Origin: Pediococcus inopinatus
GTDB lineage: Bacteria; Bacillota; Bacilli; Lactobacillales; Lactobacillaceae
Length of the DNA: 64,000 bases
Direction: 5' to 3'
NCBI RefSeq assembly: GCF_002982135.1
Contig: NZ_CP019981.1
Location: 310,001-374,000, forward strand
Position 1 is the first letter of the stretch. Each line of letters begins with the position of its first letter. The notes beneath the pieces are model-generated. The model saw nothing but the letters and a program-made list of their open reading frames with translations. It ran no database searches and was not told the DNA's origin. Below, piece after piece: positions 1-64,000 of the stretch. Position numbers and translations under genes: made by a program.

Positions 1-2
1 TC

Positions 3-155
3 GTGTTACCGGATTTAATGTATCACGCACAAATTATTTACGGACAAAACAGTAATTATATTTTACCGATGTTTCTGGCATTAGCTGTTATGTATTTTGT
101 GGTGTGTTATATGCTTTCAATTTTGTCACACTATTTGGAAAAACGCTTGGCTTAA
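3..155 (+). CDS. Amino-acid ABC transporter permease, C-terminal end (partial)
   Basis: Only the last 50 codons are in the window and the gene enters from the left edge. The translation begins VLPDLMYHAQIIYGQNSNYI and ends EKRLA before a TAA. It contains one hydrophobic segment (LPMFLALAVMYFVVCYMLSI) followed by a short basic tail. This is the usual ending of HisM/GlnP-type permeases of polar amino-acid ABC importers, which pair with an ATPase and a binding protein at the membrane. The family call is inference from this short tail. A strong terminator follows, so this is the last gene of its unit. Confidence 0.55.
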   Translation: MLPDLMYHAQIIYGQNSNYILPMFLALAVMYFVVCYMLSILSHYLEKRLA

Positions 156-166
156 AAAATCGATTG

Positions 167-200
167 AAAAGGATGCATGCGAAAGCATGCATCCTTTTTT
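167..200 (+). terminator. Rho-independent terminator
   Basis: A perfect 14-bp stem (AAAAGGATGCATGC with its complement) is closed by a GAAA tetraloop and runs into a T tract. It ends the upstream permease gene. Confidence 0.9.
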
Positions 201-311
201 ATCTCATTTGTTTCTAATCTTTCTAACTTTTTAAAATCATTTTTAATCCCTTTATAAAGGCATTTATCTAATATAGTATTAGACAAAATTTAAAAAATAT
301 TAAATTTATCA

Positions 312-340
312 TTGACATTAAAAAAAAGTGAAGCTATTAT
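312..340 (+). promoter_or_regulatory. Sigma-A promoter of the Ami-type operon
   Basis: TTGACA at 312-317, a 17-bp spacer and TATTAT at 335-340. It lies 65 bases before the first gene of the operon. Confidence 0.75.
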
Positions 341-404
341 TTAAATAATCTCATAAAAAGAGCACGGGCGTTTGAGGAGATAAAAAAATAAGGGAGTTGG
401 GCGT

Positions 405-2381
405 ATGAAGGTAAAAAAAGGATGGCTAGTCGCAACGTTTTTGGTTGGCGCACTTGTGTTAGCTGGCTGTGGTAATAGCAAAGCAAACTCAGGTAGTTCT
501 AGTAAATTAGCTTCAAGTTATAATTATGTGTATACACTTGATCCAGATAATTTGGATTATACAGTGTCATCACGGGCATCAAATAGTGACATTTATTCAA
601 ACTTTGAGGACGGACTTTTGGAACGCAATCCAGAGGGGCAACTTAAAGGGGCCTTAGCTAAATCATGGTCAGTCAGCAAAGATGGCAAGACTTATACATA
701 TCATTTGCGTAAGGGCGTCAAATGGGTTGATAGCGAAGGTAATGATTACGCCGACGTCAAAGCTCAGGATTTTGTAACTGGTTTGAAGCATGCGGTTGCT
801 GCTAAATCAGAAACCTTATATGTGGTTCAAGACAGCATTAAAGGCCTTGACGATTATGTAAGTGGCAAGACAAAAGACTTTTCAAAGGTTGGTATTAAAG
901 CAACTGGCAAATACACAGTGCAATACACTTTGAATCAACCAGAAACATATTGGAATTCTAAATTAACTTATGGGGTTATGTTCCCAGTTAATGCTAAGTT
1001 CTTAGCTCAAAAGGGTAAAGACTTTGGTAAGGCACAAGCCGATGGAATTCTCTATAATGGCCCATTCGTCTTATCCAACTTCACTTCTAAATCAGTTATC
1101 GAGTTTAAGAAGAACAGTAGTTACTGGGATACAAAGGATGTTCATCTTAAAACTGTAAAACTCACATACAATGATGGTAGTAATCCAGATGGTCTCTACA
1201 AATCATTTAAGAGTGGCGATTACACTGCCGCTCGAGTTTACCCAAGCTCTGCTGGTTACAAAGATGTTGTTAAACAAAGTAAAAATAACATTATCTGGTC
1301 TGATCAAGATGCATCTGTATATAACTTTACGTTTAACTTAAATCGTCGTGCTTACAGTGCAACATCTAAGAAAACATCTAAGGCTAAAGCTAATACTAAA
1401 AAAGCTATTTGGAACCGTGATTTTCGTCTAGCTGTTCAATTTGCCTTTAATAAGACCAACTACGCGGCACAAATTAACGGTAAGAGCGGTGCCAATAAAG
1501 CCTTACGTAACGAGATGACTCCTCCTTCATTCGTTACAATTGATGGTAAAGACTACGGCTCACAAGTTGAAACTGATTTGAGCAAGAACGATTCTGATGC
1601 ATTTGGCAGTGTTAACTTAGCAGATGCTCAAGATGGAACTTACAAACCAGCAAAGGCAAAAGAGTATCTTGCCAAAGCATTAAAGACACTCAAATCTGAA
1701 GGCGTCACTGGCACAATTCATTTAGATTTACCAGTAGATGAGAAATCTACAACTAACTTGAATGAAGCAAAATCATTTAAAAATTCAGTTGAAAAAACAC
1801 TTGGTAAAAAGAATGTCACAATTGATCTTCAAATGTTAAATGAAGACAAGTTTAATGCTGCAACATACGCAGCAACCACTGGTGCAGCAAGTGATTTCGA
1901 TATTAGTAATGCTTCTGGTTGGTCTCCAGATTATGATGATCCTTCATCATATCTTGAAATCTACAACCCTGAATCAGGTTCAATGTTACAAACAATTGGA
2001 TTAGATGCTAGTTCAACAACTAAGATTGCTTCCGACACAGCCGCTGTAAAAGCTGTTGGCTTGGATCAATACGCTAAGTTGTTAAGCAAAGCTGAAGCAA
2101 TTACAACTGATACAAATGCTCGTTACAAAGCATTTGCAAAAGCTGAGGCATGGTTGCTTAACAGTGGTATTCAGATTCCTGTATATTCACTTGGTGGTTC
2201 ACCTTCTGTTACAAAGGTTGTACCATACACAAAGCCATACGCACAATCTGGGCTTGGTGCACAACGTTATAAATATGTGAAAGTTCAAAAGAAAGCTGTT
2301 ACGATTTCACAAAATAAGAAAGCAAAAGCTGCTTGGACTTCAAAACGTGAAAAGATTGCCAAAGCTGCTGACAATAATTAA
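405..2381 (+). CDS. oppA: Oligopeptide-binding lipoprotein, AmiA/OppA type
   Basis: This is the substrate-binding protein of an oligopeptide ABC importer, anchored outside the membrane. The N-terminus is a lipoprotein signal with lipobox LAGC (Cys22). The rest fits the SBP_bac_5 fold, with conserved stretches such as YTYHLRKGVKWVDSEG and ILYNGPFVLSNF. The 658-aa length is about 110 aa longer than the other four OppA paralogues here and matches pneumococcal AmiA (about 659 aa). A ribosome site AGGGAG precedes the ATG. The gene heads the operon with permease and ATPase genes behind it, and the hairpin after it probably keeps its product in excess over the membrane parts. Confidence 0.9.
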   Translation: MKVKKGWLVATFLVGALVLAGCGNSKANSGSSSKLASSYNYVYTLDPDNLDYTVSSRASNSDIYSNFEDGLLERNPEGQLKGALAKSWSVSKDGKTYTYHLRKGVKWVDSEGNDYADVKAQDFVTGLKHAVAAKSETLYVVQDSIKGLDDYVSGKTKDFSKVGIKATGKYTVQYTLNQPETYWNSKLTYGVMFPVNAKFLAQKGKDFGKAQADGILYNGPFVLSNFTSKSVIEFKKNSSYWDTKDVHLKTVKLTYNDGSNPDGLYKSFKSGDYTAARVYPSSAGYKDVVKQSKNNIIWSDQDASVYNFTFNLNRRAYSATSKKTSKAKANTKKAIWNRDFRLAVQFAFNKTNYAAQINGKSGANKALRNEMTPPSFVTIDGKDYGSQVETDLSKNDSDAFGSVNLADAQDGTYKPAKAKEYLAKALKTLKSEGVTGTIHLDLPVDEKSTTNLNEAKSFKNSVEKTLGKKNVTIDLQMLNEDKFNAATYAATTGAASDFDISNASGWSPDYDDPSSYLEIYNPESGSMLQTIGLDASSTTKIASDTAAVKAVGLDQYAKLLSKAEAITTDTNARYKAFAKAEAWLLNSGIQIPVYSLGGSPSVTKVVPYTKPYAQSGLGAQRYKYVKVQKKAVTISQNKKAKAAWTSKREKIAKAADNN

Positions 2382-2406
2382 TAGATTTAACGCTTAAAAA
2401 GAAGGA

Positions 2407-2432
2407 GGGCTAGCCGTTAACTAGCCCTTTTT
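2407..2432 (+). terminator. Intra-operon terminator/attenuator
   Basis: A 7-bp perfect stem GGGCTAG/CTAGCCC with a 7-nt loop is followed by five T. It lies between the binding-protein gene and the permease genes, so partial read-through is expected. Confidence 0.75.
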
Positions 2433-2463
2433 CTATTTAGAAGATGCGAGGAGGAAGAAGTTT

Positions 2464-3954
2464 ATGAAGAAATATTTATTATTTCGAATTGTACGATCTA
2501 TTGTCAGTATCTTTTTGGTAACGACTTTAACTTTTATTATGATTTATTCATTAGTCCCAAGACGAGATGTCTTCAAATCAGATTCTATGATTAGTAAACT
2601 GAATTCTCAGCCCGATAAATTGATTGATTACAAAGATAATGCGTATAACAAAATGAATTACATTGAGTACTTGGATACAAAATCACTTTTAAAGAAAGTT
2701 TCTAATAGTGGTAAGGAAGTAACAACTGCTCATACGCAAAGTAATGCAACGGCGATTAAAGACTGGGCTAAGAAGAATGGCTTTACAGTTCATCGTTATC
2801 CACAAAACAAAAACTATTACGTGACGCGTGAGCTTTCCTTAGTAGAACGGCTTGGTAAGTTTTATGGGAATCTGATTCATATTGATAACCCCTGGGCTAT
2901 TCATGATGCTAAGAATCCCAATTTGCCTAGATATTTGAAAATAACAAAGGATAAGGTTGTTGGTTGGGCATTAGTTGGGTCTGGTACGAAATATAAATAC
3001 CAAATTTACTTTAATAAAGCTTTCCCATACATCCATCAAAATATTTTCCATATTGATTTAGGAACATCATATCCTGGTTACTCAGGAGTAGCTGTTATGG
3101 ACGTTATTGGTAATCATCAAGGTGAGACCAAGAGTAGCGAGTATGTATTTCCAAACGGTAATAAGATGAATAGTTCTGACAACGTTTATACGCGTCAATA
3201 TCAAACTTCAGCGAAGCAAGATTCAATGGCAAAAGAACGTTATGGTGGACATTACACAGGTACAGAGCAAGAGTATCAAGATCCATCAATGATCGGAACC
3301 TCCTTTAGAGCTGGTTTTATTGCTTTGATTATTTCTTACGTCATTTCAATTCCAATGGCTATCTTGATGGCTCGTTTTAAAGGCAAGTGGTTTGATAAAG
3401 TTGGTACCGGAATTGTCACTGTTTTAATTGCAGTACCAAGTTTGGCCTTTATTTATGTTTTCCGTTACATTGGGAGTGCAGGATTCGGATTTCCTGATTC
3501 CTTCCCAACGAAAGGGGCAGAAGTCTTTGGATCGTGGGTTTTGCCATCTGTTATCTTGGGACTCTTATCAGTTTCTGGTCTGGTTATCTGGTTTAGACGC
3601 TATATGATTGATCAACAATCTTCTGATTATGTGAAATTTGCTAAGGCGAAAGGGCTGGATGACGGTGAAATTTATCGGAAACATATTTTTAAAAATGCAT
3701 CAATTCCAATTGTGCAAGGATTGCCAGGATCTATCATTGGTTTAATCAGTGGTGCTACCATGACTGAAACCATTTTTGCAATGCCTGGAATGGGAAAAAT
3801 GTTACCTGATGCAATTCTTACTCATAATAATCCGATTGTGATTGCATTAGTATTTATTTTCACCACCATCGCTGTGTTCTCAATCTTGTTGGGTGATATT
3901 CTAATGACGATTGTAGATCCTCGAATTAAATTATCAACGTCAGGAGATGATTAA
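2464..3954 (+). CDS. oppB: Oligopeptide ABC transporter permease, AmiC type
   Basis: This is the first membrane subunit of the importer. It has an N-terminal membrane segment, then a large hydrophilic region (about residues 35-275) and a C-terminal BPD_transp_1 domain with the usual coupling stretch (DYVKFAKAKGLDDGEIYRKH). At 496 aa it is much longer than ordinary OppB (about 310 aa) and close to AmiC of pneumococcus (about 498 aa), so the extracellular insertion is a family trait, not a fusion. The start is ATG after GAGGAGGAAG. The stop is separated by one base from the proposed start of the next gene. Confidence 0.9.
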   Translation: MKKYLLFRIVRSIVSIFLVTTLTFIMIYSLVPRRDVFKSDSMISKLNSQPDKLIDYKDNAYNKMNYIEYLDTKSLLKKVSNSGKEVTTAHTQSNATAIKDWAKKNGFTVHRYPQNKNYYVTRELSLVERLGKFYGNLIHIDNPWAIHDAKNPNLPRYLKITKDKVVGWALVGSGTKYKYQIYFNKAFPYIHQNIFHIDLGTSYPGYSGVAVMDVIGNHQGETKSSEYVFPNGNKMNSSDNVYTRQYQTSAKQDSMAKERYGGHYTGTEQEYQDPSMIGTSFRAGFIALIISYVISIPMAILMARFKGKWFDKVGTGIVTVLIAVPSLAFIYVFRYIGSAGFGFPDSFPTKGAEVFGSWVLPSVILGLLSVSGLVIWFRRYMIDQQSSDYVKFAKAKGLDDGEIYRKHIFKNASIPIVQGLPGSIIGLISGATMTETIFAMPGMGKMLPDAILTHNNPIVIALVFIFTTIAVFSILLGDILMTIVDPRIKLSTSGDD

Positions 3955-3955
3955 G

Positions 3956-4894
3956 ATGGCAGAGAATAATCAAGAAATTACAGAAGACGATTTTGCACTC
4001 GTTAAAATGGATAAAAAAGCGACTGAAAAAATTGACACGCCAAAGTATTCGTATTGGAAATCAGTAGCAACAGTTTTCTTTTCTAACAAGATTACAATCG
4101 CCATGTTTGTTCTGATTTTAATTATCCTGTTGATGGCTTTTATTCAACCGCTATTCAGTGGTTACAACTTAATGAGTGTCAATAAAATTAATGATTTTAA
4201 AGCCCGGTATAATTGGCCAAGTCTGAAGTATTGGTTTGGAACGGATGCCGATGGCCAGTCTTTGTTTGATGCGATTTGGGCAGGGGCTCGAACTTCAATT
4301 TCAATTGGGGTTATTGCTTCACTAATTACAACAGTTATTGGGGTTATTGTGGGAGCCTTTTGGGGGTTCTCAAAAAAGTTTGATCGTCTTATGCTTGAAA
4401 TTTACAATGTTTTTTCAAACGTACCAACCCTACTCATCATTATTGTGTTGTCCTATACGTTTGGTAATGGATTTTGGAATTTAATTTTTGCGATGACTGT
4501 AACCACCTGGTTAGGAACAGCATACTTTATTCGGGTTCAGGTTATGTTACGTCGTGATCAGGAATACAACATTGCTTCTAAAACGCTAGGGACCCCAACT
4601 ACGCGGATGATTCTCAGAAATATCTTGCCGTATTTAACTTCAGTAATTGTTACGCAGCTTTCACAGTTATTACCTTCATTCATTTCTTATGAAGTATTTC
4701 TTTCTTTCTTAGGTGTTGGTTTAAGTTCTGATGTGCCATCTTTAGGTAGGTTAATTTCTCAGTATTCACCGTACATGACTAGTTATCCATATCTATTCTG
4801 GCTGCCAGTGTTTGTTCTTGCCTTGATAGCCGTTTCATTGTATATCGTTGGCCAAAATTTGGCTGATGCTTCTGATCCACGAACACATATGTAG
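3956..4894 (+). CDS. oppC: Oligopeptide ABC transporter permease, AmiD type
   Basis: Second permease subunit, 312 aa, with an N-terminal OppC-type segment and a BPD_transp_1 domain ending in the coupling region (ASKTLGTPTTRMILRNILPY). I start it at the ATG at 3956. AGGAG lies 9 bases upstream of it, whereas the in-frame ATG at 3947 directly abuts that AGGAG. The start sits one base after the previous stop, which points to translational coupling. With the preceding permease it forms the membrane channel. Confidence 0.9.
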   Translation: MAENNQEITEDDFALVKMDKKATEKIDTPKYSYWKSVATVFFSNKITIAMFVLILIILLMAFIQPLFSGYNLMSVNKINDFKARYNWPSLKYWFGTDADGQSLFDAIWAGARTSISIGVIASLITTVIGVIVGAFWGFSKKFDRLMLEIYNVFSNVPTLLIIIVLSYTFGNGFWNLIFAMTVTTWLGTAYFIRVQVMLRRDQEYNIASKTLGTPTTRMILRNILPYLTSVIVTQLSQLLPSFISYEVFLSFLGVGLSSDVPSLGRLISQYSPYMTSYPYLFWLPVFVLALIAVSLYIVGQNLADASDPRTHM

Positions 4895-4909
4895 AAAGGA
4901 GAGACAGAA

Positions 4910-6004
4910 ATGAAAAATAATGTTGTATTATCAGCCAAGGATCTTTCTGTAGATTTCCAAGTGCGTGGTCGTCAACTAAAAGCGATTCGTCATGTCTCTT
5001 TGGATCTGAAGGATCAAGAAGTACTCGCGATTGTTGGAGAATCCGGTTCGGGCAAATCAGTTTTAACGAAAGCATTCACGGGGATGCTTGAAACAAATGG
5101 TTACATTTCGAATGGAACGGTGACCTATGAGGATAAAGTGCTAAGTGACTTAAAGAAGGATAAAGAGTGGGATGGTATCCGAGGAAAAGGAATTGCAACG
5201 ATTTTTCAAGATCCGATGACTTCACTAGATCCGATTAAAACAATTGGTTCCCAAATTGCCGAAGTTGTTGTTAAACATCAAAAGAAAAATGCAAAAGAAG
5301 CAAAAAAAATTGCGATTGATTTAATGGAACGAACTGGGATTCCAAATGCCAAAAACCGGTATAATGAATATCCATTTGAATATTCAGGAGGTATGAGACA
5401 ACGAATTGTTATCGCAGTTGCCTTAGCTTGTCATCCCAAGATTTTGATTTGTGATGAACCAACCACTGCATTAGATGTAACGATTCAGGCGCAAATCTTG
5501 GAGCTAATTAAGGATCTTCAAAAAGAATATCATTTCACAACAATTTTTATTACGCATGATCTTGGGGTAGTAGCTTCAATTGCAGATCGAATTGCGGTTA
5601 TGTACTCAGGCCAAATTATTGAACTGGGAACCTGCGATGAAATTTTTTATGACCCACGTCATCCATATACGTGGAGCCTGCTTTCATCATTGCCACAATT
5701 GGCAACTGAAGAAGCCGGGTTGTATTCAATTCCTGGGACGCCACCATCATTGTATAAAGATATTGAAGGGGATGCCTTTGCACCTCGAAATAAGTTTGCC
5801 ATGGAAATTGATTACAAAAAAGAGCCTCCAATGTTCAGAGTTTCGGATACTCATTGGGCTAAAACATGGTTGTTAGATCCGAGAGCACCGAAAGTTGAAA
5901 AACCGGCATTAATCCAAAATTTACACGATCATTTTGTAAAAATGATGGAAACGGAAACCACTATGGATTTTGAGAAAGGCGGCGATGCAATTGTCATCAA
6001 ATAA
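4910..6004 (+). CDS. oppD: Oligopeptide ABC transporter ATPase, AmiE/OppD type
   Basis: One of two cytoplasmic ATPases driving peptide import. Walker A GESGSGKS is at residues 43-50, the Q-loop in [10 protein letters not shown], the ABC signature is SGGMRQR, and the Walker B region is [14 protein letters not shown]-terminal oligo_HPY extension (PGTPPSL) is typical of the OppD branch. The start is ATG after AAAGGAGAG. The 3' end overlaps the next gene by 20 bases. Confidence 0.95.
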
Positions 6005-6941
6005 AGAAGTATTACTTTCTGTTCGTGATCTTGAAATTGCATTCGGCTCTGGAAAAAAAGAATTTGTGGCCGTTCAGGATGTTAATTTTGATATTTACAA
6101 AGGAGAAACCTTTTCTCTTGTTGGTGAATCAGGATCTGGTAAAACTACAATTGGACGAGCAATTCTTGGTATTAATCCAACTAAAAAAGGAACCATTAAT
6201 TTTCATGGTGAGAAGATTAATGCACCGATGTCGGATGCTAAAAAGAAAGACGTTACCCGAAAAATTCAGATGATCTTTCAAGATCCTTCAGCGTCTTTAA
6301 ATGAACGTGCAACAATAGAATATATTATTTCTGAAGGACTTTATAATTTTAAATTGTTCGATTCTGAGGAAGATCGTGTAAATAAGGTTAAAGCAATAAT
6401 TGAAGAGGTCGGCTTGCTCCCTGAACATTTATATCGGTATCCACATGAGTTTTCAGGTGGTCAGCGGCAGCGGATCGGAATTGCCAGGGCACTAATTATG
6501 AAGCCTGAATTGGTGGTTGCCGACGAACCTATTTCTGCTTTAGATGTGTCGATTCGGGCGCAAGTCTTAAACTTATTAAAGAAGTTTCAACGCGAAAGTA
6601 GTCTTTCCTATCTTTTTATTGCTCATGATCTTTCGGTTGTACGGTTTATTTCAGATCGGATTGCAGTTATTCATAATGGAAGAATTTTAGAACTGGCGAC
6701 AACGGAAGAGCTATTCTCAAATCCGCTTCATCCATATACAAAGTCGTTATTGTCAGCTGTTCCCATTCCAGATCCAATTCTGGCACGTAAAAAGAAACTT
6801 TTGGTTTATGATGAATCGGTTCATCACTATGAAAATGACAAGCCGAGATTTATCGAAATAAAACCCGGACATTTTGTAAATGCCAATCATGAAGAAGAGG
6901 AACGTTACCGAGAACTTTTAGCTCAAACGGCCTCTGTATAA
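5985..6941 (+). CDS. oppF: Oligopeptide ABC transporter ATPase, AmiF/OppF type
   Basis: Second ATPase of the importer. Walker A GESGSGKT is at residues 47-54, signature SGGQRQR, Walker [14 protein letters not shown]-terminal extension follows the nucleotide-binding domain. The ATG at 5985 is chosen because AAAGGCGG precedes it and because the longer in-frame TTG at 5970 has no ribosome site. The gene overlaps oppD by 20 bases and closes the five-gene operon. Confidence 0.93.
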
Positions 6942-6957
6942 ACGTTAATGAATGAAA

Positions 6958-7036
6958 GCTTGGTCCATCTCGCAGCTTGTTAGGGCAGTTCACTCCAACC
7001 CCGAACTGTTTTAGCAGGTTGCGAGATGGACCAAGC
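6958..7036. repeat. Large perfect-armed hairpin
   Basis: A 17-bp perfect inverted repeat (6958-6974 and 7020-7036) encloses a second stem CAGTTC/GAACTG. Between them is a short region that pairs with G-U wobbles. It lies between the oppF stop and a conventional terminator, with no T tract of its own. It could be a 3'-UTR processing structure, a small RNA or an extragenic repeat. Confidence 0.7.
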
Positions 7037-7041
7037 AAAAC

Positions 7042-7079
7042 AAAAATTGCTAATCATTAAGTTGATTAGCAATTTTTTT
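7042..7079. terminator. Bidirectional terminator between oppF and corA
   Basis: The stem ATTGCTAATCA with its complement is flanked by an A run on the left and a T run on the right. It serves the convergent operons on both strands. Confidence 0.85.
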
Positions 7080-7089
7080 GTTTGAATTA

Positions 7090-7992
7090 TTAAACTGAAT
7101 GGTGATTATGCAAGTATATGATCAGTGCCAACATAAGGACTCCTGTTAGGATAATAGAAGCCAACCAGGCTAGTGAACCAGAAACCAGCGGTAAATGCAT
7201 GTTCATCCCGTAAAAGCCACTAACGATGGGTGGGACTGCTAATAGAAGTGACCAGATAGTAAGAAAACGCATGATATCATTTAGGTTGTTATTAATTAAA
7301 CGATCATAGGTATTGCTTAACTGTTCAACGCTTTCGGAAATCAAACCAATCATTCGACTAGCTTGATTGGTTTCTAGTTGAATATTATGCAACTTTCGAT
7401 TGCAGATTTTATCAAAGGGAATGTCTGTGTCTTTTGAAAGAGATTTAATATCTTCAAAACAACTGGAATTTTCTTGAATTGAAGCGCGTAAATAAATTGC
7501 ATCTTGATTAATGAGGGTCAAGTCATCTAGACGTTTCATGCGGGTTCGAGCACTGAGCTTGTCTTGAATTTGGTCTGCACGATATTCTAGTTTAGTTACC
7601 CGACCAATATATTTACGGACAATCGGTAAAATGAGGTCTAACACAAAAGACATGCGTTTTTCATACGCTTGATCACGCAACTCTTTAAGAGTGTCGCTGA
7701 CAAAATGCATTTCAGAACTCAAAAAGATAAAAAGTTTTTTATCAAAGAAAATGACAGAAATTGGTTCAGAATGAGCAGATCCCTTTAATGGGGCCCAGAA
7801 AACCAAAAGGGCATAATCGCCCTCTACATCAACCTCAGTTCGTGCCGGTTCATCCTTATCGTCAACGTATTCTAAAACGGTCGAAGGTAAGTCGAAATCT
7901 TGAATCAATTGTTTTTTATCCGTTTCCGTACAGTCTTGAACAAGAATTAATTCAAATTTTTGTTTTTGATCACTTTCATAGGACTTGATCAC
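7090..7992 (-). CDS. CorA-family divalent metal (Mg2+/Co2+) transporter
   Basis: 300 aa with a long soluble, helical N-terminal domain and two C-terminal membrane segments. The signature pore motif GMN is in FYGMNMHLPL just after the first membrane segment. CorA proteins form pentameric membrane channels for Mg2+ and related ions. The start is GTG, with AGGAGG 8 bases upstream. It is 18 bases downstream of the amino-acid permease gene and so probably co-transcribed with it. I see no direct functional link between the two. Confidence 0.88.
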   Translation of the reverse strand: MIKSYESDQKQKFELILVQDCTETDKKQLIQDFDLPSTVLEYVDDKDEPARTEVDVEGDYALLVFWAPLKGSAHSEPISVIFFDKKLFIFLSSEMHFVSDTLKELRDQAYEKRMSFVLDLILPIVRKYIGRVTKLEYRADQIQDKLSARTRMKRLDDLTLINQDAIYLRASIQENSSCFEDIKSLSKDTDIPFDKICNRKLHNIQLETNQASRMIGLISESVEQLSNTYDRLINNNLNDIMRFLTIWSLLLAVPPIVSGFYGMNMHLPLVSGSLAWLASIILTGVLMLALIIYLHNHHSV

Positions 7993-8010
7993 AGTATGAG
8001 CCTCCTGACC

Positions 8011-9345
8011 TTAAGCTTTGTTTTGATAATGGTGTTTACAATAATAATATACTGGAAAACCAAGTAAAACAAATACAAAGGAGAAAGCGACACCAATTAA
8101 GTCAGATTGAATTTCGCTGACAATAACAAAAAGGGATCCCAAAATTGCAATAATGGGGGTAATTGGGAAGAACGGTGTGCTAAATGGGCGTTTTAAATTT
8201 GGCTCCCGCTTTCTTAAGATAAAGGCTCCAACAAAGGTCATGACATAAAAACAATAGACAGTGAAAATACATAGTTCCGAAAGGCGATCAGCGTTAAAAA
8301 ATAGAATCATAATCGCTGAAATTGTGACAGTTGTTAAAACCGACACAACCGGGGTGTGTGTGTTACGGTTCAGGTAAGAAAGTTGCTTGGCAAATGGTAA
8401 TTCGTGATCGCGGGCCATGGCATACATAATTCGGGGGAAGGTCATGATTTTTCCATTCATACACCCGACAATTGAGATGATAATGCCAATGCTGAGGATC
8501 TTACCCCCAATGGCCCCAAAATCTTTATCAGCCATATAAGGAATTGCGCCGATCCCAAGTTTGTGAATTTGTTCAGCAGGCATGCTACGAAAAACGCCAA
8601 AGCTGACTAATAGATAAATGACTAAGACTAAGAGAATCCCAAATGTAATTGCTTGGGGCAGTCGTTTCTCAGGATTCTTAATTTCATCACCAAGATTGGC
8701 CACCAAAATCCAGCCGTCAAAAGCAAATAAAGTGGCCAAGATGGCTATACCAAAATTTCCAGCAGATTGGTGAACAGTGGTAAAACTTTGAGAAAAAGCA
8801 TTTTCTTTACCAAAGAATAACCCAAAACCAATGAGTGCAATGACCGGGACAAGTTTGCAAATGGTGGTCACAATGGCAAAAGTTGCGCCGTAGCGGTTAG
8901 ATAGCAAGTTTAAACAAGCGACTAAAATAACGGTAATGAGGGCAATCGGCACGGTCCAGCTATGGGGCATGTCAAAAAAGTCGACTAAGAGAATGCCAAG
9001 ATAGGCGGCAAGAGAAGCGATCATGGCTGGACCATAGATGATAATTTGCATCCAGCCAGCTAAGAATCCCCATACTTTGCCGTAAATTTTTTCCATGTAG
9101 TAGTAGAGTCCACCCGTTTTGGGCATTTGGGAGGCAATCTCGGCGATGGTCAGTCCGGCGGTTAAGGTGATGATGCCACCTGCGAGCCAAGCCAACATGG
9201 CGTTGGTGGTTGAACCGGCATCGTCCAATACAGCGGCTTGGCGAACAAAAACGCCAGAGCCAATAATGGTTCCGATGACAAGTGCGAGTGCGGACCAAAG
9301 GCCGAGCGACCGACTGAGGGTAACTTCGTCTTTTTCATTGTTCAT
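8011..9345 (-). CDS. APC-superfamily amino-acid permease
   Basis: 444 aa with about 12 hydrophobic segments. The N-terminal motif GTIIGSGVFV is the substrate-binding loop of the LAT/APC family. The sequence resembles amino-acid exchangers of the serine/threonine or YkbA group, but the substrate cannot be read from it. GGGAGG lies 8 bases before the ATG. It is the first gene of a two-gene unit with corA. Confidence 0.85.
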   Translation of the reverse strand: MNNEKDEVTLSRSLGLWSALALVIGTIIGSGVFVRQAAVLDDAGSTTNAMLAWLAGGIITLTAGLTIAEIASQMPKTGGLYYYMEKIYGKVWGFLAGWMQIIIYGPAMIASLAAYLGILLVDFFDMPHSWTVPIALITVILVACLNLLSNRYGATFAIVTTICKLVPVIALIGFGLFFGKENAFSQSFTTVHQSAGNFGIAILATLFAFDGWILVANLGDEIKNPEKRLPQAITFGILLVLVIYLLVSFGVFRSMPAEQIHKLGIGAIPYMADKDFGAIGGKILSIGIIISIVGCMNGKIMTFPRIMYAMARDHELPFAKQLSYLNRNTHTPVVSVLTTVTISAIMILFFNADRLSELCIFTVYCFYVMTFVGAFILRKREPNLKRPFSTPFFPITPIIAILGSLFVIVSEIQSDLIGVAFSFVFVLLGFPVYYYCKHHYQNKA

Positions 9346-9379
9346 TAAGAATACCTCCCGAAAATTTGTTTTATGTAAT

Positions 9380-9409
9380 ATTGTAACGTAAAAGACTAAG
9401 TGAACGCAA
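9380..9409 (-). promoter_or_regulatory. Probable promoter of the permease-corA unit
   Basis: Reading leftwards: TTGCGT, 18 bases, TACAAT, about 35 bases upstream of the permease start. It abuts the palindromic repeat on its right. Confidence 0.5.
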
Positions 9410-9498
9410 CAAGTCGTTAAGGCTCTTAATTATAAGCAAGGCGGAGGCGGGATCGCATCCCGCAGTGAGCCTTGCTTATAATTAAGAGCCTGACTTGT
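9409..9498. repeat. Long palindromic extragenic element
   Basis: Perfect 22-bp arms (9421-9442 and 9469-9490) flank an inner stem GCGGGA/TCCCGC. An outer 7-bp pair (9409-9415 and 9492-9498) extends the fold. There is no T tract. It behaves like a REP- or MITE-type repeat. Confidence 0.8.
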
Positions 9499-9526
9499 GG
9501 AGTTGTCCTAATGCTTAGCAGAAAAA
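9435..9526 (+). repeat. 92-bp direct repeat, copy 1
   Basis: Repeated 103 bases downstream at 9538-9629 with a single mismatch (AAGAGCC versus AAGCGCC). Copy 1 includes the right half of the palindromic element plus a tail ending CTTAGCAGAAAAA. Confidence 0.9.
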
Positions 9527-9537
9527 GGATAAAGGAA

Positions 9538-9629
9538 AGCAAGGCGGAGGCGGGATCGCATCCCGCAGTGAGCCTTGCTTATAATTAAGCGCCTGACTTG
9601 TGGAGTTGTCCTAATGCTTAGCAGAAAAA
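9538..9629 (+). repeat. 92-bp direct repeat, copy 2
   Basis: Second copy of 9435-9526. It lacks the long left arm, so only about 10 bp of the hairpin stem remains. Confidence 0.9.
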
Positions 9630-9754
9630 TAAAAAGGACGGAATTAAATCGATAAAGGTAAATTTGCTTACTGATAGCGGTGCATATTAAAACGCTAATA
9701 ATGAGTATTCTTAGCAATAATACTTGTTTAAATGAATAAATATTCAAATAAGTG

Positions 9755-9783
9755 TTGATATATTCAAGCTTTGTGTATATAAT
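9755..9783 (+). promoter_or_regulatory. Promoter of oppA paralogue 2
   Basis: TTGATA at 9755, a 17-bp spacer and a consensus TATAAT at 9778-9783. Confidence 0.8.
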
Positions 9784-9817
9784 AAATTCATTCAATAAAA
9801 CAGGGGTGCAGACAGAC

Positions 9818-11443
9818 ATGAAAAAACAGGATACTTTAAGAATTTCGATCATAGGCGTTTTAATCGCAATAACGTTAGCAGGTTGTGGCAGTAAAAAGGC
9901 TAGTCAAAAAGAGGTTGTTAACATGGCAACCGGAACAGAAATCACCACTTTAGATTCATCCACGGCAATTGACGACACGAGTTTGACACAAATTTCGAAT
10001 TTTAACGAAGGACTATATCGGATTGGCAATAACAGCAAAATCCTACCAGGAATTGCGACGAAGTCAACGGAATCTAAAGATGGCAAGAAATATACTTTCA
10101 CGTTGAGAAAAAATGCGAAGTGGAGTAATGGGGACCAAGTCACGGCGCAGGATTTTGTTTATGCTTGGCAACGGACCGTTAATCCAAAGACGGCTTCCGA
10201 GTTTGCCTACTTATATTCTGGTATTCATAACGCAGATAAAATTTCAGCAGGAAAGTCTTCGGTAAAGACGCTAGGGATCAAAGCGACAGGTAAATATAAA
10301 TTAACCGTAACTTTAGATACACCGATTCCTTATTTCAAGTTATTGATGGGATTTCCTAGTTTCTTCCCGCAAAATCAAAAAGTGGTTGAAAAATATGGCA
10401 GTAAATACGGATCATCATCTAAAGATATGGTTTATAACGGACCATTTGTTCAAAAGGGGTGGACGGGAAGTAATCTTAGTTGGAAAATGATTAAAAACAC
10501 TGACTACTGGGATAAGGGCAGTGTCAAACTTAATCAAATGAATTTTCAGGTGATTAAAGATTCGACTACGGGGCTGAATTTATACAATAGTAAGAAATTG
10601 GACGAAACGACTCTGAGTGGTAGTCAGGTAGCTCAGTACAAATCAAATAAGAACTTTGTGAGTCGAAAACTGGCACAGACCTCTTATGTTGAGTTTAATC
10701 AAACTAAAAATGCAGTTTTGAAGAATAAAAAAATCCGTCAGGCGCTCTCTCTAGCAATTAATCGGGATCAATTAACCGGAAAAGTGCTTGCGGATGGTTC
10801 CGAATCAGCCAAAGGATTTGTTTCCAGCGGTCTGATGAAAAATCCAACAACTGGACAGGATTTTGCTGCTGAAGCATCTGTAACATCAGCCACTTCATAT
10901 AATTTAAAGAAAGCTAAGAAATTAATGGCGGAGGGGCTCAAAGAAGAAAACAAAACTTCTTTGACACTCGATCTTTTAAATAATGATAGTGACGTAGGTA
11001 AAAAGACTTCCGAATTTTTACAATCTGATTGGGAAAAATTACCGGGGGTTAAAATCACTTTAACAAATATTCCATACAAATCATTTTTAACGGATGAATC
11101 AAACAAGAAATTTGATGTCGCCTTATCTGGTTGGGCTGCCGATTTCTCTGATCCAATTTCGTTTTTACAAATTTTAACATCCAACAATGCGCAAAATAAC
11201 GGTGGATGGAAAAATGCAGCTTATGATAAGGCTATCTCGAAAGCAGATACAACCGATGCCACTAATCCGAAAAAACGGTTTGCTGACATGGTTCAAGCCG
11301 AGAAGATTTTAATGCAGGATCAGGGTGTGGCTCCAATTTATCAAAGCACCCAAGCACAACTTTGGAACAAAAAAGTGACTGGACTCGTGCATAATTCAGC
11401 GGGAATCTATTATGATTACAAGAACTTAGTTGTGAAGAAGTAA
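9818..11443 (+). CDS. Oligopeptide-binding lipoprotein (OppA paralogue 2)
   Basis: 541-aa SBP_bac_5 lipoprotein with lipobox LAGC (Cys23). Family stretches include KWSNGDQVTAQDFVYAWQRT and MVYNGPFVQKGW. The start is the ATG at 9818 with AGGGGTG upstream; the longer open frame to the left has neither a ribosome site nor a signal peptide. It stands alone, with its own promoter, and no permease gene follows. The product presumably feeds the OppBCDF membrane complex encoded further right. It is the most divergent of the four 540-aa paralogues here. Its terminator is split by an IS3 element. Confidence 0.9.
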   Translation: MKKQDTLRISIIGVLIAITLAGCGSKKASQKEVVNMATGTEITTLDSSTAIDDTSLTQISNFNEGLYRIGNNSKILPGIATKSTESKDGKKYTFTLRKNAKWSNGDQVTAQDFVYAWQRTVNPKTASEFAYLYSGIHNADKISAGKSSVKTLGIKATGKYKLTVTLDTPIPYFKLLMGFPSFFPQNQKVVEKYGSKYGSSSKDMVYNGPFVQKGWTGSNLSWKMIKNTDYWDKGSVKLNQMNFQVIKDSTTGLNLYNSKKLDETTLSGSQVAQYKSNKNFVSRKLAQTSYVEFNQTKNAVLKNKKIRQALSLAINRDQLTGKVLADGSESAKGFVSSGLMKNPTTGQDFAAEASVTSATSYNLKKAKKLMAEGLKEENKTSLTLDLLNNDSDVGKKTSEFLQSDWEKLPGVKITLTNIPYKSFLTDESNKKFDVALSGWAADFSDPISFLQILTSNNAQNNGGWKNAAYDKAISKADTTDATNPKKRFADMVQAEKILMQDQGVAPIYQSTQAQLWNKKVTGLVHNSAGIYYDYKNLVVKK

Positions 11444-11563
11444 TCGCTGATTTTTAGGAAAATTAAAAACCGTTACCTTCGTGAATTTGGTTATGCAATA
11501 ATCCCTTTATGGTTGTCAGATGAAATAATATAATTCATCTGATTATCATGGAGGGATTTTTCT

Positions 11564-12238
11564 ATGCCTAGATCTAAATATACAGCGGCTGAAAAATTAG
11601 CGATATTGACGGAATTTAAACAGTCAAACTTATCTTTAGGTAACTTTGCCAAACACAATAAGGTTGCAACCCAAACTGTGAAAGATTGGCAAGTAAAGTA
11701 TCAAAGTGGCGGGACCGAAGAGCTTTCCGAAGCCCATCATAACAAGCATTACTCTAAGGAGTTAAAACGGGAAGCCATTAGTGATTTTTTGAATGGTGAA
11801 GGCACGTATCGTGAAATAGCTATAAAGTATGGATTACGATCAACGACTCAGATACTCAATTGGGTTTCCAGGTATAATAGGGATAAACAAATAACGGCCT
11901 CGCCGTTTAGAAAGCAGGTCCCTATTATGAGTCGTAAAACCAACTTTAAGGAACGTATTGAGGTTGTCGAATATGTGACAAGACACAAACATAGTTATGC
12001 TGAAGCAGCCGAACATTTCGCTGTTTCTTATCAGCAAGCACGCTCATGGGTACTTAAAACAAAACAAGCTGGCTATGAAGCTCTGATTGATAATCGTGGA
12101 CATCATAAACAACTAAGTGAACTAACTGATTTAGAAAAAGCTAATTTGCGAATCCGACAACTAGAATCAGAGTTGAAAGATAAAGAACTTATGGAAGCCT
12201 TCATAAAAAAATTTCAAGAAATTCAGCGCAGGGAGTGA
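11564..12238 (+). CDS. IS3-family transposase OrfA
   Basis: 224-aa DNA-binding subunit with repeated helix-turn-helix modules (KLAILTEFKQSN, REIAIKYGLRSTTQILNWV, SYAEAAEHFAVSYQQARSWV) and a C-terminal leucine-rich helix (LRIRQLESELKDKELMEAF) for multimerisation. A GGAGGG site precedes the ATG. Near its 3' end the A7 run 12205-12211 is read A-AAA-AAA. A -1 slip there enters the OrfB frame with no stop, which would give the OrfAB fusion transposase. Confidence 0.9.
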   Translation: MPRSKYTAAEKLAILTEFKQSNLSLGNFAKHNKVATQTVKDWQVKYQSGGTEELSEAHHNKHYSKELKREAISDFLNGEGTYREIAIKYGLRSTTQILNWVSRYNRDKQITASPFRKQVPIMSRKTNFKERIEVVEYVTRHKHSYAEAAEHFAVSYQQARSWVLKTKQAGYEALIDNRGHHKQLSELTDLEKANLRIRQLESELKDKELMEAFIKKFQEIQRRE

Positions 12239-13128
12239 ATAAACAGCATCGACTGGCATATCAGGCCATAAGTGAAGTCAGTCAGGGGAAACAAGGAGCG
12301 GTCACCAAACTACTTAAAGTTGTCGGCGTAAGCCGTCAAGCTTATTACAAAGGAATTAATCGCCAAATAACATCTTGGGAAAGACAAGATAAAGTACTTA
12401 AGGAGCGTGTCCAATACTGGTTTGATTTTCATTTTCAAGGAATAGGAGCTGGGAATCTTCTTACTAACCTAGAAAAAGATAACCAAGTCACTTTTGCTGT
12501 GACACTTAAACAAGTGAAACGAATTATGCGTGAACTCGGATTACGCTGTGAAATCAAGGTTAAGAAACATAATCGGGTTAAACAGTCTGATCAATATATC
12601 CTGGATAACACTTTAAATCAAAGCTTCAAAGTTACGGCACCTAATCAAGTTTGGTTATCAGACTCAACTGAATTAACCTACGGTGTAAATGGTGAGCACA
12701 AGGTACGTTTAAGTGGTGTCTTAGATTTATACGGGCGAAAACTGTTAGCCTACAATCTAAGCCTGACGGAGACTAGTGCAGCCGAAATTCAAGTATTTCA
12801 GCGAGCTTTCAATCAATTTAGTAATGCTCATCCATTAATTCACACAGATCGAGGATCTGCTTATACTTCTGGAGCTTTCAATAATTATTTGGCTCGTTAT
12901 AACGTGACACGTAGCATGTCAAGACCAGGCACTCCATACGACAACGCTCCGATGGAACGTTGGTGGAATGAATTTAAACTTCGTTGGATGGCTCGCCATC
13001 CGTTGGCAAAAACTTATGAAGAACTAGTAAAACTTGTAGAAGATGGAATATATTATTTTAACCACCATAACCGTTCAGCAATAAGAAATGGCCTCACTCC
13101 AGATGAATACTGGAATGAAGCCATTTAG
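12235..13128 (+). CDS. IS3-family transposase OrfB (DDE integrase)
   Basis: Catalytic rve domain, 297 aa from a GTG that overlaps the OrfA stop (GTGA). The DDE residues lie in LSDSTELTY, HTDRGSAYTS and DNAPMERWWNEFK. An N-terminal HTH_21 segment (GAGNLLTNLEKDN) is present. The open frame extends upstream to the slippery site at 12211, so production as an OrfAB fusion by frameshifting is likely. Intact. Confidence 0.92.
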   Translation: MNKQHRLAYQAISEVSQGKQGAVTKLLKVVGVSRQAYYKGINRQITSWERQDKVLKERVQYWFDFHFQGIGAGNLLTNLEKDNQVTFAVTLKQVKRIMRELGLRCEIKVKKHNRVKQSDQYILDNTLNQSFKVTAPNQVWLSDSTELTYGVNGEHKVRLSGVLDLYGRKLLAYNLSLTETSAAEIQVFQRAFNQFSNAHPLIHTDRGSAYTSGAFNNYLARYNVTRSMSRPGTPYDNAPMERWWNEFKLRWMARHPLAKTYEELVKLVEDGIYYFNHHNRSAIRNGLTPDEYWNEAI

Positions 13129-13237
13129 AAACAAACTTAAATTTATATTATTTCATCTGTCAACTTGACAGGGCCTAGTGCATTATCCACCAAATCAGGA
13201 AAGTAACGGCTTTTTTGTATACTTATTAGCTGAACAT

Positions 13238-14515
13238 TTAATTTTCAACAGGTTCAACGAGATAATCATGGAACCGTTGATAATCATCGCTGCTTAATTC
13301 TGTGACAATCTCTGTACCAGTTTCTTTATAATCTGTTTTCAACACATTTGTATGTTGATTAAGATAATCGACCACTTGGCCCTTGTCAAATGGGATCAAG
13401 AAGGTAGCCTCACGATAACCAGTAAAGACCTTTTGTTTGATCATGTTGGTTAAAAGAACGAGTGACTTTTTGTCCTGGGCAGAATAAGTAATTTCTTCGT
13501 TACCTTCAAAGGTAGGAAATTCTACGCCAGCCATATCGGCTTTATTAAAGGCCACGATCATAGGAGCTTTGGTCACCCCGATTTCTTGCAACGCCTCATT
13601 AGTTGTTTGGATCATTTCTCGGAAATGGGGATCCGAAACATCAACTACTTGAACTAAGAGGTCAGCCTGCGCCGCTTCAGCCAAAGTAGAACGGAATGCT
13701 TTAATCAATTGATGAGGTAAATGACTAACAAACCCAACTGTATCACTAAGCAAAAGTTGTTTTTGATCAGGAAAAGTTAGTTTTCGAACGCTGGTATCTA
13801 AAGTGGCAAATAACATGTTTTTTTCAAAGACTTGTTTTTCGTCGCTTTCGCCATATAAACGAACTAAACCGTTCATAGTGGTGGACTTACCCGCATTTGT
13901 GTACCCAACCAAAGCCACGCTTGGCAAACCAGTTTGATCCCGTTTTTGCCGTTGAACCGCACTAGATGTTGTCATTTCTTTAAGCTCGTGATTTAAATTG
14001 TTAATCCGTTGCTGAATAGTTCGGCGATTCATTTCAAGCTTTGTTTCACCAGAACCACGGTTAGTGTAACCACCACCTGCATCGCCAGCTGACTGCTGGT
14101 CAAGTCGCTGCGAAGAGCTTGTTCGCAATCTTGGCATCTGATAATTTAATTTTGCAATTTCGACCTGGAGTTTTGCTTCTCGCGATTTAGCACGATTTGC
14201 GAAAATTTCTAGGATTAATCCGGTTCGATCAATCACATCGAGTTTCGATTCTTGTTCTAGATTACGAATTTGGCTTGGCGATAATTCGGCATTCACAACT
14301 AATGTGTGAACATTGATGCTTTCACCGAGTTCGTGAAGTTCGACAACTTTACCACTTCCAAAATAAGTAGCAGAATTTGGTCGATCCAATTTTTGAATGA
14401 CATTTTCAGTAGCTTCCATATTATTTGCTTCAACTAAAGCTGCTAGTTCCTGCATGGCATAATCCATGTCTTGATTAGGCAGCTGCAAACCTGCAATAAT
14501 GACTTTTTCTGTCAT
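13238..14515 (-). CDS. hflX: Ribosome-associated GTPase HflX
   Basis: 425-aa P-loop GTPase that in other bacteria splits stalled or hibernating ribosomes under stress. The N-terminal HflX domain with a glycine-rich linker (QQSAGDAGGGYTNRGSGETK) is followed by the G domain: G1 GYTNAGKST, G3 DTVGF, G4 NKAD. The start is ATG. It is a single gene in reverse orientation, separating oppA paralogue 2 from the other three, and converges with the former across the IS-split terminator. Confidence 0.95.
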   Translation of the reverse strand: MTEKVIIAGLQLPNQDMDYAMQELAALVEANNMEATENVIQKLDRPNSATYFGSGKVVELHELGESINVHTLVVNAELSPSQIRNLEQESKLDVIDRTGLILEIFANRAKSREAKLQVEIAKLNYQMPRLRTSSSQRLDQQSAGDAGGGYTNRGSGETKLEMNRRTIQQRINNLNHELKEMTTSSAVQRQKRDQTGLPSVALVGYTNAGKSTTMNGLVRLYGESDEKQVFEKNMLFATLDTSVRKLTFPDQKQLLLSDTVGFVSHLPHQLIKAFRSTLAEAAQADLLVQVVDVSDPHFREMIQTTNEALQEIGVTKAPMIVAFNKADMAGVEFPTFEGNEEITYSAQDKKSLVLLTNMIKQKVFTGYREATFLIPFDKGQVVDYLNQHTNVLKTDYKETGTEIVTELSSDDYQRFHDYLVEPVEN

Positions 14516-14544
14516 AGCGACACCTCGAATTCTTTAATGCCTTC

Positions 14545-14573
14545 AGTATAGCATAGGGACGCGGGGTTCTTAA
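14545..14573 (-). promoter_or_regulatory. Probable hflX promoter (extended -10)
   Basis: On the minus strand TTAAGA, 17 bases, TATACT, with TGC directly before the -10, about 30 bases upstream of hflX. Confidence 0.55.
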
Positions 14574-14760
14574 GTAATATGAGTGGGGTTACAGGATATG
14601 GAAAAGTATGAGGAGGTTTTCTTATAAAAAGATTAATGAGATACACATTAAAATTGTAATCTTTGTAACATAACGAAGATACTTCCCATTATACAGGTGA
14701 TGAAAGGGAATTTTTTTTGAACGTCTTGCTAGATAGTTAAAAATAAATTAGTAAAAACCA

Positions 14761-14789
14761 TTGTATTTAATATTTCTTTAACCTATAAT
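14761..14789 (+). promoter_or_regulatory. Promoter of oppA paralogue 3
   Basis: TTGTAT, 17 bases, TATAAT. The spacer pattern TTTAAT.TTTCTTTAA is shared with the promoters at 16688 and 18681. The rest of the roughly 330-base gap before it shows nothing recognisable. Confidence 0.8.
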
Positions 14790-14855
14790 AAGGTCGTTTT
14801 TGAGAAAGCAAGCAATAAAAAATGGCAAAGATGCTAGAAAGAAAGTCGAATTTTT

Positions 14856-16490
14856 ATGAAAGTAAGATCAGTTGTCAAGTTAAGTGCGGTAGCGTTAGCT
14901 TCTACATTTGTGTTAGCCGCATGTGGAGCGAAGGGTAGTACTAGTACCGCAAAAAAACAGTCAGTTAACTTTATGGAATCAGCAGAAATTTCCACTATGG
15001 ATCCTTCAAAAGCTGATGATGTTGTTAGTATGACACAGTTGTCCAATACCGGAGAAGGTCTTTATCGATTAGGCAAGAATAGTTCTGTACATAATGCGTT
15101 AGCAACAAGTACAAAAGAGTCTAAAGATGGTAAGACGTGGACATTTACAATTCGTAAGGGTGCCAAGTGGAGTAACGGGGATAAAGTCACAGCCAAAGAT
15201 TTTGTTTATTCATGGCAAAGAACGGTTAATCCGAAAACTGCTTCAGAATATGCTTATCTTTTCTCAGGCATTAAAAACGCCGATCAAATCATGGCCGGCA
15301 AAACTAACTATAAGAAGTTAGGCATTAAAGCTGACGGTAATTATAAGTTAACAGTTACTTTAGACCGCGCAATTCCATACTTTAAACTCCTAATGGGCTT
15401 CTCGGTATTCTTCCCACAGAATCAAAATGCTGTTGAAAAATATGGGTCTAAATACGGAACGACTTCAGACAAGATGGTTTACAACGGGCCGTATAAACAG
15501 GAAGGTTGGAAAGGAACTAATTTAAGTTGGAAATTAGTTAAAAATCCAGAGTATTGGAATAAGAAGAACGTTAAGATGAATACAATCAACTATCAAGTTG
15601 TCAAAGATTCATCGACTGCTTTGAACTTATACAATAGTAAGAAACTTGATGTGACAACCATTAGTGGAACACAGGTTGCTCAATACAAGAACAATAAAGC
15701 TTACGTATTGCGTAAAGAAGCTTCAACCTTCTATCTACAATTAAATGAGAAGAGAAAGATCTTTAAGAACAAGAAGATTCGTCAGGCCGTTTCAATGTCA
15801 ATCGATAGAACGCAGTTGACTGGGAAAGTCCTAGCCGATGGGTCACAAAATGTTAATGGTCTTGTTTCTAACGGTTTAGCAAAGAATCCTTCTACTGGTG
15901 AAGATTTTGCTAAGGAATCCGCCGTGAAATCTGCTTCTACTCGGAACTTAACTGAAGCTAAAAAGCTTTTAAAGGAAGGTTTGAAAGAAGAGGGCATGTC
16001 TAGTTTGAAGTTTACTTTGATGGCTGATGATACAACTGCCGGAAAAGCGACAAACGAATTTTTACAAGCTCAAATTGAAAAATTAGGTAGTAACGTCAAG
16101 GTCAGTGTTCAAAATATTCCATTTAAGACCCGTTTGACTGATTCTAGTGACGGTAAGTTTGATGCCGTTGTCACAGGTTGGGGAGCTGACTTCTCAGATC
16201 CAATCTCGTTCTTGCAGTTGTTTGTCACAGGCAACGCACAAAATAACGGAAGTTACAGTAGTAAAGAATATGATGCTTTGATCAAGAGCTCTAACACAAC
16301 CGATGCAACTCATCCACAAAAGCGTTGGGCAGATATGGTTAAGGCCGAAAAAGTCTTGATGAATGATCAGGCAATTGTCCCACTTTATCAACAAGCGACC
16401 TCACAGCTTTGGAATACAAAACTTAAAGGTGTTGTTTATAACACTGCGGGTAACGAATATGATTACTCTAAACTCAATTTAACAAAATAA
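14856..16490 (+). CDS. Oligopeptide-binding lipoprotein (OppA paralogue 3)
   Basis: 544-aa SBP_bac_5 lipoprotein, lipobox LAAC (Cys23). The signal sequence (VVKLSAVALASTFVLAAC) is almost the same as in the next two paralogues. Other shared stretches are KGAKWSNGDKVTAKDFVYSW and KTASEYAYLFSGIKNAD. The ribosome site is weak (AGAAAG, more than 10 bases before the ATG), in contrast to the other two. It has its own promoter and terminator, so it is monocistronic. The role is capture of extracellular peptides for an Opp membrane complex; specificity cannot be read. Confidence 0.92.
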   Translation: MKVRSVVKLSAVALASTFVLAACGAKGSTSTAKKQSVNFMESAEISTMDPSKADDVVSMTQLSNTGEGLYRLGKNSSVHNALATSTKESKDGKTWTFTIRKGAKWSNGDKVTAKDFVYSWQRTVNPKTASEYAYLFSGIKNADQIMAGKTNYKKLGIKADGNYKLTVTLDRAIPYFKLLMGFSVFFPQNQNAVEKYGSKYGTTSDKMVYNGPYKQEGWKGTNLSWKLVKNPEYWNKKNVKMNTINYQVVKDSSTALNLYNSKKLDVTTISGTQVAQYKNNKAYVLRKEASTFYLQLNEKRKIFKNKKIRQAVSMSIDRTQLTGKVLADGSQNVNGLVSNGLAKNPSTGEDFAKESAVKSASTRNLTEAKKLLKEGLKEEGMSSLKFTLMADDTTAGKATNEFLQAQIEKLGSNVKVSVQNIPFKTRLTDSSDGKFDAVVTGWGADFSDPISFLQLFVTGNAQNNGSYSSKEYDALIKSSNTTDATHPQKRWADMVKAEKVLMNDQAIVPLYQQATSQLWNTKLKGVVYNTAGNEYDYSKLNLTK

Positions 16491-16500
16491 TGTAATTAGA

Positions 16501-16532
16501 AGTTGAAGACTTAAATGGCTTCAACTTTTTTT
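16501..16532 (+). terminator. Rho-independent terminator
   Basis: An 8-bp stem AGTTGAAG/CTTCAACT with a 10-nt loop, then a T8 tract, directly after paralogue 3. Confidence 0.88.
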
Positions 16533-16687
16533 GTGGGTTTAATTACTATCAAACATGATAATGGATTTAAAATTAAAATATTTGTTATTTTAACAGAAAG
16601 CCCATGATCCTTTGTCTCATAGCGTGAAAAGGCGTGAATAATCAAAATAGTTATTTCAATAAATTAAAAATAAATAAGCATACTGGG

Positions 16688-16716
16688 TTGTATTTAATCT
16701 TTCTTTAATGTACAAT
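16688..16716 (+). promoter_or_regulatory. Promoter of oppA paralogue 4
   Basis: TTGTAT, 17 bases, TACAAT, homologous to the promoter at 14761. Confidence 0.78.
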
Positions 16717-16789
16717 AATAACAATTCGTGAAATGAGTACACAACAAGCGATTAAAAAATTGCTTATCAAAAAAGGGGAGATGTCATTT

Positions 16790-18427
16790 ATGAATGTGAA
16801 ATCAGTAGTGAAATTAGGAGCCGTTGCGTTGGCTTCAACATTTGTCCTAGCAGCCTGTGGGTCAAAAAGTGATAGTGGATCGTCAAAAAAATCAACCGTT
16901 AACTTTATGGTTGCTTCAGAAATCCCAACTATGGATACTTCTAAAGTTACCGACACGATTGGTTTAACTCAGTTAGCTAATACTGAAGAAGGTCTTTATC
17001 GTTTAGGCAAGAACAGTTCTGTACACAATGCTTTAGCAACAAAAACGGTTGTTTCTAAAGATAAAAAGACTTATACTTTCACCTTACGTAAGGGTGCAAA
17101 GTGGAGCAATGGTGACAAAGTTACAGCCAAAGATTTTGTTTATTCTTGGCAACGTACTGTAAATCCTAAAACTGCTTCAGAATATGCTTATCTTTTCTCC
17201 GGAATCAAAAATGCTGACAAAATTACAGCCGGCAAAGCTAATTACAAAACTTTAGGGATTAAAGCTGACGGTGATTATAAACTGACCGTTACTTTAGACC
17301 GTCCCGTACCTTACTTTAAGTTATTAATGGGATTTGCATTATTCTTCCCACAAAACCAGAAAGCTGTTGAAAAGTATGGTTCTAAATACGGAACAGCTTC
17401 AGACAAGTTAGTTTACAATGGCCCTTACAAGTCTACTGGTTGGACAGGAACTAACTTGAAATGGAAGTTAGTTAAGAATGACAATTACTGGAACAAAAAA
17501 GATGTGAAAGTTGATACAATCAACTATCAAGTAGTTAAAGATTCATCTACGGCCTTGAACCTCTATAATAGTAAAAAACTTGATGTGACAACCATTACTG
17601 GTAGTCAAGTTGCTCAATACAAGAACAACAAAGCATACAAGTTACGTAAAGAGGCTTCAACCTTCTATCTTCAATTAAATGAAAAGAAGGACAAGTACTT
17701 TGCTAACAAGAAGATTCGTCAGGCAATTTCAATGTCAATCGACCGTAGTCAACTAACAGGAAAAGTTTTAGCTGATGGTTCGCAAAATCCACTTGGGTAT
17801 GTTTCAGCTGGATTAGCAGAGAATCCAAAAACAGGTCAAGATTTTGCTAAAGAATCAGAAGTTAAATCAGCAGTTACCCAAAACTTAACTCAAGCTAAGA
17901 AGTTATTAAAAGAAGGCTTGAAAGAAGAGGGTATGACAAAGCTTGAATTCTCATTGATGGCTGATGATACACCTGCTGGGAAATCTACAAATGAGTTCTT
18001 ACAATCACAAATCGAAAAATTAGGTAGTAACGTGAAAGTGAATGTTGAAAACATTCCATTTAAGTCTCGTTTGACTAACTCAACAAACGGTAAATTCGAT
18101 GCTGTTGTTACTGGTTGGGGTGCTGACTTTGCCGATCCAATTTCGTTCTTACAGCTATTTGTTACTGGAAACTCAAATAACAATGGTTCATGGAGCAATA
18201 AAGAATACGACAAGTTGATCAAGGCATCTAGCACAACTGATGCTAACAACACACAAAAACGTTGGGATGACTTAGTTAAGGCAGAAAAGATCCTTATGAA
18301 CGAACAAGGAATCGTGCCACTTTATCAACAAGCTGCTTCTCAATTATGGAATACCAACTTGAAGGGTGAAGTTTACAACACTTCTGGTGTCAATTTTGAT
18401 TACTCAGGTCTTTACTTGGCAAAATAA
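16790..18427 (+). CDS. Oligopeptide-binding lipoprotein (OppA paralogue 4)
   Basis: 545-aa lipoprotein with lipobox LAAC (Cys23), closely related to the genes on both sides. The start is the ATG at 16790, with AGGGGAG 9 bases upstream and the signal peptide starting at once; the open frame to the left adds 19 residues with no signal character. Monocistronic between a promoter and a hairpin terminator. Conserved sequence blocks include LVYNGPYKSTGWTGTNLKW and VVTGWGADFADPISFLQL. Confidence 0.92.
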   Translation: MNVKSVVKLGAVALASTFVLAACGSKSDSGSSKKSTVNFMVASEIPTMDTSKVTDTIGLTQLANTEEGLYRLGKNSSVHNALATKTVVSKDKKTYTFTLRKGAKWSNGDKVTAKDFVYSWQRTVNPKTASEYAYLFSGIKNADKITAGKANYKTLGIKADGDYKLTVTLDRPVPYFKLLMGFALFFPQNQKAVEKYGSKYGTASDKLVYNGPYKSTGWTGTNLKWKLVKNDNYWNKKDVKVDTINYQVVKDSSTALNLYNSKKLDVTTITGSQVAQYKNNKAYKLRKEASTFYLQLNEKKDKYFANKKIRQAISMSIDRSQLTGKVLADGSQNPLGYVSAGLAENPKTGQDFAKESEVKSAVTQNLTQAKKLLKEGLKEEGMTKLEFSLMADDTPAGKSTNEFLQSQIEKLGSNVKVNVENIPFKSRLTNSTNGKFDAVVTGWGADFADPISFLQLFVTGNSNNNGSWSNKEYDKLIKASSTTDANNTQKRWDDLVKAEKILMNEQGIVPLYQQAASQLWNTNLKGEVYNTSGVNFDYSGLYLAK

Positions 18428-18446
18428 TTAAGTAGATACAAGCAAT

Positions 18447-18478
18447 AAGGGAAAAGAGTTATACGACTCTTTTCCCTT
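18447..18478 (+). terminator. Hairpin terminator
   Basis: A 13-bp perfect stem (AAGGGAAAAGAGT with its complement) with a 6-nt loop. The tract after it is pyrimidine-rich (TATTCTCTTCT) and not pure T. Confidence 0.75.
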
Positions 18479-18680
18479 ATTCTCTTCTCAAATGTGATCT
18501 TTCTAAGAATCCCAAACAACAAACCGCCTTTAAAGTGCGCATTTTAAAATAATTCATGAGTAAAAATGAGCAATTTTAAAAATGTAACATAAATCGCATA
18601 CATTCAGTAATGGCGGGTATTGATTATGAACTTGATTTAGCAAATATAGTTTTTATTGACGTCAAAATTAGAGATAACGA

Positions 18681-18709
18681 TTGAATTTAATCTTCTTCTA
18701 ATATATAAT
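18681..18709 (+). promoter_or_regulatory. Promoter of oppA paralogue 5 / opp operon
   Basis: TTGAAT, 17 bases, TATAAT, same layout as the promoters at 14761 and 16688. The 200 bases between the preceding terminator and this site hold nothing I recognise. Confidence 0.78.
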
Positions 18710-18782
18710 AAGAACAACTTTTGTTAAGAAAGTACATAATGATGGAATTCGCAAGATTTCACAGAGGGGTTGGAAAATAATT

Positions 18783-20411
18783 ATGAATGTTAGATCAGCA
18801 ATAAAAGTTGGAGCAGTTGCGCTCGCTTCAACATTTGTTTTGGCTGCGTGTGGATCCAAGGACAGTAGTTCGTCGAAAGAATCAGTTAACTTTGAAGAAA
18901 GTGCTGAAATTGCGACAATGGATCAATCGAAGGTTACCGATGTCGTTGGTTTTACCCAGTTAGGAAATACCCAAGAGGGCCTTTACCGATTAGGTGAGAA
19001 GAGCAAAGTTAACAATGCTCTTGCAACAAGTACAAAGGAATCTAAAGATGGTAAGACTTGGACATTTACAATTCGTAAGAATGCTAAGTGGAGCAATGGC
19101 GATCCTGTTACTGCTCAAGATTTTGTTTATGGCTGGCAACGAACGGTTAATCCAAAAACCGCTTCTGAGTATGCTTACTTATTCTCAGGCATCAAAAATG
19201 CTGACAAGATCATGTCTGGTAAAGTAAACTACAAACAGTTGGGAATCAAAGCTGAAGGTAAGTATAAGTTGGTTGTGACGTTAGATCGTCCGATTGCTTA
19301 CTTCAAGTTGTTAATGGGCTTCCCAACTTTCTACCCACAAAACCAAAAGGCTGTGGAAAAGTACGGCTCTAAGTACGGAACAGCTTCTGATAAATTAGTT
19401 TATGATGGTCCTTACAAACAAGTTGGTTGGACTGGTACAAACTTAAGTTGGAAACTTGAAAAGAATAATAATTACTGGGATAAAAAGAACGTCAAAATGA
19501 ATACCATTAATTATCAAGTTGTCAAAGATTCAAGTACTGGTTTGAACTTGTATAACAGTAAGAAGCTTGATGTTGCTAATATTATTGGTAACCAAGTTGC
19601 ACAATACAAGAACAACAAAGATTATGTTTTACGTAAGCAATCATCAATGTTCTATCTTCAATATAATATGAAGAAAGAAAAAGTTTTCCGTAATGCTAAG
19701 ATTCGGAAAGCAATCTCAATGACGATTAATCGTAACCAATTGACAGGTAAGGTTCTTGCTGATGGTTCAACAAATCCTAAAGGACTTGTTTCAACTGGTT
19801 TAGCAAGCAATCCTAAGTCTGGTGAAGATTTTGCAACTGAATCTGAAGTTAAGTCAGCAGTTACACCAAACTTAACGGAAGCTAAGAAATTAATGGCTGA
19901 AGGACTTAAAGAAGAAGGCAAATCAAGTTTGACCTTTACACTTCTTGGTGATGATACAGCTTCAACAAAGCAAATCACTGAATTCCTACAGTCACAAATT
20001 GAAAAGTTACCTAATGTCAAAGTTAATTTGCAAAACGTACCATTTAAGACACGTTTGACAAATTCTTCAAATGGTAAGTTCGATGTTGTTCTCTCTGCAT
20101 GGGGTGCTGATTTCTCTGATCCAATTTCCTTCTTACAATTATTTGTAACTGGAAATGCTCAGAATAATGGTGGCTTCAGTAACAAACAGTACGACGCATT
20201 GATCAAGGCTTCCAATACAACTGATGCCACAAATCCTGAAAAACGTTGGGACGACATGGTTCAAGCTGAAAAGATCTTGATGAATGATCAAGGAATTGCA
20301 CCTGTGTACCAGCAGGCAAAATCGCAGCTTTGGAACTCTAAGTTGAAGGGCGTTGTTTACAACACTGCTGGTGTCAACTTTGATTACAAGAATTTAAATC
20401 TGACAAAATAA
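18783..20411 (+). CDS. oppA: Oligopeptide-binding lipoprotein OppA (opp operon)
   Basis: 542-aa lipoprotein, lipobox LAAC (Cys23), third of the closely related trio. The ATG follows AGAGGGGTTGG. It directly precedes oppBCDF, separated by a hairpin, so it is the binding protein physically linked to that transporter. It differs from its neighbours mainly in the ligand-pocket half, which may widen peptide range. Confidence 0.93.
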   Translation: MNVRSAIKVGAVALASTFVLAACGSKDSSSSKESVNFEESAEIATMDQSKVTDVVGFTQLGNTQEGLYRLGEKSKVNNALATSTKESKDGKTWTFTIRKNAKWSNGDPVTAQDFVYGWQRTVNPKTASEYAYLFSGIKNADKIMSGKVNYKQLGIKAEGKYKLVVTLDRPIAYFKLLMGFPTFYPQNQKAVEKYGSKYGTASDKLVYDGPYKQVGWTGTNLSWKLEKNNNYWDKKNVKMNTINYQVVKDSSTGLNLYNSKKLDVANIIGNQVAQYKNNKDYVLRKQSSMFYLQYNMKKEKVFRNAKIRKAISMTINRNQLTGKVLADGSTNPKGLVSTGLASNPKSGEDFATESEVKSAVTPNLTEAKKLMAEGLKEEGKSSLTFTLLGDDTASTKQITEFLQSQIEKLPNVKVNLQNVPFKTRLTNSSNGKFDVVLSAWGADFSDPISFLQLFVTGNAQNNGGFSNKQYDALIKASNTTDATNPEKRWDDMVQAEKILMNDQGIAPVYQQAKSQLWNSKLKGVVYNTAGVNFDYKNLNLTK

Positions 20412-20446
20412 TGTTTCATTATATTAGGCGTTAATTTTGGACAGGA

Positions 20447-20480
20447 GGGTAAGGGCTCGCGTAACTGCTGACCCTTACCC
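20447..20480 (+). terminator. Intercistronic hairpin (attenuator) between oppA and oppB
   Basis: A 9-bp stem GGGTAAGGG/CCCTTACCC with a 16-nt loop, followed by CTTTGTT. The T tract is weak, which fits partial read-through into oppBCDF, the same design as at 2407. Confidence 0.6.
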
Positions 20481-20531
20481 CTTTGTTATAAAGGCAAAGT
20501 TGGTTTGAGAGAAAGATTGGGAGGAATATAA

Positions 20532-21461
20532 ATGGCAAGATATTTAGTAAAGCGAATCTTTTACCTGGTTTTAACGCTGTTTTTGATTGCAAGTATCACC
20601 TTCTTCTTAATGAAGTTGATGCCCGGAACACCATTGAATAACCAGGCAAAATTAACACCGGAACAGATTAAAACAATCTATGCTCACTATGGATTGAACA
20701 AACCGGTATGGCAGCAATATATTAGCTACATTGTGGATGCAGCACATGGAAACTTTGGGTTATCATTCCAGTTTAGTGATCAACCTGTTTCTTACTTGAT
20801 TTCAAGCCGGATTGGACCTTCATTACAATTAGGTGGTCAAGCCATCATTGTAGGTGTTTTCTTCGGAATCATCGTTGGATCTTTAAGCGCAATCCGTAAA
20901 AACACATGGATTGATGGAACTTCAACTTTTATTTCAATTTTAGGAATCTCGATTCCAAGTTTCGTACTGGCAATCTTGCTTCAATACTATTTAGGACTGA
21001 AATTGCAGTGGTTCCCAATTGCTGATTGGGGTGGATTCTCATACACGGTGTTACCAACCTTGGCGTTAGCAGCTTCGCCTTTTGCAGAAACTTCACGGTT
21101 TGTCCGAACTGAAATGGTCGATGTTTTGGGAAGCGACTATATCGAATTAGCGAAGGCAAAAGGATTAAGTCGAATTGGGGTTGTTTGGCATCACGCCTTA
21201 CGTAATAGTTTAATTCCATTAGTTACAGTTATTGGGCCATTGGCAGCCGCTATTATGACTGGATCAATGGTTGTGGAAAACATCTTCTCTGTACCAGGAA
21301 TTGGGGAACAATTTGTAAAATCCATCTTGGTAAATGATTACCCAACTATTATGGGTGTCACGATGTTATATTCTGCTTTACTATGTGCAATCTTATTGTT
21401 AACTGATTTAGTTTACGGAATTATTGATCCACGAATCCGAATTTCTGGGAATGAGGGGTAA
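20532..21461 (+). CDS. oppB: Oligopeptide ABC transporter permease OppB
   Basis: 309-aa permease of standard OppB size, beginning MARYLVKRIFYLVLTLFLIA, with six membrane segments. It carries the BPD_transp_1 coupling stretch DYIELAKAKGLSRIGVVWHH. GGGAGG precedes the ATG. It is followed after 4 bases by oppC. It belongs to a different Opp subfamily from the AmiC-type protein at 2464, which has a large insertion. Confidence 0.95.
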   Translation: MARYLVKRIFYLVLTLFLIASITFFLMKLMPGTPLNNQAKLTPEQIKTIYAHYGLNKPVWQQYISYIVDAAHGNFGLSFQFSDQPVSYLISSRIGPSLQLGGQAIIVGVFFGIIVGSLSAIRKNTWIDGTSTFISILGISIPSFVLAILLQYYLGLKLQWFPIADWGGFSYTVLPTLALAASPFAETSRFVRTEMVDVLGSDYIELAKAKGLSRIGVVWHHALRNSLIPLVTVIGPLAAAIMTGSMVVENIFSVPGIGEQFVKSILVNDYPTIMGVTMLYSALLCAILLLTDLVYGIIDPRIRISGNEG

Positions 21462-21465
21462 ATAA

Positions 21466-22488
21466 ATGGAAGAAAAAATGAATTTAGCACCGGATGCATT
21501 TGAACCGGTATCTAAAAAAGATGAACTAGATGATGAAAAAATCGTAGCCCCTTCCCGGACATTTGTTCAGGATGCATGGCGGCGGTTGAAACAAAATAAG
21601 GCTTCCTTTGTTTGTTTATGGATCTTGGCTATTATCTTTGTGGTTGCTTTTACATCACCACTTACAGCTTCACATCCAAATGATTCAAATCCAAACTATG
21701 CCAATTTACCACCCAAGATTCCCGGCATCAATATCAATGGTTTGAATGGAACTTCAGTGGTTGCTGGTAAACGTGTAGATGCTTATAAACAAAATAATGT
21801 GCCAAGTAAAGTGCATTACACTTTAGGAACTGACTACTTAGGTCGTTCATTGGCTCAACGTATCTTACGAGGAACTTTAGTTTCCTTGTTAATTGGTCTT
21901 TTTGCTACCTTGATTGATTTAATTGTCGGGGTTGGGTATGGGATTGTTTCGGCCTGGAGAGGTGGAATAACCGATATTGTCATGCAACGGATAATTGAAG
22001 TTATTTCATCTGTACCTAACATCGTTATCATGGTTTTATTCATGCTTGTTCTAAAGGGCGGGATGTTACCAATCATTTTGGCGATTGCCTTTAATGGATG
22101 GACGACGATGGCCCGGCTGACGCGAGCGCAAACCTTGCAATTGAAAACACAAGAGTATGTCCTGGCAGCCCGTACATTAGGTGAGTCAACTTTTAAAATT
22201 GCGATTAAACATTTATTGCCTAACTTATCAAGTGTGATCATTATTCAAACAATGTTTACAATTCCATCCGCTATTTTCTTCGAAGCTTTCCTAAGTTATA
22301 TCGGAATTGGGATTCAAGCTCCAACTGCTTCTCTAGGAACATTAATTAGTGATGGTCAAAAGAACTTCCAGTTCTTGCCATATCAAATGTGGTATCCTGC
22401 AATTGTGTTATCCATTGTTATGATTGCATTTAATATTTTGGCTGATGGTTTACGTGATGCGTTTGACCCTCGAACAGCCCGCAGATAG
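21466..22488 (+). CDS. oppC: Oligopeptide ABC transporter permease OppC
   Basis: 340-aa second permease. It has an N-terminal cytoplasmic tail and OppC_N membrane segment, a loop with HYTLGTDYLGRSLAQRILRG, and a BPD_transp_1 domain with YVLAARTLGESTFKIAIKHL. The ATG follows GAGGGGT, close behind oppB. It forms the channel with OppB. Confidence 0.95.
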   Translation: MEEKMNLAPDAFEPVSKKDELDDEKIVAPSRTFVQDAWRRLKQNKASFVCLWILAIIFVVAFTSPLTASHPNDSNPNYANLPPKIPGININGLNGTSVVAGKRVDAYKQNNVPSKVHYTLGTDYLGRSLAQRILRGTLVSLLIGLFATLIDLIVGVGYGIVSAWRGGITDIVMQRIIEVISSVPNIVIMVLFMLVLKGGMLPIILAIAFNGWTTMARLTRAQTLQLKTQEYVLAARTLGESTFKIAIKHLLPNLSSVIIIQTMFTIPSAIFFEAFLSYIGIGIQAPTASLGTLISDGQKNFQFLPYQMWYPAIVLSIVMIAFNILADGLRDAFDPRTARR

Positions 22489-22500
22489 GAGGAAGTTACA

Positions 22501-23628
22501 ATGGAAAATGCAGAAGAAAATATTCTAGAAGTAAAAAACTTAACCATTGACTTCCATACCTATGCAGGGACAGTCAAAGCGATTCGTGACGTTTCTTTCC
22601 ATTTGAAAAAGGGAGAAACTTTAGCAATTGTTGGTGAGTCTGGTTCTGGTAAAACAGTTACGACTAAAACTGTCATGGGATTATTAGCAAATAATGCTGA
22701 AGTTGTTGAAGGAACAGTGAAGTTTCATGGCAAGAATATTCTTAAAATGTCAGAAAAAGAACTAGAAGATATTCGTGGAAAAGATATTGCCGAAATCTTC
22801 CAAGATCCGATGACTTCTTTGGATCCAACCATGAGAATTGGTCGCCAAATTGCGGAGCCTTTACAGATTCACAAAGGTTACAGTCGTGAAAAGGCCAACA
22901 AACAAGCCTTAGAAATGCTTAAATTAGTTGGAATTACAAACGCTAAAGAACGAATTAATGATTATCCACATCAATTTTCTGGTGGGATGCGTCAACGAAT
23001 TGTGATTGCCATTGCGTTAGTTTGTTACCCAGAGATCTTGATCGCTGATGAACCAACAACTGCCTTGGATGTGACAATTCAGGCTCAAATTCTTGATTTA
23101 ATGAAAGAATTACAAGAGAAAATTTCGACTTCAATTATCTTTATCACCCATGATTTAGGAGTTGTTGCCGGGATGGCTGATCGTGTGGCTGTTATGTATG
23201 CTGGTAAAATTGTGGAATATGGAACGGTTGATGAAATCTTCTATAATCCGCAACATCCTTATACATGGGGGCTCCTGAATTCAATGCCTACTCTTGATAC
23301 GCGCAAAGGGAAGTTGGAATCTATTCCAGGAACACCGCCAGATTTATTGGATCCACCAGCTGGTGATCCGTTTGCTGCGCGGAATCCTTATGCAATGAAG
23401 ATTGATGAGCAAAAAGAGCCACCATTTTTCAAAGTGTCAGATACCCATTATGCTGCCACTTGGCTTTTGCATCCAGATGCACCAAATGTAGAACCTCCAG
23501 TCGCAATCAAACGTCGTCAAGAAGTCTATGCAGACCGTTTGAAAAAGGGTACGATCAATCAAGGTCATATTCATTCAACTGGGAATACAAGCTTTGGTGT
23601 GAACGATGACGATGCAATTGGTGAGTAA
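22501..23628 (+). CDS. oppD: Oligopeptide ABC transporter ATPase OppD
   Basis: 375 aa. Walker A GESGSGKT at residues 45-52, Q-loop [10 protein letters not shown], signature SGGMRQR, Walker [13 protein letters not shown], and the C-terminal oligo_HPY region (PGTPPDLLDPPAGDPFAARN). AGGAGG precedes the ATG. The C-terminal tail after about residue 340 is hydrophilic and variable. Confidence 0.96.
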   Translation: MENAEENILEVKNLTIDFHTYAGTVKAIRDVSFHLKKGETLAIVGESGSGKTVTTKTVMGLLANNAEVVEGTVKFHGKNILKMSEKELEDIRGKDIAEIFQDPMTSLDPTMRIGRQIAEPLQIHKGYSREKANKQALEMLKLVGITNAKERINDYPHQFSGGMRQRIVIAIALVCYPEILIADEPTTALDVTIQAQILDLMKELQEKISTSIIFITHDLGVVAGMADRVAVMYAGKIVEYGTVDEIFYNPQHPYTWGLLNSMPTLDTRKGKLESIPGTPPDLLDPPAGDPFAARNPYAMKIDEQKEPPFFKVSDTHYAATWLLHPDAPNVEPPVAIKRRQEVYADRLKKGTINQGHIHSTGNTSFGVNDDDAIGE

Positions 23629-23640
23629 AGGAGGCTAATC

Positions 23641-24594
23641 ATGGATACACGAGAAAAAATTCTAGAAGTAAAACATTTAAAACAATATTTTAATGTTGGT
23701 AAAAAAGATGAAGTACGTGCCGTCGATGATGTTTCCTTTGATATCTATAAGGGTGAAACCTTTGGATTAGTTGGCGAATCTGGTTCTGGTAAGACAACCA
23801 CTGGCCAAGCTATTATTCGCCTACTTGATCCAACTGATGGTCAAGTGCTTTTTAACGGGCGCGATGTAGCTTCACTTAAAAGTAAAAGTGATTTGATGGC
23901 ATTTCGTCGTGAGATGCAGATGATCTTCCAGGATCCATACGCATCATTAAATCCACGGATGAAAGTTAAAGATATCGTGGCTGAAGGAATTGATATTCAT
24001 CATTTGGCCAAAAATGACCTTGATCGAACAACTCAAGTAGAAGACTTACTTGAAACGGTTGGGTTGAACCGAGATCATTCTAGTCGTTATCCAAACGAAT
24101 TTTCTGGTGGTCAGCGTCAACGAATCGGGATTGCGCGTGCTTTAGCTGTTCAACCTGATTTTATTATCGCTGATGAACCAATTTCAGCTTTAGATGTTTC
24201 AATTCAGGCTCAAGTTGTGAACTTGATGAAGGAACTCCAAGAGAAATCTGGGTTAACTTACTTATTTATTGCACATGATTTATCAATGGTTAAATATATC
24301 AGTGATCGAATCGGTGTTATGCATTATGGTAAGCTCCTTGAAATTGGCCCCGCAGAAGAGGTTTATAATCATCCGCTTCATCTTTACACGAAGAGTTTGG
24401 TTTCAGCTGTACCACAGCCTGATCCTGAATTTGAACGTAATCGTCGTCAAGTTGTTTATGACTCATCTCTAGAATTTGATGATAAAAAACGTCAAATGGT
24501 AGAAATTGCGCCACAGCATTTTGTCCGTGCAAGTGAGGATGAAGTTGCCATTTATCAAAAACGAGCGACTGAAGAAGGACTTGAAGTTCTTTAA
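23641..24594 (+). CDS. oppF: Oligopeptide ABC transporter ATPase OppF
   Basis: 317 aa. Walker A GESGSGKT at residues 45-52, Q-loop [10 protein letters not shown], signature SGGQRQR, Walker [20 protein letters not shown] precedes the ATG, 12 bases after oppD. It is the last gene of the operon. The terminator behind it has been split by an IS3 element carrying a nested ISL3. Confidence 0.96.
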
Positions 24595-24658
24595 AAAACA
24601 GTACCAATTAAAAAAACCCGTAAGATGAAGTGAACCCCCAAGATTGGACAGATAAAAT

Positions 24659-26658
<2,000 letters not shown>

Positions 26659-27605
26659 CCATCGAGTTAAGGCAACTATTCCAAACTTCTATCAAACTGA
26701 TTCTTAAAGTAATCCAAATTCCACGCAGTACCTATTACTACACTCAGAGTCATGAGAGACGTAAATTTGATGATGACCAGATTATTCAAGCAATAGACGA
26801 GATTCGCCAAAAAGATCCAAAATACACCAAAAAATACGGCTATCGAAGACTTACAAATGCATTACATGATTTAGGATTTAAAGTTAATCATAAACGCGTT
26901 TTGCGAATTATGCAGGAACACGGGTGGTTGTGTCATGCCTTTAATCGACAAACTAAAAAATATAATTCATATAAAGGTTTAGTGGGTAAAATCGCCGCTA
27001 ATCGCTTAAAGCGACGCTTCAAAACCGATAGACCTTATCAAAAGCTCGTCGCAGACGTTAGTGAATTCAGATATGGAAGCATGGGAATGAACGAACGAGT
27101 TTATCTCGAACCAGTTCTTGATTTGTTTTCTGGAGAAATTCTAGCATTCAATATTAGTGAACATCCAACAGTTAAATTCGCAATTAAACCACTTAAGGAG
27201 GCTTTAGAAAAACTACCAAAACTAAATTACCGGACAACAGTCCATACTGACCAAGGCTTTCAGTATCAACATCGACACTGGCAGCAGGTTTTAAAGAAAC
27301 ATCACGTTTATCAAAGCATGTCACGTAAAGCAACTTGTCTTGATAATGCGGTGATGGAGTCTTTCTTTCACATTATGAAGGCTGAAATGATGGATGAACA
27401 TTTTGAAGATAAAGCTAGCTTAGTCCAAGCAATGACCGAATGGATAGGCTTTTATAATAATCGTCGAATCAAAACAAAATTAAACGGCAAGTCTCCGGTA
27501 AAATACCGAGAACTCGCCGTTCAAAAAGCAGCATAAATATTTGTCCAATTTTATGGGTTCACTTCAAGATCTGAAAAAAGATCTTACTGTTTTTTTGGTT
27601 CATTT

Positions 27606-27917
27606 TTAAATACTGCTATCGCGAATAATTAGTGAAGTCCCAATTGTAAGCTTTCTGGGGACCATATTACGTTTTTGAAACTGTTCATTTAAAAGATCAA
27701 AGGCCGCCCGGGCCATTGCGTTACGTGAGACGTGGACCGTGCTCAAACTAGGGGTAACGTATTGCGCTGAAGTAATATCGTTAAAGCCAATAATCGATAC
27801 TTGTTTGGGGATTTCTATTTTGTGTTCTGCTAAAGCTCTCATCGCCCCAATTGCAATAGAATCAGAGCCGATTAGAAAGGCCTTAGGAAGCTTTGAACCC
27901 GATTGCTGGATAATCAT
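27606..27917 (-). pseudogene. LacI/GalR-family regulator, C-terminal remnant
   Basis: About 104 residues matching the end of a LacI-type ligand domain: LPKAFLIGSDSIAIGAMRAL, VSIIGFNDITSAQYVTPSLS and a final IRDSS. The helix-turn-helix and first half of the ligand domain are missing. A stop lies two codons before the first possible start, so it cannot bind DNA. It abuts a NagA-like fragment on the other strand, which marks a deletion or rearrangement joint near 27920. Confidence 0.85.
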
Positions 27918-27930
27918 TGGTGGCTAATGT

Positions 27931-28032
27931 GGAAGTATTCTTCCTGGACGCGAAGCTGATTTCTTAATTTGGAACCATGACATGGATCTTAAAGAAACAT
28001 ACTTGGATGGTGAATCACGATACCAAGCATAA
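27931..28032 (+). pseudogene. N-acetylglucosamine-6-phosphate deacetylase-like C-terminal fragment
   Basis: 33 codons read GSILPGREADFLIWNHDMDL and on to YQA before TAA. The motif G-x-I-x-PGR-x-ADF is the closing strand of NagA-type amidohydrolases. An in-frame TAA lies two codons upstream, so the rest of the gene is gone. Identification rests on one motif. Confidence 0.5.
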
Positions 28033-28037
28033 ACGTA

Positions 28038-28136
28038 ACTAATTTGCGCGTTGATCGTTTGAAACTGGGACTTAACCGGAATCAAATGATCAATGCGTTT
28101 TTGTTTGGTTTATTGAGCACCGAAGCATGGTATTGA
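28038..28136 (+). pseudogene. Unidentified C-terminal gene fragment
   Basis: An open stretch reads TNLRVDRLKLGLNRNQMINA and ends FLFGLLSTEAWY before TGA. It has no start codon or ribosome site and looks like the tail of a deleted gene. I do not recognise the family. Confidence 0.3.
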
Positions 28137-28166
28137 TTGACAAGAGAAACCGCTTCCTGCCATAAT
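28137..28166 (+). promoter_or_regulatory. Probable promoter
   Basis: TTGACA at 28137-28142, 18 bases, CATAAT. A 12-bp perfect palindrome TGGTTATAACCA lies downstream at 28219-28230 and could be an operator. Confidence 0.55.
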
Positions 28167-28262
28167 ATAGGTGATGATTATGTAACTTGGGGGAGATGCT
28201 TAACTTTGTATAGACATTTGGTTATAACCACACAGGTTAAGGAGAACAGGTATGCTTATCAC

Positions 28263-28556
28263 ATGGCTTCTAAAGACGATAGTAAGATTCTCAGTCAAAG
28301 GGATGCCTTGATCCAAGCATTGCCTAGTAATGCGTTAAACGTGCTCTATTATGTGCATGTTCTAGATGCTACAGGTAAAAGCTTTGAAGCTGTTCAAAAA
28401 GATAATGAACAACTTAAAAAGGTTGAAGAAGTTACAGACGCTAAAGAATTTACCAAGCTGGTTTTTGATAGGAAACTCTTACGATTAGCCGATAAACTCC
28501 AGTACAGAGAAATGAATAACTTAGACCAGTTAATTGACTGGTTTAACGAAAACTAA
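28263..28556 (+). CDS. Small hypothetical protein (about 97 aa)
   Basis: Acidic and helical, beginning MASKDDSKILSQRDALIQAL and ending LDQLIDWFNEN. I do not recognise the family. The start is uncertain: the good ribosome site AAGGAG (28239-28244) serves an ATG at 28252 in another frame that stops after 19 codons, while the in-frame ATG at 28263 is 18 bases from it. The open frame continues left to 28137, which overlaps the promoter. Either a start has shifted by mutation or the short upstream frame is a leader. A terminator follows. Confidence 0.5.
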   Translation: MASKDDSKILSQRDALIQALPSNALNVLYYVHVLDATGKSFEAVQKDNEQLKKVEEVTDAKEFTKLVFDRKLLRLADKLQYREMNNLDQLIDWFNEN

Positions 28557-28606
28557 GTTTTACGCATTTTAGTGAATTGCGTAAGGCTTAGTTTTTGATT
28601 ACATAC

Positions 28607-28642
28607 AAAAAGCCAATCCTTGGGAGGAAGGATTGGCTTTTT
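28607..28642. terminator. Bidirectional terminator
   Basis: Stem AAAAAGCCAATCCT with its complement and an 8-nt loop, A run on one side and T run on the other. It separates the hypothetical gene from the convergent PTS unit. Confidence 0.88.
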
Positions 28643-28665
28643 AATATTTATAACACATCGATTGT

Positions 28666-28848
28666 TTAGATCTTCAAGACTTCTCGTAGAGCAAAGAAGG
28701 TAACAATGAGCTGACCAAAGGTTACCCAGATGTTATGGTGTGTTGCTGAGGCAATCACTGCCGCGACAATGACAACTAAAGCCCATAACATTGTCTTTGT
28801 AATCTTTTGTTTCTTTTGTTTATCAGTTAATTCTTGTCTTTCGTTCAT
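28666..28848 (-). CDS. Small single-pass or two-pass membrane protein (60 aa)
   Basis: A charged N-terminus (MNERQELTDKQKKQKITKTM) is followed by two hydrophobic stretches (LWALVVIVAAVIASA and WVTFGQLIVTFFALREVL). The ATG at 28848 is chosen because AAAGGAGG lies about 8 bases upstream. It is 50 bases downstream of the PTS IIC gene and probably the last gene of that operon. Function unknown. Confidence 0.7.
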   Translation of the reverse strand: MNERQELTDKQKKQKITKTMLWALVVIVAAVIASATHHNIWVTFGQLIVTFFALREVLKI

Positions 28849-28899
28849 TTTATTGACCTCCTTTGCCAAGTCAAAGTTTTAAGTTTCTATTCTATCAAT

Positions 28900-30318
28900 T
28901 TAGTTGCTTTCTGCAGCAGCAGCTTGTTCTTTAGCGTAAACAGCGTTACGTTTCTTCATTTGAACAGAGTACCACCAGAAGAGTAAGCAATATGCTGCAA
29001 GTCCTAAGACTGCGTAGATAACAAACTTGATTTCACCGGTAGATGCTTTACCTACTGCGTAAGCTAAGAATTGTTCGATAGGACCTTCTTTAGTAGATTC
29101 AGCAATTTGGGTTCCAGCTTTAAGTCCAGCAGGGAATGCACCAACTGATTTAGCAACTGATGTAACGAATGGAGCACTTAATGTACCAGCCCAAAGGAAG
29201 ATAGGAAGTTCAACGGCACCAATAACGATCATACGAATGATACGTCCACGAGTTACAACCAAAAGTGCTGGTGTAACACCCATAGCAATGATTCCGCCTA
29301 AAGGAAGAATATGGTTACCAGGGAGAACTAATGATTCGAGTAAAAGAATAGGTGCAAGGACGTTTGCGGCAGCCCACATTTCAGAACGGCCGGCGATAAA
29401 TGGCCAGTCAAGGCCGATATTTAATTTACGTCCCTTTAAGTGTTTGTTAGCTAAGTCAGTAACACCTTGTGATAAAGGTTCAACAGCTTTGATGAACCAT
29501 GAACCGATAAGTGAGAATAACTGCAAGCAGACACCACCAGTAAATGATAATGTAAAGATTGTTTCAACATTTTGACGACCAACTAAACCAATGAAGATAC
29601 CTAGGTAACATCCAATGGCGAAGTTGCTTCCCCAGAAACCAATCTTTTCGTTCAATTTTGCAGAATCAAAATCAAAACGGTCTAACCAACGGAAAAGTAA
29701 ATCATAAATCTTGTTTAATAACATAATTACAGGGTTCATCATGTAGTTCAAATGAGTTGTAGTCATTGGGTTTTCATGATTATCCAGTAAATCATCAAAC
29801 GTAGGTTTCATTAAATCAGAGTTAACAATCTTCAAGGCACCAATTAAGAGAATAAGTAGTGTAGCAACCCAGAAGTTTGCTCCAAAGTAAATTGCCATTA
29901 AAGCTGTAAATGAAATATGCCAAATATCGAAAATATCAACATCTAACGTATCTGTCCATTTAAGCGCTAACATTGCAACGTTTAAAAGAACCATAAGTAG
30001 CAAGAAGAATAAGGTATATGGAGAACCCCATGTGATCGTTGCTAGTGGAGCCCAACCAACATCAGTGATAGAAAGTTGGATTCCAGTTGACTTAACGAAC
30101 GCTGTTAAAGCTGGTTGGTAGGTAGTAGTAAGTAAATTAATAATGGCACTAATACCAGTTAAAGCGATCGCTAAACGAATACCACCTTCAAGGGCTCTAA
30201 AGAATTTAACTCCTAAGGCCCAAGCAATCAAGGTTAAAACAATTAACATAATAGGCGCAGCACCCAAAGCGATAATGGGCTTGAATACCACGTTGGCAAA
30301 ATGAATAATGGTCTGCAT
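28900..30318 (-). CDS. gatC: PTS galactitol-family transporter subunit IIC
   Basis: 472-aa integral membrane channel of a galactitol-type PTS, starting MQTIIHFANVVFKPIIALGA. AAGGAG stands 9 bases before this ATG; the longer open frame is not supported by a ribosome site. There are about a dozen hydrophobic segments, with the EIIC-Gat stretch GVTPALLVVTRGRIIRM. It imports and phosphorylates its sugar together with the IIA and IIB genes upstream. Given lacAB and lacD across the divergent promoter, galactose or a related sugar is a likelier substrate than galactitol, but that is inference. Confidence 0.88.
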   Translation of the reverse strand: MQTIIHFANVVFKPIIALGAAPIMLIVLTLIAWALGVKFFRALEGGIRLAIALTGISAIINLLTTTYQPALTAFVKSTGIQLSITDVGWAPLATITWGSPYTLFFLLLMVLLNVAMLALKWTDTLDVDIFDIWHISFTALMAIYFGANFWVATLLILLIGALKIVNSDLMKPTFDDLLDNHENPMTTTHLNYMMNPVIMLLNKIYDLLFRWLDRFDFDSAKLNEKIGFWGSNFAIGCYLGIFIGLVGRQNVETIFTLSFTGGVCLQLFSLIGSWFIKAVEPLSQGVTDLANKHLKGRKLNIGLDWPFIAGRSEMWAAANVLAPILLLESLVLPGNHILPLGGIIAMGVTPALLVVTRGRIIRMIVIGAVELPIFLWAGTLSAPFVTSVAKSVGAFPAGLKAGTQIAESTKEGPIEQFLAYAVGKASTGEIKFVIYAVLGLAAYCLLFWWYSVQMKKRNAVYAKEQAAAAESN

Positions 30319-30427
30319 CTTGTTCAACTCCTTCGTATTTTTTGGAAATTTTGTAACCAAATTTAGTGGCGAAGACTCCATAAAAGAAATATGTAAGCGA
30401 AGAGAGGGATGCTCTCTTCAAAATCAC

Positions 30428-30733
30428 TTAGCTTAAGTGATTCTTTTTAATAGCGTCTTCAATCTTATCGTAAACTGGAGCAGCCATTGCAGGCATTCTG
30501 TAAAGAATGGCACCAGCATCAATTTCAGGAACTGTAATATCAAAGCTCAAATCTGGTTTGTTAATAGGTAAGAAGACTTGCACACCCTTCATTGTTTCTG
30601 GGTTGAGATCTTTGATTTGGATAGCTTCAACGTTAACTTGATAGCCACGTTTCTTCATTTCCGCTTCAACAGCATCCTTAATTTGATGACTGGAATTAAC
30701 ACCAGCTCCACAAGCAGTTAACATTTTAATCAT
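30428..30733 (-). CDS. gatB: PTS galactitol-family subunit IIB
   Basis: 101-aa cytoplasmic phosphocarrier. The phosphorylated cysteine is Cys8 in MIKMLTACGAGVNSSHQIK. The ATG at 30733 follows AAGGAGG at 8 bases; the longer frame adds a stretch without support. It passes phosphate from IIA to the sugar at IIC. Middle gene of the IIA-IIB-IIC set. Confidence 0.9.
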   Translation of the reverse strand: MIKMLTACGAGVNSSHQIKDAVEAEMKKRGYQVNVEAIQIKDLNPETMKGVQVFLPINKPDLSFDITVPEIDAGAILYRMPAMAAPVYDKIEDAIKKNHLS

Positions 30734-30790
30734 AGTAAATTCCTCCTTAGAATTTTTAAAATTTATTACCAAAGTTAATGAAACGAATAT

Positions 30791-31282
30791 CTAGAACTTA
30801 GACTGCAAAAATGAATAAATAGCTTCTTCAGTGTTGCTCTTGAAGAATGTCAAAAGCTGATTTTGGGGAGTCTTGCTAATGAAGTCCATGATTTGCGCTA
30901 GGACATTCGACTGACCCTCTGGATCGTCATTCAAAATCATAAATAGGAAGTTAACTTCTAATTTTTGACTTGGATCGATCATATTATTAAAGGCGATAGG
31001 GTTCTTCAATTTAATAGGAATAACCTTACGTTCTTTAACAAATTCAGCTTCCGTATGGGGAATTGCCACGTTAGGGTATTCTGGAGAAACCACTGACAAA
31101 TCAATTCCGGTTGGATACTTATCTTCTCGTTCGTTTAGGTTCTTTAAGAAGTCGGCTGTGACGTGACCTTTTTTATAGAGGTCATCAGCAACTGTCTTAA
31201 ACACATCTGCACGTGAAGTTGCATCACTCACGTACACAGTGTCTCTATCAAAAAGAGAAGTCTCTGCTATTTTATCTGACAT
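30791..31282 (-). CDS. gatA: PTS subunit IIA, fructose/mannitol/galactitol type
   Basis: 163-aa PTS_EIIA type-2 domain. The phosphorylated histidine is His76 in NVAIPHTEAEF, and the characteristic TGIDL stretch lies earlier. It receives phosphate from HPr. First gene of the operon, with GAGGTGG before the ATG and a consensus cre in the promoter region. Confidence 0.9.
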   Translation of the reverse strand: MSDKIAETSLFDRDTVYVSDATSRADVFKTVADDLYKKGHVTADFLKNLNEREDKYPTGIDLSVVSPEYPNVAIPHTEAEFVKERKVIPIKLKNPIAFNNMIDPSQKLEVNFLFMILNDDPEGQSNVLAQIMDFISKTPQNQLLTFFKSNTEEAIYSFLQSKF

Positions 31283-31331
31283 ATATTTTCACCACCTCAA
31301 TCACAAATGTGAAATAATGTTCACTTTTGTT

Positions 31332-31345
31332 TGATATCGTTTACA
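31332..31345. promoter_or_regulatory. Catabolite response element (cre)
   Basis: On the minus strand TGTAAACGATATCA matches the CcpA consensus TGWAANCGNTNWCA at every position. A second, imperfect site (TTGAAAGCGCTTGTT on the minus strand) lies at 31359-31373. Both are between the divergent PTS and regulator genes. Confidence 0.8.
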
Positions 31346-31414
31346 AACTTAATTATAAACAAGCGCTTTCAAATGTCAACCAAAAATTTAAAATTAAAAA
31401 AATGCGCTAGGGTA

Positions 31415-31443
31415 TTGACTTTTTGTTAGGGCTCGTCTATTCT
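31415..31443 (+). promoter_or_regulatory. Promoter of the lacR-lacA unit
   Basis: TTGACT, 17 bases, TATTCT, about 80 bases before the regulator start. Confidence 0.6.
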
Positions 31444-31523
31444 AGAAACCGAAACATAAATAAACAAAAACGAACATTCTGTAACACGGTTTGTTCTTAA
31501 ATTATTCCAAAGGAGGGAGGCCA

Positions 31524-32312
31524 GTGCTAAAAAATGAAAGAGTAGCGACCATTTTAAGCACGGTCAATCAATCAGGTGTTGTAACAGTTCAAGAGTTAGT
31601 GAATGAACTTAATGTATCATCCATGACAATTCGTCGTGATTTAGAAGAGCTCGAACAAGAGCATCGCATCGTGCGAGTTCATGGGGGTGCACAAAGTATT
31701 CATACCTCGGATCAGCGTGAAGCTTCCTATATACAGAAGCGAAAACTACATGTTGCTGAAAAAAGCGGGATTGCGCAACAGGTGGCAAGCATGATTGCAG
31801 AGGATGAAACAATTTTTCTTGGACCAGGGACTACAAACGAACTCGTTTCGAAATACCTTAACCTTGCAAACCTAAGAATTGTCACAAACAGTTTGCCGGT
31901 CTTTGAACAATTTCGAAATGAACATAGTGAGTACGAACTGTTTTTGGTTGGTGGAACTTACCGTGAACGAAGTGGTGCTTTTATAGGAAGTTTAGCAAAC
32001 GGCCTCCTAAAAAATTTAAAAATGCATAAGGCATTCGTTGGTGTCAATGGCATCAATGGAAACAGCATTATGAACGCCAATTCTGATGAAGGGCAGACGC
32101 AAAGCATTGCGTTGGATCAAGCCCAAAAGAAATTTGTCGTTGCTGATCACTCTAAACTGAACCGTAATGATTTCTATGCCTTCTATCATTTGGACAAATG
32201 TGATGGCTTGATTACGGATCAGGATATTGATTCGGCAACCTTACAAAAGTATCAGAAATTGACAAAAGTTTATAACAGTACAAACAAAAAACAAAAGGAG
32301 AGATTTGCATGA
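31524..32312 (+). CDS. lacR: DeoR-family sugar-operon repressor (LacR-like)
   Basis: 262 aa with an N-terminal DeoR helix-turn-helix ([20 protein letters not shown]) and a C-terminal sensor domain of the ISOCOT fold ([30 protein letters not shown]). The GTG at 31524 is chosen because AAAGGAGGG precedes it; the longer frame to 31491 has none. Members next to tagatose-pathway genes respond to tagatose phosphates. It probably controls both the divergent PTS and the lacABD genes. Its stop overlaps the lacA start (ATGA). Confidence 0.85.
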
Positions 32313-32737
32313 AAGTCGTAATTGGTTCAGACGAAAAAGGATTCAATTTAAAGGAATTAGTTAAAAAGTACTTGTTGGATCATAGCTATGAGGTTATTGA
32401 TGTGAGTGAAAAACCTGCAGAAGATTTTGTTGATTCATCACTTGCCGTTACTAAAGAAGTTTTGAATGGTAACGCTGATAAAGCAGTTATGTTTGATGAA
32501 TATGGGGTTGGTTCCGCAATGGCAAGTAACAAGGTTAAAGGAATGGTTACAGCTAACGTCGTTGAAGAAAATACCGCACATATGACAGCAATGCATAATG
32601 GTGCAAAGGCCATCTCAATTGGTAGTGGCGTGGTTGGCGAAAAGTTAGCATATAATATTGTTCAATATTACTTGGATACAGAGTATGCTGGTGGCCGTCA
32701 TCAAGTTCGTTTGGATATGTTGAATAAGATGATCTAA
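32309..32737 (+). CDS. lacA: Galactose-6-phosphate isomerase subunit LacA
   Basis: 142 aa, RpiB/LacA/LacB fold, the usual LacA length. It begins [20 protein letters not shown]; the region [17 protein letters not shown] takes the place of the RpiB active-site cysteine loop, as in LacA. With LacB it converts galactose 6-phosphate to tagatose 6-phosphate in the cytoplasm. Translation is coupled to the repressor by a 4-base overlap. The 300-base gap between lacA and lacB is unusual, since the two normally lie close together. Confidence 0.92.
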
Positions 32738-32886
32738 GTTTGCGGAGAGAAGCGGTTATTCATTGAGCATAACCGCTCTAGGTAAGAGAGCAAGAGAATT
32801 ATTCAAGTAAACAACAAAACTATACAAAAGATTGAAAACGTTTTATTTGTAAGATGAATTCTAAGGATGAGTATTCGTCCTTAGAA

Positions 32887-32929
32887 TAAGATTTTGCAAA
32901 TGCAAAATAGACAAAAATTTTGAGGAGGA
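32887..32929 (+). repeat. 43-bp leader repeat, copy 1 (with orphan ribosome site)
   Basis: Matches 32986-33028 with one mismatch. It ends in GAGGAGGA like the lacB ribosome site, but no start codon follows. Confidence 0.88.
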
Positions 32930-32985
32930 GCCAGTCCAACTAGGAGCGAAAGCGACGTAGCGAGGATGGACATCCGTCCCGAAAG

Positions 32986-33028
32986 TAAGATTTTGCGAAT
33001 GCAAAATAGACAAAAATTTTGAGGAGGA
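32986..33028 (+). repeat. 43-bp leader repeat, copy 2 (lacB ribosome site)
   Basis: Contains GAGGAGGA 6 bases before the lacB ATG. Just upstream are matching small dyads (GGATGAGTATTCGTCC near 32865 and GGATGGACATCCGTCC near 32964), suggesting duplication of a roughly 99-bp leader unit. Another hairpin (AGCGGTTAT/ATAACCGCT, 32751-32777) directly follows lacA. Confidence 0.85.
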
Positions 33029-33034
33029 AATCAC

Positions 33035-33553
33035 ATGATTATTTCTATTGGTAATGACCATATTGTTACAGAAACAAAAATTCAACTTTCAAATTTCTTA
33101 AAGGATCAAGGACACACTGTTATTGATGAGGGTACTTACGATACAACAAGAACCCACTATCCAATCTATGGCAAACGTGTTGCTGAAGATGTTGCTGATG
33201 GTCGCGCAGACCTCGGTGTTGTTCTTTGTGGTACTGGGATTGGTATCAGTACTGCTGCAAACAAAAATGAAGGTATTCGTGCAGCTTTAGTTTCAAACTT
33301 GGTTGCTGCTCGCTATGCTAAAGAAGAATTAAATGCCAACATCATCGGTTTTGGTGGTGCAACAGTTGGGGAACATCTTTGCGAAGACATTATCTCTGTA
33401 TTCTTGGATTCAGAATATAAAGAAACAGCAGAAAACAAGAAGTTAATCGATAAAATTGACAATATTGCAACTCCAAATCCAGATCAAAAAGATAACCCAC
33501 ACTTCTTCGATGAAGAAAATGAAAAATGGGCTGAAGGCGTTTATCACGACTAG
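33035..33553 (+). CDS. lacB: Galactose-6-phosphate isomerase subunit LacB
   Basis: 172 aa, the usual LacB length. RpiB-fold landmarks include the active-site cysteine region [18 protein letters not shown] and the start [15 protein letters not shown]. It partners LacA. GAGGAGG precedes the ATG. It ends in a short hairpin; lacD has its own promoter downstream. Confidence 0.93.
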
Positions 33554-33555
33554 AG

Positions 33556-33587
33556 TGTGTTCAAAAGCTGTTTTTTGAAACACATTT
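33556..33587 (+). terminator. Probable terminator after lacB
   Basis: TGTGTTCAAAA pairs imperfectly with TTTTTTGAAACACA, then a short T run. Confidence 0.6.
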
Positions 33588-33638
33588 TGGCTGATTAAGT
33601 TGGCAAAACAACTTGTGATATTTAGAAATGTGACCTCA

Positions 33639-33667
33639 TTGTAAAATTGGTGCAACCGTTTTATAAT
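33639..33667 (+). promoter_or_regulatory. lacD promoter
   Basis: TTGTAA, 17 bases, consensus TATAAT at 33662-33667. Confidence 0.7.
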
Positions 33668-33728
33668 GAAAGCGTTGTTGAAATAAATCATGACAAATCA
33701 TGAAAAAAACAAAAGGGGTAATCATTTT

Positions 33729-34724
33729 ATGTTGAAATTAACACCAGGTAAGGAAAAAGGAATCAAAGCTTTATCAAATAAAGATGGCGTCATTGATGCT
33801 TTAGCTATTGACCAACGTGGATCATTGAAAAAAATGATTGGTGCTGCAAGTGGTAAAGAAGCTTCACAAAAAGAAATTGAAGACTTCAAAGTTGCTGTAT
33901 CAAGCGAATTAACTCAATATGCTACAGGTATTTTGTTGGATCCTCAATACGGACTTCCAGCTTCAAAGGCTCGTGCTGACGGTGCTGGTTTATTGCTTGC
34001 ATACGAACGAACAGGTTATGACGCTACTGAGCCTGGCCGTTTCCCAGATATCTTGGATGACTGGTCAGTTCGTCGTTTGAAGGAACAAGGCGCTGATGCC
34101 ATTAAATTCTTACTCTACTATGATGCTGATGAAGGCGGCGACATTAACCATCGCAAACAAGTCTTTATCGAACGTTTAGGTAGTGAATGCAAGGGCGAAG
34201 ATATGCCATTGTTCTTGGAATTAGTTTCATATGATGCTAATAACGACGATGCTACCGGTAAAGAATATGCTAAGGTAAAGCCACACAAAGTTATTGAAAT
34301 GACTAAAGAATTTTCAAAACCTCAATACGGCGTTGATGTATTGAAGCTTGAAGTTCCTGTTAACCAAAGCTATGTTGAAGGTTTTGCTAAAGATGCTTCT
34401 GATGTTGTTTATAGTAAAGCAGATGCTGCTAAATACTATAAAGAACAAAGCGATGCAACAGACCTACCATTTATCTTCTTGAGTGCCGGTGTTACTGCTG
34501 AGTTATTCCAAGAAGAATTGAAGTTTGCTAAAGAAGCAGGCTCAACATTTAATGGTGTCCTTTGTGGCCGTGCGACATGGCGTCATTCAGTTGAACCATT
34601 TGCTGGCGAAAGTGAAGAAGCTGGTCGTAAATGGTTACAAACACAGGGCCGTCAAAACATTGAAGACTTAAATAAAGTTTTGGCTGCTACTGCAACTTCA
34701 TGGTACGACAAGGTTCAAAAATAA
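33729..34724 (+). CDS. lacD: Tagatose 1,6-bisphosphate aldolase
   Basis: 331-aa class I aldolase that splits tagatose 1,6-bisphosphate into dihydroxyacetone phosphate and glyceraldehyde 3-phosphate. Conserved parts are ALAIDQRGSLKKMIG near the start, ILLDPQYGLPASKA, and VDVLKLEVPVN with the Schiff-base lysine region. The ATG at 33729 has AAGGGG upstream. Codon use is that of a highly expressed gene. The kinase lacC, which makes its substrate, is not in the window. Confidence 0.93.
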   Translation: MLKLTPGKEKGIKALSNKDGVIDALAIDQRGSLKKMIGAASGKEASQKEIEDFKVAVSSELTQYATGILLDPQYGLPASKARADGAGLLLAYERTGYDATEPGRFPDILDDWSVRRLKEQGADAIKFLLYYDADEGGDINHRKQVFIERLGSECKGEDMPLFLELVSYDANNDDATGKEYAKVKPHKVIEMTKEFSKPQYGVDVLKLEVPVNQSYVEGFAKDASDVVYSKADAAKYYKEQSDATDLPFIFLSAGVTAELFQEELKFAKEAGSTFNGVLCGRATWRHSVEPFAGESEEAGRKWLQTQGRQNIEDLNKVLAATATSWYDKVQK

Positions 34725-34738
34725 TTGCTTTTAACCTT

Positions 34739-34771
34739 AAGGATTGTGCCAACTTGGTGCAATCCTTTTTC
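34739..34771 (+). terminator. Terminator after lacD
   Basis: AAGGATTG/CAATCCTT with an inner GCCA/TGGT pair, then a T5 tract. Confidence 0.8.
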
Positions 34772-34788
34772 TGAAAATGGAGATAAAT

Positions 34789-35466
34789 ATGAGTAACTTT
34801 GATGAAATAAAAAAGGCTAATCCAGACAAAACCATTTATGACGTTAATATTGATGAATTTGCGGATTTTGGATTGGTTTATAAACAGTATGATTTAAGCA
34901 AAATGACAAGCTACATGGATTCGCAAATTGAAATTCCTAGTGATCATAACGATTATGTCCCAGATGATGAAACACTTGAAAATGACGCAACGATTCAACA
35001 AATTGCCGCTGATGTTTATGCAGGAATGCCTATTTCAGCAGGCCCTTGTGTGGGTCAGAGCACTTCATTTTCAGCGATTGAATTTCATCAGGGAAGTGAA
35101 GTTAACATCACTTTCACCGATGTGGTGATGGTTTTAGGGAAACGTCAAGATATTCATAATTATGAATATAATGCTGAAGAGCATGCGAAACTTTTCTTCG
35201 TCCCACGCGGAACTGTGTTTGAAATGTACAGTGATACATTACATTACAGTCCATGCAAGGTCGATGACAGCGGCTTTAAGGCAATTGTCATGGTCTTGGA
35301 AGGTACAAATCAACCGTTACCAGAGGGCTTCAAAGGTACCAATAAAATGATCGTGAAGAAAAATAAGTTCCAGATGGCGCATGCTTCTAGAACTGACAAG
35401 ATTGCACAGGGAATCTTACCTGGTGTCAAAGGCAATTTAATCGACATTAAGCCAATTCAAAAATAG
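34789..35466 (+). CDS. DUF4867-like protein of tagatose clusters
   Basis: 225 aa, no membrane segment. The middle has a cupin-like pattern: a glutamate/histidine stretch EFHQGSEVNI, then HAKLFFVPRGTVFEMYSDTL and HYSPCKV. It fits the DUF4867 family of lactic acid bacteria, usually found beside lac/tag genes. A sugar-phosphate epimerase or mutarotase role is possible but unproven. The ATG at 34789 with GGAG upstream is chosen over a longer frame that would run through the lacD terminator. Confidence 0.6.
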   Translation: MSNFDEIKKANPDKTIYDVNIDEFADFGLVYKQYDLSKMTSYMDSQIEIPSDHNDYVPDDETLENDATIQQIAADVYAGMPISAGPCVGQSTSFSAIEFHQGSEVNITFTDVVMVLGKRQDIHNYEYNAEEHAKLFFVPRGTVFEMYSDTLHYSPCKVDDSGFKAIVMVLEGTNQPLPEGFKGTNKMIVKKNKFQMAHASRTDKIAQGILPGVKGNLIDIKPIQK

Positions 35467-35480
35467 AAAGGTAGATAGAA

Positions 35481-35603
35481 ATGGCTGACACAGAAAAGAA
35501 AACTTTATCCACAGAAGAAAAAAATGACATTGATACAGCAGAAGCGTTACATCAACAAATGATTAAAGAACAGATTGCTGAATTTCCAATTACGAAAGCA
35601 TAA
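35481..35603 (+). CDS. Tiny acidic protein (40 aa)
   Basis: Begins MADTEKKTLSTEEKNDIDTA and ends EQIAEFPITKA. AAAGG lies 8 bases before the ATG, and it is 14 bases after the DUF4867 gene, so it is co-transcribed. It is predicted to be a single charged helix. Function unknown. Its C-terminal pattern resembles the 51-aa protein at 38879-39034. Confidence 0.6.
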   Translation: MADTEKKTLSTEEKNDIDTAEALHQQMIKEQIAEFPITKA

Positions 35604-35626
35604 TTTAGTTAATAAAATTAAAAATG

Positions 35627-35684
35627 AGCTGTAAACCTAATATGTGTGACCAACTGCACACAAGGTTTTACAGCTTATTTTTTT
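35627..35684 (+). terminator. Strong rho-independent terminator
   Basis: Outer stem AGCTGTAAACCT with its near-complement, inner stem TGTGTG/CACACA, then TTATTTTTTT. It ends the lacD-DUF4867-small ORF unit. Confidence 0.88.
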
Positions 35685-35733
35685 GCAAAAATCCGAATAA
35701 TTGAGCTGTAATAAAAACGTTAGTATGCTAACG
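35683..35733 (+). promoter_or_regulatory. Promoter and likely MarR operator
   Basis: TTGCAA at 35683, 18 bases, TGTAAT at 35707. Immediately downstream is the perfect dyad CGTTAG-TATG-CTAACG (35718-35733), well placed for autorepression by the MarR protein encoded next. Confidence 0.65.
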
Positions 35734-35751
35734 AAAAAAGAGGCGGAGTGT

Positions 35752-36213
35752 ATGAAACAAGATTTATCTATGTATGGACGGCTGGTCAAACACGCAAGTA
35801 ATATGATGAGTCGCCATATTGACAGTTTTGCAGCCGGCTACGGTTTAACCGGTGTACAATTATCAATTATCGATTTTTTGGGTAAATATCCGGAACAGAT
35901 TTGTTTGCAACGTGACATTGAAAATGAATTTGCCATTCGGCGATCAAGTGCCACCACCCTGTTACAACGGATGGAGAAAAAAGGGTTGGTTGTTCGTTCA
36001 ATTGCGAAAAGTGATGCCCGGCAAAAACAAATTCAATTGACATTCAAAGCGCAGCCGTTTGTGAAGCTTAATCAACGTTACATGGAAGTTAGACGGGCTA
36101 GTTTGGAAGCTAGTTTTACTGCTGCAGAGCTTCAAAATTTTACCGAAATTTTGAAGTTTTTAACTATTGATGAAGCTGGAAAGAACTATGGGAAGGATCA
36201 CGAGAAAAAATAA
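35752..36213 (+). CDS. MarR-family transcriptional regulator
   Basis: 153 aa, winged helix-turn-helix with recognition region NEFAIRRSSATTLLQRMEKK and wing VVRSIAKSDARQKQIQLT. The ATG at 35752 follows AGGCGGAG. The next gene, a drug exporter, overlaps its 3' end, so the pair is a repressor-efflux unit. The dyad in its promoter supports autoregulation. The inducer is unknown. Confidence 0.88.
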   Translation: MKQDLSMYGRLVKHASNMMSRHIDSFAAGYGLTGVQLSIIDFLGKYPEQICLQRDIENEFAIRRSSATTLLQRMEKKGLVVRSIAKSDARQKQIQLTFKAQPFVKLNQRYMEVRRASLEASFTAAELQNFTEILKFLTIDEAGKNYGKDHEKK

Positions 36214-37627
36214 TATGAAGAGTAAAAATAGACAACAAATTCGCCCCCAAGTCATTGCGGCGGTTATTGCGACAGGATTAATGTCTTTTAGTGGTGTGAT
36301 TGTCGAAACCGCCATGAACATTACATTTCCAACCTTGATGAAGGAATTTAACATCACAACCAGCACTGTACAATGGTTAACCACGGGATATTTGTTAACC
36401 GTGGCGATTATTGTGCCACTCTCGTCAGCGTTAAAAACACGTTTTAAAACCAAATCCTTATTTATGGTAGCTAATTTATTATTCTTGCTAGGCCTAATTA
36501 TGGATGCTGTTGCTCCTGTTTTCCCAGTGTTGTTGCTGGGGCGAATCATTCAAGGGTGTGGAACTGGGATTGCCTTGCCTTTGATGTTTAATATTATTAT
36601 TGACCAGGTTCCGGCTAGTAAGCTGGGCATGATGATGGGGATCGGAACCCTGATTACCGCTGTGGCCCCCGCAATTGGCCCCACGTTTGGCGGTGTGGTC
36701 GTTGCTAGTCTAGGCTGGCGGTTTGTGTTCATCATTTTAATGCCTTTATTGTTAATTTCGTTGTTTACAGGAATGAAGACGATTGAACAAAAACGGCCGA
36801 CGAGAAAGATCAAATTTGATCCACTAAGTATTTTGTTAATTGCTGTGACGTTTATTGGTTTAATTCTTGGATTCAGCAATATGGGTGCGATGCGTTTTGC
36901 TAGTTTGCCTGTCGTGGGGGCTCTTATCGTTGGATTGCTTGGCGTAATTGGGCTTGTTTATCGTAGTTTACATATTTCCCAGCCAGTTATTGATCTGCGT
37001 GTGTTAGGGAACAAAACTTTTTCGGCACATGTATTTGTATTTTTTAGTTTGCAACTAATTTCATTAGGGATGTCCTTCATTTTGCCAAACTACATGCAGT
37101 TGGTAAATGGTGCATCATCCACTACCGCCGGGTTAATTGTTTTACCAGGCGCTGCTTTAGGTGCAGTGATGTCGCCAATTAGTGGCCGAATTTTTGATCA
37201 TTTTGGGGCCAAAAAACTGTTGCTTACCGGAAGCGCGGTCGTCTTTATCGGTTTGGCGTTATTTACGATTTTTGCCCTAAACATTAAAGACAGCCTTATC
37301 TTAAGCATCTACGTGTTCTATATGTTTGGGATTGGTTTGATTTTTGGAAACGTCATGACGAATGGCTTAGCCAACCTTAAAAACACACAACAAACAGATG
37401 GAAATGCCATTTTAAATACGATTCAACAATTTGCTGGAGCAGTGGGAACCTCACTTGTCTCCACAATTATTGGAGCGAGTCAATTAAGTAAAGGCAGCTC
37501 ACAAGGCGAATTAACAGCTTTAGGTTCACGCAACGCTTTGTTAGTTTTAACAATTTTGATGGGCTTTGTCATAATTGTGCTAATGTATGCAGTTAAAAGT
37601 AAGTCGTCCGCTGAGACTGGTCATTAA
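36188..37627 (+). CDS. MFS multidrug exporter, DHA2 (EmrB/QacA) type
   Basis: About 480 aa with 14 predicted membrane segments. The family motif is in WLTTGYLLTVAIIVPLSSAL; motif C-like glycine/proline residues are in AVAPAIGPTFGG. The start could be ATG 36188 (GGAAAG at 5 bases, overlapping marR by 26 bases) or ATG 36215 directly after the marR stop, where the ribosome site is too far away. I prefer 36188. It exports drugs or other amphipathic compounds using the proton gradient; the substrate is unknown. Confidence 0.85.
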   Translation: MGRITRKNNMKSKNRQQIRPQVIAAVIATGLMSFSGVIVETAMNITFPTLMKEFNITTSTVQWLTTGYLLTVAIIVPLSSALKTRFKTKSLFMVANLLFLLGLIMDAVAPVFPVLLLGRIIQGCGTGIALPLMFNIIIDQVPASKLGMMMGIGTLITAVAPAIGPTFGGVVVASLGWRFVFIILMPLLLISLFTGMKTIEQKRPTRKIKFDPLSILLIAVTFIGLILGFSNMGAMRFASLPVVGALIVGLLGVIGLVYRSLHISQPVIDLRVLGNKTFSAHVFVFFSLQLISLGMSFILPNYMQLVNGASSTTAGLIVLPGAALGAVMSPISGRIFDHFGAKKLLLTGSAVVFIGLALFTIFALNIKDSLILSIYVFYMFGIGLIFGNVMTNGLANLKNTQQTDGNAILNTIQQFAGAVGTSLVSTIIGASQLSKGSSQGELTALGSRNALLVLTILMGFVIIVLMYAVKSKSSAETGH

Positions 37628-37760
37628 AAAATATCAACAACATGCTAGAAATGAGTAAATGCAAGTTGATAGCATTGAGGCTGAGCAATCAAAATTTGTT
37701 GTGTGATAGCAACAGTTATTGCTGTTAAGCTCGCCCGCGAATAAGCATAAGACAAAAACC

Positions 37761-37788
37761 TTGCAATTTAATGAGAAGCTCGTAGAAT
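37761..37788 (+). promoter_or_regulatory. Probable msrB-msrA promoter
   Basis: TTGCAA, 16 bases, TAGAAT, about 40 bases before msrB. Confidence 0.5.
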
Positions 37789-37825
37789 AACCTTTGCACC
37801 AAAATCTAACAAGGGGTGATTTTAA

Positions 37826-38260
37826 ATGGCAGAATCAGATAAAGAATTACAACAACGACTTACACCAGAAGAGTTTGAGGTTACGCAACATGCTGTCACG
37901 GAACGTCCATTTAGTGGCAAATATGATGACTTTTATGAAGATGGCATTTACGTTGATGTAGTGAGTGGTGAACCATTATTTAGCTCCAAGGATAAATATG
38001 ATGCTGGTTGCGGGTGGCCGTCATTTACCCATCCCATTGATCAGGCGGCGCTTAAATCAGACACAGATACGTCGTTTGGGATGGTTCGTGATGAAGTACG
38101 AAGTAAAACTGCCAACTCGCATTTAGGACATGTCTTTGATGACGGCCCAACTGAAGCAGGTGGCCACCGTTTTTGTATTAATTCAGCGGCGCTACGCTTC
38201 ATTCCCGCCGACAAATTGACGGCAAACGGTTATGAACAATATGAACATCTTTTTAACTAA
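37826..38260 (+). CDS. msrB: Peptide-methionine (R)-S-oxide reductase
   Basis: 144-aa repair enzyme for oxidised methionine, R-sulfoxide form. Conserved residues: CGWPSF, the stretch [18 protein letters not shown] and the catalytic Cys117 in [22 protein letters not shown] precedes the ATG. The two zinc CxxC pairs found in some MsrB proteins are absent. Operon with msrA. Confidence 0.95.
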
Positions 38261-38284
38261 TTTTTGTGAGGAGTGACAATAATA

Positions 38285-38800
38285 ATGGAAGAAACAGCAA
38301 TTTTTGCAGGTGGTTGTTTTTGGTGTATGGTCCAGCCATTCGAAGATCAACCAGGAATTAAAAAAGTCCTGTCAGGTTATACGGGTGGCCATGTTGCCAA
38401 TCCAACGTATGAACAAGTTAGTACGCATACAACTGGCCATACCGAAGCCGTAGAAATAAAATTCGACCCAGAAAAGATTTCCTATAAAGCATTGGTTGAA
38501 CTGTACTGGCAACAAACGGACCCAACTGACGCGATGGGCCAGTTTCAGGACCGTGGTGATAGCTACCGTCCCGTTATTTTTGTGCAAAATGACGAACAAC
38601 GCCAAATTGCTGAAGCATCTAAACAGGCATTACAAGAAAGTGAACGATTCAGCGATCCAATTGTAACAACTATTGAAGACGCAAAACCATTCTACGTAGC
38701 AGAGGAAGAACATCAAGAGTTTTATAAAAAGAATCCTGCACGATACGCGATAGAAGAAATGGGCGGCAGGGAGAAATTTATAAACGATAACTGGAAATAA
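38285..38800 (+). CDS. msrA: Peptide-methionine (S)-S-oxide reductase
   Basis: Acts on the S-sulfoxide, complementing MsrB. The catalytic Cys11 is in FAGGCFWC. Also seen: [15 protein letters not shown] and TGHTEAVEI. The ATG at 38285 has GAGGAG 11 bases upstream; the in-frame GTG at 38273 would overlap that ribosome site. 24 bases after msrB. Confidence 0.95.
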
Positions 38801-38834
38801 TGAATTCTGATAAGATTGCGGTGACGTGATCAAT

Positions 38835-38873
38835 AAAAACGACATTGCCTATTTAAGGCCAATGTCGTTTTTT
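38835..38873. terminator. Bidirectional terminator
   Basis: AAAAACGACATTG pairs with CAATGTCGTTTTTT. It serves msrA and the convergent small gene. Confidence 0.85.
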
Positions 38874-38878
38874 AAAAT

Positions 38879-39034
38879 CTATTTTTCTAGTTTGCGGATC
38901 GGTAAACCCATTTCAGCGAGTTGCCGGTTAACCAATTCGTCATGGATCCGACTTAATTTATCCTGTTCGGTTTTGTCTTTGCCAGTCGGCTCAGTTAAAC
39001 ATGCGGGCATGTCAGTTTGGTTCTTATCTGTCAT
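38879..39034 (-). CDS. Tiny acidic protein (51 aa)
   Basis: Begins MTDKNQTDMPACLTEPTGKD and ends RQLAEMGLPIRKLEK. AGGTGG lies 5 bases before the ATG. It follows the histidine phosphatase gene by 77 bases and reads into a terminator. Unknown function; charged, helical C-terminal half. It resembles the 40-aa protein at 35481 in the pattern QxAEx-P-I near the end. Confidence 0.6.
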   Translation of the reverse strand: MTDKNQTDMPACLTEPTGKDKTEQDKLSRIHDELVNRQLAEMGLPIRKLEK

Positions 39035-39111
39035 TTTGCCACCTGCTTTCTATTTAACTTCATTGTCTCACGAGGCGAAACTAAATAAAAATATCTTGCT
39101 TAAACTGCTTT

Positions 39112-39756
39112 CTACTTATCGTAGGCCACAACTTCTGCTTGATTATCAGTAAAGTTGAGAATGTTTAGACTGCCATTTTTGATTGGTAAGTGGACATCGA
39201 TCTGCGGATTTAAAAGCTGAATAAGACTTCGGATGGCATCCATGTGTGAAACTACCAATAGCGTTTCCCCATCGTTTGCTTTTTCGGCTAGTTGATCAAT
39301 CCCGGCTAAAATTCGTTTTTTAAAAGTTTGGGCGTCTTCGGCATCATGAAAAGGATCAGCGGCATGCATGGCATCGCGAGTCTCATAAAAAGTGTGGTCC
39401 TTTAAAAAGTCATCAATGCCATTGTAGCCGAGGGGACGGCAAATTGTGTCCCACGTTTCTGGACCGTTGGCACCTTCAAAGTAACCAAAGAAAGCCTCAC
39501 GAATGTTTGGAAGTTGTGTGACTTTTAGAGCGTCATTTTTTGTGTCATCCAAAATGATGTGAGCCGTATGAACGGCTCGGGTTAGATCACTAGAAAATGC
39601 TTGATCAAAGTGAACGTCTTGTACTTTTTTTGCAGCCATATGGGCGTCTTCAATGCCTTGTGGTGTGAGCGGTGCATCGGCCCAACCTTGCATCCGATCA
39701 TATTTATTAAGATAAGTCTCACCATGACGAATGAGATACACAGTAAATTTTTTGAT
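39112..39756 (-). CDS. Histidine phosphatase (phosphoglycerate-mutase-like), apparent ATC start
   Basis: 214 aa, RHG motif in VYLIRHGETYLN, second catalytic histidine in VVSHMDAIRSL. It is a close paralogue of the protein at 49575 (both have YxRMQGW and ADPFHxAED). No ATG, GTG or TTG fits: AGGAAG stands 7 bases before an ATC codon that aligns exactly with the initiator Met of the paralogue. The next in-frame start upstream (GTG at 39813) falls inside the terminator of the previous gene. Role: a metabolite phosphatase of unknown substrate. Confidence 0.8.
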   Translation of the reverse strand: MKKFTVYLIRHGETYLNKYDRMQGWADAPLTPQGIEDAHMAAKKVQDVHFDQAFSSDLTRAVHTAHIILDDTKNDALKVTQLPNIREAFFGYFEGANGPETWDTICRPLGYNGIDDFLKDHTFYETRDAMHAADPFHDAEDAQTFKKRILAGIDQLAEKANDGETLLVVSHMDAIRSLIQLLNPQIDVHLPIKNGSLNILNFTDNQAEVVAYDK

Positions 39757-39786
39757 AAGAACACTTCCTAATTTTAGTTTAATTAT

Positions 39787-39819
39787 AAAAAGAGCAGCAC
39801 ATGAAAATCGCACTACTCT
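39787..39819 (-). terminator. Terminator after the epimerase-like gene
   Basis: On the minus strand GAGTAGTG/GTGCTGCTC (imperfect) followed by TTTTT. Confidence 0.7.
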
Positions 39820-39845
39820 CAGTTTAACATGATTGTTCGATAAGC

Positions 39846-40724
39846 TTATGAGAATTCAATCCCATATTCAAAGGATTGTGTTTCGCCAGGTTCGGCGAAG
39901 TTGTTACCCTTCTTGTTTGCCCAATCGGTTGGTTCGTTGCTAGCCTGATCGGGTAAACCAGCAAATGGTTCGATGCAAAGGTAAGGTTCAGTCGCATTTT
40001 CCATAGTCCAAAGAGTGACATAAGGGAAATGTTTGATGTTTAATTTGATCTGGTGAGCAGTCTGATTGGAGCTAACTGTGACTGATTCAATCTTTTTCGC
40101 ATCAAGAATAATTAAACCATCATCAAAAGTTTTATGGTCTAGTTTTAAGACATTCCCATCGACAGCTTCAAACGGTGCTTTGGTGCCATCTCGGAAAGGT
40201 GCCGGGTTGATGCCTAACTGTTGGATTTCCTTTGGATGAGGTCCAAAAGTTAGGGAATAATCTTCAAAAACACCATCGTCATCGATTGGAATATTGAGAC
40301 CGGGATGAGAGCCCAAAGCATATGGCATTGTCTGTTTGTCATTATTTGTGACGCTGTATTTTGTTAAAAGTTGGTTGCCAACTAATTTATAGTCAACTTG
40401 TAAAGTGAACTCAAATGGATAGTACTCTTTAGTTTTTGGACTAGCCTTTAATTGTAGTAAAACTTGATCATCGGCTTTACGAACATTTTCCCATTGTAAA
40501 TCGCGCGCAAAACCGTGTTGAGGCATTGGGTAGGTTTGACCATCGACAACATAATGATCATCATTTGATCTCCCAATTGAAGGGAAAAGGATTGGTGCAT
40601 GACGTTTCCAAGCTTTCCCATTCCAGATGTAGTCAAAGTTTCCTTTTAAATCTACCACGTGTGTAATTTGGGCACCAAGTTGGTCAATTTCAACTTCAAG
40701 TTTGTTATTTTTAATTGTAATCAT
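39846..40724 (-). CDS. Aldose-1-epimerase family protein, LacX-like
   Basis: 292 aa, galactose mutarotase-like fold. Motifs: ILFPSIGR near residue 46, PQHGFARDLQW with the catalytic-type histidine, LGSHPGLNIP with the second histidine, and CIEPFAGLPD with the glutamate. AAGAGG precedes the ATG. LacX homologues accompany tagatose-pathway genes, so a link to the lac cluster 5 kb upstream is reasonable. The exact substrate is unknown. Confidence 0.82.
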   Translation of the reverse strand: MITIKNNKLEVEIDQLGAQITHVVDLKGNFDYIWNGKAWKRHAPILFPSIGRSNDDHYVVDGQTYPMPQHGFARDLQWENVRKADDQVLLQLKASPKTKEYYPFEFTLQVDYKLVGNQLLTKYSVTNNDKQTMPYALGSHPGLNIPIDDDGVFEDYSLTFGPHPKEIQQLGINPAPFRDGTKAPFEAVDGNVLKLDHKTFDDGLIILDAKKIESVTVSSNQTAHQIKLNIKHFPYVTLWTMENATEPYLCIEPFAGLPDQASNEPTDWANKKGNNFAEPGETQSFEYGIEFS

Positions 40725-40899
40725 TCATATTGCCTCTTTTCAATTTATTGGGTACAGGTATATGATGGAACAGTTGGCAAATAATGTAAAGGCTTTCTAG
40801 ATTAAAAATGAAGAACTTTAAAAACTTTTCAGACGATTTCAGAAAACTTAAAGCAAAAGGTTTACTTATGGCCAACAGAAAGTTAGGAGGTACCATATT

Positions 40900-41712
40900 T
40901 TGATCAAAATGATTGCACTAGATTTGGATAATACATTACTTAATTCCAAGATGGAAATAAGTGATATGAATACAAAAATTTTGAAAAAGTTGCACAAGCA
41001 AGGTAAAAAAATTGTTTTGTGCACTGGCCGACCGATTAATGCAATTTGGGATTGGCTGAACCAGTTAGGGCTCATGAGCGAAGATGACTATTCAGTTAAT
41101 TTTAATGGGTCATTAATTGTGCATAACATCGATAAAAAGCCCTTGATGGCAGATGGCATGAAACGAACCCATTTTAAGAATTTGCACGACTTTTGTGTGA
41201 ATAATAACTTTCCGTTAGATATTTTGGATTTTAGCGGTCTGTACCCAATTAGTGATTTACCGATTTCAGGGTATGAAAAACGGTTTGGGACGAGTTTACG
41301 GGCAGCCTATACGCCATTTTTCAAACTGCCTGAAGTTGACTATAGTAAAGCGGTAATCTGCACAGAGCCGGCAACGATTGATCAAATTGTGAAAACTTTG
41401 CCTAAACAATTAAAAGAAGATTTTCACATTGTCAGATCACAACCGATGATTTTGGAATTTTTAAAACCCGGTATTGATAAGGGGTCGGCACTTGATCTAT
41501 TGTTAAGGCATTTTGAATGGACGAGAGAAAATTTAATGACTTTCGGGGATGCTGAAAACGATTTGGAAATGTTGGCTAGTGCTGGGATCGGTGTCTCAAT
41601 GGCAAACGGCACCCCAGAGGCCAAACAAACCGCTAATCATGTCACAGCTTTGGATAATAATCATGATGGTGTGGCGGATTTTTTGGAGACTTATTTTGCG
41701 ACAAATGATTAA
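40900..41712 (+). CDS. HAD-superfamily hydrolase, Cof/YbjI type
   Basis: 270 aa, cytoplasmic phosphatase fold. Motif I is ALDLDNTLL with the nucleophile aspartate, motif II CTGRP, motif III Lys in KGSALDLLLRHF, motif IV GDAENDLEML. A C2-type cap domain lies between. The start is TTG at 40900 because AGGAGG is 9 bases upstream; ATG 40909 would be 18 bases from it. Substrate probably a sugar phosphate or flavin phosphate. Confidence 0.88.
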   Translation: MIKMIALDLDNTLLNSKMEISDMNTKILKKLHKQGKKIVLCTGRPINAIWDWLNQLGLMSEDDYSVNFNGSLIVHNIDKKPLMADGMKRTHFKNLHDFCVNNNFPLDILDFSGLYPISDLPISGYEKRFGTSLRAAYTPFFKLPEVDYSKAVICTEPATIDQIVKTLPKQLKEDFHIVRSQPMILEFLKPGIDKGSALDLLLRHFEWTRENLMTFGDAENDLEMLASAGIGVSMANGTPEAKQTANHVTALDNNHDGVADFLETYFATND

Positions 41713-41726
41713 CACTGCTTATCAAG

Positions 41727-41784
41727 AGAGCTTACTAAATTTGATTCATTTTTATGGATTAAGTTTAAGTAAGCTCTTTTTTTT
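41727..41784 (+). terminator. Rho-independent terminator
   Basis: AGAGCTTACT/AGTAAGCTCT with a long loop, then eight T. Confidence 0.82.
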
Positions 41785-41885
41785 AAAACTAATTACTTGC
41801 GTGCGCAACTGTATTGCCATATAATCTGTATTTGAATCTTAAGAAAACCAGTTTGTCCAAATAATAACAGACAGGAGATGAGGAT

Positions 41886-42338
41886 TTGCAAGGAGCACGT
41901 GAAAATTCAATTCATAAGTGGTTAATTATTGCTAGTCGACAGGTTAGCCTACATCTTGATCAGCGATTAGCCACAATTGGCATGAGTGTCAGTCAGTATT
42001 TTTACATTCTAAAAATTCACGATAACCCTGGCCTCACGCAAAAGGCGTTGGGGGAGACTGAGTTTATTGATCAAAGTAATGTGACGCGAGCGATTAAGCA
42101 ATTAATTGTTCAAGGCTTTGTGAAACGGCATCAAAATCCTGATGATAAACGAGCATACCAACTTACTTTGACTGAAAAAGGAACAACGATTTATCCACAA
42201 ATTCTGCAGATTCTTGATACAGAAGAAGCAGAATTGGTGAAGGGGATTGAAGCACAAGGTTCCAGCTTTAATCAAAAAGCTTTTGTTGATGCGTTACAGA
42301 CCATGAGTCGGCTGCATGAAGAGCCAAACAAAAAATAA
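41886..42338 (+). CDS. MarR-family transcriptional regulator
   Basis: 150 aa, winged helix with SVSQYFYILKIHDNPGLTQ, recognition helix DQSNVTRAIKQLIVQGFVKR and wing HQNPDDKRAYQLTLTEKG. It starts at TTG with AGGAG upstream. It lies 11 bases before the amidohydrolase gene, whose expression it most likely controls, perhaps in response to an aromatic acid (inference from the neighbour). Confidence 0.85.
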   Translation: MQGARENSIHKWLIIASRQVSLHLDQRLATIGMSVSQYFYILKIHDNPGLTQKALGETEFIDQSNVTRAIKQLIVQGFVKRHQNPDDKRAYQLTLTEKGTTIYPQILQILDTEEAELVKGIEAQGSSFNQKAFVDALQTMSRLHEEPNKK

Positions 42339-42349
42339 GGAGAACTATG

Positions 42350-43324
42350 ATGAAAATTATTACCGTTGAAGAACATTTCGATACACCAGCTAATATTAAG
42401 CAGTTTAATGAATACTCAAAAGTGAAGAATAACAATCCGCGCCAAGAAATTCTTGGAAAGACTTTGACTAATTTCGACAAACGGATTGAGTATATGGATA
42501 AATATGGCATCGATATGCAAGTGATTTCTGATGCTGGTAACTCGCCGCAAGTTTTACCTGATGAGTTGATTGTCGATGCTTCTCGTGCGCAAAATGACAC
42601 ATTGACAGAGGCGGTTTCTACCCGTTCAGATCGTTTGGCCGGGTTAGCAACATTACCAGTCAATAAACCTGAAGAGGCCGCTAAAGAACTTGAAAGAGCT
42701 GTTAAAACACTTGGCTTAAAGGGTGGCATCATTAGTGGTACGATTGATGGCCAATTTTTAGACGCTCCTAAATTTGAACCGATTTTTGCGATGGCCGAAA
42801 AATTAGATGTACCATTGTATTTACATCCTGGCGTTATTAGAGATGAGCAAAAGAAAATTTTGTATGATAGTAAAGCTTATTCACCAGCCTTAGCTACGTT
42901 TATGGGCGGCGCTGCCTGGGGCTGGCATATGGAACAAGGAATCCAAATGGTTCGGTTGATTGTTTCTGGTTTGATGGAAAAGTATCCTAATCTTAAATTA
43001 GTTTCGGGGCATTGGGGTGAATTCGTGCCAATGTTCCTTGAACGATTATCAGAATTTTTACCATTCTCTGGGCTAGATTTACCACATTCTTTTGGGTACT
43101 ACTACAAACGAAATGTCTACGTCACACCATCTGGGATGTTCACTAATCCGCAAATGCAAATGGTACTCACGGAAATGGGCGCCGTTCATTTAATGTATTC
43201 AGAGGATTATCCATACATTGAACGAAAAGAACAAGTCAATGAATTTATTACCAAAGCTGATTTGACGGATGACCAACGTGAGCAATTTGCCCATGGGACG
43301 GCCGAAAAATTATTTAAACTATAA
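42350..43324 (+). CDS. Amidohydrolase-2 family protein (decarboxylase-like)
   Basis: About 324 aa, metal-dependent TIM barrel of the ACMSD/resorcylate decarboxylase group. Seen: N-terminal VEEHFDTP (an EEHF in place of DxHxH), PLYLHPGVI with the metal histidine, VSGHWGEFVP, and YSEDYPYI with the catalytic aspartate. Tandem ATGs follow AAGGAG; the second has better spacing. Paired with a MarR regulator, so it probably acts on an aromatic or hydroxy-acid compound. A pseudogene of the same superfamily lies at 46603-47359. Confidence 0.82.
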   Translation: MKIITVEEHFDTPANIKQFNEYSKVKNNNPRQEILGKTLTNFDKRIEYMDKYGIDMQVISDAGNSPQVLPDELIVDASRAQNDTLTEAVSTRSDRLAGLATLPVNKPEEAAKELERAVKTLGLKGGIISGTIDGQFLDAPKFEPIFAMAEKLDVPLYLHPGVIRDEQKKILYDSKAYSPALATFMGGAAWGWHMEQGIQMVRLIVSGLMEKYPNLKLVSGHWGEFVPMFLERLSEFLPFSGLDLPHSFGYYYKRNVYVTPSGMFTNPQMQMVLTEMGAVHLMYSEDYPYIERKEQVNEFITKADLTDDQREQFAHGTAEKLFKL

Positions 43325-43329
43325 AATCT

Positions 43330-43388
43330 AAAAATAGACATTACAAATTAACTTTCAGTTAAGAGAGTTGCTGTAATGTTTATTTTTG
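43330..43388 (+). terminator. Terminator after the amidohydrolase gene
   Basis: An A-rich left arm containing GACATTACA pairs with TGTAATGT and a T-rich end. An inner hairpin TTAACT/AGTTAA is present. Confidence 0.7.
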
Positions 43389-43414
43389 ATTGGTCGGAAT
43401 TTTTTGAAATTGCT

Positions 43415-43719
43415 TGCCATAATGGTTAGTGTAAAGTTTTAGTAGGAAAATTAAAAAAGCCTTTTCAAAACACGAGAAGACCGTTAATCTTCTAATTAGG
43501 TGTAGTGGAGGCGTTGATGAGAGAGTGTGTCGATGTCACTTGGCGATTTATCGCTTAGAGACATGGGAGACTGGAGAGATCCACTTCTGGCCTGTAAAAG
43601 GCAGAAGTTAGCTCGCAAGCGACCCACACGGCCCCACATCAGCGCCGGAACGGAACTAAAAGCAGATAAAATCTAATTAGCGGCACTACCTACTAAAACT
43701 TGAAACATATGCCATAATG
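43415..43719 (+). other. Structured gene-free element flanked by a 10-bp direct repeat; candidate RNA
   Basis: TGCCATAATG occurs at 43415-43424 and 43710-43719. Just inside lies a 13-bp perfect inverted repeat (43434-43446 with 43689-43701). Within it nest a 10-bp helix (43510-43519 with 43637-43646, one U-G pair on the plus strand), a bulged 8-bp helix (43525-43532 with 43620-43629) and three hairpins: 43475-43493, 43533-43564 and 43583-43608. No open frame of note. The central 150 bases are more GC-rich than the flanks. No Rfam family is recognised. A mobile MITE-like unit, a noncoding RNA, or both are possible. Confidence 0.6.
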
Positions 43720-43793
43720 CGGACTTTAAGATTTATGATAAACTTGTATAATATTAAGCATAGCAATAAAAAACTTTTTTAGGAGATGTTTTT

Positions 43794-44834
43794 TTGAAAG
43801 CAGCAGTATTTATGGAACCAGGAAAAATGGAAGCTCATGAGGTTGAAAAACCACAAATCGAAAAACCAAGCGATGCGCTCATCAAAATTGTCAGAGCCTG
43901 TGTGTGCGGTTCTGACTTATGGTGGTATCGTGGCATTTCAAAGCGAGACACAAACGTCACGGTAGGGCATGAAGCGATTGGCGTTGTGGAAGAGGTTGGC
44001 TCCGAAGTCACTGATATCAAAGTGGGAGACTTCGTGGTTGCGCCATTTACACATGGTTGTGGACACTGTGCTGCTTGTTTAGCTGGTTTTGATGGCGATT
44101 GTTTGAATCCAGTATCTGGGACTAGAGGCGGTTATCAAGCAGAATATTTACGCTATACAAACGCTAACTGGGGATTAGTTAAGATTCCTGGACAACCTAA
44201 AGATTATTCAGATGAACAGCTAAACTCGTTGTTGACCTTATCGGACGTTATGGCTACTGGTTATCATGCAGCTGCAACTGCTGAGGTTAAAAAAGGCGAC
44301 ACAGTGGTGGTTATGGGTGATGGTGCCGTTGGGTTATGTGGTGTGATCGCTGCTAAATTACGCGGTGCAAAACGCATTATTGCCATGAGTCGCCATGAAG
44401 ACCGACAAAAATTGGCTCTTGAGTTCGGTGCTACTGATATTGTACCTGAGCGTGGTGATGAAGCTGTTAAACACGTGATGGAATTAACTGGTACTGGTGC
44501 TGATGCGGTGCTTGAGTGTGTCGGAATGGAACAATCTGTAGATACGGCCGTTAAAGTTGGCCGTCCCGGTGCCGTTGTTGGCCGAGTGGGTATTCCTCAA
44601 AAAGCCGAAATGAATACTAATAACCTTTTCTTCCGCAATATTGGGTTGCGTGGCGGAATTGCGGCTGTGACAACGTATGACAAAGAAATTTTGTTGGATG
44701 CAGTCTTAAATAACAAGATTAACCCAGGAAAGGTATTCACAAAGCGCTTTGACCTGGATCATATTGAAGATGCTTATGAAGCAATGGACAAGCGAACAGC
44801 CATTAAGTCTTTGTTGGTGATCAGCGAAGGTTAA
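43794..44834 (+). CDS. Zinc-dependent alcohol dehydrogenase (MDR family)
   Basis: 346 aa. Catalytic zinc ligands are in RACVCGSDLWWYRG and VGHEAIG. The structural zinc cysteines are in CGHCAACLAGFDGDC. The NAD(P)-binding fold is VVMGDGAVGLCGVIAAK. It starts at TTG with AGGAG 8 bases upstream. Oxidoreductase for an alcohol or aldehyde, cytoplasmic. It stands alone between the structured element and a terminator. Confidence 0.9.
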   Translation: MKAAVFMEPGKMEAHEVEKPQIEKPSDALIKIVRACVCGSDLWWYRGISKRDTNVTVGHEAIGVVEEVGSEVTDIKVGDFVVAPFTHGCGHCAACLAGFDGDCLNPVSGTRGGYQAEYLRYTNANWGLVKIPGQPKDYSDEQLNSLLTLSDVMATGYHAAATAEVKKGDTVVVMGDGAVGLCGVIAAKLRGAKRIIAMSRHEDRQKLALEFGATDIVPERGDEAVKHVMELTGTGADAVLECVGMEQSVDTAVKVGRPGAVVGRVGIPQKAEMNTNNLFFRNIGLRGGIAAVTTYDKEILLDAVLNNKINPGKVFTKRFDLDHIEDAYEAMDKRTAIKSLLVISEG

Positions 44835-44836
44835 AT

Positions 44837-44873
44837 AAAAAATCATTCCTAATTGAATAGGGATGATTTTTTT
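44837..44873 (+). terminator. Rho-independent terminator
   Basis: AAAAAATCATTCCT pairs with AGGGATGATTTTTTT around an 8-nt loop. Confidence 0.88.
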
Positions 44874-44986
44874 GCGGCCTAAAATTTTGATTAATTGCCA
44901 GAGAGAAACATAATTTTCGCGTATTTTAAAGAAACGTTATAGAATTGGTTTTAAATTGATAGTCAATAAAGATAGAAGGTGTTGTG

Positions 44987-45555
44987 ATGTCTAAAAGTCG
45001 ACTTGAAGCTTTTACTGATGCAGTTATCGCAATTATTATGACTGTTTTGGTATTGGAATTAGGACCATTGACTGATTTATCTTGGCATGGTTTATGGCAT
45101 ATTAGGACAGAATTTTTATCTTATATATTTTCATTTTTCATTTTGGCAGTCACATGGAATAACCATCATCATATGTTGCAGGCGGCAAAAAAGATTGACG
45201 GAAGTGTTCTATGGGCAAATATGAATCTCTTATTTTGGCTTTCGCTATTTCCATTTGTGACGGCGACAGTCGACAAAAATTGGTATTCACATTTTGCTGA
45301 AACTCTCTATTGATCTTGTACTTGTTATACAATGTGGCGTGGAATATTTTAAGGATGACGTTAACACATGCCAATCCGAAGCTGGGGCGATTTTTAGGTT
45401 ACAAAGACGTCTATACTTTCTTCGGGGTCCTTGTGGTCATGTTCTTAACATTTTTCTGGGCCCAAGCCGGAATTATCGGCTGTTTTGTGGCCACTTTATT
45501 TTGGATAATTCCGTATCGAGATATTGAAAGGCTCTTTGCTAAGTCAGATAATTAA
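44987..45555 (+). pseudogene. TMEM175/DUF1211-family membrane protein, frameshifted
   Basis: The first part (44987-45313) has the family start RLEAFTDAVIAIIMTVLVLE and WNNHHHMLQ, then stops after HFAETLY. The second part, in another frame from 45310, continues with membrane segments (YLLYNVAWNILRM, YTFFGVLVVMFLTFFWAQAG). One missing base near 45308 restores a single protein of about 190 aa. Bacterial members are potassium channels. AAGGTG precedes the ATG. A sequencing error is possible. Confidence 0.8.
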
Positions 45556-45568
45556 AAAATAAGGAAGG

Positions 45569-46147
45569 TTAGGTTTCTGGGTTAAAATCACGAATGACTT
45601 TTGCTAACTTAAAAGTGGACTGGTCAAAGTGATAAACGAAAATGGTGCCATTTGAAAAACCTTTTTCGAGTTCTTCCGTAGGGTCCTGTAACATGCGCAA
45701 AAAATTAAAACAGGCGCCACTATGAGAGACTGCCAAGACTTGTTGATTACCGGGTTTAGACATAATCTTTGTCAAACATTCCAACATCCGTTTACCAACG
45801 GTATTAGAAGATTCACCACCATAAGGCAAGAAAAAAGTTTCAAAATCTTTGGGGGCCTTGGGACTCAGACGCTCGCTTTCACCTTCAAAAACACCGTAAT
45901 TTTGTTCCTTGAGAGCTTTTACCCGTTGATAAGGTAAACGATTTTGTAAAATTAACTCAATTGTGTCAGTGCACCGCTCAGAAGTTGAACTATAAGCATG
46001 ATCCAGTGGAATTTTGGCGAAGAATTTTCCTAGGTTTTGCGCTTGGTCAACTCCTTTTTTAGTTAGCGGAGAATCACACCAGCCTTGAATTTTATGTTCA
46101 ATATTAAATAAAGTTTCTCCATGACGAACAAGATATAAAGTTTTCAT
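45569..46147 (-). CDS. Histidine phosphatase family protein
   Basis: 192 aa, RHG motif in YLVRHGETLFN, second histidine in AVSHSGACFNFL. Shorter and more divergent than the paralogues at 39112 and 49575. AGGAG precedes the ATG, which overlaps the stop of the CMD-type gene (ATGA), so it is the third gene of the MerR-associated operon and its only intact member. Confidence 0.88.
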   Translation of the reverse strand: MKTLYLVRHGETLFNIEHKIQGWCDSPLTKKGVDQAQNLGKFFAKIPLDHAYSSTSERCTDTIELILQNRLPYQRVKALKEQNYGVFEGESERLSPKAPKDFETFFLPYGGESSNTVGKRMLECLTKIMSKPGNQQVLAVSHSGACFNFLRMLQDPTEELEKGFSNGTIFVYHFDQSTFKLAKVIRDFNPET

Positions 46148-46598
46148 TTTGAACCATCTCCTGACAAAGTAAGTGCAGCTGTATGAATTTTTTGAACACT
46201 ATTGATAACAAAAGGAAAACCAATATAGGGTAATAGCTGAACGGTTGCACCAAAATCGGCTGATTGCCTCTCCTTTTTTTGAGTAAAGGAGAGGCTTTTT
46301 TGTTGAAAAACACCGTTTATTATTGACAGGGCGGTGGCAACTTTGGGGATTCCAATCACAGGAGTTAGCTGGTAGACGATTTCTAAAATCTTTTCCGGTT
46401 GAACAGGTCAAGTGCTTGTTGCGTTTGGAATTCGATTAAGTCGGTAGTGCCTTGAACAAGCATAGCAATTAACGGAATCAATGTGCGATCACTTTTTAAA
46501 TGCTGAGCTGTTTTTTGATCAATATCAGTTAATAAAGGTTGCACTAATTTAGAAAATTCTGGATCTGTTTTGAATAAATTAATATTTGTATTGGGCAT
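46144..46598 (-). pseudogene. Carboxymuconolactone decarboxylase (CMD) family protein, frameshifted
   Basis: The first part (46598 down to 46383) includes RTLIPLIAMLVQGTTDLIEF. The second frame continues EIVYQLTPVIGIPKVATALS and VQLLPYIGFPFVINSV, the usual CMD ending. One missing base near 46390 (AACCGG-GAAAAG) restores the fusion. No CxxC peroxidase pair is seen. GGAGGA precedes the ATG. Either decayed or a sequencing error. Confidence 0.78.
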
Positions 46599-46602
46599 GG
46601 AT

Positions 46603-47359
46603 TTATTCCTCCGATGACTGGTTGAGTAAACTTTTCCAATTATTAAAAAATATTTGTTGTCTTTCTATTTTAGTCAGATTGATCTTTTCAATCGCTTCTT
46701 GAATAACTTTGGTGGGCCCGATTGGCGGAATTCCCAGCGGGGTATCGGTTCCAAATAAAACATGCTTAATACCAAAGAAATTAATGGCTAACTGTAAGGC
46801 CTCAGAATTAACCAGAAGTGCGGTATCTACATAAAACTTTTTAAAATCTTGATAGTTTTTTTCGCCTTGAATATGGCGGATGCGTTCAGAGAAATAAGGA
46901 ACCATTGCTCCAGCATGGTGGACAATAATTTTTAGCTCGGGGAAACGGGTAAAGTAATTTTGGTTCACAATTTGGTTCATGGGCAATGTTAATTCGTATT
47001 CCCAGCTAAAAGTTATATTATTATCTTTTTTTTGAGTATCAAAAACGGGATGCAACCAAATTGGTTTATTAATCTGAGCCATCTTTTCAAAAATTGGCGC
47101 ATATAGCGGATCAGTGATTGGCCTGACGACACAGTTTTGCTGCCTGAGCCGCATCTGTAAAATCTTCAGGATTTAAATTAATGATCGAAAGAATTTCTTG
47201 ATGGTGAGCAAGAAGGCCTTTTTTTCGTTGTTCAAGATCAGAAAGTAGGGGATTTTCCATCCACTTATTTTGTTCTAATGCGTTTGGCGCGATTTGCAGC
47301 ATCTGATTTTTAAAATGTGGTGGAAGAACGTGAGCGAAAACATCAATGATTGTGTTTAT
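46603..47359 (-). pseudogene. Amidohydrolase-2 family protein, decayed
   Basis: Three lesions are seen. The start after GGAGG is ATA in place of ATG (47359). The N-terminal frame (IDVFAHVLPPHF to KLCRQAN) stops at 47111. It then jumps to another frame (DPLYAPIFEKMAQINKPIWL, LHPVF, VHHAGAMVPYFSERI, FGTDTPLG), with the residues normally between missing, so a deletion of roughly 200-250 bases is likely. First gene of the MerR-associated operon. Confidence 0.8.
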
Positions 47360-47388
47360 TTTTTTGCCTCCAGTTTTATCTATTGTAA

Positions 47389-47419
47389 ATATTACTACTT
47401 GAAGTATACTTCAAGTCAA
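47389..47419 (-). promoter_or_regulatory. MerR-type promoter with 7-4-7 palindrome
   Basis: On the minus strand TTGACT (47419-47414), a 19-base spacer, then TAATAT (47394-47389). The spacer is overlapped by the perfect dyad CTTGAAG-TATA-CTTCAAG (47398-47415). An overlong 19-bp spacer with a central dyad is the hallmark of MerR-activated promoters. Confidence 0.82.
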
Positions 47420-47433
47420 GGAGTGTGTGGATA

Positions 47434-47802
47434 ATGAAAATTGATGGTGTAGCCAAAAAATATAATCTATCGACAGCCACGCTTCGTTACTATGAGCGAA
47501 ATGGCTTGTTGGGTCCGATTAAACGGGTGAATGGGATTCGGTATTTTGAAGAGTCCGATTTACAACGAATCGAATTTATTTTATGTGTCAAAGAATGTGA
47601 CATGACGCTGGGACAAATCAGGCATTTTATTGAGATGTTTCAAAAAGGTGATCAAACGTTGACTGAACGTCTAACTGTTTTAGAGAATCAATTGGCACAA
47701 TCCAAACAGAAAATGCAGCAGCTACGGCAATCTATGCAACATTTGGAAGGAAAGATTGACGATGTGAAACTACTAATTGATGAAAATGTGTATGTAAAGT
47801 AG
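47434..47802 (+). CDS. MerR-family transcriptional regulator
   Basis: 122 aa. N-terminal winged helix (IDGVAKKYNLSTATLRYYER, NGIRYFEESDLQRIEFI) and a C-terminal coiled coil (ENQLAQSKQKMQQLRQSM). No cysteine-rich metal-binding tail; a single conserved-type Cys lies in LCVKECDMTLGQ. The ATG at 47434 follows AAGGAG. Divergent from the amidohydrolase/CMD operon, whose promoter carries its presumed operator. It resembles the AdhR/NmlR group that responds to reactive aldehydes or thiol stress. Confidence 0.85.
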   Translation: MKIDGVAKKYNLSTATLRYYERNGLLGPIKRVNGIRYFEESDLQRIEFILCVKECDMTLGQIRHFIEMFQKGDQTLTERLTVLENQLAQSKQKMQQLRQSMQHLEGKIDDVKLLIDENVYVK

Positions 47803-47859
47803 GATTTTTTTGAAAGTGAATGTTTATGGAAAACATTTAAAAAATCACTAAATGCAATC

Positions 47860-47903
47860 GAAAAAGCCCAAGTCCATGTATTCACAGGACTTGAGCTTTT
47901 TTC
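47860..47903. terminator. Bidirectional terminator
   Basis: GAAAAAGCCCAAGTCC pairs with GGACTTGAGCTTTTTTC. It separates merR from the convergent transporter. Confidence 0.85.
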
Positions 47904-47919
47904 GTCGGTAACGGTTATT

Positions 47920-49554
47920 TTAATTTTGTGTAGAATGATTTCGCGTAATTAGTTTAAAGACAATCTGGTAAACAATCATAAATAAAATGACGTTTAAAGC
48001 CCAACTAAGAATCATTGTGGCAATCCCTGCACCGTGTAACCAAGGGGTGAGGAAGAAGCCGATAACTACAAACACAACCAAAGCTAAAGGCGTTGATAAC
48101 CAAGCTTGTTTGGTGAGATGCTCACGACCAATTTTTGCCATGTAAGGTAAAACGGCAGAAAGGGCGATGAAGATAATCGGAATAACAATATTTAGTGTTA
48201 ATTCCTTTGTATATAACACCGTTCCTGGAGTAGCATCGGTTGGTCGAATTCCCATGACTGAGAAAATCAAGGTTATCAATAAGCACCAAAGCCCTACTAA
48301 CCAAGCAAAACGGTCACTTTTAATGAATTTGTATTCTGAAGGATATTCCTTACTTTTAGCACGAATACGCATGAATGCGTAGAATACAAAACTTGTGACA
48401 AATGGTGACACAATTCCGTTGATATTTAACAGCCAATTGAACATGTCATTGATACTTGGGAGCCAATTGCTTAAGAACAATACCAGAGAAACGATGGCGG
48501 TTGTTAACCAGTAACCATTGATTGGCAAACCATCATTATTTAATTTAGTAAGCTTCTTGGGCAAGTATTTTTTAGAAACATTTGAAATGAAGATTCGGGT
48601 GCTAGCATCCAAAATGACAGCCAATTGGGCACACATGTAAACAAATTGGGCAACGGCAAAGATGTACATCAGGATATTGCCCATGCCGAATTGCTTACCA
48701 AGCGCTTGAAAGGCGTAGTAGGAACCGTTCATCTTCAAATCATAAGGCAAATGATGGGCGTTAAAGAACACCCCTAATGAGAATGAACCAAAGACAGTTA
48801 AAAATCCAGTCATAATCAAAAGCATCATCATGGCTTTAGGAAAATCACGATTGCCATGTTTCATTTGTTTAACGTAAGGACCAGCCAATTCGGCTCCGTT
48901 AATGGCAAAGATTAACAAACCAAAAGTGGATAAGAAATGACCATCGATTTTTGGAATGAACGCTTTTAAATTAAACGGTTGGGTTTCAATGTGACGACCA
49001 TGCATCAAAGCGGCCACTGTCATGACAACAAACAAGATGGTCATGATAAACATTGCGGCGCCACCGATGGTACTCATAATTTCCAAAGACTTGTTTTTAA
49101 ATAAATGCTGGAACCAAATGAATCCAAGGAAGATAATGGCTGTGAAAACGGCAAACATAAATGTCGACATGTATTTATTGAGATCGCCGTTTCCTTTTAC
49201 TAGCCAGCTGATAGAGACAACTACGGAATTGGCGACGTCGACTACGTAAGGAAGCCCGGCAATCCAATACAGGAAGGCAACCATGTAGCCAGCTAAGTCG
49301 CCGTTTGTGGAACGAATCCATGACGATAAACCGCCACCTTCGTTTTGAAAAGTGGAACCTAACTGGCCAACCATCATTTCATAAGGCCAAACAAAGAGGA
49401 GCAGCATAAGGATCCAAGTTGTGACAATCGCTAAACCTTGGTTATGGAAGTTGTAAATTAAATCATCAAACCCGATAACTGTTACAAAGTCCATCAGGGC
49501 AACGACTGGCCAACTTATGTAGTGTTTGTTGGCATCTAAGGGTGAGTTTTTCAT
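47920..49554 (-). CDS. APC-family amino-acid transporter (YjeM/GadC-like)
   Basis: 544 aa with 12 to 14 hydrophobic segments. It has the glycine-rich loop FQNEGGGLSSWIRSTNG typical of the glutamate:GABA antiporter branch and YjeM, and FAINGAELAGPYVKQMKHG. AGGAG lies 12 bases before the ATG. Downstream of, and probably in one unit with, the histidine phosphatase at 49575 (20 bases apart). Substrate unknown. Confidence 0.82.
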   Translation of the reverse strand: MKNSPLDANKHYISWPVVALMDFVTVIGFDDLIYNFHNQGLAIVTTWILMLLLFVWPYEMMVGQLGSTFQNEGGGLSSWIRSTNGDLAGYMVAFLYWIAGLPYVVDVANSVVVSISWLVKGNGDLNKYMSTFMFAVFTAIIFLGFIWFQHLFKNKSLEIMSTIGGAAMFIMTILFVVMTVAALMHGRHIETQPFNLKAFIPKIDGHFLSTFGLLIFAINGAELAGPYVKQMKHGNRDFPKAMMMLLIMTGFLTVFGSFSLGVFFNAHHLPYDLKMNGSYYAFQALGKQFGMGNILMYIFAVAQFVYMCAQLAVILDASTRIFISNVSKKYLPKKLTKLNNDGLPINGYWLTTAIVSLVLFLSNWLPSINDMFNWLLNINGIVSPFVTSFVFYAFMRIRAKSKEYPSEYKFIKSDRFAWLVGLWCLLITLIFSVMGIRPTDATPGTVLYTKELTLNIVIPIIFIALSAVLPYMAKIGREHLTKQAWLSTPLALVVFVVIGFFLTPWLHGAGIATMILSWALNVILFMIVYQIVFKLITRNHSTQN

Positions 49555-49574
49555 TTTTTTAAATTCTCCTAATT

Positions 49575-50240
49575 TTAATTAATTGTTTCGTCTGTTCGAT
49601 TGAAATAATTAACAGAAATTTGAGAATCCTGAATGGTTAATTTTGTGATGCTGCCGTTGCTAGGACTGGTGGTAATATCCATGTCCGGGGCATAGCGGCC
49701 CACAATACTGCGAATCGTTGTCCCATGAGAAACAACGAGAATTTTATCCTGATCTTGACTGTGGTCGATCAAGTAATCAAAGCCCTTATCCAAGCGTTGC
49801 CAAAAATCATGGTGGTCTTCAGCTTCATGGAAAGGATCAGCAGCCTTAACGGCATTTTTTGATTCACTTATATCGTGATCAATCAAAAACTCGTGAAAAG
49901 TCCGTACAGAACTGATCGGTTGTAAGACTTGGAACCAGGTTTGTGCAGAATCAGCACCTTCAAAATAACCATAGAATTCTTCTCGAAACTCTGCTAATTG
50001 TTTTACAGCGAGGCCCGGAGATTTATTGCTATGAGCGATGGTGTTAGCTGTATTAAACGCACGCGTGGTATCACTTGAGTAGGCCGCAGTGAAGGGGATA
50101 TTTGCTAATCGTTGACCAGCAACTTTAGCATCATGCCAACCTTGCTCAGTTAAAGGTGAGTCTGACCAGCCTTGCATCCGATTGTAACGGTTGAAAAAAG
50201 TTTGACCGTGACGTACAAAATAAACTTCAAATGTTTTCAT
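49575..50240 (-). CDS. Histidine phosphatase family protein
   Basis: 221 aa. RHG motif in VYFVRHGQTFFNRYNRMQGW, second histidine in VVSHGTTIRSIVG. Close paralogue of the protein at 39112. AAGGAG precedes the ATG by 7 bases. Likely a broad-specificity phosphatase. Its pairing with a transporter gene suggests a metabolic role, but none can be assigned. Confidence 0.87.
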   Translation of the reverse strand: MKTFEVYFVRHGQTFFNRYNRMQGWSDSPLTEQGWHDAKVAGQRLANIPFTAAYSSDTTRAFNTANTIAHSNKSPGLAVKQLAEFREEFYGYFEGADSAQTWFQVLQPISSVRTFHEFLIDHDISESKNAVKAADPFHEAEDHHDFWQRLDKGFDYLIDHSQDQDKILVVSHGTTIRSIVGRYAPDMDITTSPSNGSITKLTIQDSQISVNYFNRTDETIN

Positions 50241-50379
50241 ATCAATGCTCCTTTCTGTTTAATGTCCGAAAGTTATTGTATCACAGGCTATGACTGTAGT
50301 TGTAGCCTTTTTTAGATGCTAATTAGACCGATTTAAGTCCAATCGGTGTGATAGCTTATAAGGCATCGCTTACAAAAAA

Positions 50380-50416
50380 TAAGAAAATCATCAGATATCA
50401 TCCGATGATTTTCCTA
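50380..50416 (-). terminator. Terminator after the antiporter gene
   Basis: GAAAATCATC pairs with GATGATTTTC around an 11-nt loop; on the minus strand it runs into TTATTTTTTG. Confidence 0.75.
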
Positions 50417-50427
50417 TTTTTGGTGCA

Positions 50428-52284
50428 TTAATTCATTTTTCCTAGTTCGTGACGAATTTCTTCAGTATCTTCTTTGTTACCAGTAAAAATAAGTCGATCG
50501 TTTAGTTCTAATTGGGTAGACCCGACTGGACGAATGAGATGGCGATTGCGAAAGATTTGACTGATGGTGATTTTTTGAACAAATGGTAAATTCTTAATTT
50601 CAATGCCAGTGTATTTCCGATTGCGGACTTGTACTTCAAAAATAGTGTTTTTCGTGTCCCTTAAGAGCAGCAATGTGGATGGAGTTTCAATTAGGCCACG
50701 TAACATGGCAATGTTGACCTCTGGGGTATTGTAGATTTCAATTCCTAGATCTTGTAATTCTTTTTCATGCTCATTTAAGATGTTCCGATCCTCAAAACGG
50801 ACAAGTACCCGCCGCACACCATAAGCTTTAGCAGCTTTTGCTAATTCATAATTTTCCTCTGCGCGAAAATGCCCCACAACTAAAATATCAGTATCAAATA
50901 CGCCTTGGTTAATGAGCTCATCAGAATTTAGATTAGCTAATAGGTTAGCTTTGACTTCACTGTTGTAGGTACGAAAGTTCTTTTCGTTATCCGTATACAT
51001 TTGAATATCGTACCAACCTTGTGTGAGTTGCTGGGCGACTGGAACAGTAAAAATATTTGCGCCGATGAAATGGACAATTTGTTTATTGAGATCTTCTGGT
51101 TCGGGTTTGTAAAACTTGCTAAAAATTAACGGTGACACAATGCAAGTTAGGACGGCAGCCAACAAGAACGCGCCAGATTGGTGACTATTAATGGTGTGCA
51201 TGTTCTTTGCGACCTGGAGAATTGCGACAACCATTGTAATGGTGGCGGCTGATAAACTCGTTCCGGCAATGGCATTCATATTTTTAAATCGTAATTTTAA
51301 AATTGGATATACTGCTAGTTTGGCAATGATATAGGCGAGAAAGAACAACGGAATTAAGGTTAAGGCTTGCGGATCACTTAATAAGGTCCGAAGATTTAAG
51401 CCAATGCCACTCATCATAAAAAAGATGGGGATGAAAAAGCCGTAGCCAATCGAATCTAGTTTATCCTTAGTGCTTTCACTAGGTCGCAAAAGTTTGAGAA
51501 TAATTCCGGCAATAAAGGCGCCTAAAATATTTTCTGCACCTACTGAAGAGGCCACAGTAACCATGGCTACAATTAGGAAAAAGGCTAGGCGAATATCTAG
51601 CTGGGTGGTCGATTTATTGATCTGTTCAAAAAAGTTAAAGAATAGTTTAAACCGATGCAATAAGAAAATCGCCACTACAATAATAAGCAAGAGTAGCCAG
51701 AGACTTTTACTGCTATTACCAAAAACCGAGGCATAGATAGTTAAGCCTAACATCGGGACAACTTCACCTAAAACCGCGATCAGAAGCACTGTTTGCCCGA
51801 AAGCTTTACTCAGGAGTTCGTTTTCTTTTAGCGTCGCAATTACGATACCCAGCGAGATTGTCGCAAACAAAATGGCAGCTAACCAGAAATCGGAAAAAAG
51901 GTTGGCCCATTTAAAAATTCCGGCCAATCCTAAAGAAATGACGATAATCGTTAAGTAAGCGAGACACGCCAATAGAACCGGGGACCATTTTGAAACTTGA
52001 GCCGCGTTCTTTTTGGCGAGTGGTGAAAGCTCTGGAGATGATTTTTTAAACAAATCAAAGTTAATTTCCATGCCACTTAGAAATAATAAAATGATGACAC
52101 CAATGTCGGAAAGCTGTTCTAAAATTCCGGTCGTGTGAACAACGTTTAACAAACTGGGGCCAAGAATGATGCCGAGGATGATTTCAACAACCGCGGTTGG
52201 TAAAAAAGTGATTTTAAAATGAGCCATTAGCATGGGTGTAATTAAGGCCGCAAATAGCATAATGAGTAACGACAATTGATTCAT
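50428..52284 (-). CDS. CPA2-family monovalent cation:proton antiporter with TrkA-type regulatory domains
   Basis: 618 aa. An N-terminal Na_H_exchanger domain of about 12 membrane segments (LPTAVVEIILGIILGPSLLN, ILLFLSGMEI) spans about residues 1-390. A nucleotide-binding TrkA_N-like part (DILVVGHFRAEENYELAKAA, VRRVLVRFEDRN) and a C-terminal TrkA_C part (RPVGSTQLELNDRLIFTG) follow. KefB-like K+ or Na+/H+ exchange at the membrane, gated by the cytoplasmic domains. GGGAGG precedes the ATG. Confidence 0.88.
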   Translation of the reverse strand: MNQLSLLIMLFAALITPMLMAHFKITFLPTAVVEIILGIILGPSLLNVVHTTGILEQLSDIGVIILLFLSGMEINFDLFKKSSPELSPLAKKNAAQVSKWSPVLLACLAYLTIIVISLGLAGIFKWANLFSDFWLAAILFATISLGIVIATLKENELLSKAFGQTVLLIAVLGEVVPMLGLTIYASVFGNSSKSLWLLLLIIVVAIFLLHRFKLFFNFFEQINKSTTQLDIRLAFFLIVAMVTVASSVGAENILGAFIAGIILKLLRPSESTKDKLDSIGYGFFIPIFFMMSGIGLNLRTLLSDPQALTLIPLFFLAYIIAKLAVYPILKLRFKNMNAIAGTSLSAATITMVVAILQVAKNMHTINSHQSGAFLLAAVLTCIVSPLIFSKFYKPEPEDLNKQIVHFIGANIFTVPVAQQLTQGWYDIQMYTDNEKNFRTYNSEVKANLLANLNSDELINQGVFDTDILVVGHFRAEENYELAKAAKAYGVRRVLVRFEDRNILNEHEKELQDLGIEIYNTPEVNIAMLRGLIETPSTLLLLRDTKNTIFEVQVRNRKYTGIEIKNLPFVQKITISQIFRNRHLIRPVGSTQLELNDRLIFTGNKEDTEEIRHELGKMN

Positions 52285-52397
52285 AATAGGTTTCCTCCCG
52301 CATCATCATAATTATGGAATTAGAATAGCACAAGTAATTTTTATAAACAATTTTTCCTATGAATGAAAATTCGCTTATACTATAGGAAGGACAATCT

Positions 52398-52426
52398 TTG
52401 AGTTGTAGCTAAAAGAGTGGTATCAT
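52398..52426 (+). promoter_or_regulatory. Probable helD-coaA promoter
   Basis: TTGAGT, 17 bases, TATCAT, about 100 bases before helD. The rest of the gap to the antiporter gene shows no further signal. Confidence 0.5.
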
Positions 52427-52528
52427 ATTTACTTAATTTATTAGAATTTTTTGCGGCAAACATGCGCGCATGAAGTTTCCATTTTTTTGTGTCACTTATC
52501 GTCACAACAAGCAATTTGGAGGGGTTTC

Positions 52529-54823
52529 ATGACAGATTCAATTCAAAAGTATGAACAGACACATCTTGACGGTGTAATTGCTAAGGTTCAAGAGGCAATT
52601 AAGAAGGCTGACAAAGATGCCAAAACTGCAGAAACAGACTCTAAAGCGATTGATAAAAACTTTGTCAATGAAGTTCGTATAAATACGAGCTCGTATACAG
52701 GCATGATGGACACTGCAATTTCGGTCCGTCAGCAACAACAGTTATTATCTGAGCGTCAAAATAGTTGGCGACATGCAAGTCAACAATTAGACGTCTTGAA
52801 GCGTCTTGAAAAGCGGCCTTATTTTGCGCGCATTGATTTTCACGAAGCTGGTGAAAAAAAGGATGAAACGATCTACATTGGACTCGGTTCGTTTTCTGAT
52901 AATCCAGATCATTTCTTGATTTATGACTGGCGTGCACCAATCTCGAGTGTTTATTACGATGGTGAATTAGGAAATGTTTCTTACGAAACGCCGGATGGCA
53001 CCCAAGAAGTGGATGTAAAATTAAAACGTCAATTTACTATTGAAGACGGCAAAATTGTGACAGTATTTGATACCAATGAAACGATTGGGGATCAGATGCT
53101 GCTTAAAGCGCTTGGTAACTCTTCTGATACCAAGATGAAGAGCATTGTTTCGACCATTCAAAAAGAACAAAACCAAATTATTCGAGACACGCATTCCGAT
53201 CTTCTGTTTGTACAAGGGGCAGCGGGTTCTGGTAAAACGGCTGCAATTTTACAACGGGTGGCTTATCTGTTGTATCGCTATCGAGGAAATTTAACGGCGA
53301 GCCAAGTCATTATGTTTTCACCAAACCAAATTTTTAACGATTACGTGGATCAAGTTTTGCCTGAACTGGGCGAGCATAATATGGTTCAGATGACGTATTA
53401 TCAATTTACGAAACGCCGAATCCCTAATATGGAAGTAGAGACCCTGCAGCAACGATTTGAAGGACGGACTGATTCTGTTTCCAAGAAAATTAGACGTTTA
53501 GAGAATAGTTTGGTTTACTTTAATGCCGTTACGAAATATGCGGAACACCTTGGATCAGCGGATATGAAGTTCCGTAATTTGATGTTTCATGATAAACCAT
53601 TTGCGGATCAACAAAAGATTCAAGATATTTATTACGGGTACAACGAAAATTATCACTTGGGCAATCGCTTAGATGCAACCAAGGAAGCTTTATTAAAGTC
53701 GCTAAATCAACATATTGGTAGCGAGGTTCGTTCAAAGTGGGCTGAAGAGGCTGTTCAGTCGTTAAACCATGAAGATCTTGAGAAACTATATGGTGGTGAA
53801 CCAAAAGAATTTGATGATAGTGATAAGGAATTCAAATTCTTAGCTCGTAAATTGGTTATCCAAGCGCTGCAACCCGTTCGCAATGCCATTGTGCATAACC
53901 GTTTTCTAAATATTAATTCTCAGTATGTACACTTTTTAAAGAGCGTTCCGCACCTGGTTAATTTGGAAAAAGCCGGTTTAACAGCGGCCGATTGGCAAAC
54001 TTATGTGGATGAGACGGTTGCTAACTTTAAGAAGCACACGATTTCACTAAATAATACGTCTGCATATCTCTACCTTTATGATTTAATCGTCGGTAAAAAA
54101 GGCGAACGTGATATGCGTTATGTGTTTATTGATGAAATTCAAGATTACACGGCCTTTCAGCTAGCTTACTTAAAGTACAACTATCCACGGGCTAAGTTCA
54201 CTTTATTGGGTGATTTGAACCAATCAATTTACAGTAATGAAAGTACTTCAACACTATTGGCGGAGTTATCCACCATGTTTGACAAAGAAAAAACGCGTGT
54301 GATCCAACTTGAAAAATCTTACCGTTCCACGCAACAAATTACAGATTTCACTAAAGAAATCTTGAAAAATGGTGAAGCGATTGAAGCCTTTCAGCGCGAG
54401 GGAGATTTGCCCGTTGTTAGTGTGAAGGCAAGTTTTGATTTAGCTGTCAAACGGGTCCAAGCACAAATGGCGAAAAATGAAAAAGACGGCGAATCTACTG
54501 CCATCATTGGGAAATCCGTTGCCGAGTGTCAAAAGATTACCGATGGTTTACGCAAACAAGGTGAAAAAGTTACCTTAATCAAGACAGAAAATCAGCGCTT
54601 GGCCGACGGAGTGGTGGTCGTGCCTTCATACTTGGCTAAAGGACTTGAGTTTGATGCAGTAATTGTCTGGGATGCTTCAGATGCAACGTATCATGACGAA
54701 GATGAACGCCAATTATTGTACACGATTTGTTCACGTGCAATGCACCGTTTAACAATTGTGGCGACTGAAAAGATGTCACGATTGTTCGATCGAATTGATT
54801 CCAATTTGTACGACTTGGATTAA
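52529..54823 (+). CDS. helD: HelD-like RNA polymerase recycling motor (UvrD/Rep superfamily)
   Basis: 764 aa. A long helical N-terminus reaches into the polymerase in characterised homologues. Walker A GAAGSGKT lies at residues 230-237 after the Q-motif region, Walker B is VFIDEIQDYT, and motif III is LGDLNQSIY. HelD removes stalled RNA polymerase from DNA using ATP. The ATG at 52529 with GGAGGGG upstream is chosen over a frame extended to 52451. 19 bases before coaA. Confidence 0.9.
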   Translation: MTDSIQKYEQTHLDGVIAKVQEAIKKADKDAKTAETDSKAIDKNFVNEVRINTSSYTGMMDTAISVRQQQQLLSERQNSWRHASQQLDVLKRLEKRPYFARIDFHEAGEKKDETIYIGLGSFSDNPDHFLIYDWRAPISSVYYDGELGNVSYETPDGTQEVDVKLKRQFTIEDGKIVTVFDTNETIGDQMLLKALGNSSDTKMKSIVSTIQKEQNQIIRDTHSDLLFVQGAAGSGKTAAILQRVAYLLYRYRGNLTASQVIMFSPNQIFNDYVDQVLPELGEHNMVQMTYYQFTKRRIPNMEVETLQQRFEGRTDSVSKKIRRLENSLVYFNAVTKYAEHLGSADMKFRNLMFHDKPFADQQKIQDIYYGYNENYHLGNRLDATKEALLKSLNQHIGSEVRSKWAEEAVQSLNHEDLEKLYGGEPKEFDDSDKEFKFLARKLVIQALQPVRNAIVHNRFLNINSQYVHFLKSVPHLVNLEKAGLTAADWQTYVDETVANFKKHTISLNNTSAYLYLYDLIVGKKGERDMRYVFIDEIQDYTAFQLAYLKYNYPRAKFTLLGDLNQSIYSNESTSTLLAELSTMFDKEKTRVIQLEKSYRSTQQITDFTKEILKNGEAIEAFQREGDLPVVSVKASFDLAVKRVQAQMAKNEKDGESTAIIGKSVAECQKITDGLRKQGEKVTLIKTENQRLADGVVVVPSYLAKGLEFDAVIVWDASDATYHDEDERQLLYTICSRAMHRLTIVATEKMSRLFDRIDSNLYDLD

Positions 54824-54842
54824 ATTTTAGTGGAGAAGTGAA

Positions 54843-55769
54843 ATGGTAGAAGAAGATCGCAGTTACTATCGCTTTTTTAAAGATGATTGGAAAAAGCTTG
54901 CACCAGAAGCTAAGTTACCATTGTCTGGTCAGCAATTAAAAGCCATTAAGTCTTTAAATGACCGCATTTCATTACAGGATGTGCAGGATATTTATGTGCC
55001 GTTAGTCCATTTACTGATTAAGAAATTCCGCAGTTTTCAGGAGTGGCAGGCAACTAAGACTGACTTTTTAAGTTTGCCAGAAAAACGAGTGCCATTTGTG
55101 ATTGGTATTTCTGGGAGTGTGGCGGTTGGAAAAAGTACCACCGCCCGGTTGTTACAAGTGTTACTGACGAATTTCTTTCCAGATTTAAAATCGCAATTAA
55201 TTACAACAGATGGGTTCTTATATTCAAATACTGAATTAGAGAAACGTGGGATTCTAGATCGAAAGGGATTCCCGGAAAGCTATGATATGGCGAGTCTTTT
55301 GAGTTTTATGGGCTCAGTAAAAAATGGCCAGGAAAAGATTCAAGTGCCCCTTTATTCACATCAAAGCTATGACATTGTGCCAGATCAATATGAGTCGATT
55401 AATAATCCGGATATTCTGATTGTTGAAGGGATTAATGTTTTACAATTGCCTTCTAATCAAAATATTTATATCAGCGATTTCTTTGATTGGTCTGTTTATG
55501 TGGATGCTAATCCGGAATTAATTGAGAAATGGTTTCTGGAACGATTCGGAATTTTGTTAGATACGGCTTTTCACAATCCAGATGACTACTATTATGAATA
55601 TGCCCAATGGCCGCGTGAAAAAGCCTTTGCGGAAGCCAAAAGGGTCTGGGAAACGGTTGATTTACCTAACTTAAATGAATTTATTTTACCAACCCGATCT
55701 CGCGCCAATGTGATTTTGCATAAGGTAGAGCACCATGCGATGGATATGGTTTATCTTAGAAAGTACTAG
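54843..55769 (+). CDS. coaA: Pantothenate kinase, type I
   Basis: 308 aa, cytoplasmic, first committed step of coenzyme A synthesis: pantothenate to 4'-phosphopantothenate. P-loop GSVAVGKS at residues 91-98, then TTDGFLYSN, KGFPESYD and EGINVLQ, all typical of CoaA. GGAGAAG precedes the ATG. Co-transcribed with helD and followed by a strong hairpin. Confidence 0.96.
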   Translation: MVEEDRSYYRFFKDDWKKLAPEAKLPLSGQQLKAIKSLNDRISLQDVQDIYVPLVHLLIKKFRSFQEWQATKTDFLSLPEKRVPFVIGISGSVAVGKSTTARLLQVLLTNFFPDLKSQLITTDGFLYSNTELEKRGILDRKGFPESYDMASLLSFMGSVKNGQEKIQVPLYSHQSYDIVPDQYESINNPDILIVEGINVLQLPSNQNIYISDFFDWSVYVDANPELIEKWFLERFGILLDTAFHNPDDYYYEYAQWPREKAFAEAKRVWETVDLPNLNEFILPTRSRANVILHKVEHHAMDMVYLRKY

Positions 55770-55793
55770 ACGCAAAGGAATCTTTTGTTAAAT

Positions 55794-55836
55794 AAGCCAG
55801 TTTGAAACAAACATGTTTCAAACTGGCTTTACTTTA
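55794..55836 (+). terminator. Terminator after coaA
   Basis: A 15-bp perfect stem (AAGCCAGTTTGAAAC with its complement), 6-nt loop, modest T content after it. Confidence 0.8.
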
Positions 55837-55906
55837 AGCTTTATAATAGATAGAATTGAACCAGAATGTTTTTGTTACTTAAACTAATATTAATGAGGTG
55901 AAAGGC

Positions 55907-57460
55907 TTGGCTAATGTAGATTTATCGCAATTTGATAAAATCATTGTTTTGGACTTTGGTAGTCAGTATAACCAACTAATCACACGAAGAATTCGCGAAT
56001 TTGGCGTTTATTCGGAATTGATGTCACACAAGATTTCAGCAGATGAAATTCGTAAAATCAATCCGAAGGGAATCGTGTTTTCTGGTGGCCCCAATAGTGT
56101 TTATGATGATGACGCTTTTCGGGTTGATCCTGAAATTTATAACTTGGGGATTCCAATTTTAGGAATTTGTTATGGGATGCAGTTGATGTCTTATAACTTG
56201 GGCGGCAAAGTCGAACCAGCTGATAACCGTGAATACGGACACGCTGATATTGATGTTACAGACGCGCAAACACCTTTGTTTAAAGGATTACCAAGTCATC
56301 AAACTGTTTGGATGAGCCATGGTGACTTAGTCAAGGAAGTACCAGAAGGTTTCACGGCTGTTGCAACCAGCAAGAATTGCCCAATTGCTTCCATTGAAGA
56401 TCCAAAGCGGAAATTCTACGGGATTCAATTCCACGCCGAGGTACGTAATACTCAGTATGGAAATGAAATTTTGAAGCACTTCGCGTTTGATGTCTGTGAA
56501 GCACGCGCAAACTGGTCAATGGATGACTTTATTGACTTACAAATCAAGAAAATTCGTGAAGAAGTCGGCGATCGTAAAGTATTACTCGGACTTTCTGGCG
56601 GGGTTGATTCTAGTGTGGTTGGGGTGCTTTTGCATAAAGCCATTGGCAATCAATTAACCAGCATTTTTGTAGACCACGGTCTGTTACGTAAAGGTGAAGC
56701 TGCCCAAGTAATGGATAGTCTTGAAGGTAAGTTTGGCCTAAACGTTGTAAAGGTTGATGCCCAAAAACGGTTCATGGACAAATTAGTTGGTGTTTCTGAT
56801 CCTGAAAAGAAACGAAAGATCATTGGCAATGAGTTTATCCAAGTCTTTAATGATGAAGCTCAAAAGCTTGATGGGATTGACTTTTTGGCCCAAGGAACGC
56901 TATATACAGATGTGATTGAAAGTGGAACCGATACGGCACAAACAATTAAATCGCATCATAACGTTGGTGGATTGCCAAAAGATATGCATTTCACATTGAT
57001 CGAACCATTACGGACTTTATTTAAGGATGAGGCACGTGATTTAGGTGAGAAACTAGGAATGCCTTCCGATTTAGTTTGGCGGCAACCATTCCCGGGTCCT
57101 GGTTTGGGGATTCGTGTGCTTGGTGAACTTTCTGAAGATAAATTAAATATTGTGCGCGATAGTGATTGGATTTTGCGTGATGAAATTAAAAAAGCCGGAT
57201 TAGATCGTGATATCTGGCAGTACTTTACCGTTTTACCAGGCATCAAGAGCGTTGGTGTGATGGGTGACGGGCGCACATATGATTACACAGTTGGTATCCG
57301 GGCCGTTAATTCAGTCGATGGGATGACAGCTGACTTTGCCCGCATTCCATGGGATGTGTTGCAGAAGATTTCGGTGCGGATTGTAAACGAAGTCGATCAT
57401 GTTAATCGAATCGTGCTCGATATTACGAGCAAGCCACCAGCAACGGTTGAATGGGAATAG
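55907..57460 (+). CDS. guaA: GMP synthase (glutamine-hydrolysing)
   Basis: 517 aa, XMP to GMP. A class-I glutamine amidotransferase domain has nucleophile Cys88 in GICYGMQ and FHAEV; the ATP-pyrophosphatase domain has the PP-loop GLSGGVDSS; the C-terminal dimerisation domain ends KPPATVEWE. It starts at TTG 55907 with GAGGTG 8 bases upstream; the in-frame GTG at 55898 overlaps that ribosome site. A TATAAT at 55842-55847 may be its -10. The integrase gene begins 35 bases after its stop; the guaA 3' end is a known insertion point for integrative elements. Confidence 0.96.
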
Positions 57461-57495
57461 GCGAAGCTAAGATATAAATACCGTTATACCGGCGT

Positions 57496-58719
57496 TTATT
57501 GACTCTTTTCTTCTGTATTTCCCGTTGCTGGCACCGAAATGGCACCAGTAATGTGTTTCTTACCCGTAAACTGATTACGAGTGGGGGTAACGGCCTGATG
57601 ATCTGCTGGCGTGAAATCAACTAGACCATTAAGGTGTCGTGCTGTTTCAAAGTTACTGTTTGGATATAGATGTCCATAAGTTCCTAAAGTTGTTTGAATG
57701 TCTTCATGTCCCAAACGTTCCTTAATAATTAATGGGTTTTCCCCAATACTAATTAACAAGGAAGCATGAGAATGTCGAAGCGCGTGGACACGAATTCGAT
57801 GAACATTCGCGGTCTTAGAATAAACGCTGATTACTTTGGACAGTGATCCGCGAGTAGTTGGTACACCATTGTAAGAAAGCACAAAATCTGTTTTAACTTC
57901 AGACGCTTGAATCTCTTTCCACTCGGAGAGATATTCAAGTGTCTTTTTGTCTAACGGAACTGTCCGAACACTGGCGCGAGTTTTAGGTGAAGTAAATTCA
58001 TAGTTAAACGCATTTAAATAATAAAGTGTTTTGTTGATACGCATTGTACCGGCTTCAAAATCAATGTCTTCCCACTGAAGGGCGGTTGCTTCACCGATGC
58101 GGGCACCGGTCATAAACAGAAGCCAAATTGTGGTGAAATTGAAACGTTGATAGTAGTCATTAAGATCCATTAAGGAAATGACTTTCTCGAACTCGGTTTT
58201 AGTCCAGAAATCAATCTTCTTCTTTTCCTTCTTTAAATTGCCAACAATTTTTGTTGGATTCTCTTCACAGAATCCTAGTACAATTGCACGATCAAAAACC
58301 AAAGATAACAAGCATTGAACTAGGCGGGTGTATGAATTACTTACTTGACTCTTCATCGTGATTTGCCATTTCTGTATATCCACCGGCGTAATTTTGTTAA
58401 TGAAATACTTGTTAAATCCTTTGAATTGCTTTCGAAAGACGCTAACGCGACTGTCAAAAGTAGCCTTTTTGACATGACCTTCATACCAAGGAATAAAGAA
58501 TTGCTGACAGAAGTCGCCAAAGGTGATCTGATTAGTTGAATCTTCTTTAACTCCATTTGCCATTAAATCACGATAAGCAGTTTTTGCCTCACGCATTGTT
58601 TTAAATCCGCTACGGCGCTTTTGGACTCGTTTACCGGTTTGTTCATCTACGCCAATATTAGCACGGAAATAATAGGTACCACCTGCTGCTTTTTTTATTA
58701 CTTCGGTTGTCTTTGTCAT
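57496..58719 (-). CDS. int: Tyrosine recombinase / site-specific integrase
   Basis: 407 aa. An N-terminal AP2-like arm-binding domain (YYFRANIGVDEQTGKRVQKR) and SAM-like core-binding domain precede a catalytic domain with the full set: R in TGARIGEATALQWEDID, H-x-x-R in HALRHSHASLL, the second H in LGHEDIQTTLG and the nucleophile Y in YGHLYPN. GAGGAG precedes the ATG. It converges on guaA and overlaps the upstream excisionase-like gene by ATGA. Integrase of a genomic island or ICE-type element that carries the ars genes. Confidence 0.94.
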   Translation of the reverse strand: MTKTTEVIKKAAGGTYYFRANIGVDEQTGKRVQKRRSGFKTMREAKTAYRDLMANGVKEDSTNQITFGDFCQQFFIPWYEGHVKKATFDSRVSVFRKQFKGFNKYFINKITPVDIQKWQITMKSQVSNSYTRLVQCLLSLVFDRAIVLGFCEENPTKIVGNLKKEKKKIDFWTKTEFEKVISLMDLNDYYQRFNFTTIWLLFMTGARIGEATALQWEDIDFEAGTMRINKTLYYLNAFNYEFTSPKTRASVRTVPLDKKTLEYLSEWKEIQASEVKTDFVLSYNGVPTTRGSLSKVISVYSKTANVHRIRVHALRHSHASLLISIGENPLIIKERLGHEDIQTTLGTYGHLYPNSNFETARHLNGLVDFTPADHQAVTPTRNQFTGKKHITGAISVPATGNTEEKSQ

Positions 58720-58967
58720 TGTGATTGCTCCTCTGACGCAGATGCACCGATTTTAGCTAACTCTGAAAGAGTTCGAGTATTAAGTGTAAGACCTAATACT
58801 TCTTCAACCGCAGTTACTGGAACGCGGCCTAGCTTCTGTGACTTGTAATAGGGACAACCTTTCTTGACCATTAACAGTTTTGCACGTCTGATAATGTCTT
58901 TGGAAGCCCAAGGCCCATATCCTAAAGCCACAAGTTCATGTTTAGTCATAGTGACAACGTGAACCAT
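58716..58967 (-). CDS. xis: DUF3173-type excisionase-like protein
   Basis: 83 aa, small, basic, MerR-like winged helix: MTKHELVALGYGPWASKDII, then KKGCPYYKSQKLGRVPVTAV. It fits the DUF3173 family found directly upstream of integrases in streptococcal and lactobacillus elements, where it acts in excision. The ATG at 58967 follows AAAGGAGG at 8 bases. Translationally coupled to the integrase. Confidence 0.82.
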   Translation of the reverse strand: MVHVVTMTKHELVALGYGPWASKDIIRRAKLLMVKKGCPYYKSQKLGRVPVTAVEEVLGLTLNTRTLSELAKIGASASEEQSQ

Positions 58968-58985
58968 GATTAGCCTCCTTTCGTT

Positions 58986-59013
58986 GGAAGCTAGACCGTA
59001 TACCTTAGCTTCC
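58986..59013 (-). promoter_or_regulatory. Hairpin in the excisionase leader
   Basis: A perfect 8-bp stem GGAAGCTA/TAGCTTCC ends just upstream of the excisionase ribosome site on the minus strand. The stretch from here to 59380 holds no gene I can support. Another small dyad CTAATC/GATTAG lies at 59352-59370. The segment is the likely control region of the element. Confidence 0.5.
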
Positions 59014-59382
59014 ATATTAACAGGATTGAGGAATAAGTGCAGCTCAATTGTGTCGGAAAATTTGCTACCCAGTTCCGTCACTAACGGACATAGGAATTGC
59101 ACCTCTCCTGCTTACGTGGGAGCCTCGCGGAAGTATCATTATTAACTTAACTTGTACGATCATTAGTTAAAGGTCGTAATCGAAGAGTGGGTGGCGCTCG
59201 TATTCCTGGTCATGGCGTCCGCTGATCAACAGTTCAAGTAAAGTTAGAAAGTTTGGGTAGCAATATTCAGTTTTCAAAGGACTCACAGGTGTTATTGCCT
59301 GCTCACTATATACATACAGATAAAAATAGAAAATGAAACCCAAAAAGCAAACTAATCGAAAAAAGATTAGCTGAAATAATGC

Positions 59383-59437
59383 TTGACGTTTACATAGATA
59401 TAGGTCTATATTGTAGATATAGATACGTGTCTATATT
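59383..59437 (+). promoter_or_regulatory. ars promoter with two ArsR-type dyads
   Basis: TTGACG at 59383, 18 bases, TATATT at 59407. Two TATAGAT/GTCTATA dyads follow each other: one at about 59392-59412 over the -10 and one at 59418-59437 (ATATAGATAC-GTGTCTATAT). They are placed to block transcription when ArsR is bound. Confidence 0.75.
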
Positions 59438-59455
59438 TGTGAGGGGAGAACGTCA

Positions 59456-59815
59456 ATGGATTATCAAAATTATGTGCTAATGCTAAAAGCAATGGCTGAC
59501 CCTAATCGTCTCAAAATCATTGATTTACTTTCCTGCGGTTCGCTTTGTGCCTGTGATATTTTAGAACATTTTGATTTTTCACAACCAACGTTATCGCACC
59601 ACATGAAAGTTTTACAAAATGCTGGGATCGTCACGGCACGTAAAGAGGGTAAGTGGCAGCATTATACATTGCAGGCTGAATTTACGGCTAAATTTAGGCA
59701 AGGGACTGAACTACTTTTAGCCAGCAATGAAGAATGCGTTTGTCATGGTGACGATTGCATAGATCAGCAGACAAGTCATTCCAGAAAGGTTGTTATCACT
59801 AATGAAAAAAGTTGA
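59456..59815 (+). CDS. arsR: ArsR-family arsenic-responsive repressor
   Basis: 119 aa, winged helix. The recognition region is FSQPTLSHHMKVLQNAGIV. The As(III)/Sb(III) site is Cys31 and Cys33 in SLCACDILEHF (in place of the usual ELCVCDL), plus Cys27. A further cysteine-rich tail (EECVCHGDDC) follows. AGGGGAG precedes the ATG. Its end overlaps arsD by 14 bases. Confidence 0.93.
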   Translation: MDYQNYVLMLKAMADPNRLKIIDLLSCGSLCACDILEHFDFSQPTLSHHMKVLQNAGIVTARKEGKWQHYTLQAEFTAKFRQGTELLLASNEECVCHGDDCIDQQTSHSRKVVITNEKS

Positions 59816-60161
59816 ATTATTTGAACCAGCGATGTGCTGTTCTACCGGGGTTTGTGGGCCAGCGGTCAATGAAGATCTATTAATGATCACTTCAGCGTTT
59901 GACGCGTTACAAGGTGTTTCCAGCGTTGAAGCCGACCGGTATAATCTTAGCAATAATCCAGATGTCTTTAGTCAGCGGGCCGATATTCTAGCTGCAATCA
60001 AGGATGATGCCGATGCAACATTGCCGATCACTGTTGTCGACGGCAAAATTGTTAAAACCGGCGCTTACCCAACAATTGATGAGTTATCGGAATATACTGG
60101 TTTAGTTTTCGTGCCGGCTGATCAATCAAGCGGCTGTTGTGGTGGAAGTGGCTGCTGCTAA
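59802..60161 (+). CDS. arsD: Arsenite metallochaperone ArsD
   Basis: 119 aa. It hands As(III) to the ArsA ATPase. The essential cysteines Cys12, Cys13 and Cys18 are in MCCSTGVCGP. Vicinal cysteine pairs close the protein (CCGGSGCC). Thioredoxin-like middle part with LPITVVDGKIVKTGAYP. The ATG at 59802 is chosen with AAAGG upstream. A second arsD begins at 63682. Confidence 0.94.
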   Translation: MKKVELFEPAMCCSTGVCGPAVNEDLLMITSAFDALQGVSSVEADRYNLSNNPDVFSQRADILAAIKDDADATLPITVVDGKIVKTGAYPTIDELSEYTGLVFVPADQSSGCCGGSGCC

Positions 60162-60241
60162 TTTTTTGGTTGAAGCAAGAAATGGCACAGCCGTTTCTTT
60201 TAAATTATATATAGATGATTATCTATGTTAGGAGAATATAT

Positions 60242-61972
60242 ATGCGCGAATATCAACCACAAAATGCTAATTTAACTCATTATTTATTTTTCACTGGTAA
60301 AGGGGGCGTCGGTAAGACCACAACGGCTAGTGCCACCGCCCTCAATCTAGCTGATAGCGGTCAGCAAGTGATGCTGGTCTCCACTGATCCAGCTAGTAAT
60401 TTACAGGATGTATTTGATACTGATTTGACCAATAAACCCAAGGCAATCACCGGTGTGCCCGGTCTATTTGCCGCTAACTTTGATCCGGTGACTGCTGCCG
60501 GTGAATATCGGGAAAGCGTCGTTGGTCCTTACCGCGGCGTGTTACCGGATGCAGCAGTCAAAAATATGGAGGAACAGTTGTCTGGTTCATGTACGGTCGA
60601 GATCGCATCGTTTAATGAATTCGCTAAATTTTTAACTGATCCCGCTGTCGATCAGCGCTTTGATTATATTATTTTTGATACAGCGCCGACTGGTCATGCG
60701 TTGCGTATGCTGCAATTGCCCTCAGCTTGGAATAATTACTTGGCGGAAAATGATCGTGGGGCTTCATGCTTAGGCCAACTAGCCGGGATGGGCGACAAAA
60801 AAGCAATTTACGCCAAGGCTGTGGCTACTTTAAGTAATGGCGAATTGACCACCTTAATGTTAGTCACGCGTCCCCAAAAAGCATCATTACTGGAAGCGGC
60901 GCGGGCAGCCCAAGAATTAGCTGATATTGGCATGCAAAATCAACAATTAATTATTAATGGAACGTTGAAAACACCGACTGATCGTGCTTCCCATGCTATT
61001 TTTGAGCAGCAGCAGACTGATTTGCAACAGATGCCAGCAACATTACAGGCGTTGCCCCAAGCAGAAGTACCGTTACGAGCGTACAATGTTACTGGCCTAG
61101 ATAAGTTGAGATTAGTTTTACAACCGGAACAACCAAGTTTAGCAACTTATCCGGCAATTACCAATCACTATCCTAATTTAGATACCATTGTTGCTGATTT
61201 AATTAAGACTAACAAAAAAATTATTTTCACCATGGGTAAAGGCGGCGTAGGTAAAACTACGGTGGCCGTGCAGATCACTAAAAAGCTGGTGGCCCAGCAT
61301 AAAACCGTTCATTTAGCCACCACTGATCCGGCTGATCATCTTGATTTCTTTAACACAGATGATCCTGCAATCACCATCAGTCATATTGATGAACAGCAGG
61401 TACTTAAGGACTATCAAAATGAAGTGCTGACGACGGCGCGTCAAACCATGAAATCGGCCGATGTTGACTATGTGGCTGAGGATCTACGCTCACCATGTAC
61501 GCAAGAAATTGCCGTTTTCCGCGCTTTTGCTAACATTGTCGCCCAAAATGATAGTGATGTTGTAGTCATCGATACGGCGCCAACCGGCCATACGCTACTG
61601 CTACTGGATTCGACTCAAAGCTATGCCAAAGAAGTCAAACGCACTGCCGGTGATGTGCCTCAAGCAATCGTTGATCTGTTACCGCGGCTACAAGATCCAG
61701 CGCAGACTGAAATTGTAATGGTGACTTTACCGGAAACAACGCCAGTTTATGAGTCGATGCGCTTGAATGATGATCTAGATCGGGCCCAAATTGCGCACAC
61801 CTGGTGGTTGGTCAATCAAAGTATGCTGGCAACGGAAACAACGCATCCTTGTTTGCAGGCCCGGGCGCAAAATGAAGTTGAATGGATCGAAAAGGTTAAG
61901 CAGATTTCCAATGGTCATTTTGCAGTTGAACAATGGCAACCAGATTTTGAGCAGGCGTTATTAACGATTTAG
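60242..61972 (+). CDS. arsA: Arsenical pump-driving ATPase ArsA
   Basis: 576 aa, two fused ATPase halves, A1 and A2. Each half has a P-loop GKGGVGKT (first at residues 19-26, second near residue 340), a DTAPTGH switch and a metal-site cysteine region (SGSCTVEIA, LRSPCTQEIAVF). It powers ArsB for arsenite or antimonite export. AGGAG precedes the ATG at 60242; the upstream extension in frame has no support. Confidence 0.95.
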   Translation: MREYQPQNANLTHYLFFTGKGGVGKTTTASATALNLADSGQQVMLVSTDPASNLQDVFDTDLTNKPKAITGVPGLFAANFDPVTAAGEYRESVVGPYRGVLPDAAVKNMEEQLSGSCTVEIASFNEFAKFLTDPAVDQRFDYIIFDTAPTGHALRMLQLPSAWNNYLAENDRGASCLGQLAGMGDKKAIYAKAVATLSNGELTTLMLVTRPQKASLLEAARAAQELADIGMQNQQLIINGTLKTPTDRASHAIFEQQQTDLQQMPATLQALPQAEVPLRAYNVTGLDKLRLVLQPEQPSLATYPAITNHYPNLDTIVADLIKTNKKIIFTMGKGGVGKTTVAVQITKKLVAQHKTVHLATTDPADHLDFFNTDDPAITISHIDEQQVLKDYQNEVLTTARQTMKSADVDYVAEDLRSPCTQEIAVFRAFANIVAQNDSDVVVIDTAPTGHTLLLLDSTQSYAKEVKRTAGDVPQAIVDLLPRLQDPAQTEIVMVTLPETTPVYESMRLNDDLDRAQIAHTWWLVNQSMLATETTHPCLQARAQNEVEWIEKVKQISNGHFAVEQWQPDFEQALLTI

Positions 61973-62004
61973 CGTTATTAAAATTTGAAATAAAGGTATC
62001 AATT

Positions 62005-62028
62005 AATCAGGGTAGCAATACCCTGATT
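62005..62028 (+). terminator. Intercistronic hairpin between arsA and arsB
   Basis: A 10-bp perfect stem AATCAGGGTA/TACCCTGATT with a GCAA tetraloop. Only two T follow, so it more likely stabilises RNA or attenuates than fully terminates. Confidence 0.55.
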
Positions 62029-62047
62029 TTGGTAGTTGGGAGGAACC

Positions 62048-63343
62048 ATGCAAGTCTTTTTCGCCGTTTTTATATTTTTACTGACATTATTATTTGTTAT
62101 TTGGCAACCTAAGGGACTATCAATTGGCTGGACTGCGATTGGTGGTGCCGTTCTAGCACTATTATTCCGGGTGGTCACGTTTAAAGATGTTGGCACTGTC
62201 ACCGGAATCGTTTGGAACGCGACTTTATCTTTCGTCGCAATTATTTTGATCTCACTAATTTTGGATGAGATTGGTTTTTTCGAGTGGGCTGCCTTACATA
62301 TGGCGCGGCTAGCTAAAGGTAATGGCGTGCGCATGTTCATTCTGATCGCCGTTTTAGGTGCAATTGTCGCCGCCTTATTTGCTAACGATGGTGCAGCGTT
62401 GATTTTAACGCCGATCGTCTTGGCAATGGTCCGTGCGTTACATTTCGATGAAAAGCGGGTTTTCCCATTTATCATTGCTAGTGGCTTCATCGCTGATGCA
62501 ACATCACTACCGTTAGTTGTCAGTAATCTAGTCAATATTGTATCAGCTGATTTCTTTGGTATCACATTTTCGGAGTATGCGCTACGGATGTGGCTACCGG
62601 ATCTTTTTTCATTAGTTGCTAGCATCGGTATTTTGTACTTATATTTTCGTAAGGCGTTACCTAAACACTATGATGCCAGCCAAGTTGCTGAACCAAAATC
62701 GGCGATCAAGGATCAACGATTATTTAAATTTTCTTGGGTCGTGCTGGCAGCGTTATTGATTGGTTACTTTAGCAGTAGCTTCCTAAATATTCCAGTTTCG
62801 ATTATTGCTTTGACGATTGCCTTGATCTTTTTGCTAGTCGGTCAGCTAAGTCATCACGTCAATACCAAGGCCGTTATTAAAGGTGCACCGTGGAATATTG
62901 TTTTCTTCTCAATTGGAATGTACGTGGTGGTTTATGGCCTACAAAACGTTGGCTTAACGGCATTGCTTGCGGGAATCATTGCTAAAATGGCAACTGGTGG
63001 GCGTTTTGTCGCCACCATGGGCATGGGCTATATGGCTGCGTTCTTGTCGTCGGCCATGAATAACATGCCAACTGTGATGATCAATGCTTTATCGATCAAA
63101 GGGGCGAATGTCTCTGGCTTAATGCACCAAACCTTAGTTTATGCTAATATTATTGGTTCTGATCTAGGACCAAAAATTACGCCAATCGGTTCATTAGCAA
63201 CTTTAGTTTGGCTACATGTTCTAGCGCAAAAGGACGTTAAGATTGCTTGGGGCACTTATTTTAAAATTGGTATCACGATCACGATTCCAGTTTTATTCAT
63301 TACACTATGTGGTTTATGGTTATCGTTAAGTATCTTTGGTTAA
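62048..63343 (+). CDS. arsB: Arsenite efflux membrane protein ArsB
   Basis: 431 aa, about 12 membrane segments, close in length to plasmid pI258 ArsB (429 aa). ArsB/NhaD-family stretches: [34 protein letters not shown] and [15 protein letters not shown]. It exports As(III)/Sb(III), alone or driven by ArsA. GGGAGG precedes the ATG at 62048; the frame extended to 62036 overlaps that site. Confidence 0.93.
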
Positions 63344-63359
63344 GGAAGGATAGCTGATT

Positions 63360-63704
63360 ATGATGCAAACTAAATATGAGCAACAGAATTCATTGGGTAA
63401 TAGTCTAAACATAATCGATACTTTGGTGAAGCAAGTTGTAAGTGCAGAAATAGAAGCAATTTCTGCGGCGTATCTGATTCAAGCCAATCAATAAATTAAT
63501 CTGCTTGAATTAAAATATAGCCATGAACTAGTAATTCAACAGAACTTGTCTCAGGTGGAAACGGCCTTTTTGCAAATCAATTAGTTAATTCTAGATAATT
63601 TAGCGGTTAGTTATTTTCGTGACTATACTCAAGTGGAGAAAGAGTTTGATCATTTTGACCGCCTGATAGGTGAGGTAAAAGATGATCAAAATAGAGATTT
63701 TTGA
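63360..63704 (+). pseudogene. Small helical gene with two in-frame stops
   Basis: One frame reads MMQTKYEQQNSLGNSLNIID, meets TAA at 63492-63494, continues LLELKYSHELVIQQNLSQVE, meets TAG at 63582-63584, then FRDYTQVEKEFDHFDRLIG to TGA at 63702. AAGGAAGG precedes the ATG pair. It would be a 114-residue coiled-coil-like protein. I do not recognise the family. The first 44-codon part could still be made. Confidence 0.55.
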
Positions 63705-64000
63705 AGCAGCAATGTGTTGCGCAACTGGTGTTTGTGGGCCAAGTGTTAACAAGAAACTTATTCAAACGACTGCAATTCAGCGTCATGTTAATGCAGACAG
63801 CAAAAACAGAATCACACGTAAAAATCTAGCACAAAACCCAGATGCCTTTGTTCATAGTCAACAAGTGCATGACTTATTAGAAAAGTATGGCGTCGCAATT
63901 TTACCAATTACTATGGTCAATGGTAAAATCGTTAAACAAAAAGATTATCCAACTTTTCAAGAGTTCTCAGACTACCTACAGCAAGATTTAAGTCGGGCAC
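63682..64000 (+). CDS. arsD: Arsenite metallochaperone ArsD, second copy (partial at window edge)
   Basis: 106 codons visible, running off the right edge. Cys12, Cys13 and Cys18 are conserved in MCCATGVCGP; LPITMVNGKIVKQKDYPTF corresponds to the same part of the first ArsD. The sequences are clearly diverged, so this is an old duplicate or a separate acquisition. A GAGGT site precedes the ATG. It overlaps the end of the broken small gene. Confidence 0.9.
   Translation, partial: MIKIEIFEAAMCCATGVCGPSVNKKLIQTTAIQRHVNADSKNRITRKNLAQNPDAFVHSQQVHDLLEKYGVAILPITMVNGKIVKQKDYPTFQEFSDYLQQDLSRA

What the first reader, a model, noticed from the sequence alone, without database searches (positions are those of the whole stretch)
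43415..43719. Unexplained branched-structure element bracketed by a 10-bp direct repeat
TGCCATAATG flanks about 285 bases that contain a 13-bp perfect inverted repeat near both ends. The interior shows nested helices: 43510-43519/43637-43646, 43525-43532/43620-43629, and hairpins at 43475-43493, 43533-43564 and 43583-43608. The helices nest like a multibranched RNA. The one non-Watson-Crick pair in the 10-bp helix is U-G on the plus strand and would be an A-C mismatch on the other, which favours a plus-strand transcript. The symmetric direct repeats look like a target duplication. Two copies of CTAATTAG (43492-43499 and 43673-43680) could add a pseudoknot. It could be a mobile noncoding RNA element, a MITE, or a long leader of the alcohol dehydrogenase gene.
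Basis: partly seen in the sequence, partly recalled or inferred. Interest (0 to 1): 0.75.

Follow-up and report, generated by a model that had tools for sequence, protein, structure and literature searches.

The report
Transposon remnant carrying folded dispersed module
The element is a shrunken copy of a bacterial jumping gene, and its interior is one member of a large, apparently undescribed family of strongly folded, mobile DNA repeats scattered through the genomes of lactobacilli, sometimes more than a hundred per genome.

Summary
43425-43710 (286 bp) is an internally deleted insertion sequence of the ISLre2 family (a MITE), with TIRs, a 9-bp target duplication GCCATAATG (43416-43424, 43711-43719) and an empty site in a congener. 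The intact 1723-bp parent, with a 458-aa ISLre2 transposase, occurs in Secundilactobacillus and Loigolactobacillus.

The branched interior (43502-43653) is not a general part of ISLre2: of 29 ISLre2 loci only the parent has it. It belongs to a family of about 150-nt modules found in 63 of 251 Lactobacillaceae genomes, with 104 copies in one two-contig genome and at least 150 in another. The fold (outer stem, three-way junction, two hairpins) has overwhelming covariation, an invariant U.U and a near-invariant A.G mismatch. Modules often sit in divergent pairs; in one genus these are inside MITEs with their own TIRs, 8-9-bp duplications and empty sites.

So the MITE guess is right. The alcohol dehydrogenase leader is not supported. 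"Noncoding RNA" is unproven: selection acts on a folded strand, but the data lean slightly towards single-stranded DNA. Rfam and the paper searches showed nothing like it. The module's role is inferred: a cis-acting folded strand serving the element's own propagation.

The parts
43416..43424 (.). left copy of 9-bp target-site duplication GCCATAATG
   Evidence: sequence; single copy of a diverged homologous site in congener G176; ISLre2 gives 9-bp repeats (PMC8024623, passages)
43425..43710 (+). ISLre2-derived MITE, 286 bp; + strand as in the parent's transposase gene
   Evidence: IS positions 1-78 and 1500-1722 aligned at 96% and 86%
43425..43446 (+). left terminal inverted repeat GTTAGTGTAAAGTTTTAGTAGG
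43425..43501 (+). retained left end of the IS (IS 1-78), including the first arm of a hairpin that in the parent can pair with the transposase RBS region
   Evidence: hairpin pairing read from sequence
43498..43501 (+). AGGT microhomology at the internal deletion junction (IS 78 joined to 1500)
   Evidence: overlap of the two aligned pieces
43502..43653 (+). folded module (family member)
   Evidence: limits; R2, built without window-type sequences, finds 43512-43644 at E 9e-7, next best in the window 0.3; R1, which has this copy among its seeds, E 2e-19
43507..43509 (+). GGA, 5' side of a GGA/GGA internal loop outside P1
   Evidence: pattern seen in many copies
43510..43519 (+). P1 5' strand (partner 43637-43646)
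43525..43532 (+). P2 5' strand (partner within 43620-43629)
   Evidence: P2 pairs of the common type are mostly not formed here in the R2 alignment
43533..43564 (+). P3 hairpin CTTGGCGATTTATCGCTTAG with conserved U.U mismatch
43576..43614 (+). P4 hairpin GAGATCCACTT...AAGTTAGCTC
43637..43646 (+). P1 3' strand
43647..43649 (+). GGA, 3' side of the GGA/GGA internal loop
43689..43710 (+). right terminal inverted repeat
43711..43719 (.). right copy of target-site duplication GCCATAATG

Best explanation
The element is a non-autonomous ISLre2-family transposon. An internal deletion at AGGT removed the transposase gene but kept both ends and the 3' folded module; it moved with a 9-bp duplication, inferably by an ISLre2 transposase acting in trans (no match to one in the genome now). 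Its interior is one member of a Lactobacillaceae family of folded modules that ride in at least two kinds of transposon: one ISLre2 element, and ~500-bp palindromic MITEs with one module per arm, 3' ends outward. Shown: MITE, empty sites, family membership, covarying fold, conserved mismatches, divergent pairing. Inferred: the module acts as a folded single strand in cis for the element's own spread. I lean to DNA (a Y-shaped foldback extruded on one strand during replication or transposition) rather than RNA, about 55:45.
For: MITE: NF033529 ISLre2 transposase E 5e-94 in the parent; parent 1723 bp with perfect 9-bp duplication GTACAAGAA; window pieces 1-78 and 1500-1722; empty site in G176. 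Fold: 92.7% of cells paired versus 69.1% in shuffles (0/500), 37 of 43 pairs with double changes, covariation 0.622 versus at most 0.166 when slid. U.U 46 of 46 and A.G 44 of 46, which argues against arms merely being copied onto each other. Pairs: in fetched loci 35 divergent and no other, each place once and seven hits of E>1e-4 dropped; 36 divergent, 0 convergent, 3 tandem with all hits; 27 divergent and no other in G128. Mobility of paired MITEs: filled, half-filled and empty sites with 8-9-bp duplication at one locus. Module kept whole in 10 of 12 ISLre2 derivatives, with six different deletions among those whose left end aligned. Lean to DNA: no orientation bias to neighbouring genes (5 versus 5); T-runs after only 5 of 102 modules; DNA energies favour the module strand in 41 of 46, RNA energies in 26 of 46.
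Against: No transposition or transcription data. With 22-nt flanks the RNA energies also favour the module strand (33 of 46; DNA 44 of 46), and in 19 window-type and type-A rows both do (RNA 16, DNA 17 of 19). G-U versus A-C is 48:23 over 46 sequences and fades to 14:7 (p 0.19) over the 10 most distinct. The 12 derivatives were found with a module-containing query, so module retention is partly selected for. No autonomous parent of the paired MITEs was found.
Confidence: 0.6

Rival explanations
1. The module is a structured noncoding RNA, transcribed in part with the transposase gene (as its 3' UTR in the intact element) or alone, and acts in trans or holds the transposase in cis.
For: Covarying three-way junction with conserved internal-loop mismatches is typical of RNA; G-U exceeds A-C; module strand equals the transposase coding strand and the module starts 16 nt after the stop codon.
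Against: No Rfam match, no plus-strand promoter-like or terminator-like site called in 43300-43830, T-runs after 5 of 102 modules, no orientation bias, G-U only about 2.5% of cells.
Confidence: 0.3
2. The module has no function; inverted repeats are kept paired by replication template switching and spread as passenger DNA of transposons.
For: 27 of the 30 G128 copies checked overlap no ORF of 90 aa or more, with no orientation bias; modules are absent with clean edges in some congeners at short repeats.
Against: Template switching would also correct the U.U (46 of 46) and A.G (44 of 46) mismatches and would not favour G-U over A-C; junction CGUUCC and GGA/GGA loops recur.
Confidence: 0.12
3. 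A regulatory leader or promoter-proximal element of the downstream alcohol dehydrogenase gene.
For: Its end lies 83 bases upstream of the TTG start codon at 43794.
Against: Same gene order without the element in G176; five other ISLre2-derived copies with a whole module in the same genome at other places; a TATAAT sits between element and gene (by eye).
Confidence: 0.03

Closest known systems
ISLre2 insertion sequence family (UPF0236 transposase)
   Same: Same TIRs as the parent and 9-bp target repeats; the parent encodes an ISLre2 transposase.
   Different: 28 other ISLre2 loci gave no module hit; in 17 of them the right end is visible 27-60 nt after the ORF, in the other 11 it is not. The window copy has no gene.
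BOX, RUP and SPRITE repeats of Streptococcus pneumoniae (PMC3049150, passages read)
   Same: Small interspersed structured repeats in many copies, MITE-like.
   Different: Different clade; here one three-way-junction module, shared by different vehicles including an autonomous IS, in divergent pairs, with cross-genus covariation.
bcr1 of the Bacillus cereus group and other stem-loop families (PMC2267715, passages read)
   Same: Dispersed structured repeats of similar size (bcr1 size recalled).
   Different: In the passages seen, the one Lactobacillus genome of that survey gave only a coding-region family, Lac-1.
Parvovirus ITRs, Streptomyces telomeres, integron attC sites (recalled, no call)
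   Same: Single-stranded DNA folding into branched hairpins with purine mismatches.
   Different: No such gene was looked for or recognised beside these modules; analogy of shape only.

Membership tests
ISLre2-derived MITE | ends shared with an autonomous ISLre2 element | tested here: met
   IS 1-78 at 96% and 1500-1722 at 86%
ISLre2-derived MITE | 9-bp target duplication | tested here: met
   GCCATAATG both sides; family value from PMC8024623 (passages)
ISLre2-derived MITE | inserted relative to an empty site | tested here: met
   G176 C126, 47 nt between matches to the two flanks; the only one of 12 genus genomes with both flanks adjacent in the listing
ISLre2-derived MITE | mobilised in trans by an ISLre2 transposase | not testable with these tools
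   no transposase match in own genome at E<=1e-20
ISLre2 element as carrier of the module in general | module present between stop codon and right TIR in family members | tested here: not met
   only the parent of 29 loci has it; right end visible without module in 17 of the other 28
Lactobacillaceae folded-module family (this report) | found by a model built without window-type sequences | tested here: met
   E 9e-7, next 0.3
Lactobacillaceae folded-module family (this report) | P1-P2-P3-P4 fold with U.U mismatch in P3 | tested here: met
   U.U at 43541/43556 read from sequence; P2 differs from the common type
Lactobacillaceae folded-module family (this report) | divergent pair in a palindromic MITE | tested here: not met
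   window copy is single, in an ISLre2 remnant
Any Rfam 15 family | score at or above gathering threshold | tested here: not met
   only pemK elsewhere in the window; three relatives give no module match
Bridge RNA (IS110) or TnpB/IscB guide RNA | association with those nucleases or recombinases | tested here: inconclusive
   the only transposase seen with a module is UPF0236/ISLre2; ORFs beside modules were clustered and read by eye, not run against Pfam
BOX elements | boxA-boxB-boxC sequence modules | not tested
   no BOX model was run

The most novel reading that the evidence does not exclude
The module is a folded single-stranded DNA signal: a Y-shaped foldback with GGA/GGA loops, read on one strand by an unidentified host or mobile enzyme. 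It lets palindromic MITEs and at least one DDE-transposase IS be copied or joined through a single-stranded step, making it a portable transposition booster shared by different transposons.
Probability: 0.25. Interest if true: 0.88.

Novelty: new variant of a known kind. Interest (0 to 1): 0.68.

Why it matters
A covarying, mismatch-conserving fold present in a few to more than a hundred copies per genome, in about ten genera of lactobacilli (an eleventh by weak matches only), has no match in Rfam and none in the papers searched. It is shared by different transposons, so it makes testable the question of whether transposons exchange portable structural signals, and whether the fold acts as RNA or as single-stranded DNA. 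It also gives a ready model for finding further copies.

Tried and rejected
Rfam at gathering and at relaxed threshold gave nothing credible for the module. That every ISLre2 element carries the module was my first reading; rejected. A general CGUUCC-GGAACG pseudoknot looked good in a few copies but the 3' partner is not conserved (GGAGGACGG in many), so it is not claimed. A parent IS of the paired MITEs was sought by their TIR in four genomes (26 hits in G128, 0 with the reversed pattern; TIR-to-TIR spans of 277 to 529 bp only) and by recurrent ORFs beside modules: none recognised. Plasmid and phage searches with a common-type module gave no hit; the window element and a type-A module each hit three Loigolactobacillus backii plasmids. 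A tRNA control for the wobble ratio failed: the printed part of the ARAGORN output showed no tRNA genes. Paper searches that showed nothing like the module; I saw their listings only (15 of 67 papers) and passages of PMC2267715 and PMC3049150. (ISLre2, 24 papers listed) was for the IS; passages of PMC8024623 were read.

Limits: genome contigs was scanned once and found two copies of the parent. The class C variant (L022, L040), with an extra hairpin, was left out of the models; type-A and window-type copies were left out of A4. A4 holds 46 of the 110 matches, chosen by me as the common type; its ends come from R1 hits, which favours P1 pairing. R1 was seeded with window-type sequences, so R2 is not wholly independent of it. 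Seven of the 251 genomes hold R1 seeds. Searches of more than 40 genomes used stricter filters and scored few places per genome, so copy numbers there are lower bounds.

Full report
What is there. The finding lies between an amidohydrolase-like gene (42347-43324) and a zinc alcohol dehydrogenase gene (43794-44834) (gene names by eye). The 9-bp GCCATAATG brackets 286 bp, 43425-43710, with imperfect 22-bp terminal inverted repeats.

Where it comes from. A DNA search of the own genome gave five further ISLre2-derived copies with a whole module and one with part of it; 20 of 397 family genomes match. In two of them the left 77 and right 212 bases are separated by a 458-aa gene: an ISLre2 transposase (NF033529 E 5e-94; Pfam UPF0236). 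The intact element is 1723 bp (ORF 111-1487, module 1504-1654) with a perfect 9-bp duplication GTACAAGAA; 9 bp is what is reported for ISLre2 (PMC8024623, passages read). The window copy is IS 1-78 joined to 1500-1722 at AGGT. Congener G176 has the same two flanking genes with 47 nt between the flank matches and one copy of the (diverged) target: an empty site. The own genome has no ISLre2 transposase match at E<=1e-20, so the copies are stranded or need an incoming helper.

What the interior is. In 17 of the 28 other ISLre2 loci the right end is visible, 27-60 nt after the ORF, against 236 nt in the parent (sequences); none of the 28 gave a module hit. Short hits to the P3 hairpin in other genera led to the same multibranched fold standing elsewhere. 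A covariance model R1 from nine copies found the module in 63 of 251 Lactobacillaceae genomes at E<=0.01 (57 of 251 with a best E below 1e-6), in 11 of 40 genera, one of them (g30) only by weak matches. Seven of those genomes hold seeds of R1. In 12 genomes rescored at depth the counts at E<=0.01 were 37, 105, 150 (the cap), 16, 84, 31, 45, 54, 67, 82, 9 and 4. A Lactobacillales sample gave 8 of 295, all eight in the own family; a phylum sample 2 of 348, the own genome and one at E 6e-4. The own genome has eight at E<=2e-10: six in ISLre2 remnants and two alone.

The fold. 46 distinct common-type copies, none of window type, were aligned by MAFFT. Of 43 pairs, 37 show changes on both sides; 92.7% of cells pair versus 69.1% in shuffles (0 of 500), and the covariation score is 0.622 versus at most 0.166 for slid partners. 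RNAalifold gives nearly the same structure on its own. A U.U mismatch in P3 is kept in 46 of 46 and an A.G in P4 in 44 of 46. Outside P1 many copies have a symmetric GGA/GGA internal loop. Model R2 from this alignment, without window-type sequences, finds 43512-43644 at E 9e-7; the next best place in 64 kb scores 0.3. The window copy departs from the common type at P2, where most common-type pairs are not formed in that alignment.

Architecture and mobility of the family. Neighbouring modules less than 800 nt apart, each place once and seven hits of E>1e-4 dropped, are divergent in 35 of 35 cases; with all hits 36 divergent, 0 convergent, 3 tandem. In G128 (two contigs), 54 of 104 copies form 27 divergent pairs and the 50 singles split 25/25 by strand. 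The fetched G128 pairs sit in MITEs of about 500 bp with TIR GGTTCTTTCTTAAGTTRGGTTA. At one locus G128 and G245 have the pair, G994 and G195 one module, and G989, G993, G102, G312 and G003 the empty site; the duplication is AAAAATAA, 8-9 bp. At a second locus G994 and G195 keep the MITE without modules and G213 lacks it. Of 30 G128 copies inspected, 27 do not overlap an ORF of 90 aa or more.

How it probably works. The element moves as an ISLre2 passenger. The module is under selection for a folded strand, because mismatches are kept while stems change on both sides. Ten of 12 ISLre2 derivatives kept it whole while losing most of the transposase gene; six different deletions are seen among those whose left end aligned. 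They were found with a module-containing query, so this is suggestive only. Strand: G-U exceeds A-C 48:23, 41:18 at 75% thinning, 19:7 at 65%, 14:7 (p 0.19) at 60%. RNA energies of the core show no strand preference (26 of 46), DNA energies do (41 of 46); with flanks both do (33 and 44 of 46), and for window-type and type-A rows both do (16 and 17 of 19). Related copies share motifs, so these p-values are not independent evidence. No orientation bias towards neighbouring genes was seen (5 sense, 5 antisense among the 10 tandem contexts of 21 singles), and T-runs follow 5 of 102 modules. I therefore lean slightly to single-stranded DNA.

Novelty. ISLre2 MITEs are a new member of a known kind. 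The module family resembles BOX and bcr1 in being a dispersed structured repeat, but differs in its architecture, its conserved mismatches and its sharing between different transposons. Rfam 15 and the paper searches (listings only) showed nothing like it; subscription papers and preprints were not searchable.

Noticed in passing
window 59088-59142 (-): pemK RNA, the only Rfam gathering-level match in the window.
   Followed up: no
window 39112-39813, 45569-46147, 49575-50240 (all -): Three histidine-phosphatase-like (phosphoglycerate mutase type) genes within about 11 kb (names by eye from the translations).
   Followed up: no
window 43330-43387: Inverted repeat between A- and T-rich ends after the upstream gene, a likely bidirectional terminator by eye (not called by the scan); a diverged counterpart stands in G176.
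   Followed up: partly
L043 4204-4262 (-): Intact ISLre2 leader: AGAAGACCGTTA near the left end can pair with TAACGGTCTTC just before ATG and cover the RBS, a known way for ISs to block read-through translation (recalled).
   Followed up: partly
L122 (G179): A single module sits between genes that look by eye like gyrB and gyrA, in the sense direction.
   Followed up: no
L130 1635-2238: The spacer of a module pair holds three near-identical tandem copies of a unit of roughly 95 nt (by eye).
   Followed up: no
L022 and L040 (G299): Class C modules have an additional hairpin, making a larger junction.
   Followed up: partly
L097 1063-1328 (-): A T-box leader lies 172 nt from a module.
   Followed up: no
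G128, G994, G195, G245: TIR-to-TIR lengths are 277, 299, 363, 364, 413 and nine of 501-529 bp (read by eye), compatible with zero, one or two modules per MITE; the module content of each was not checked.
   Followed up: partly
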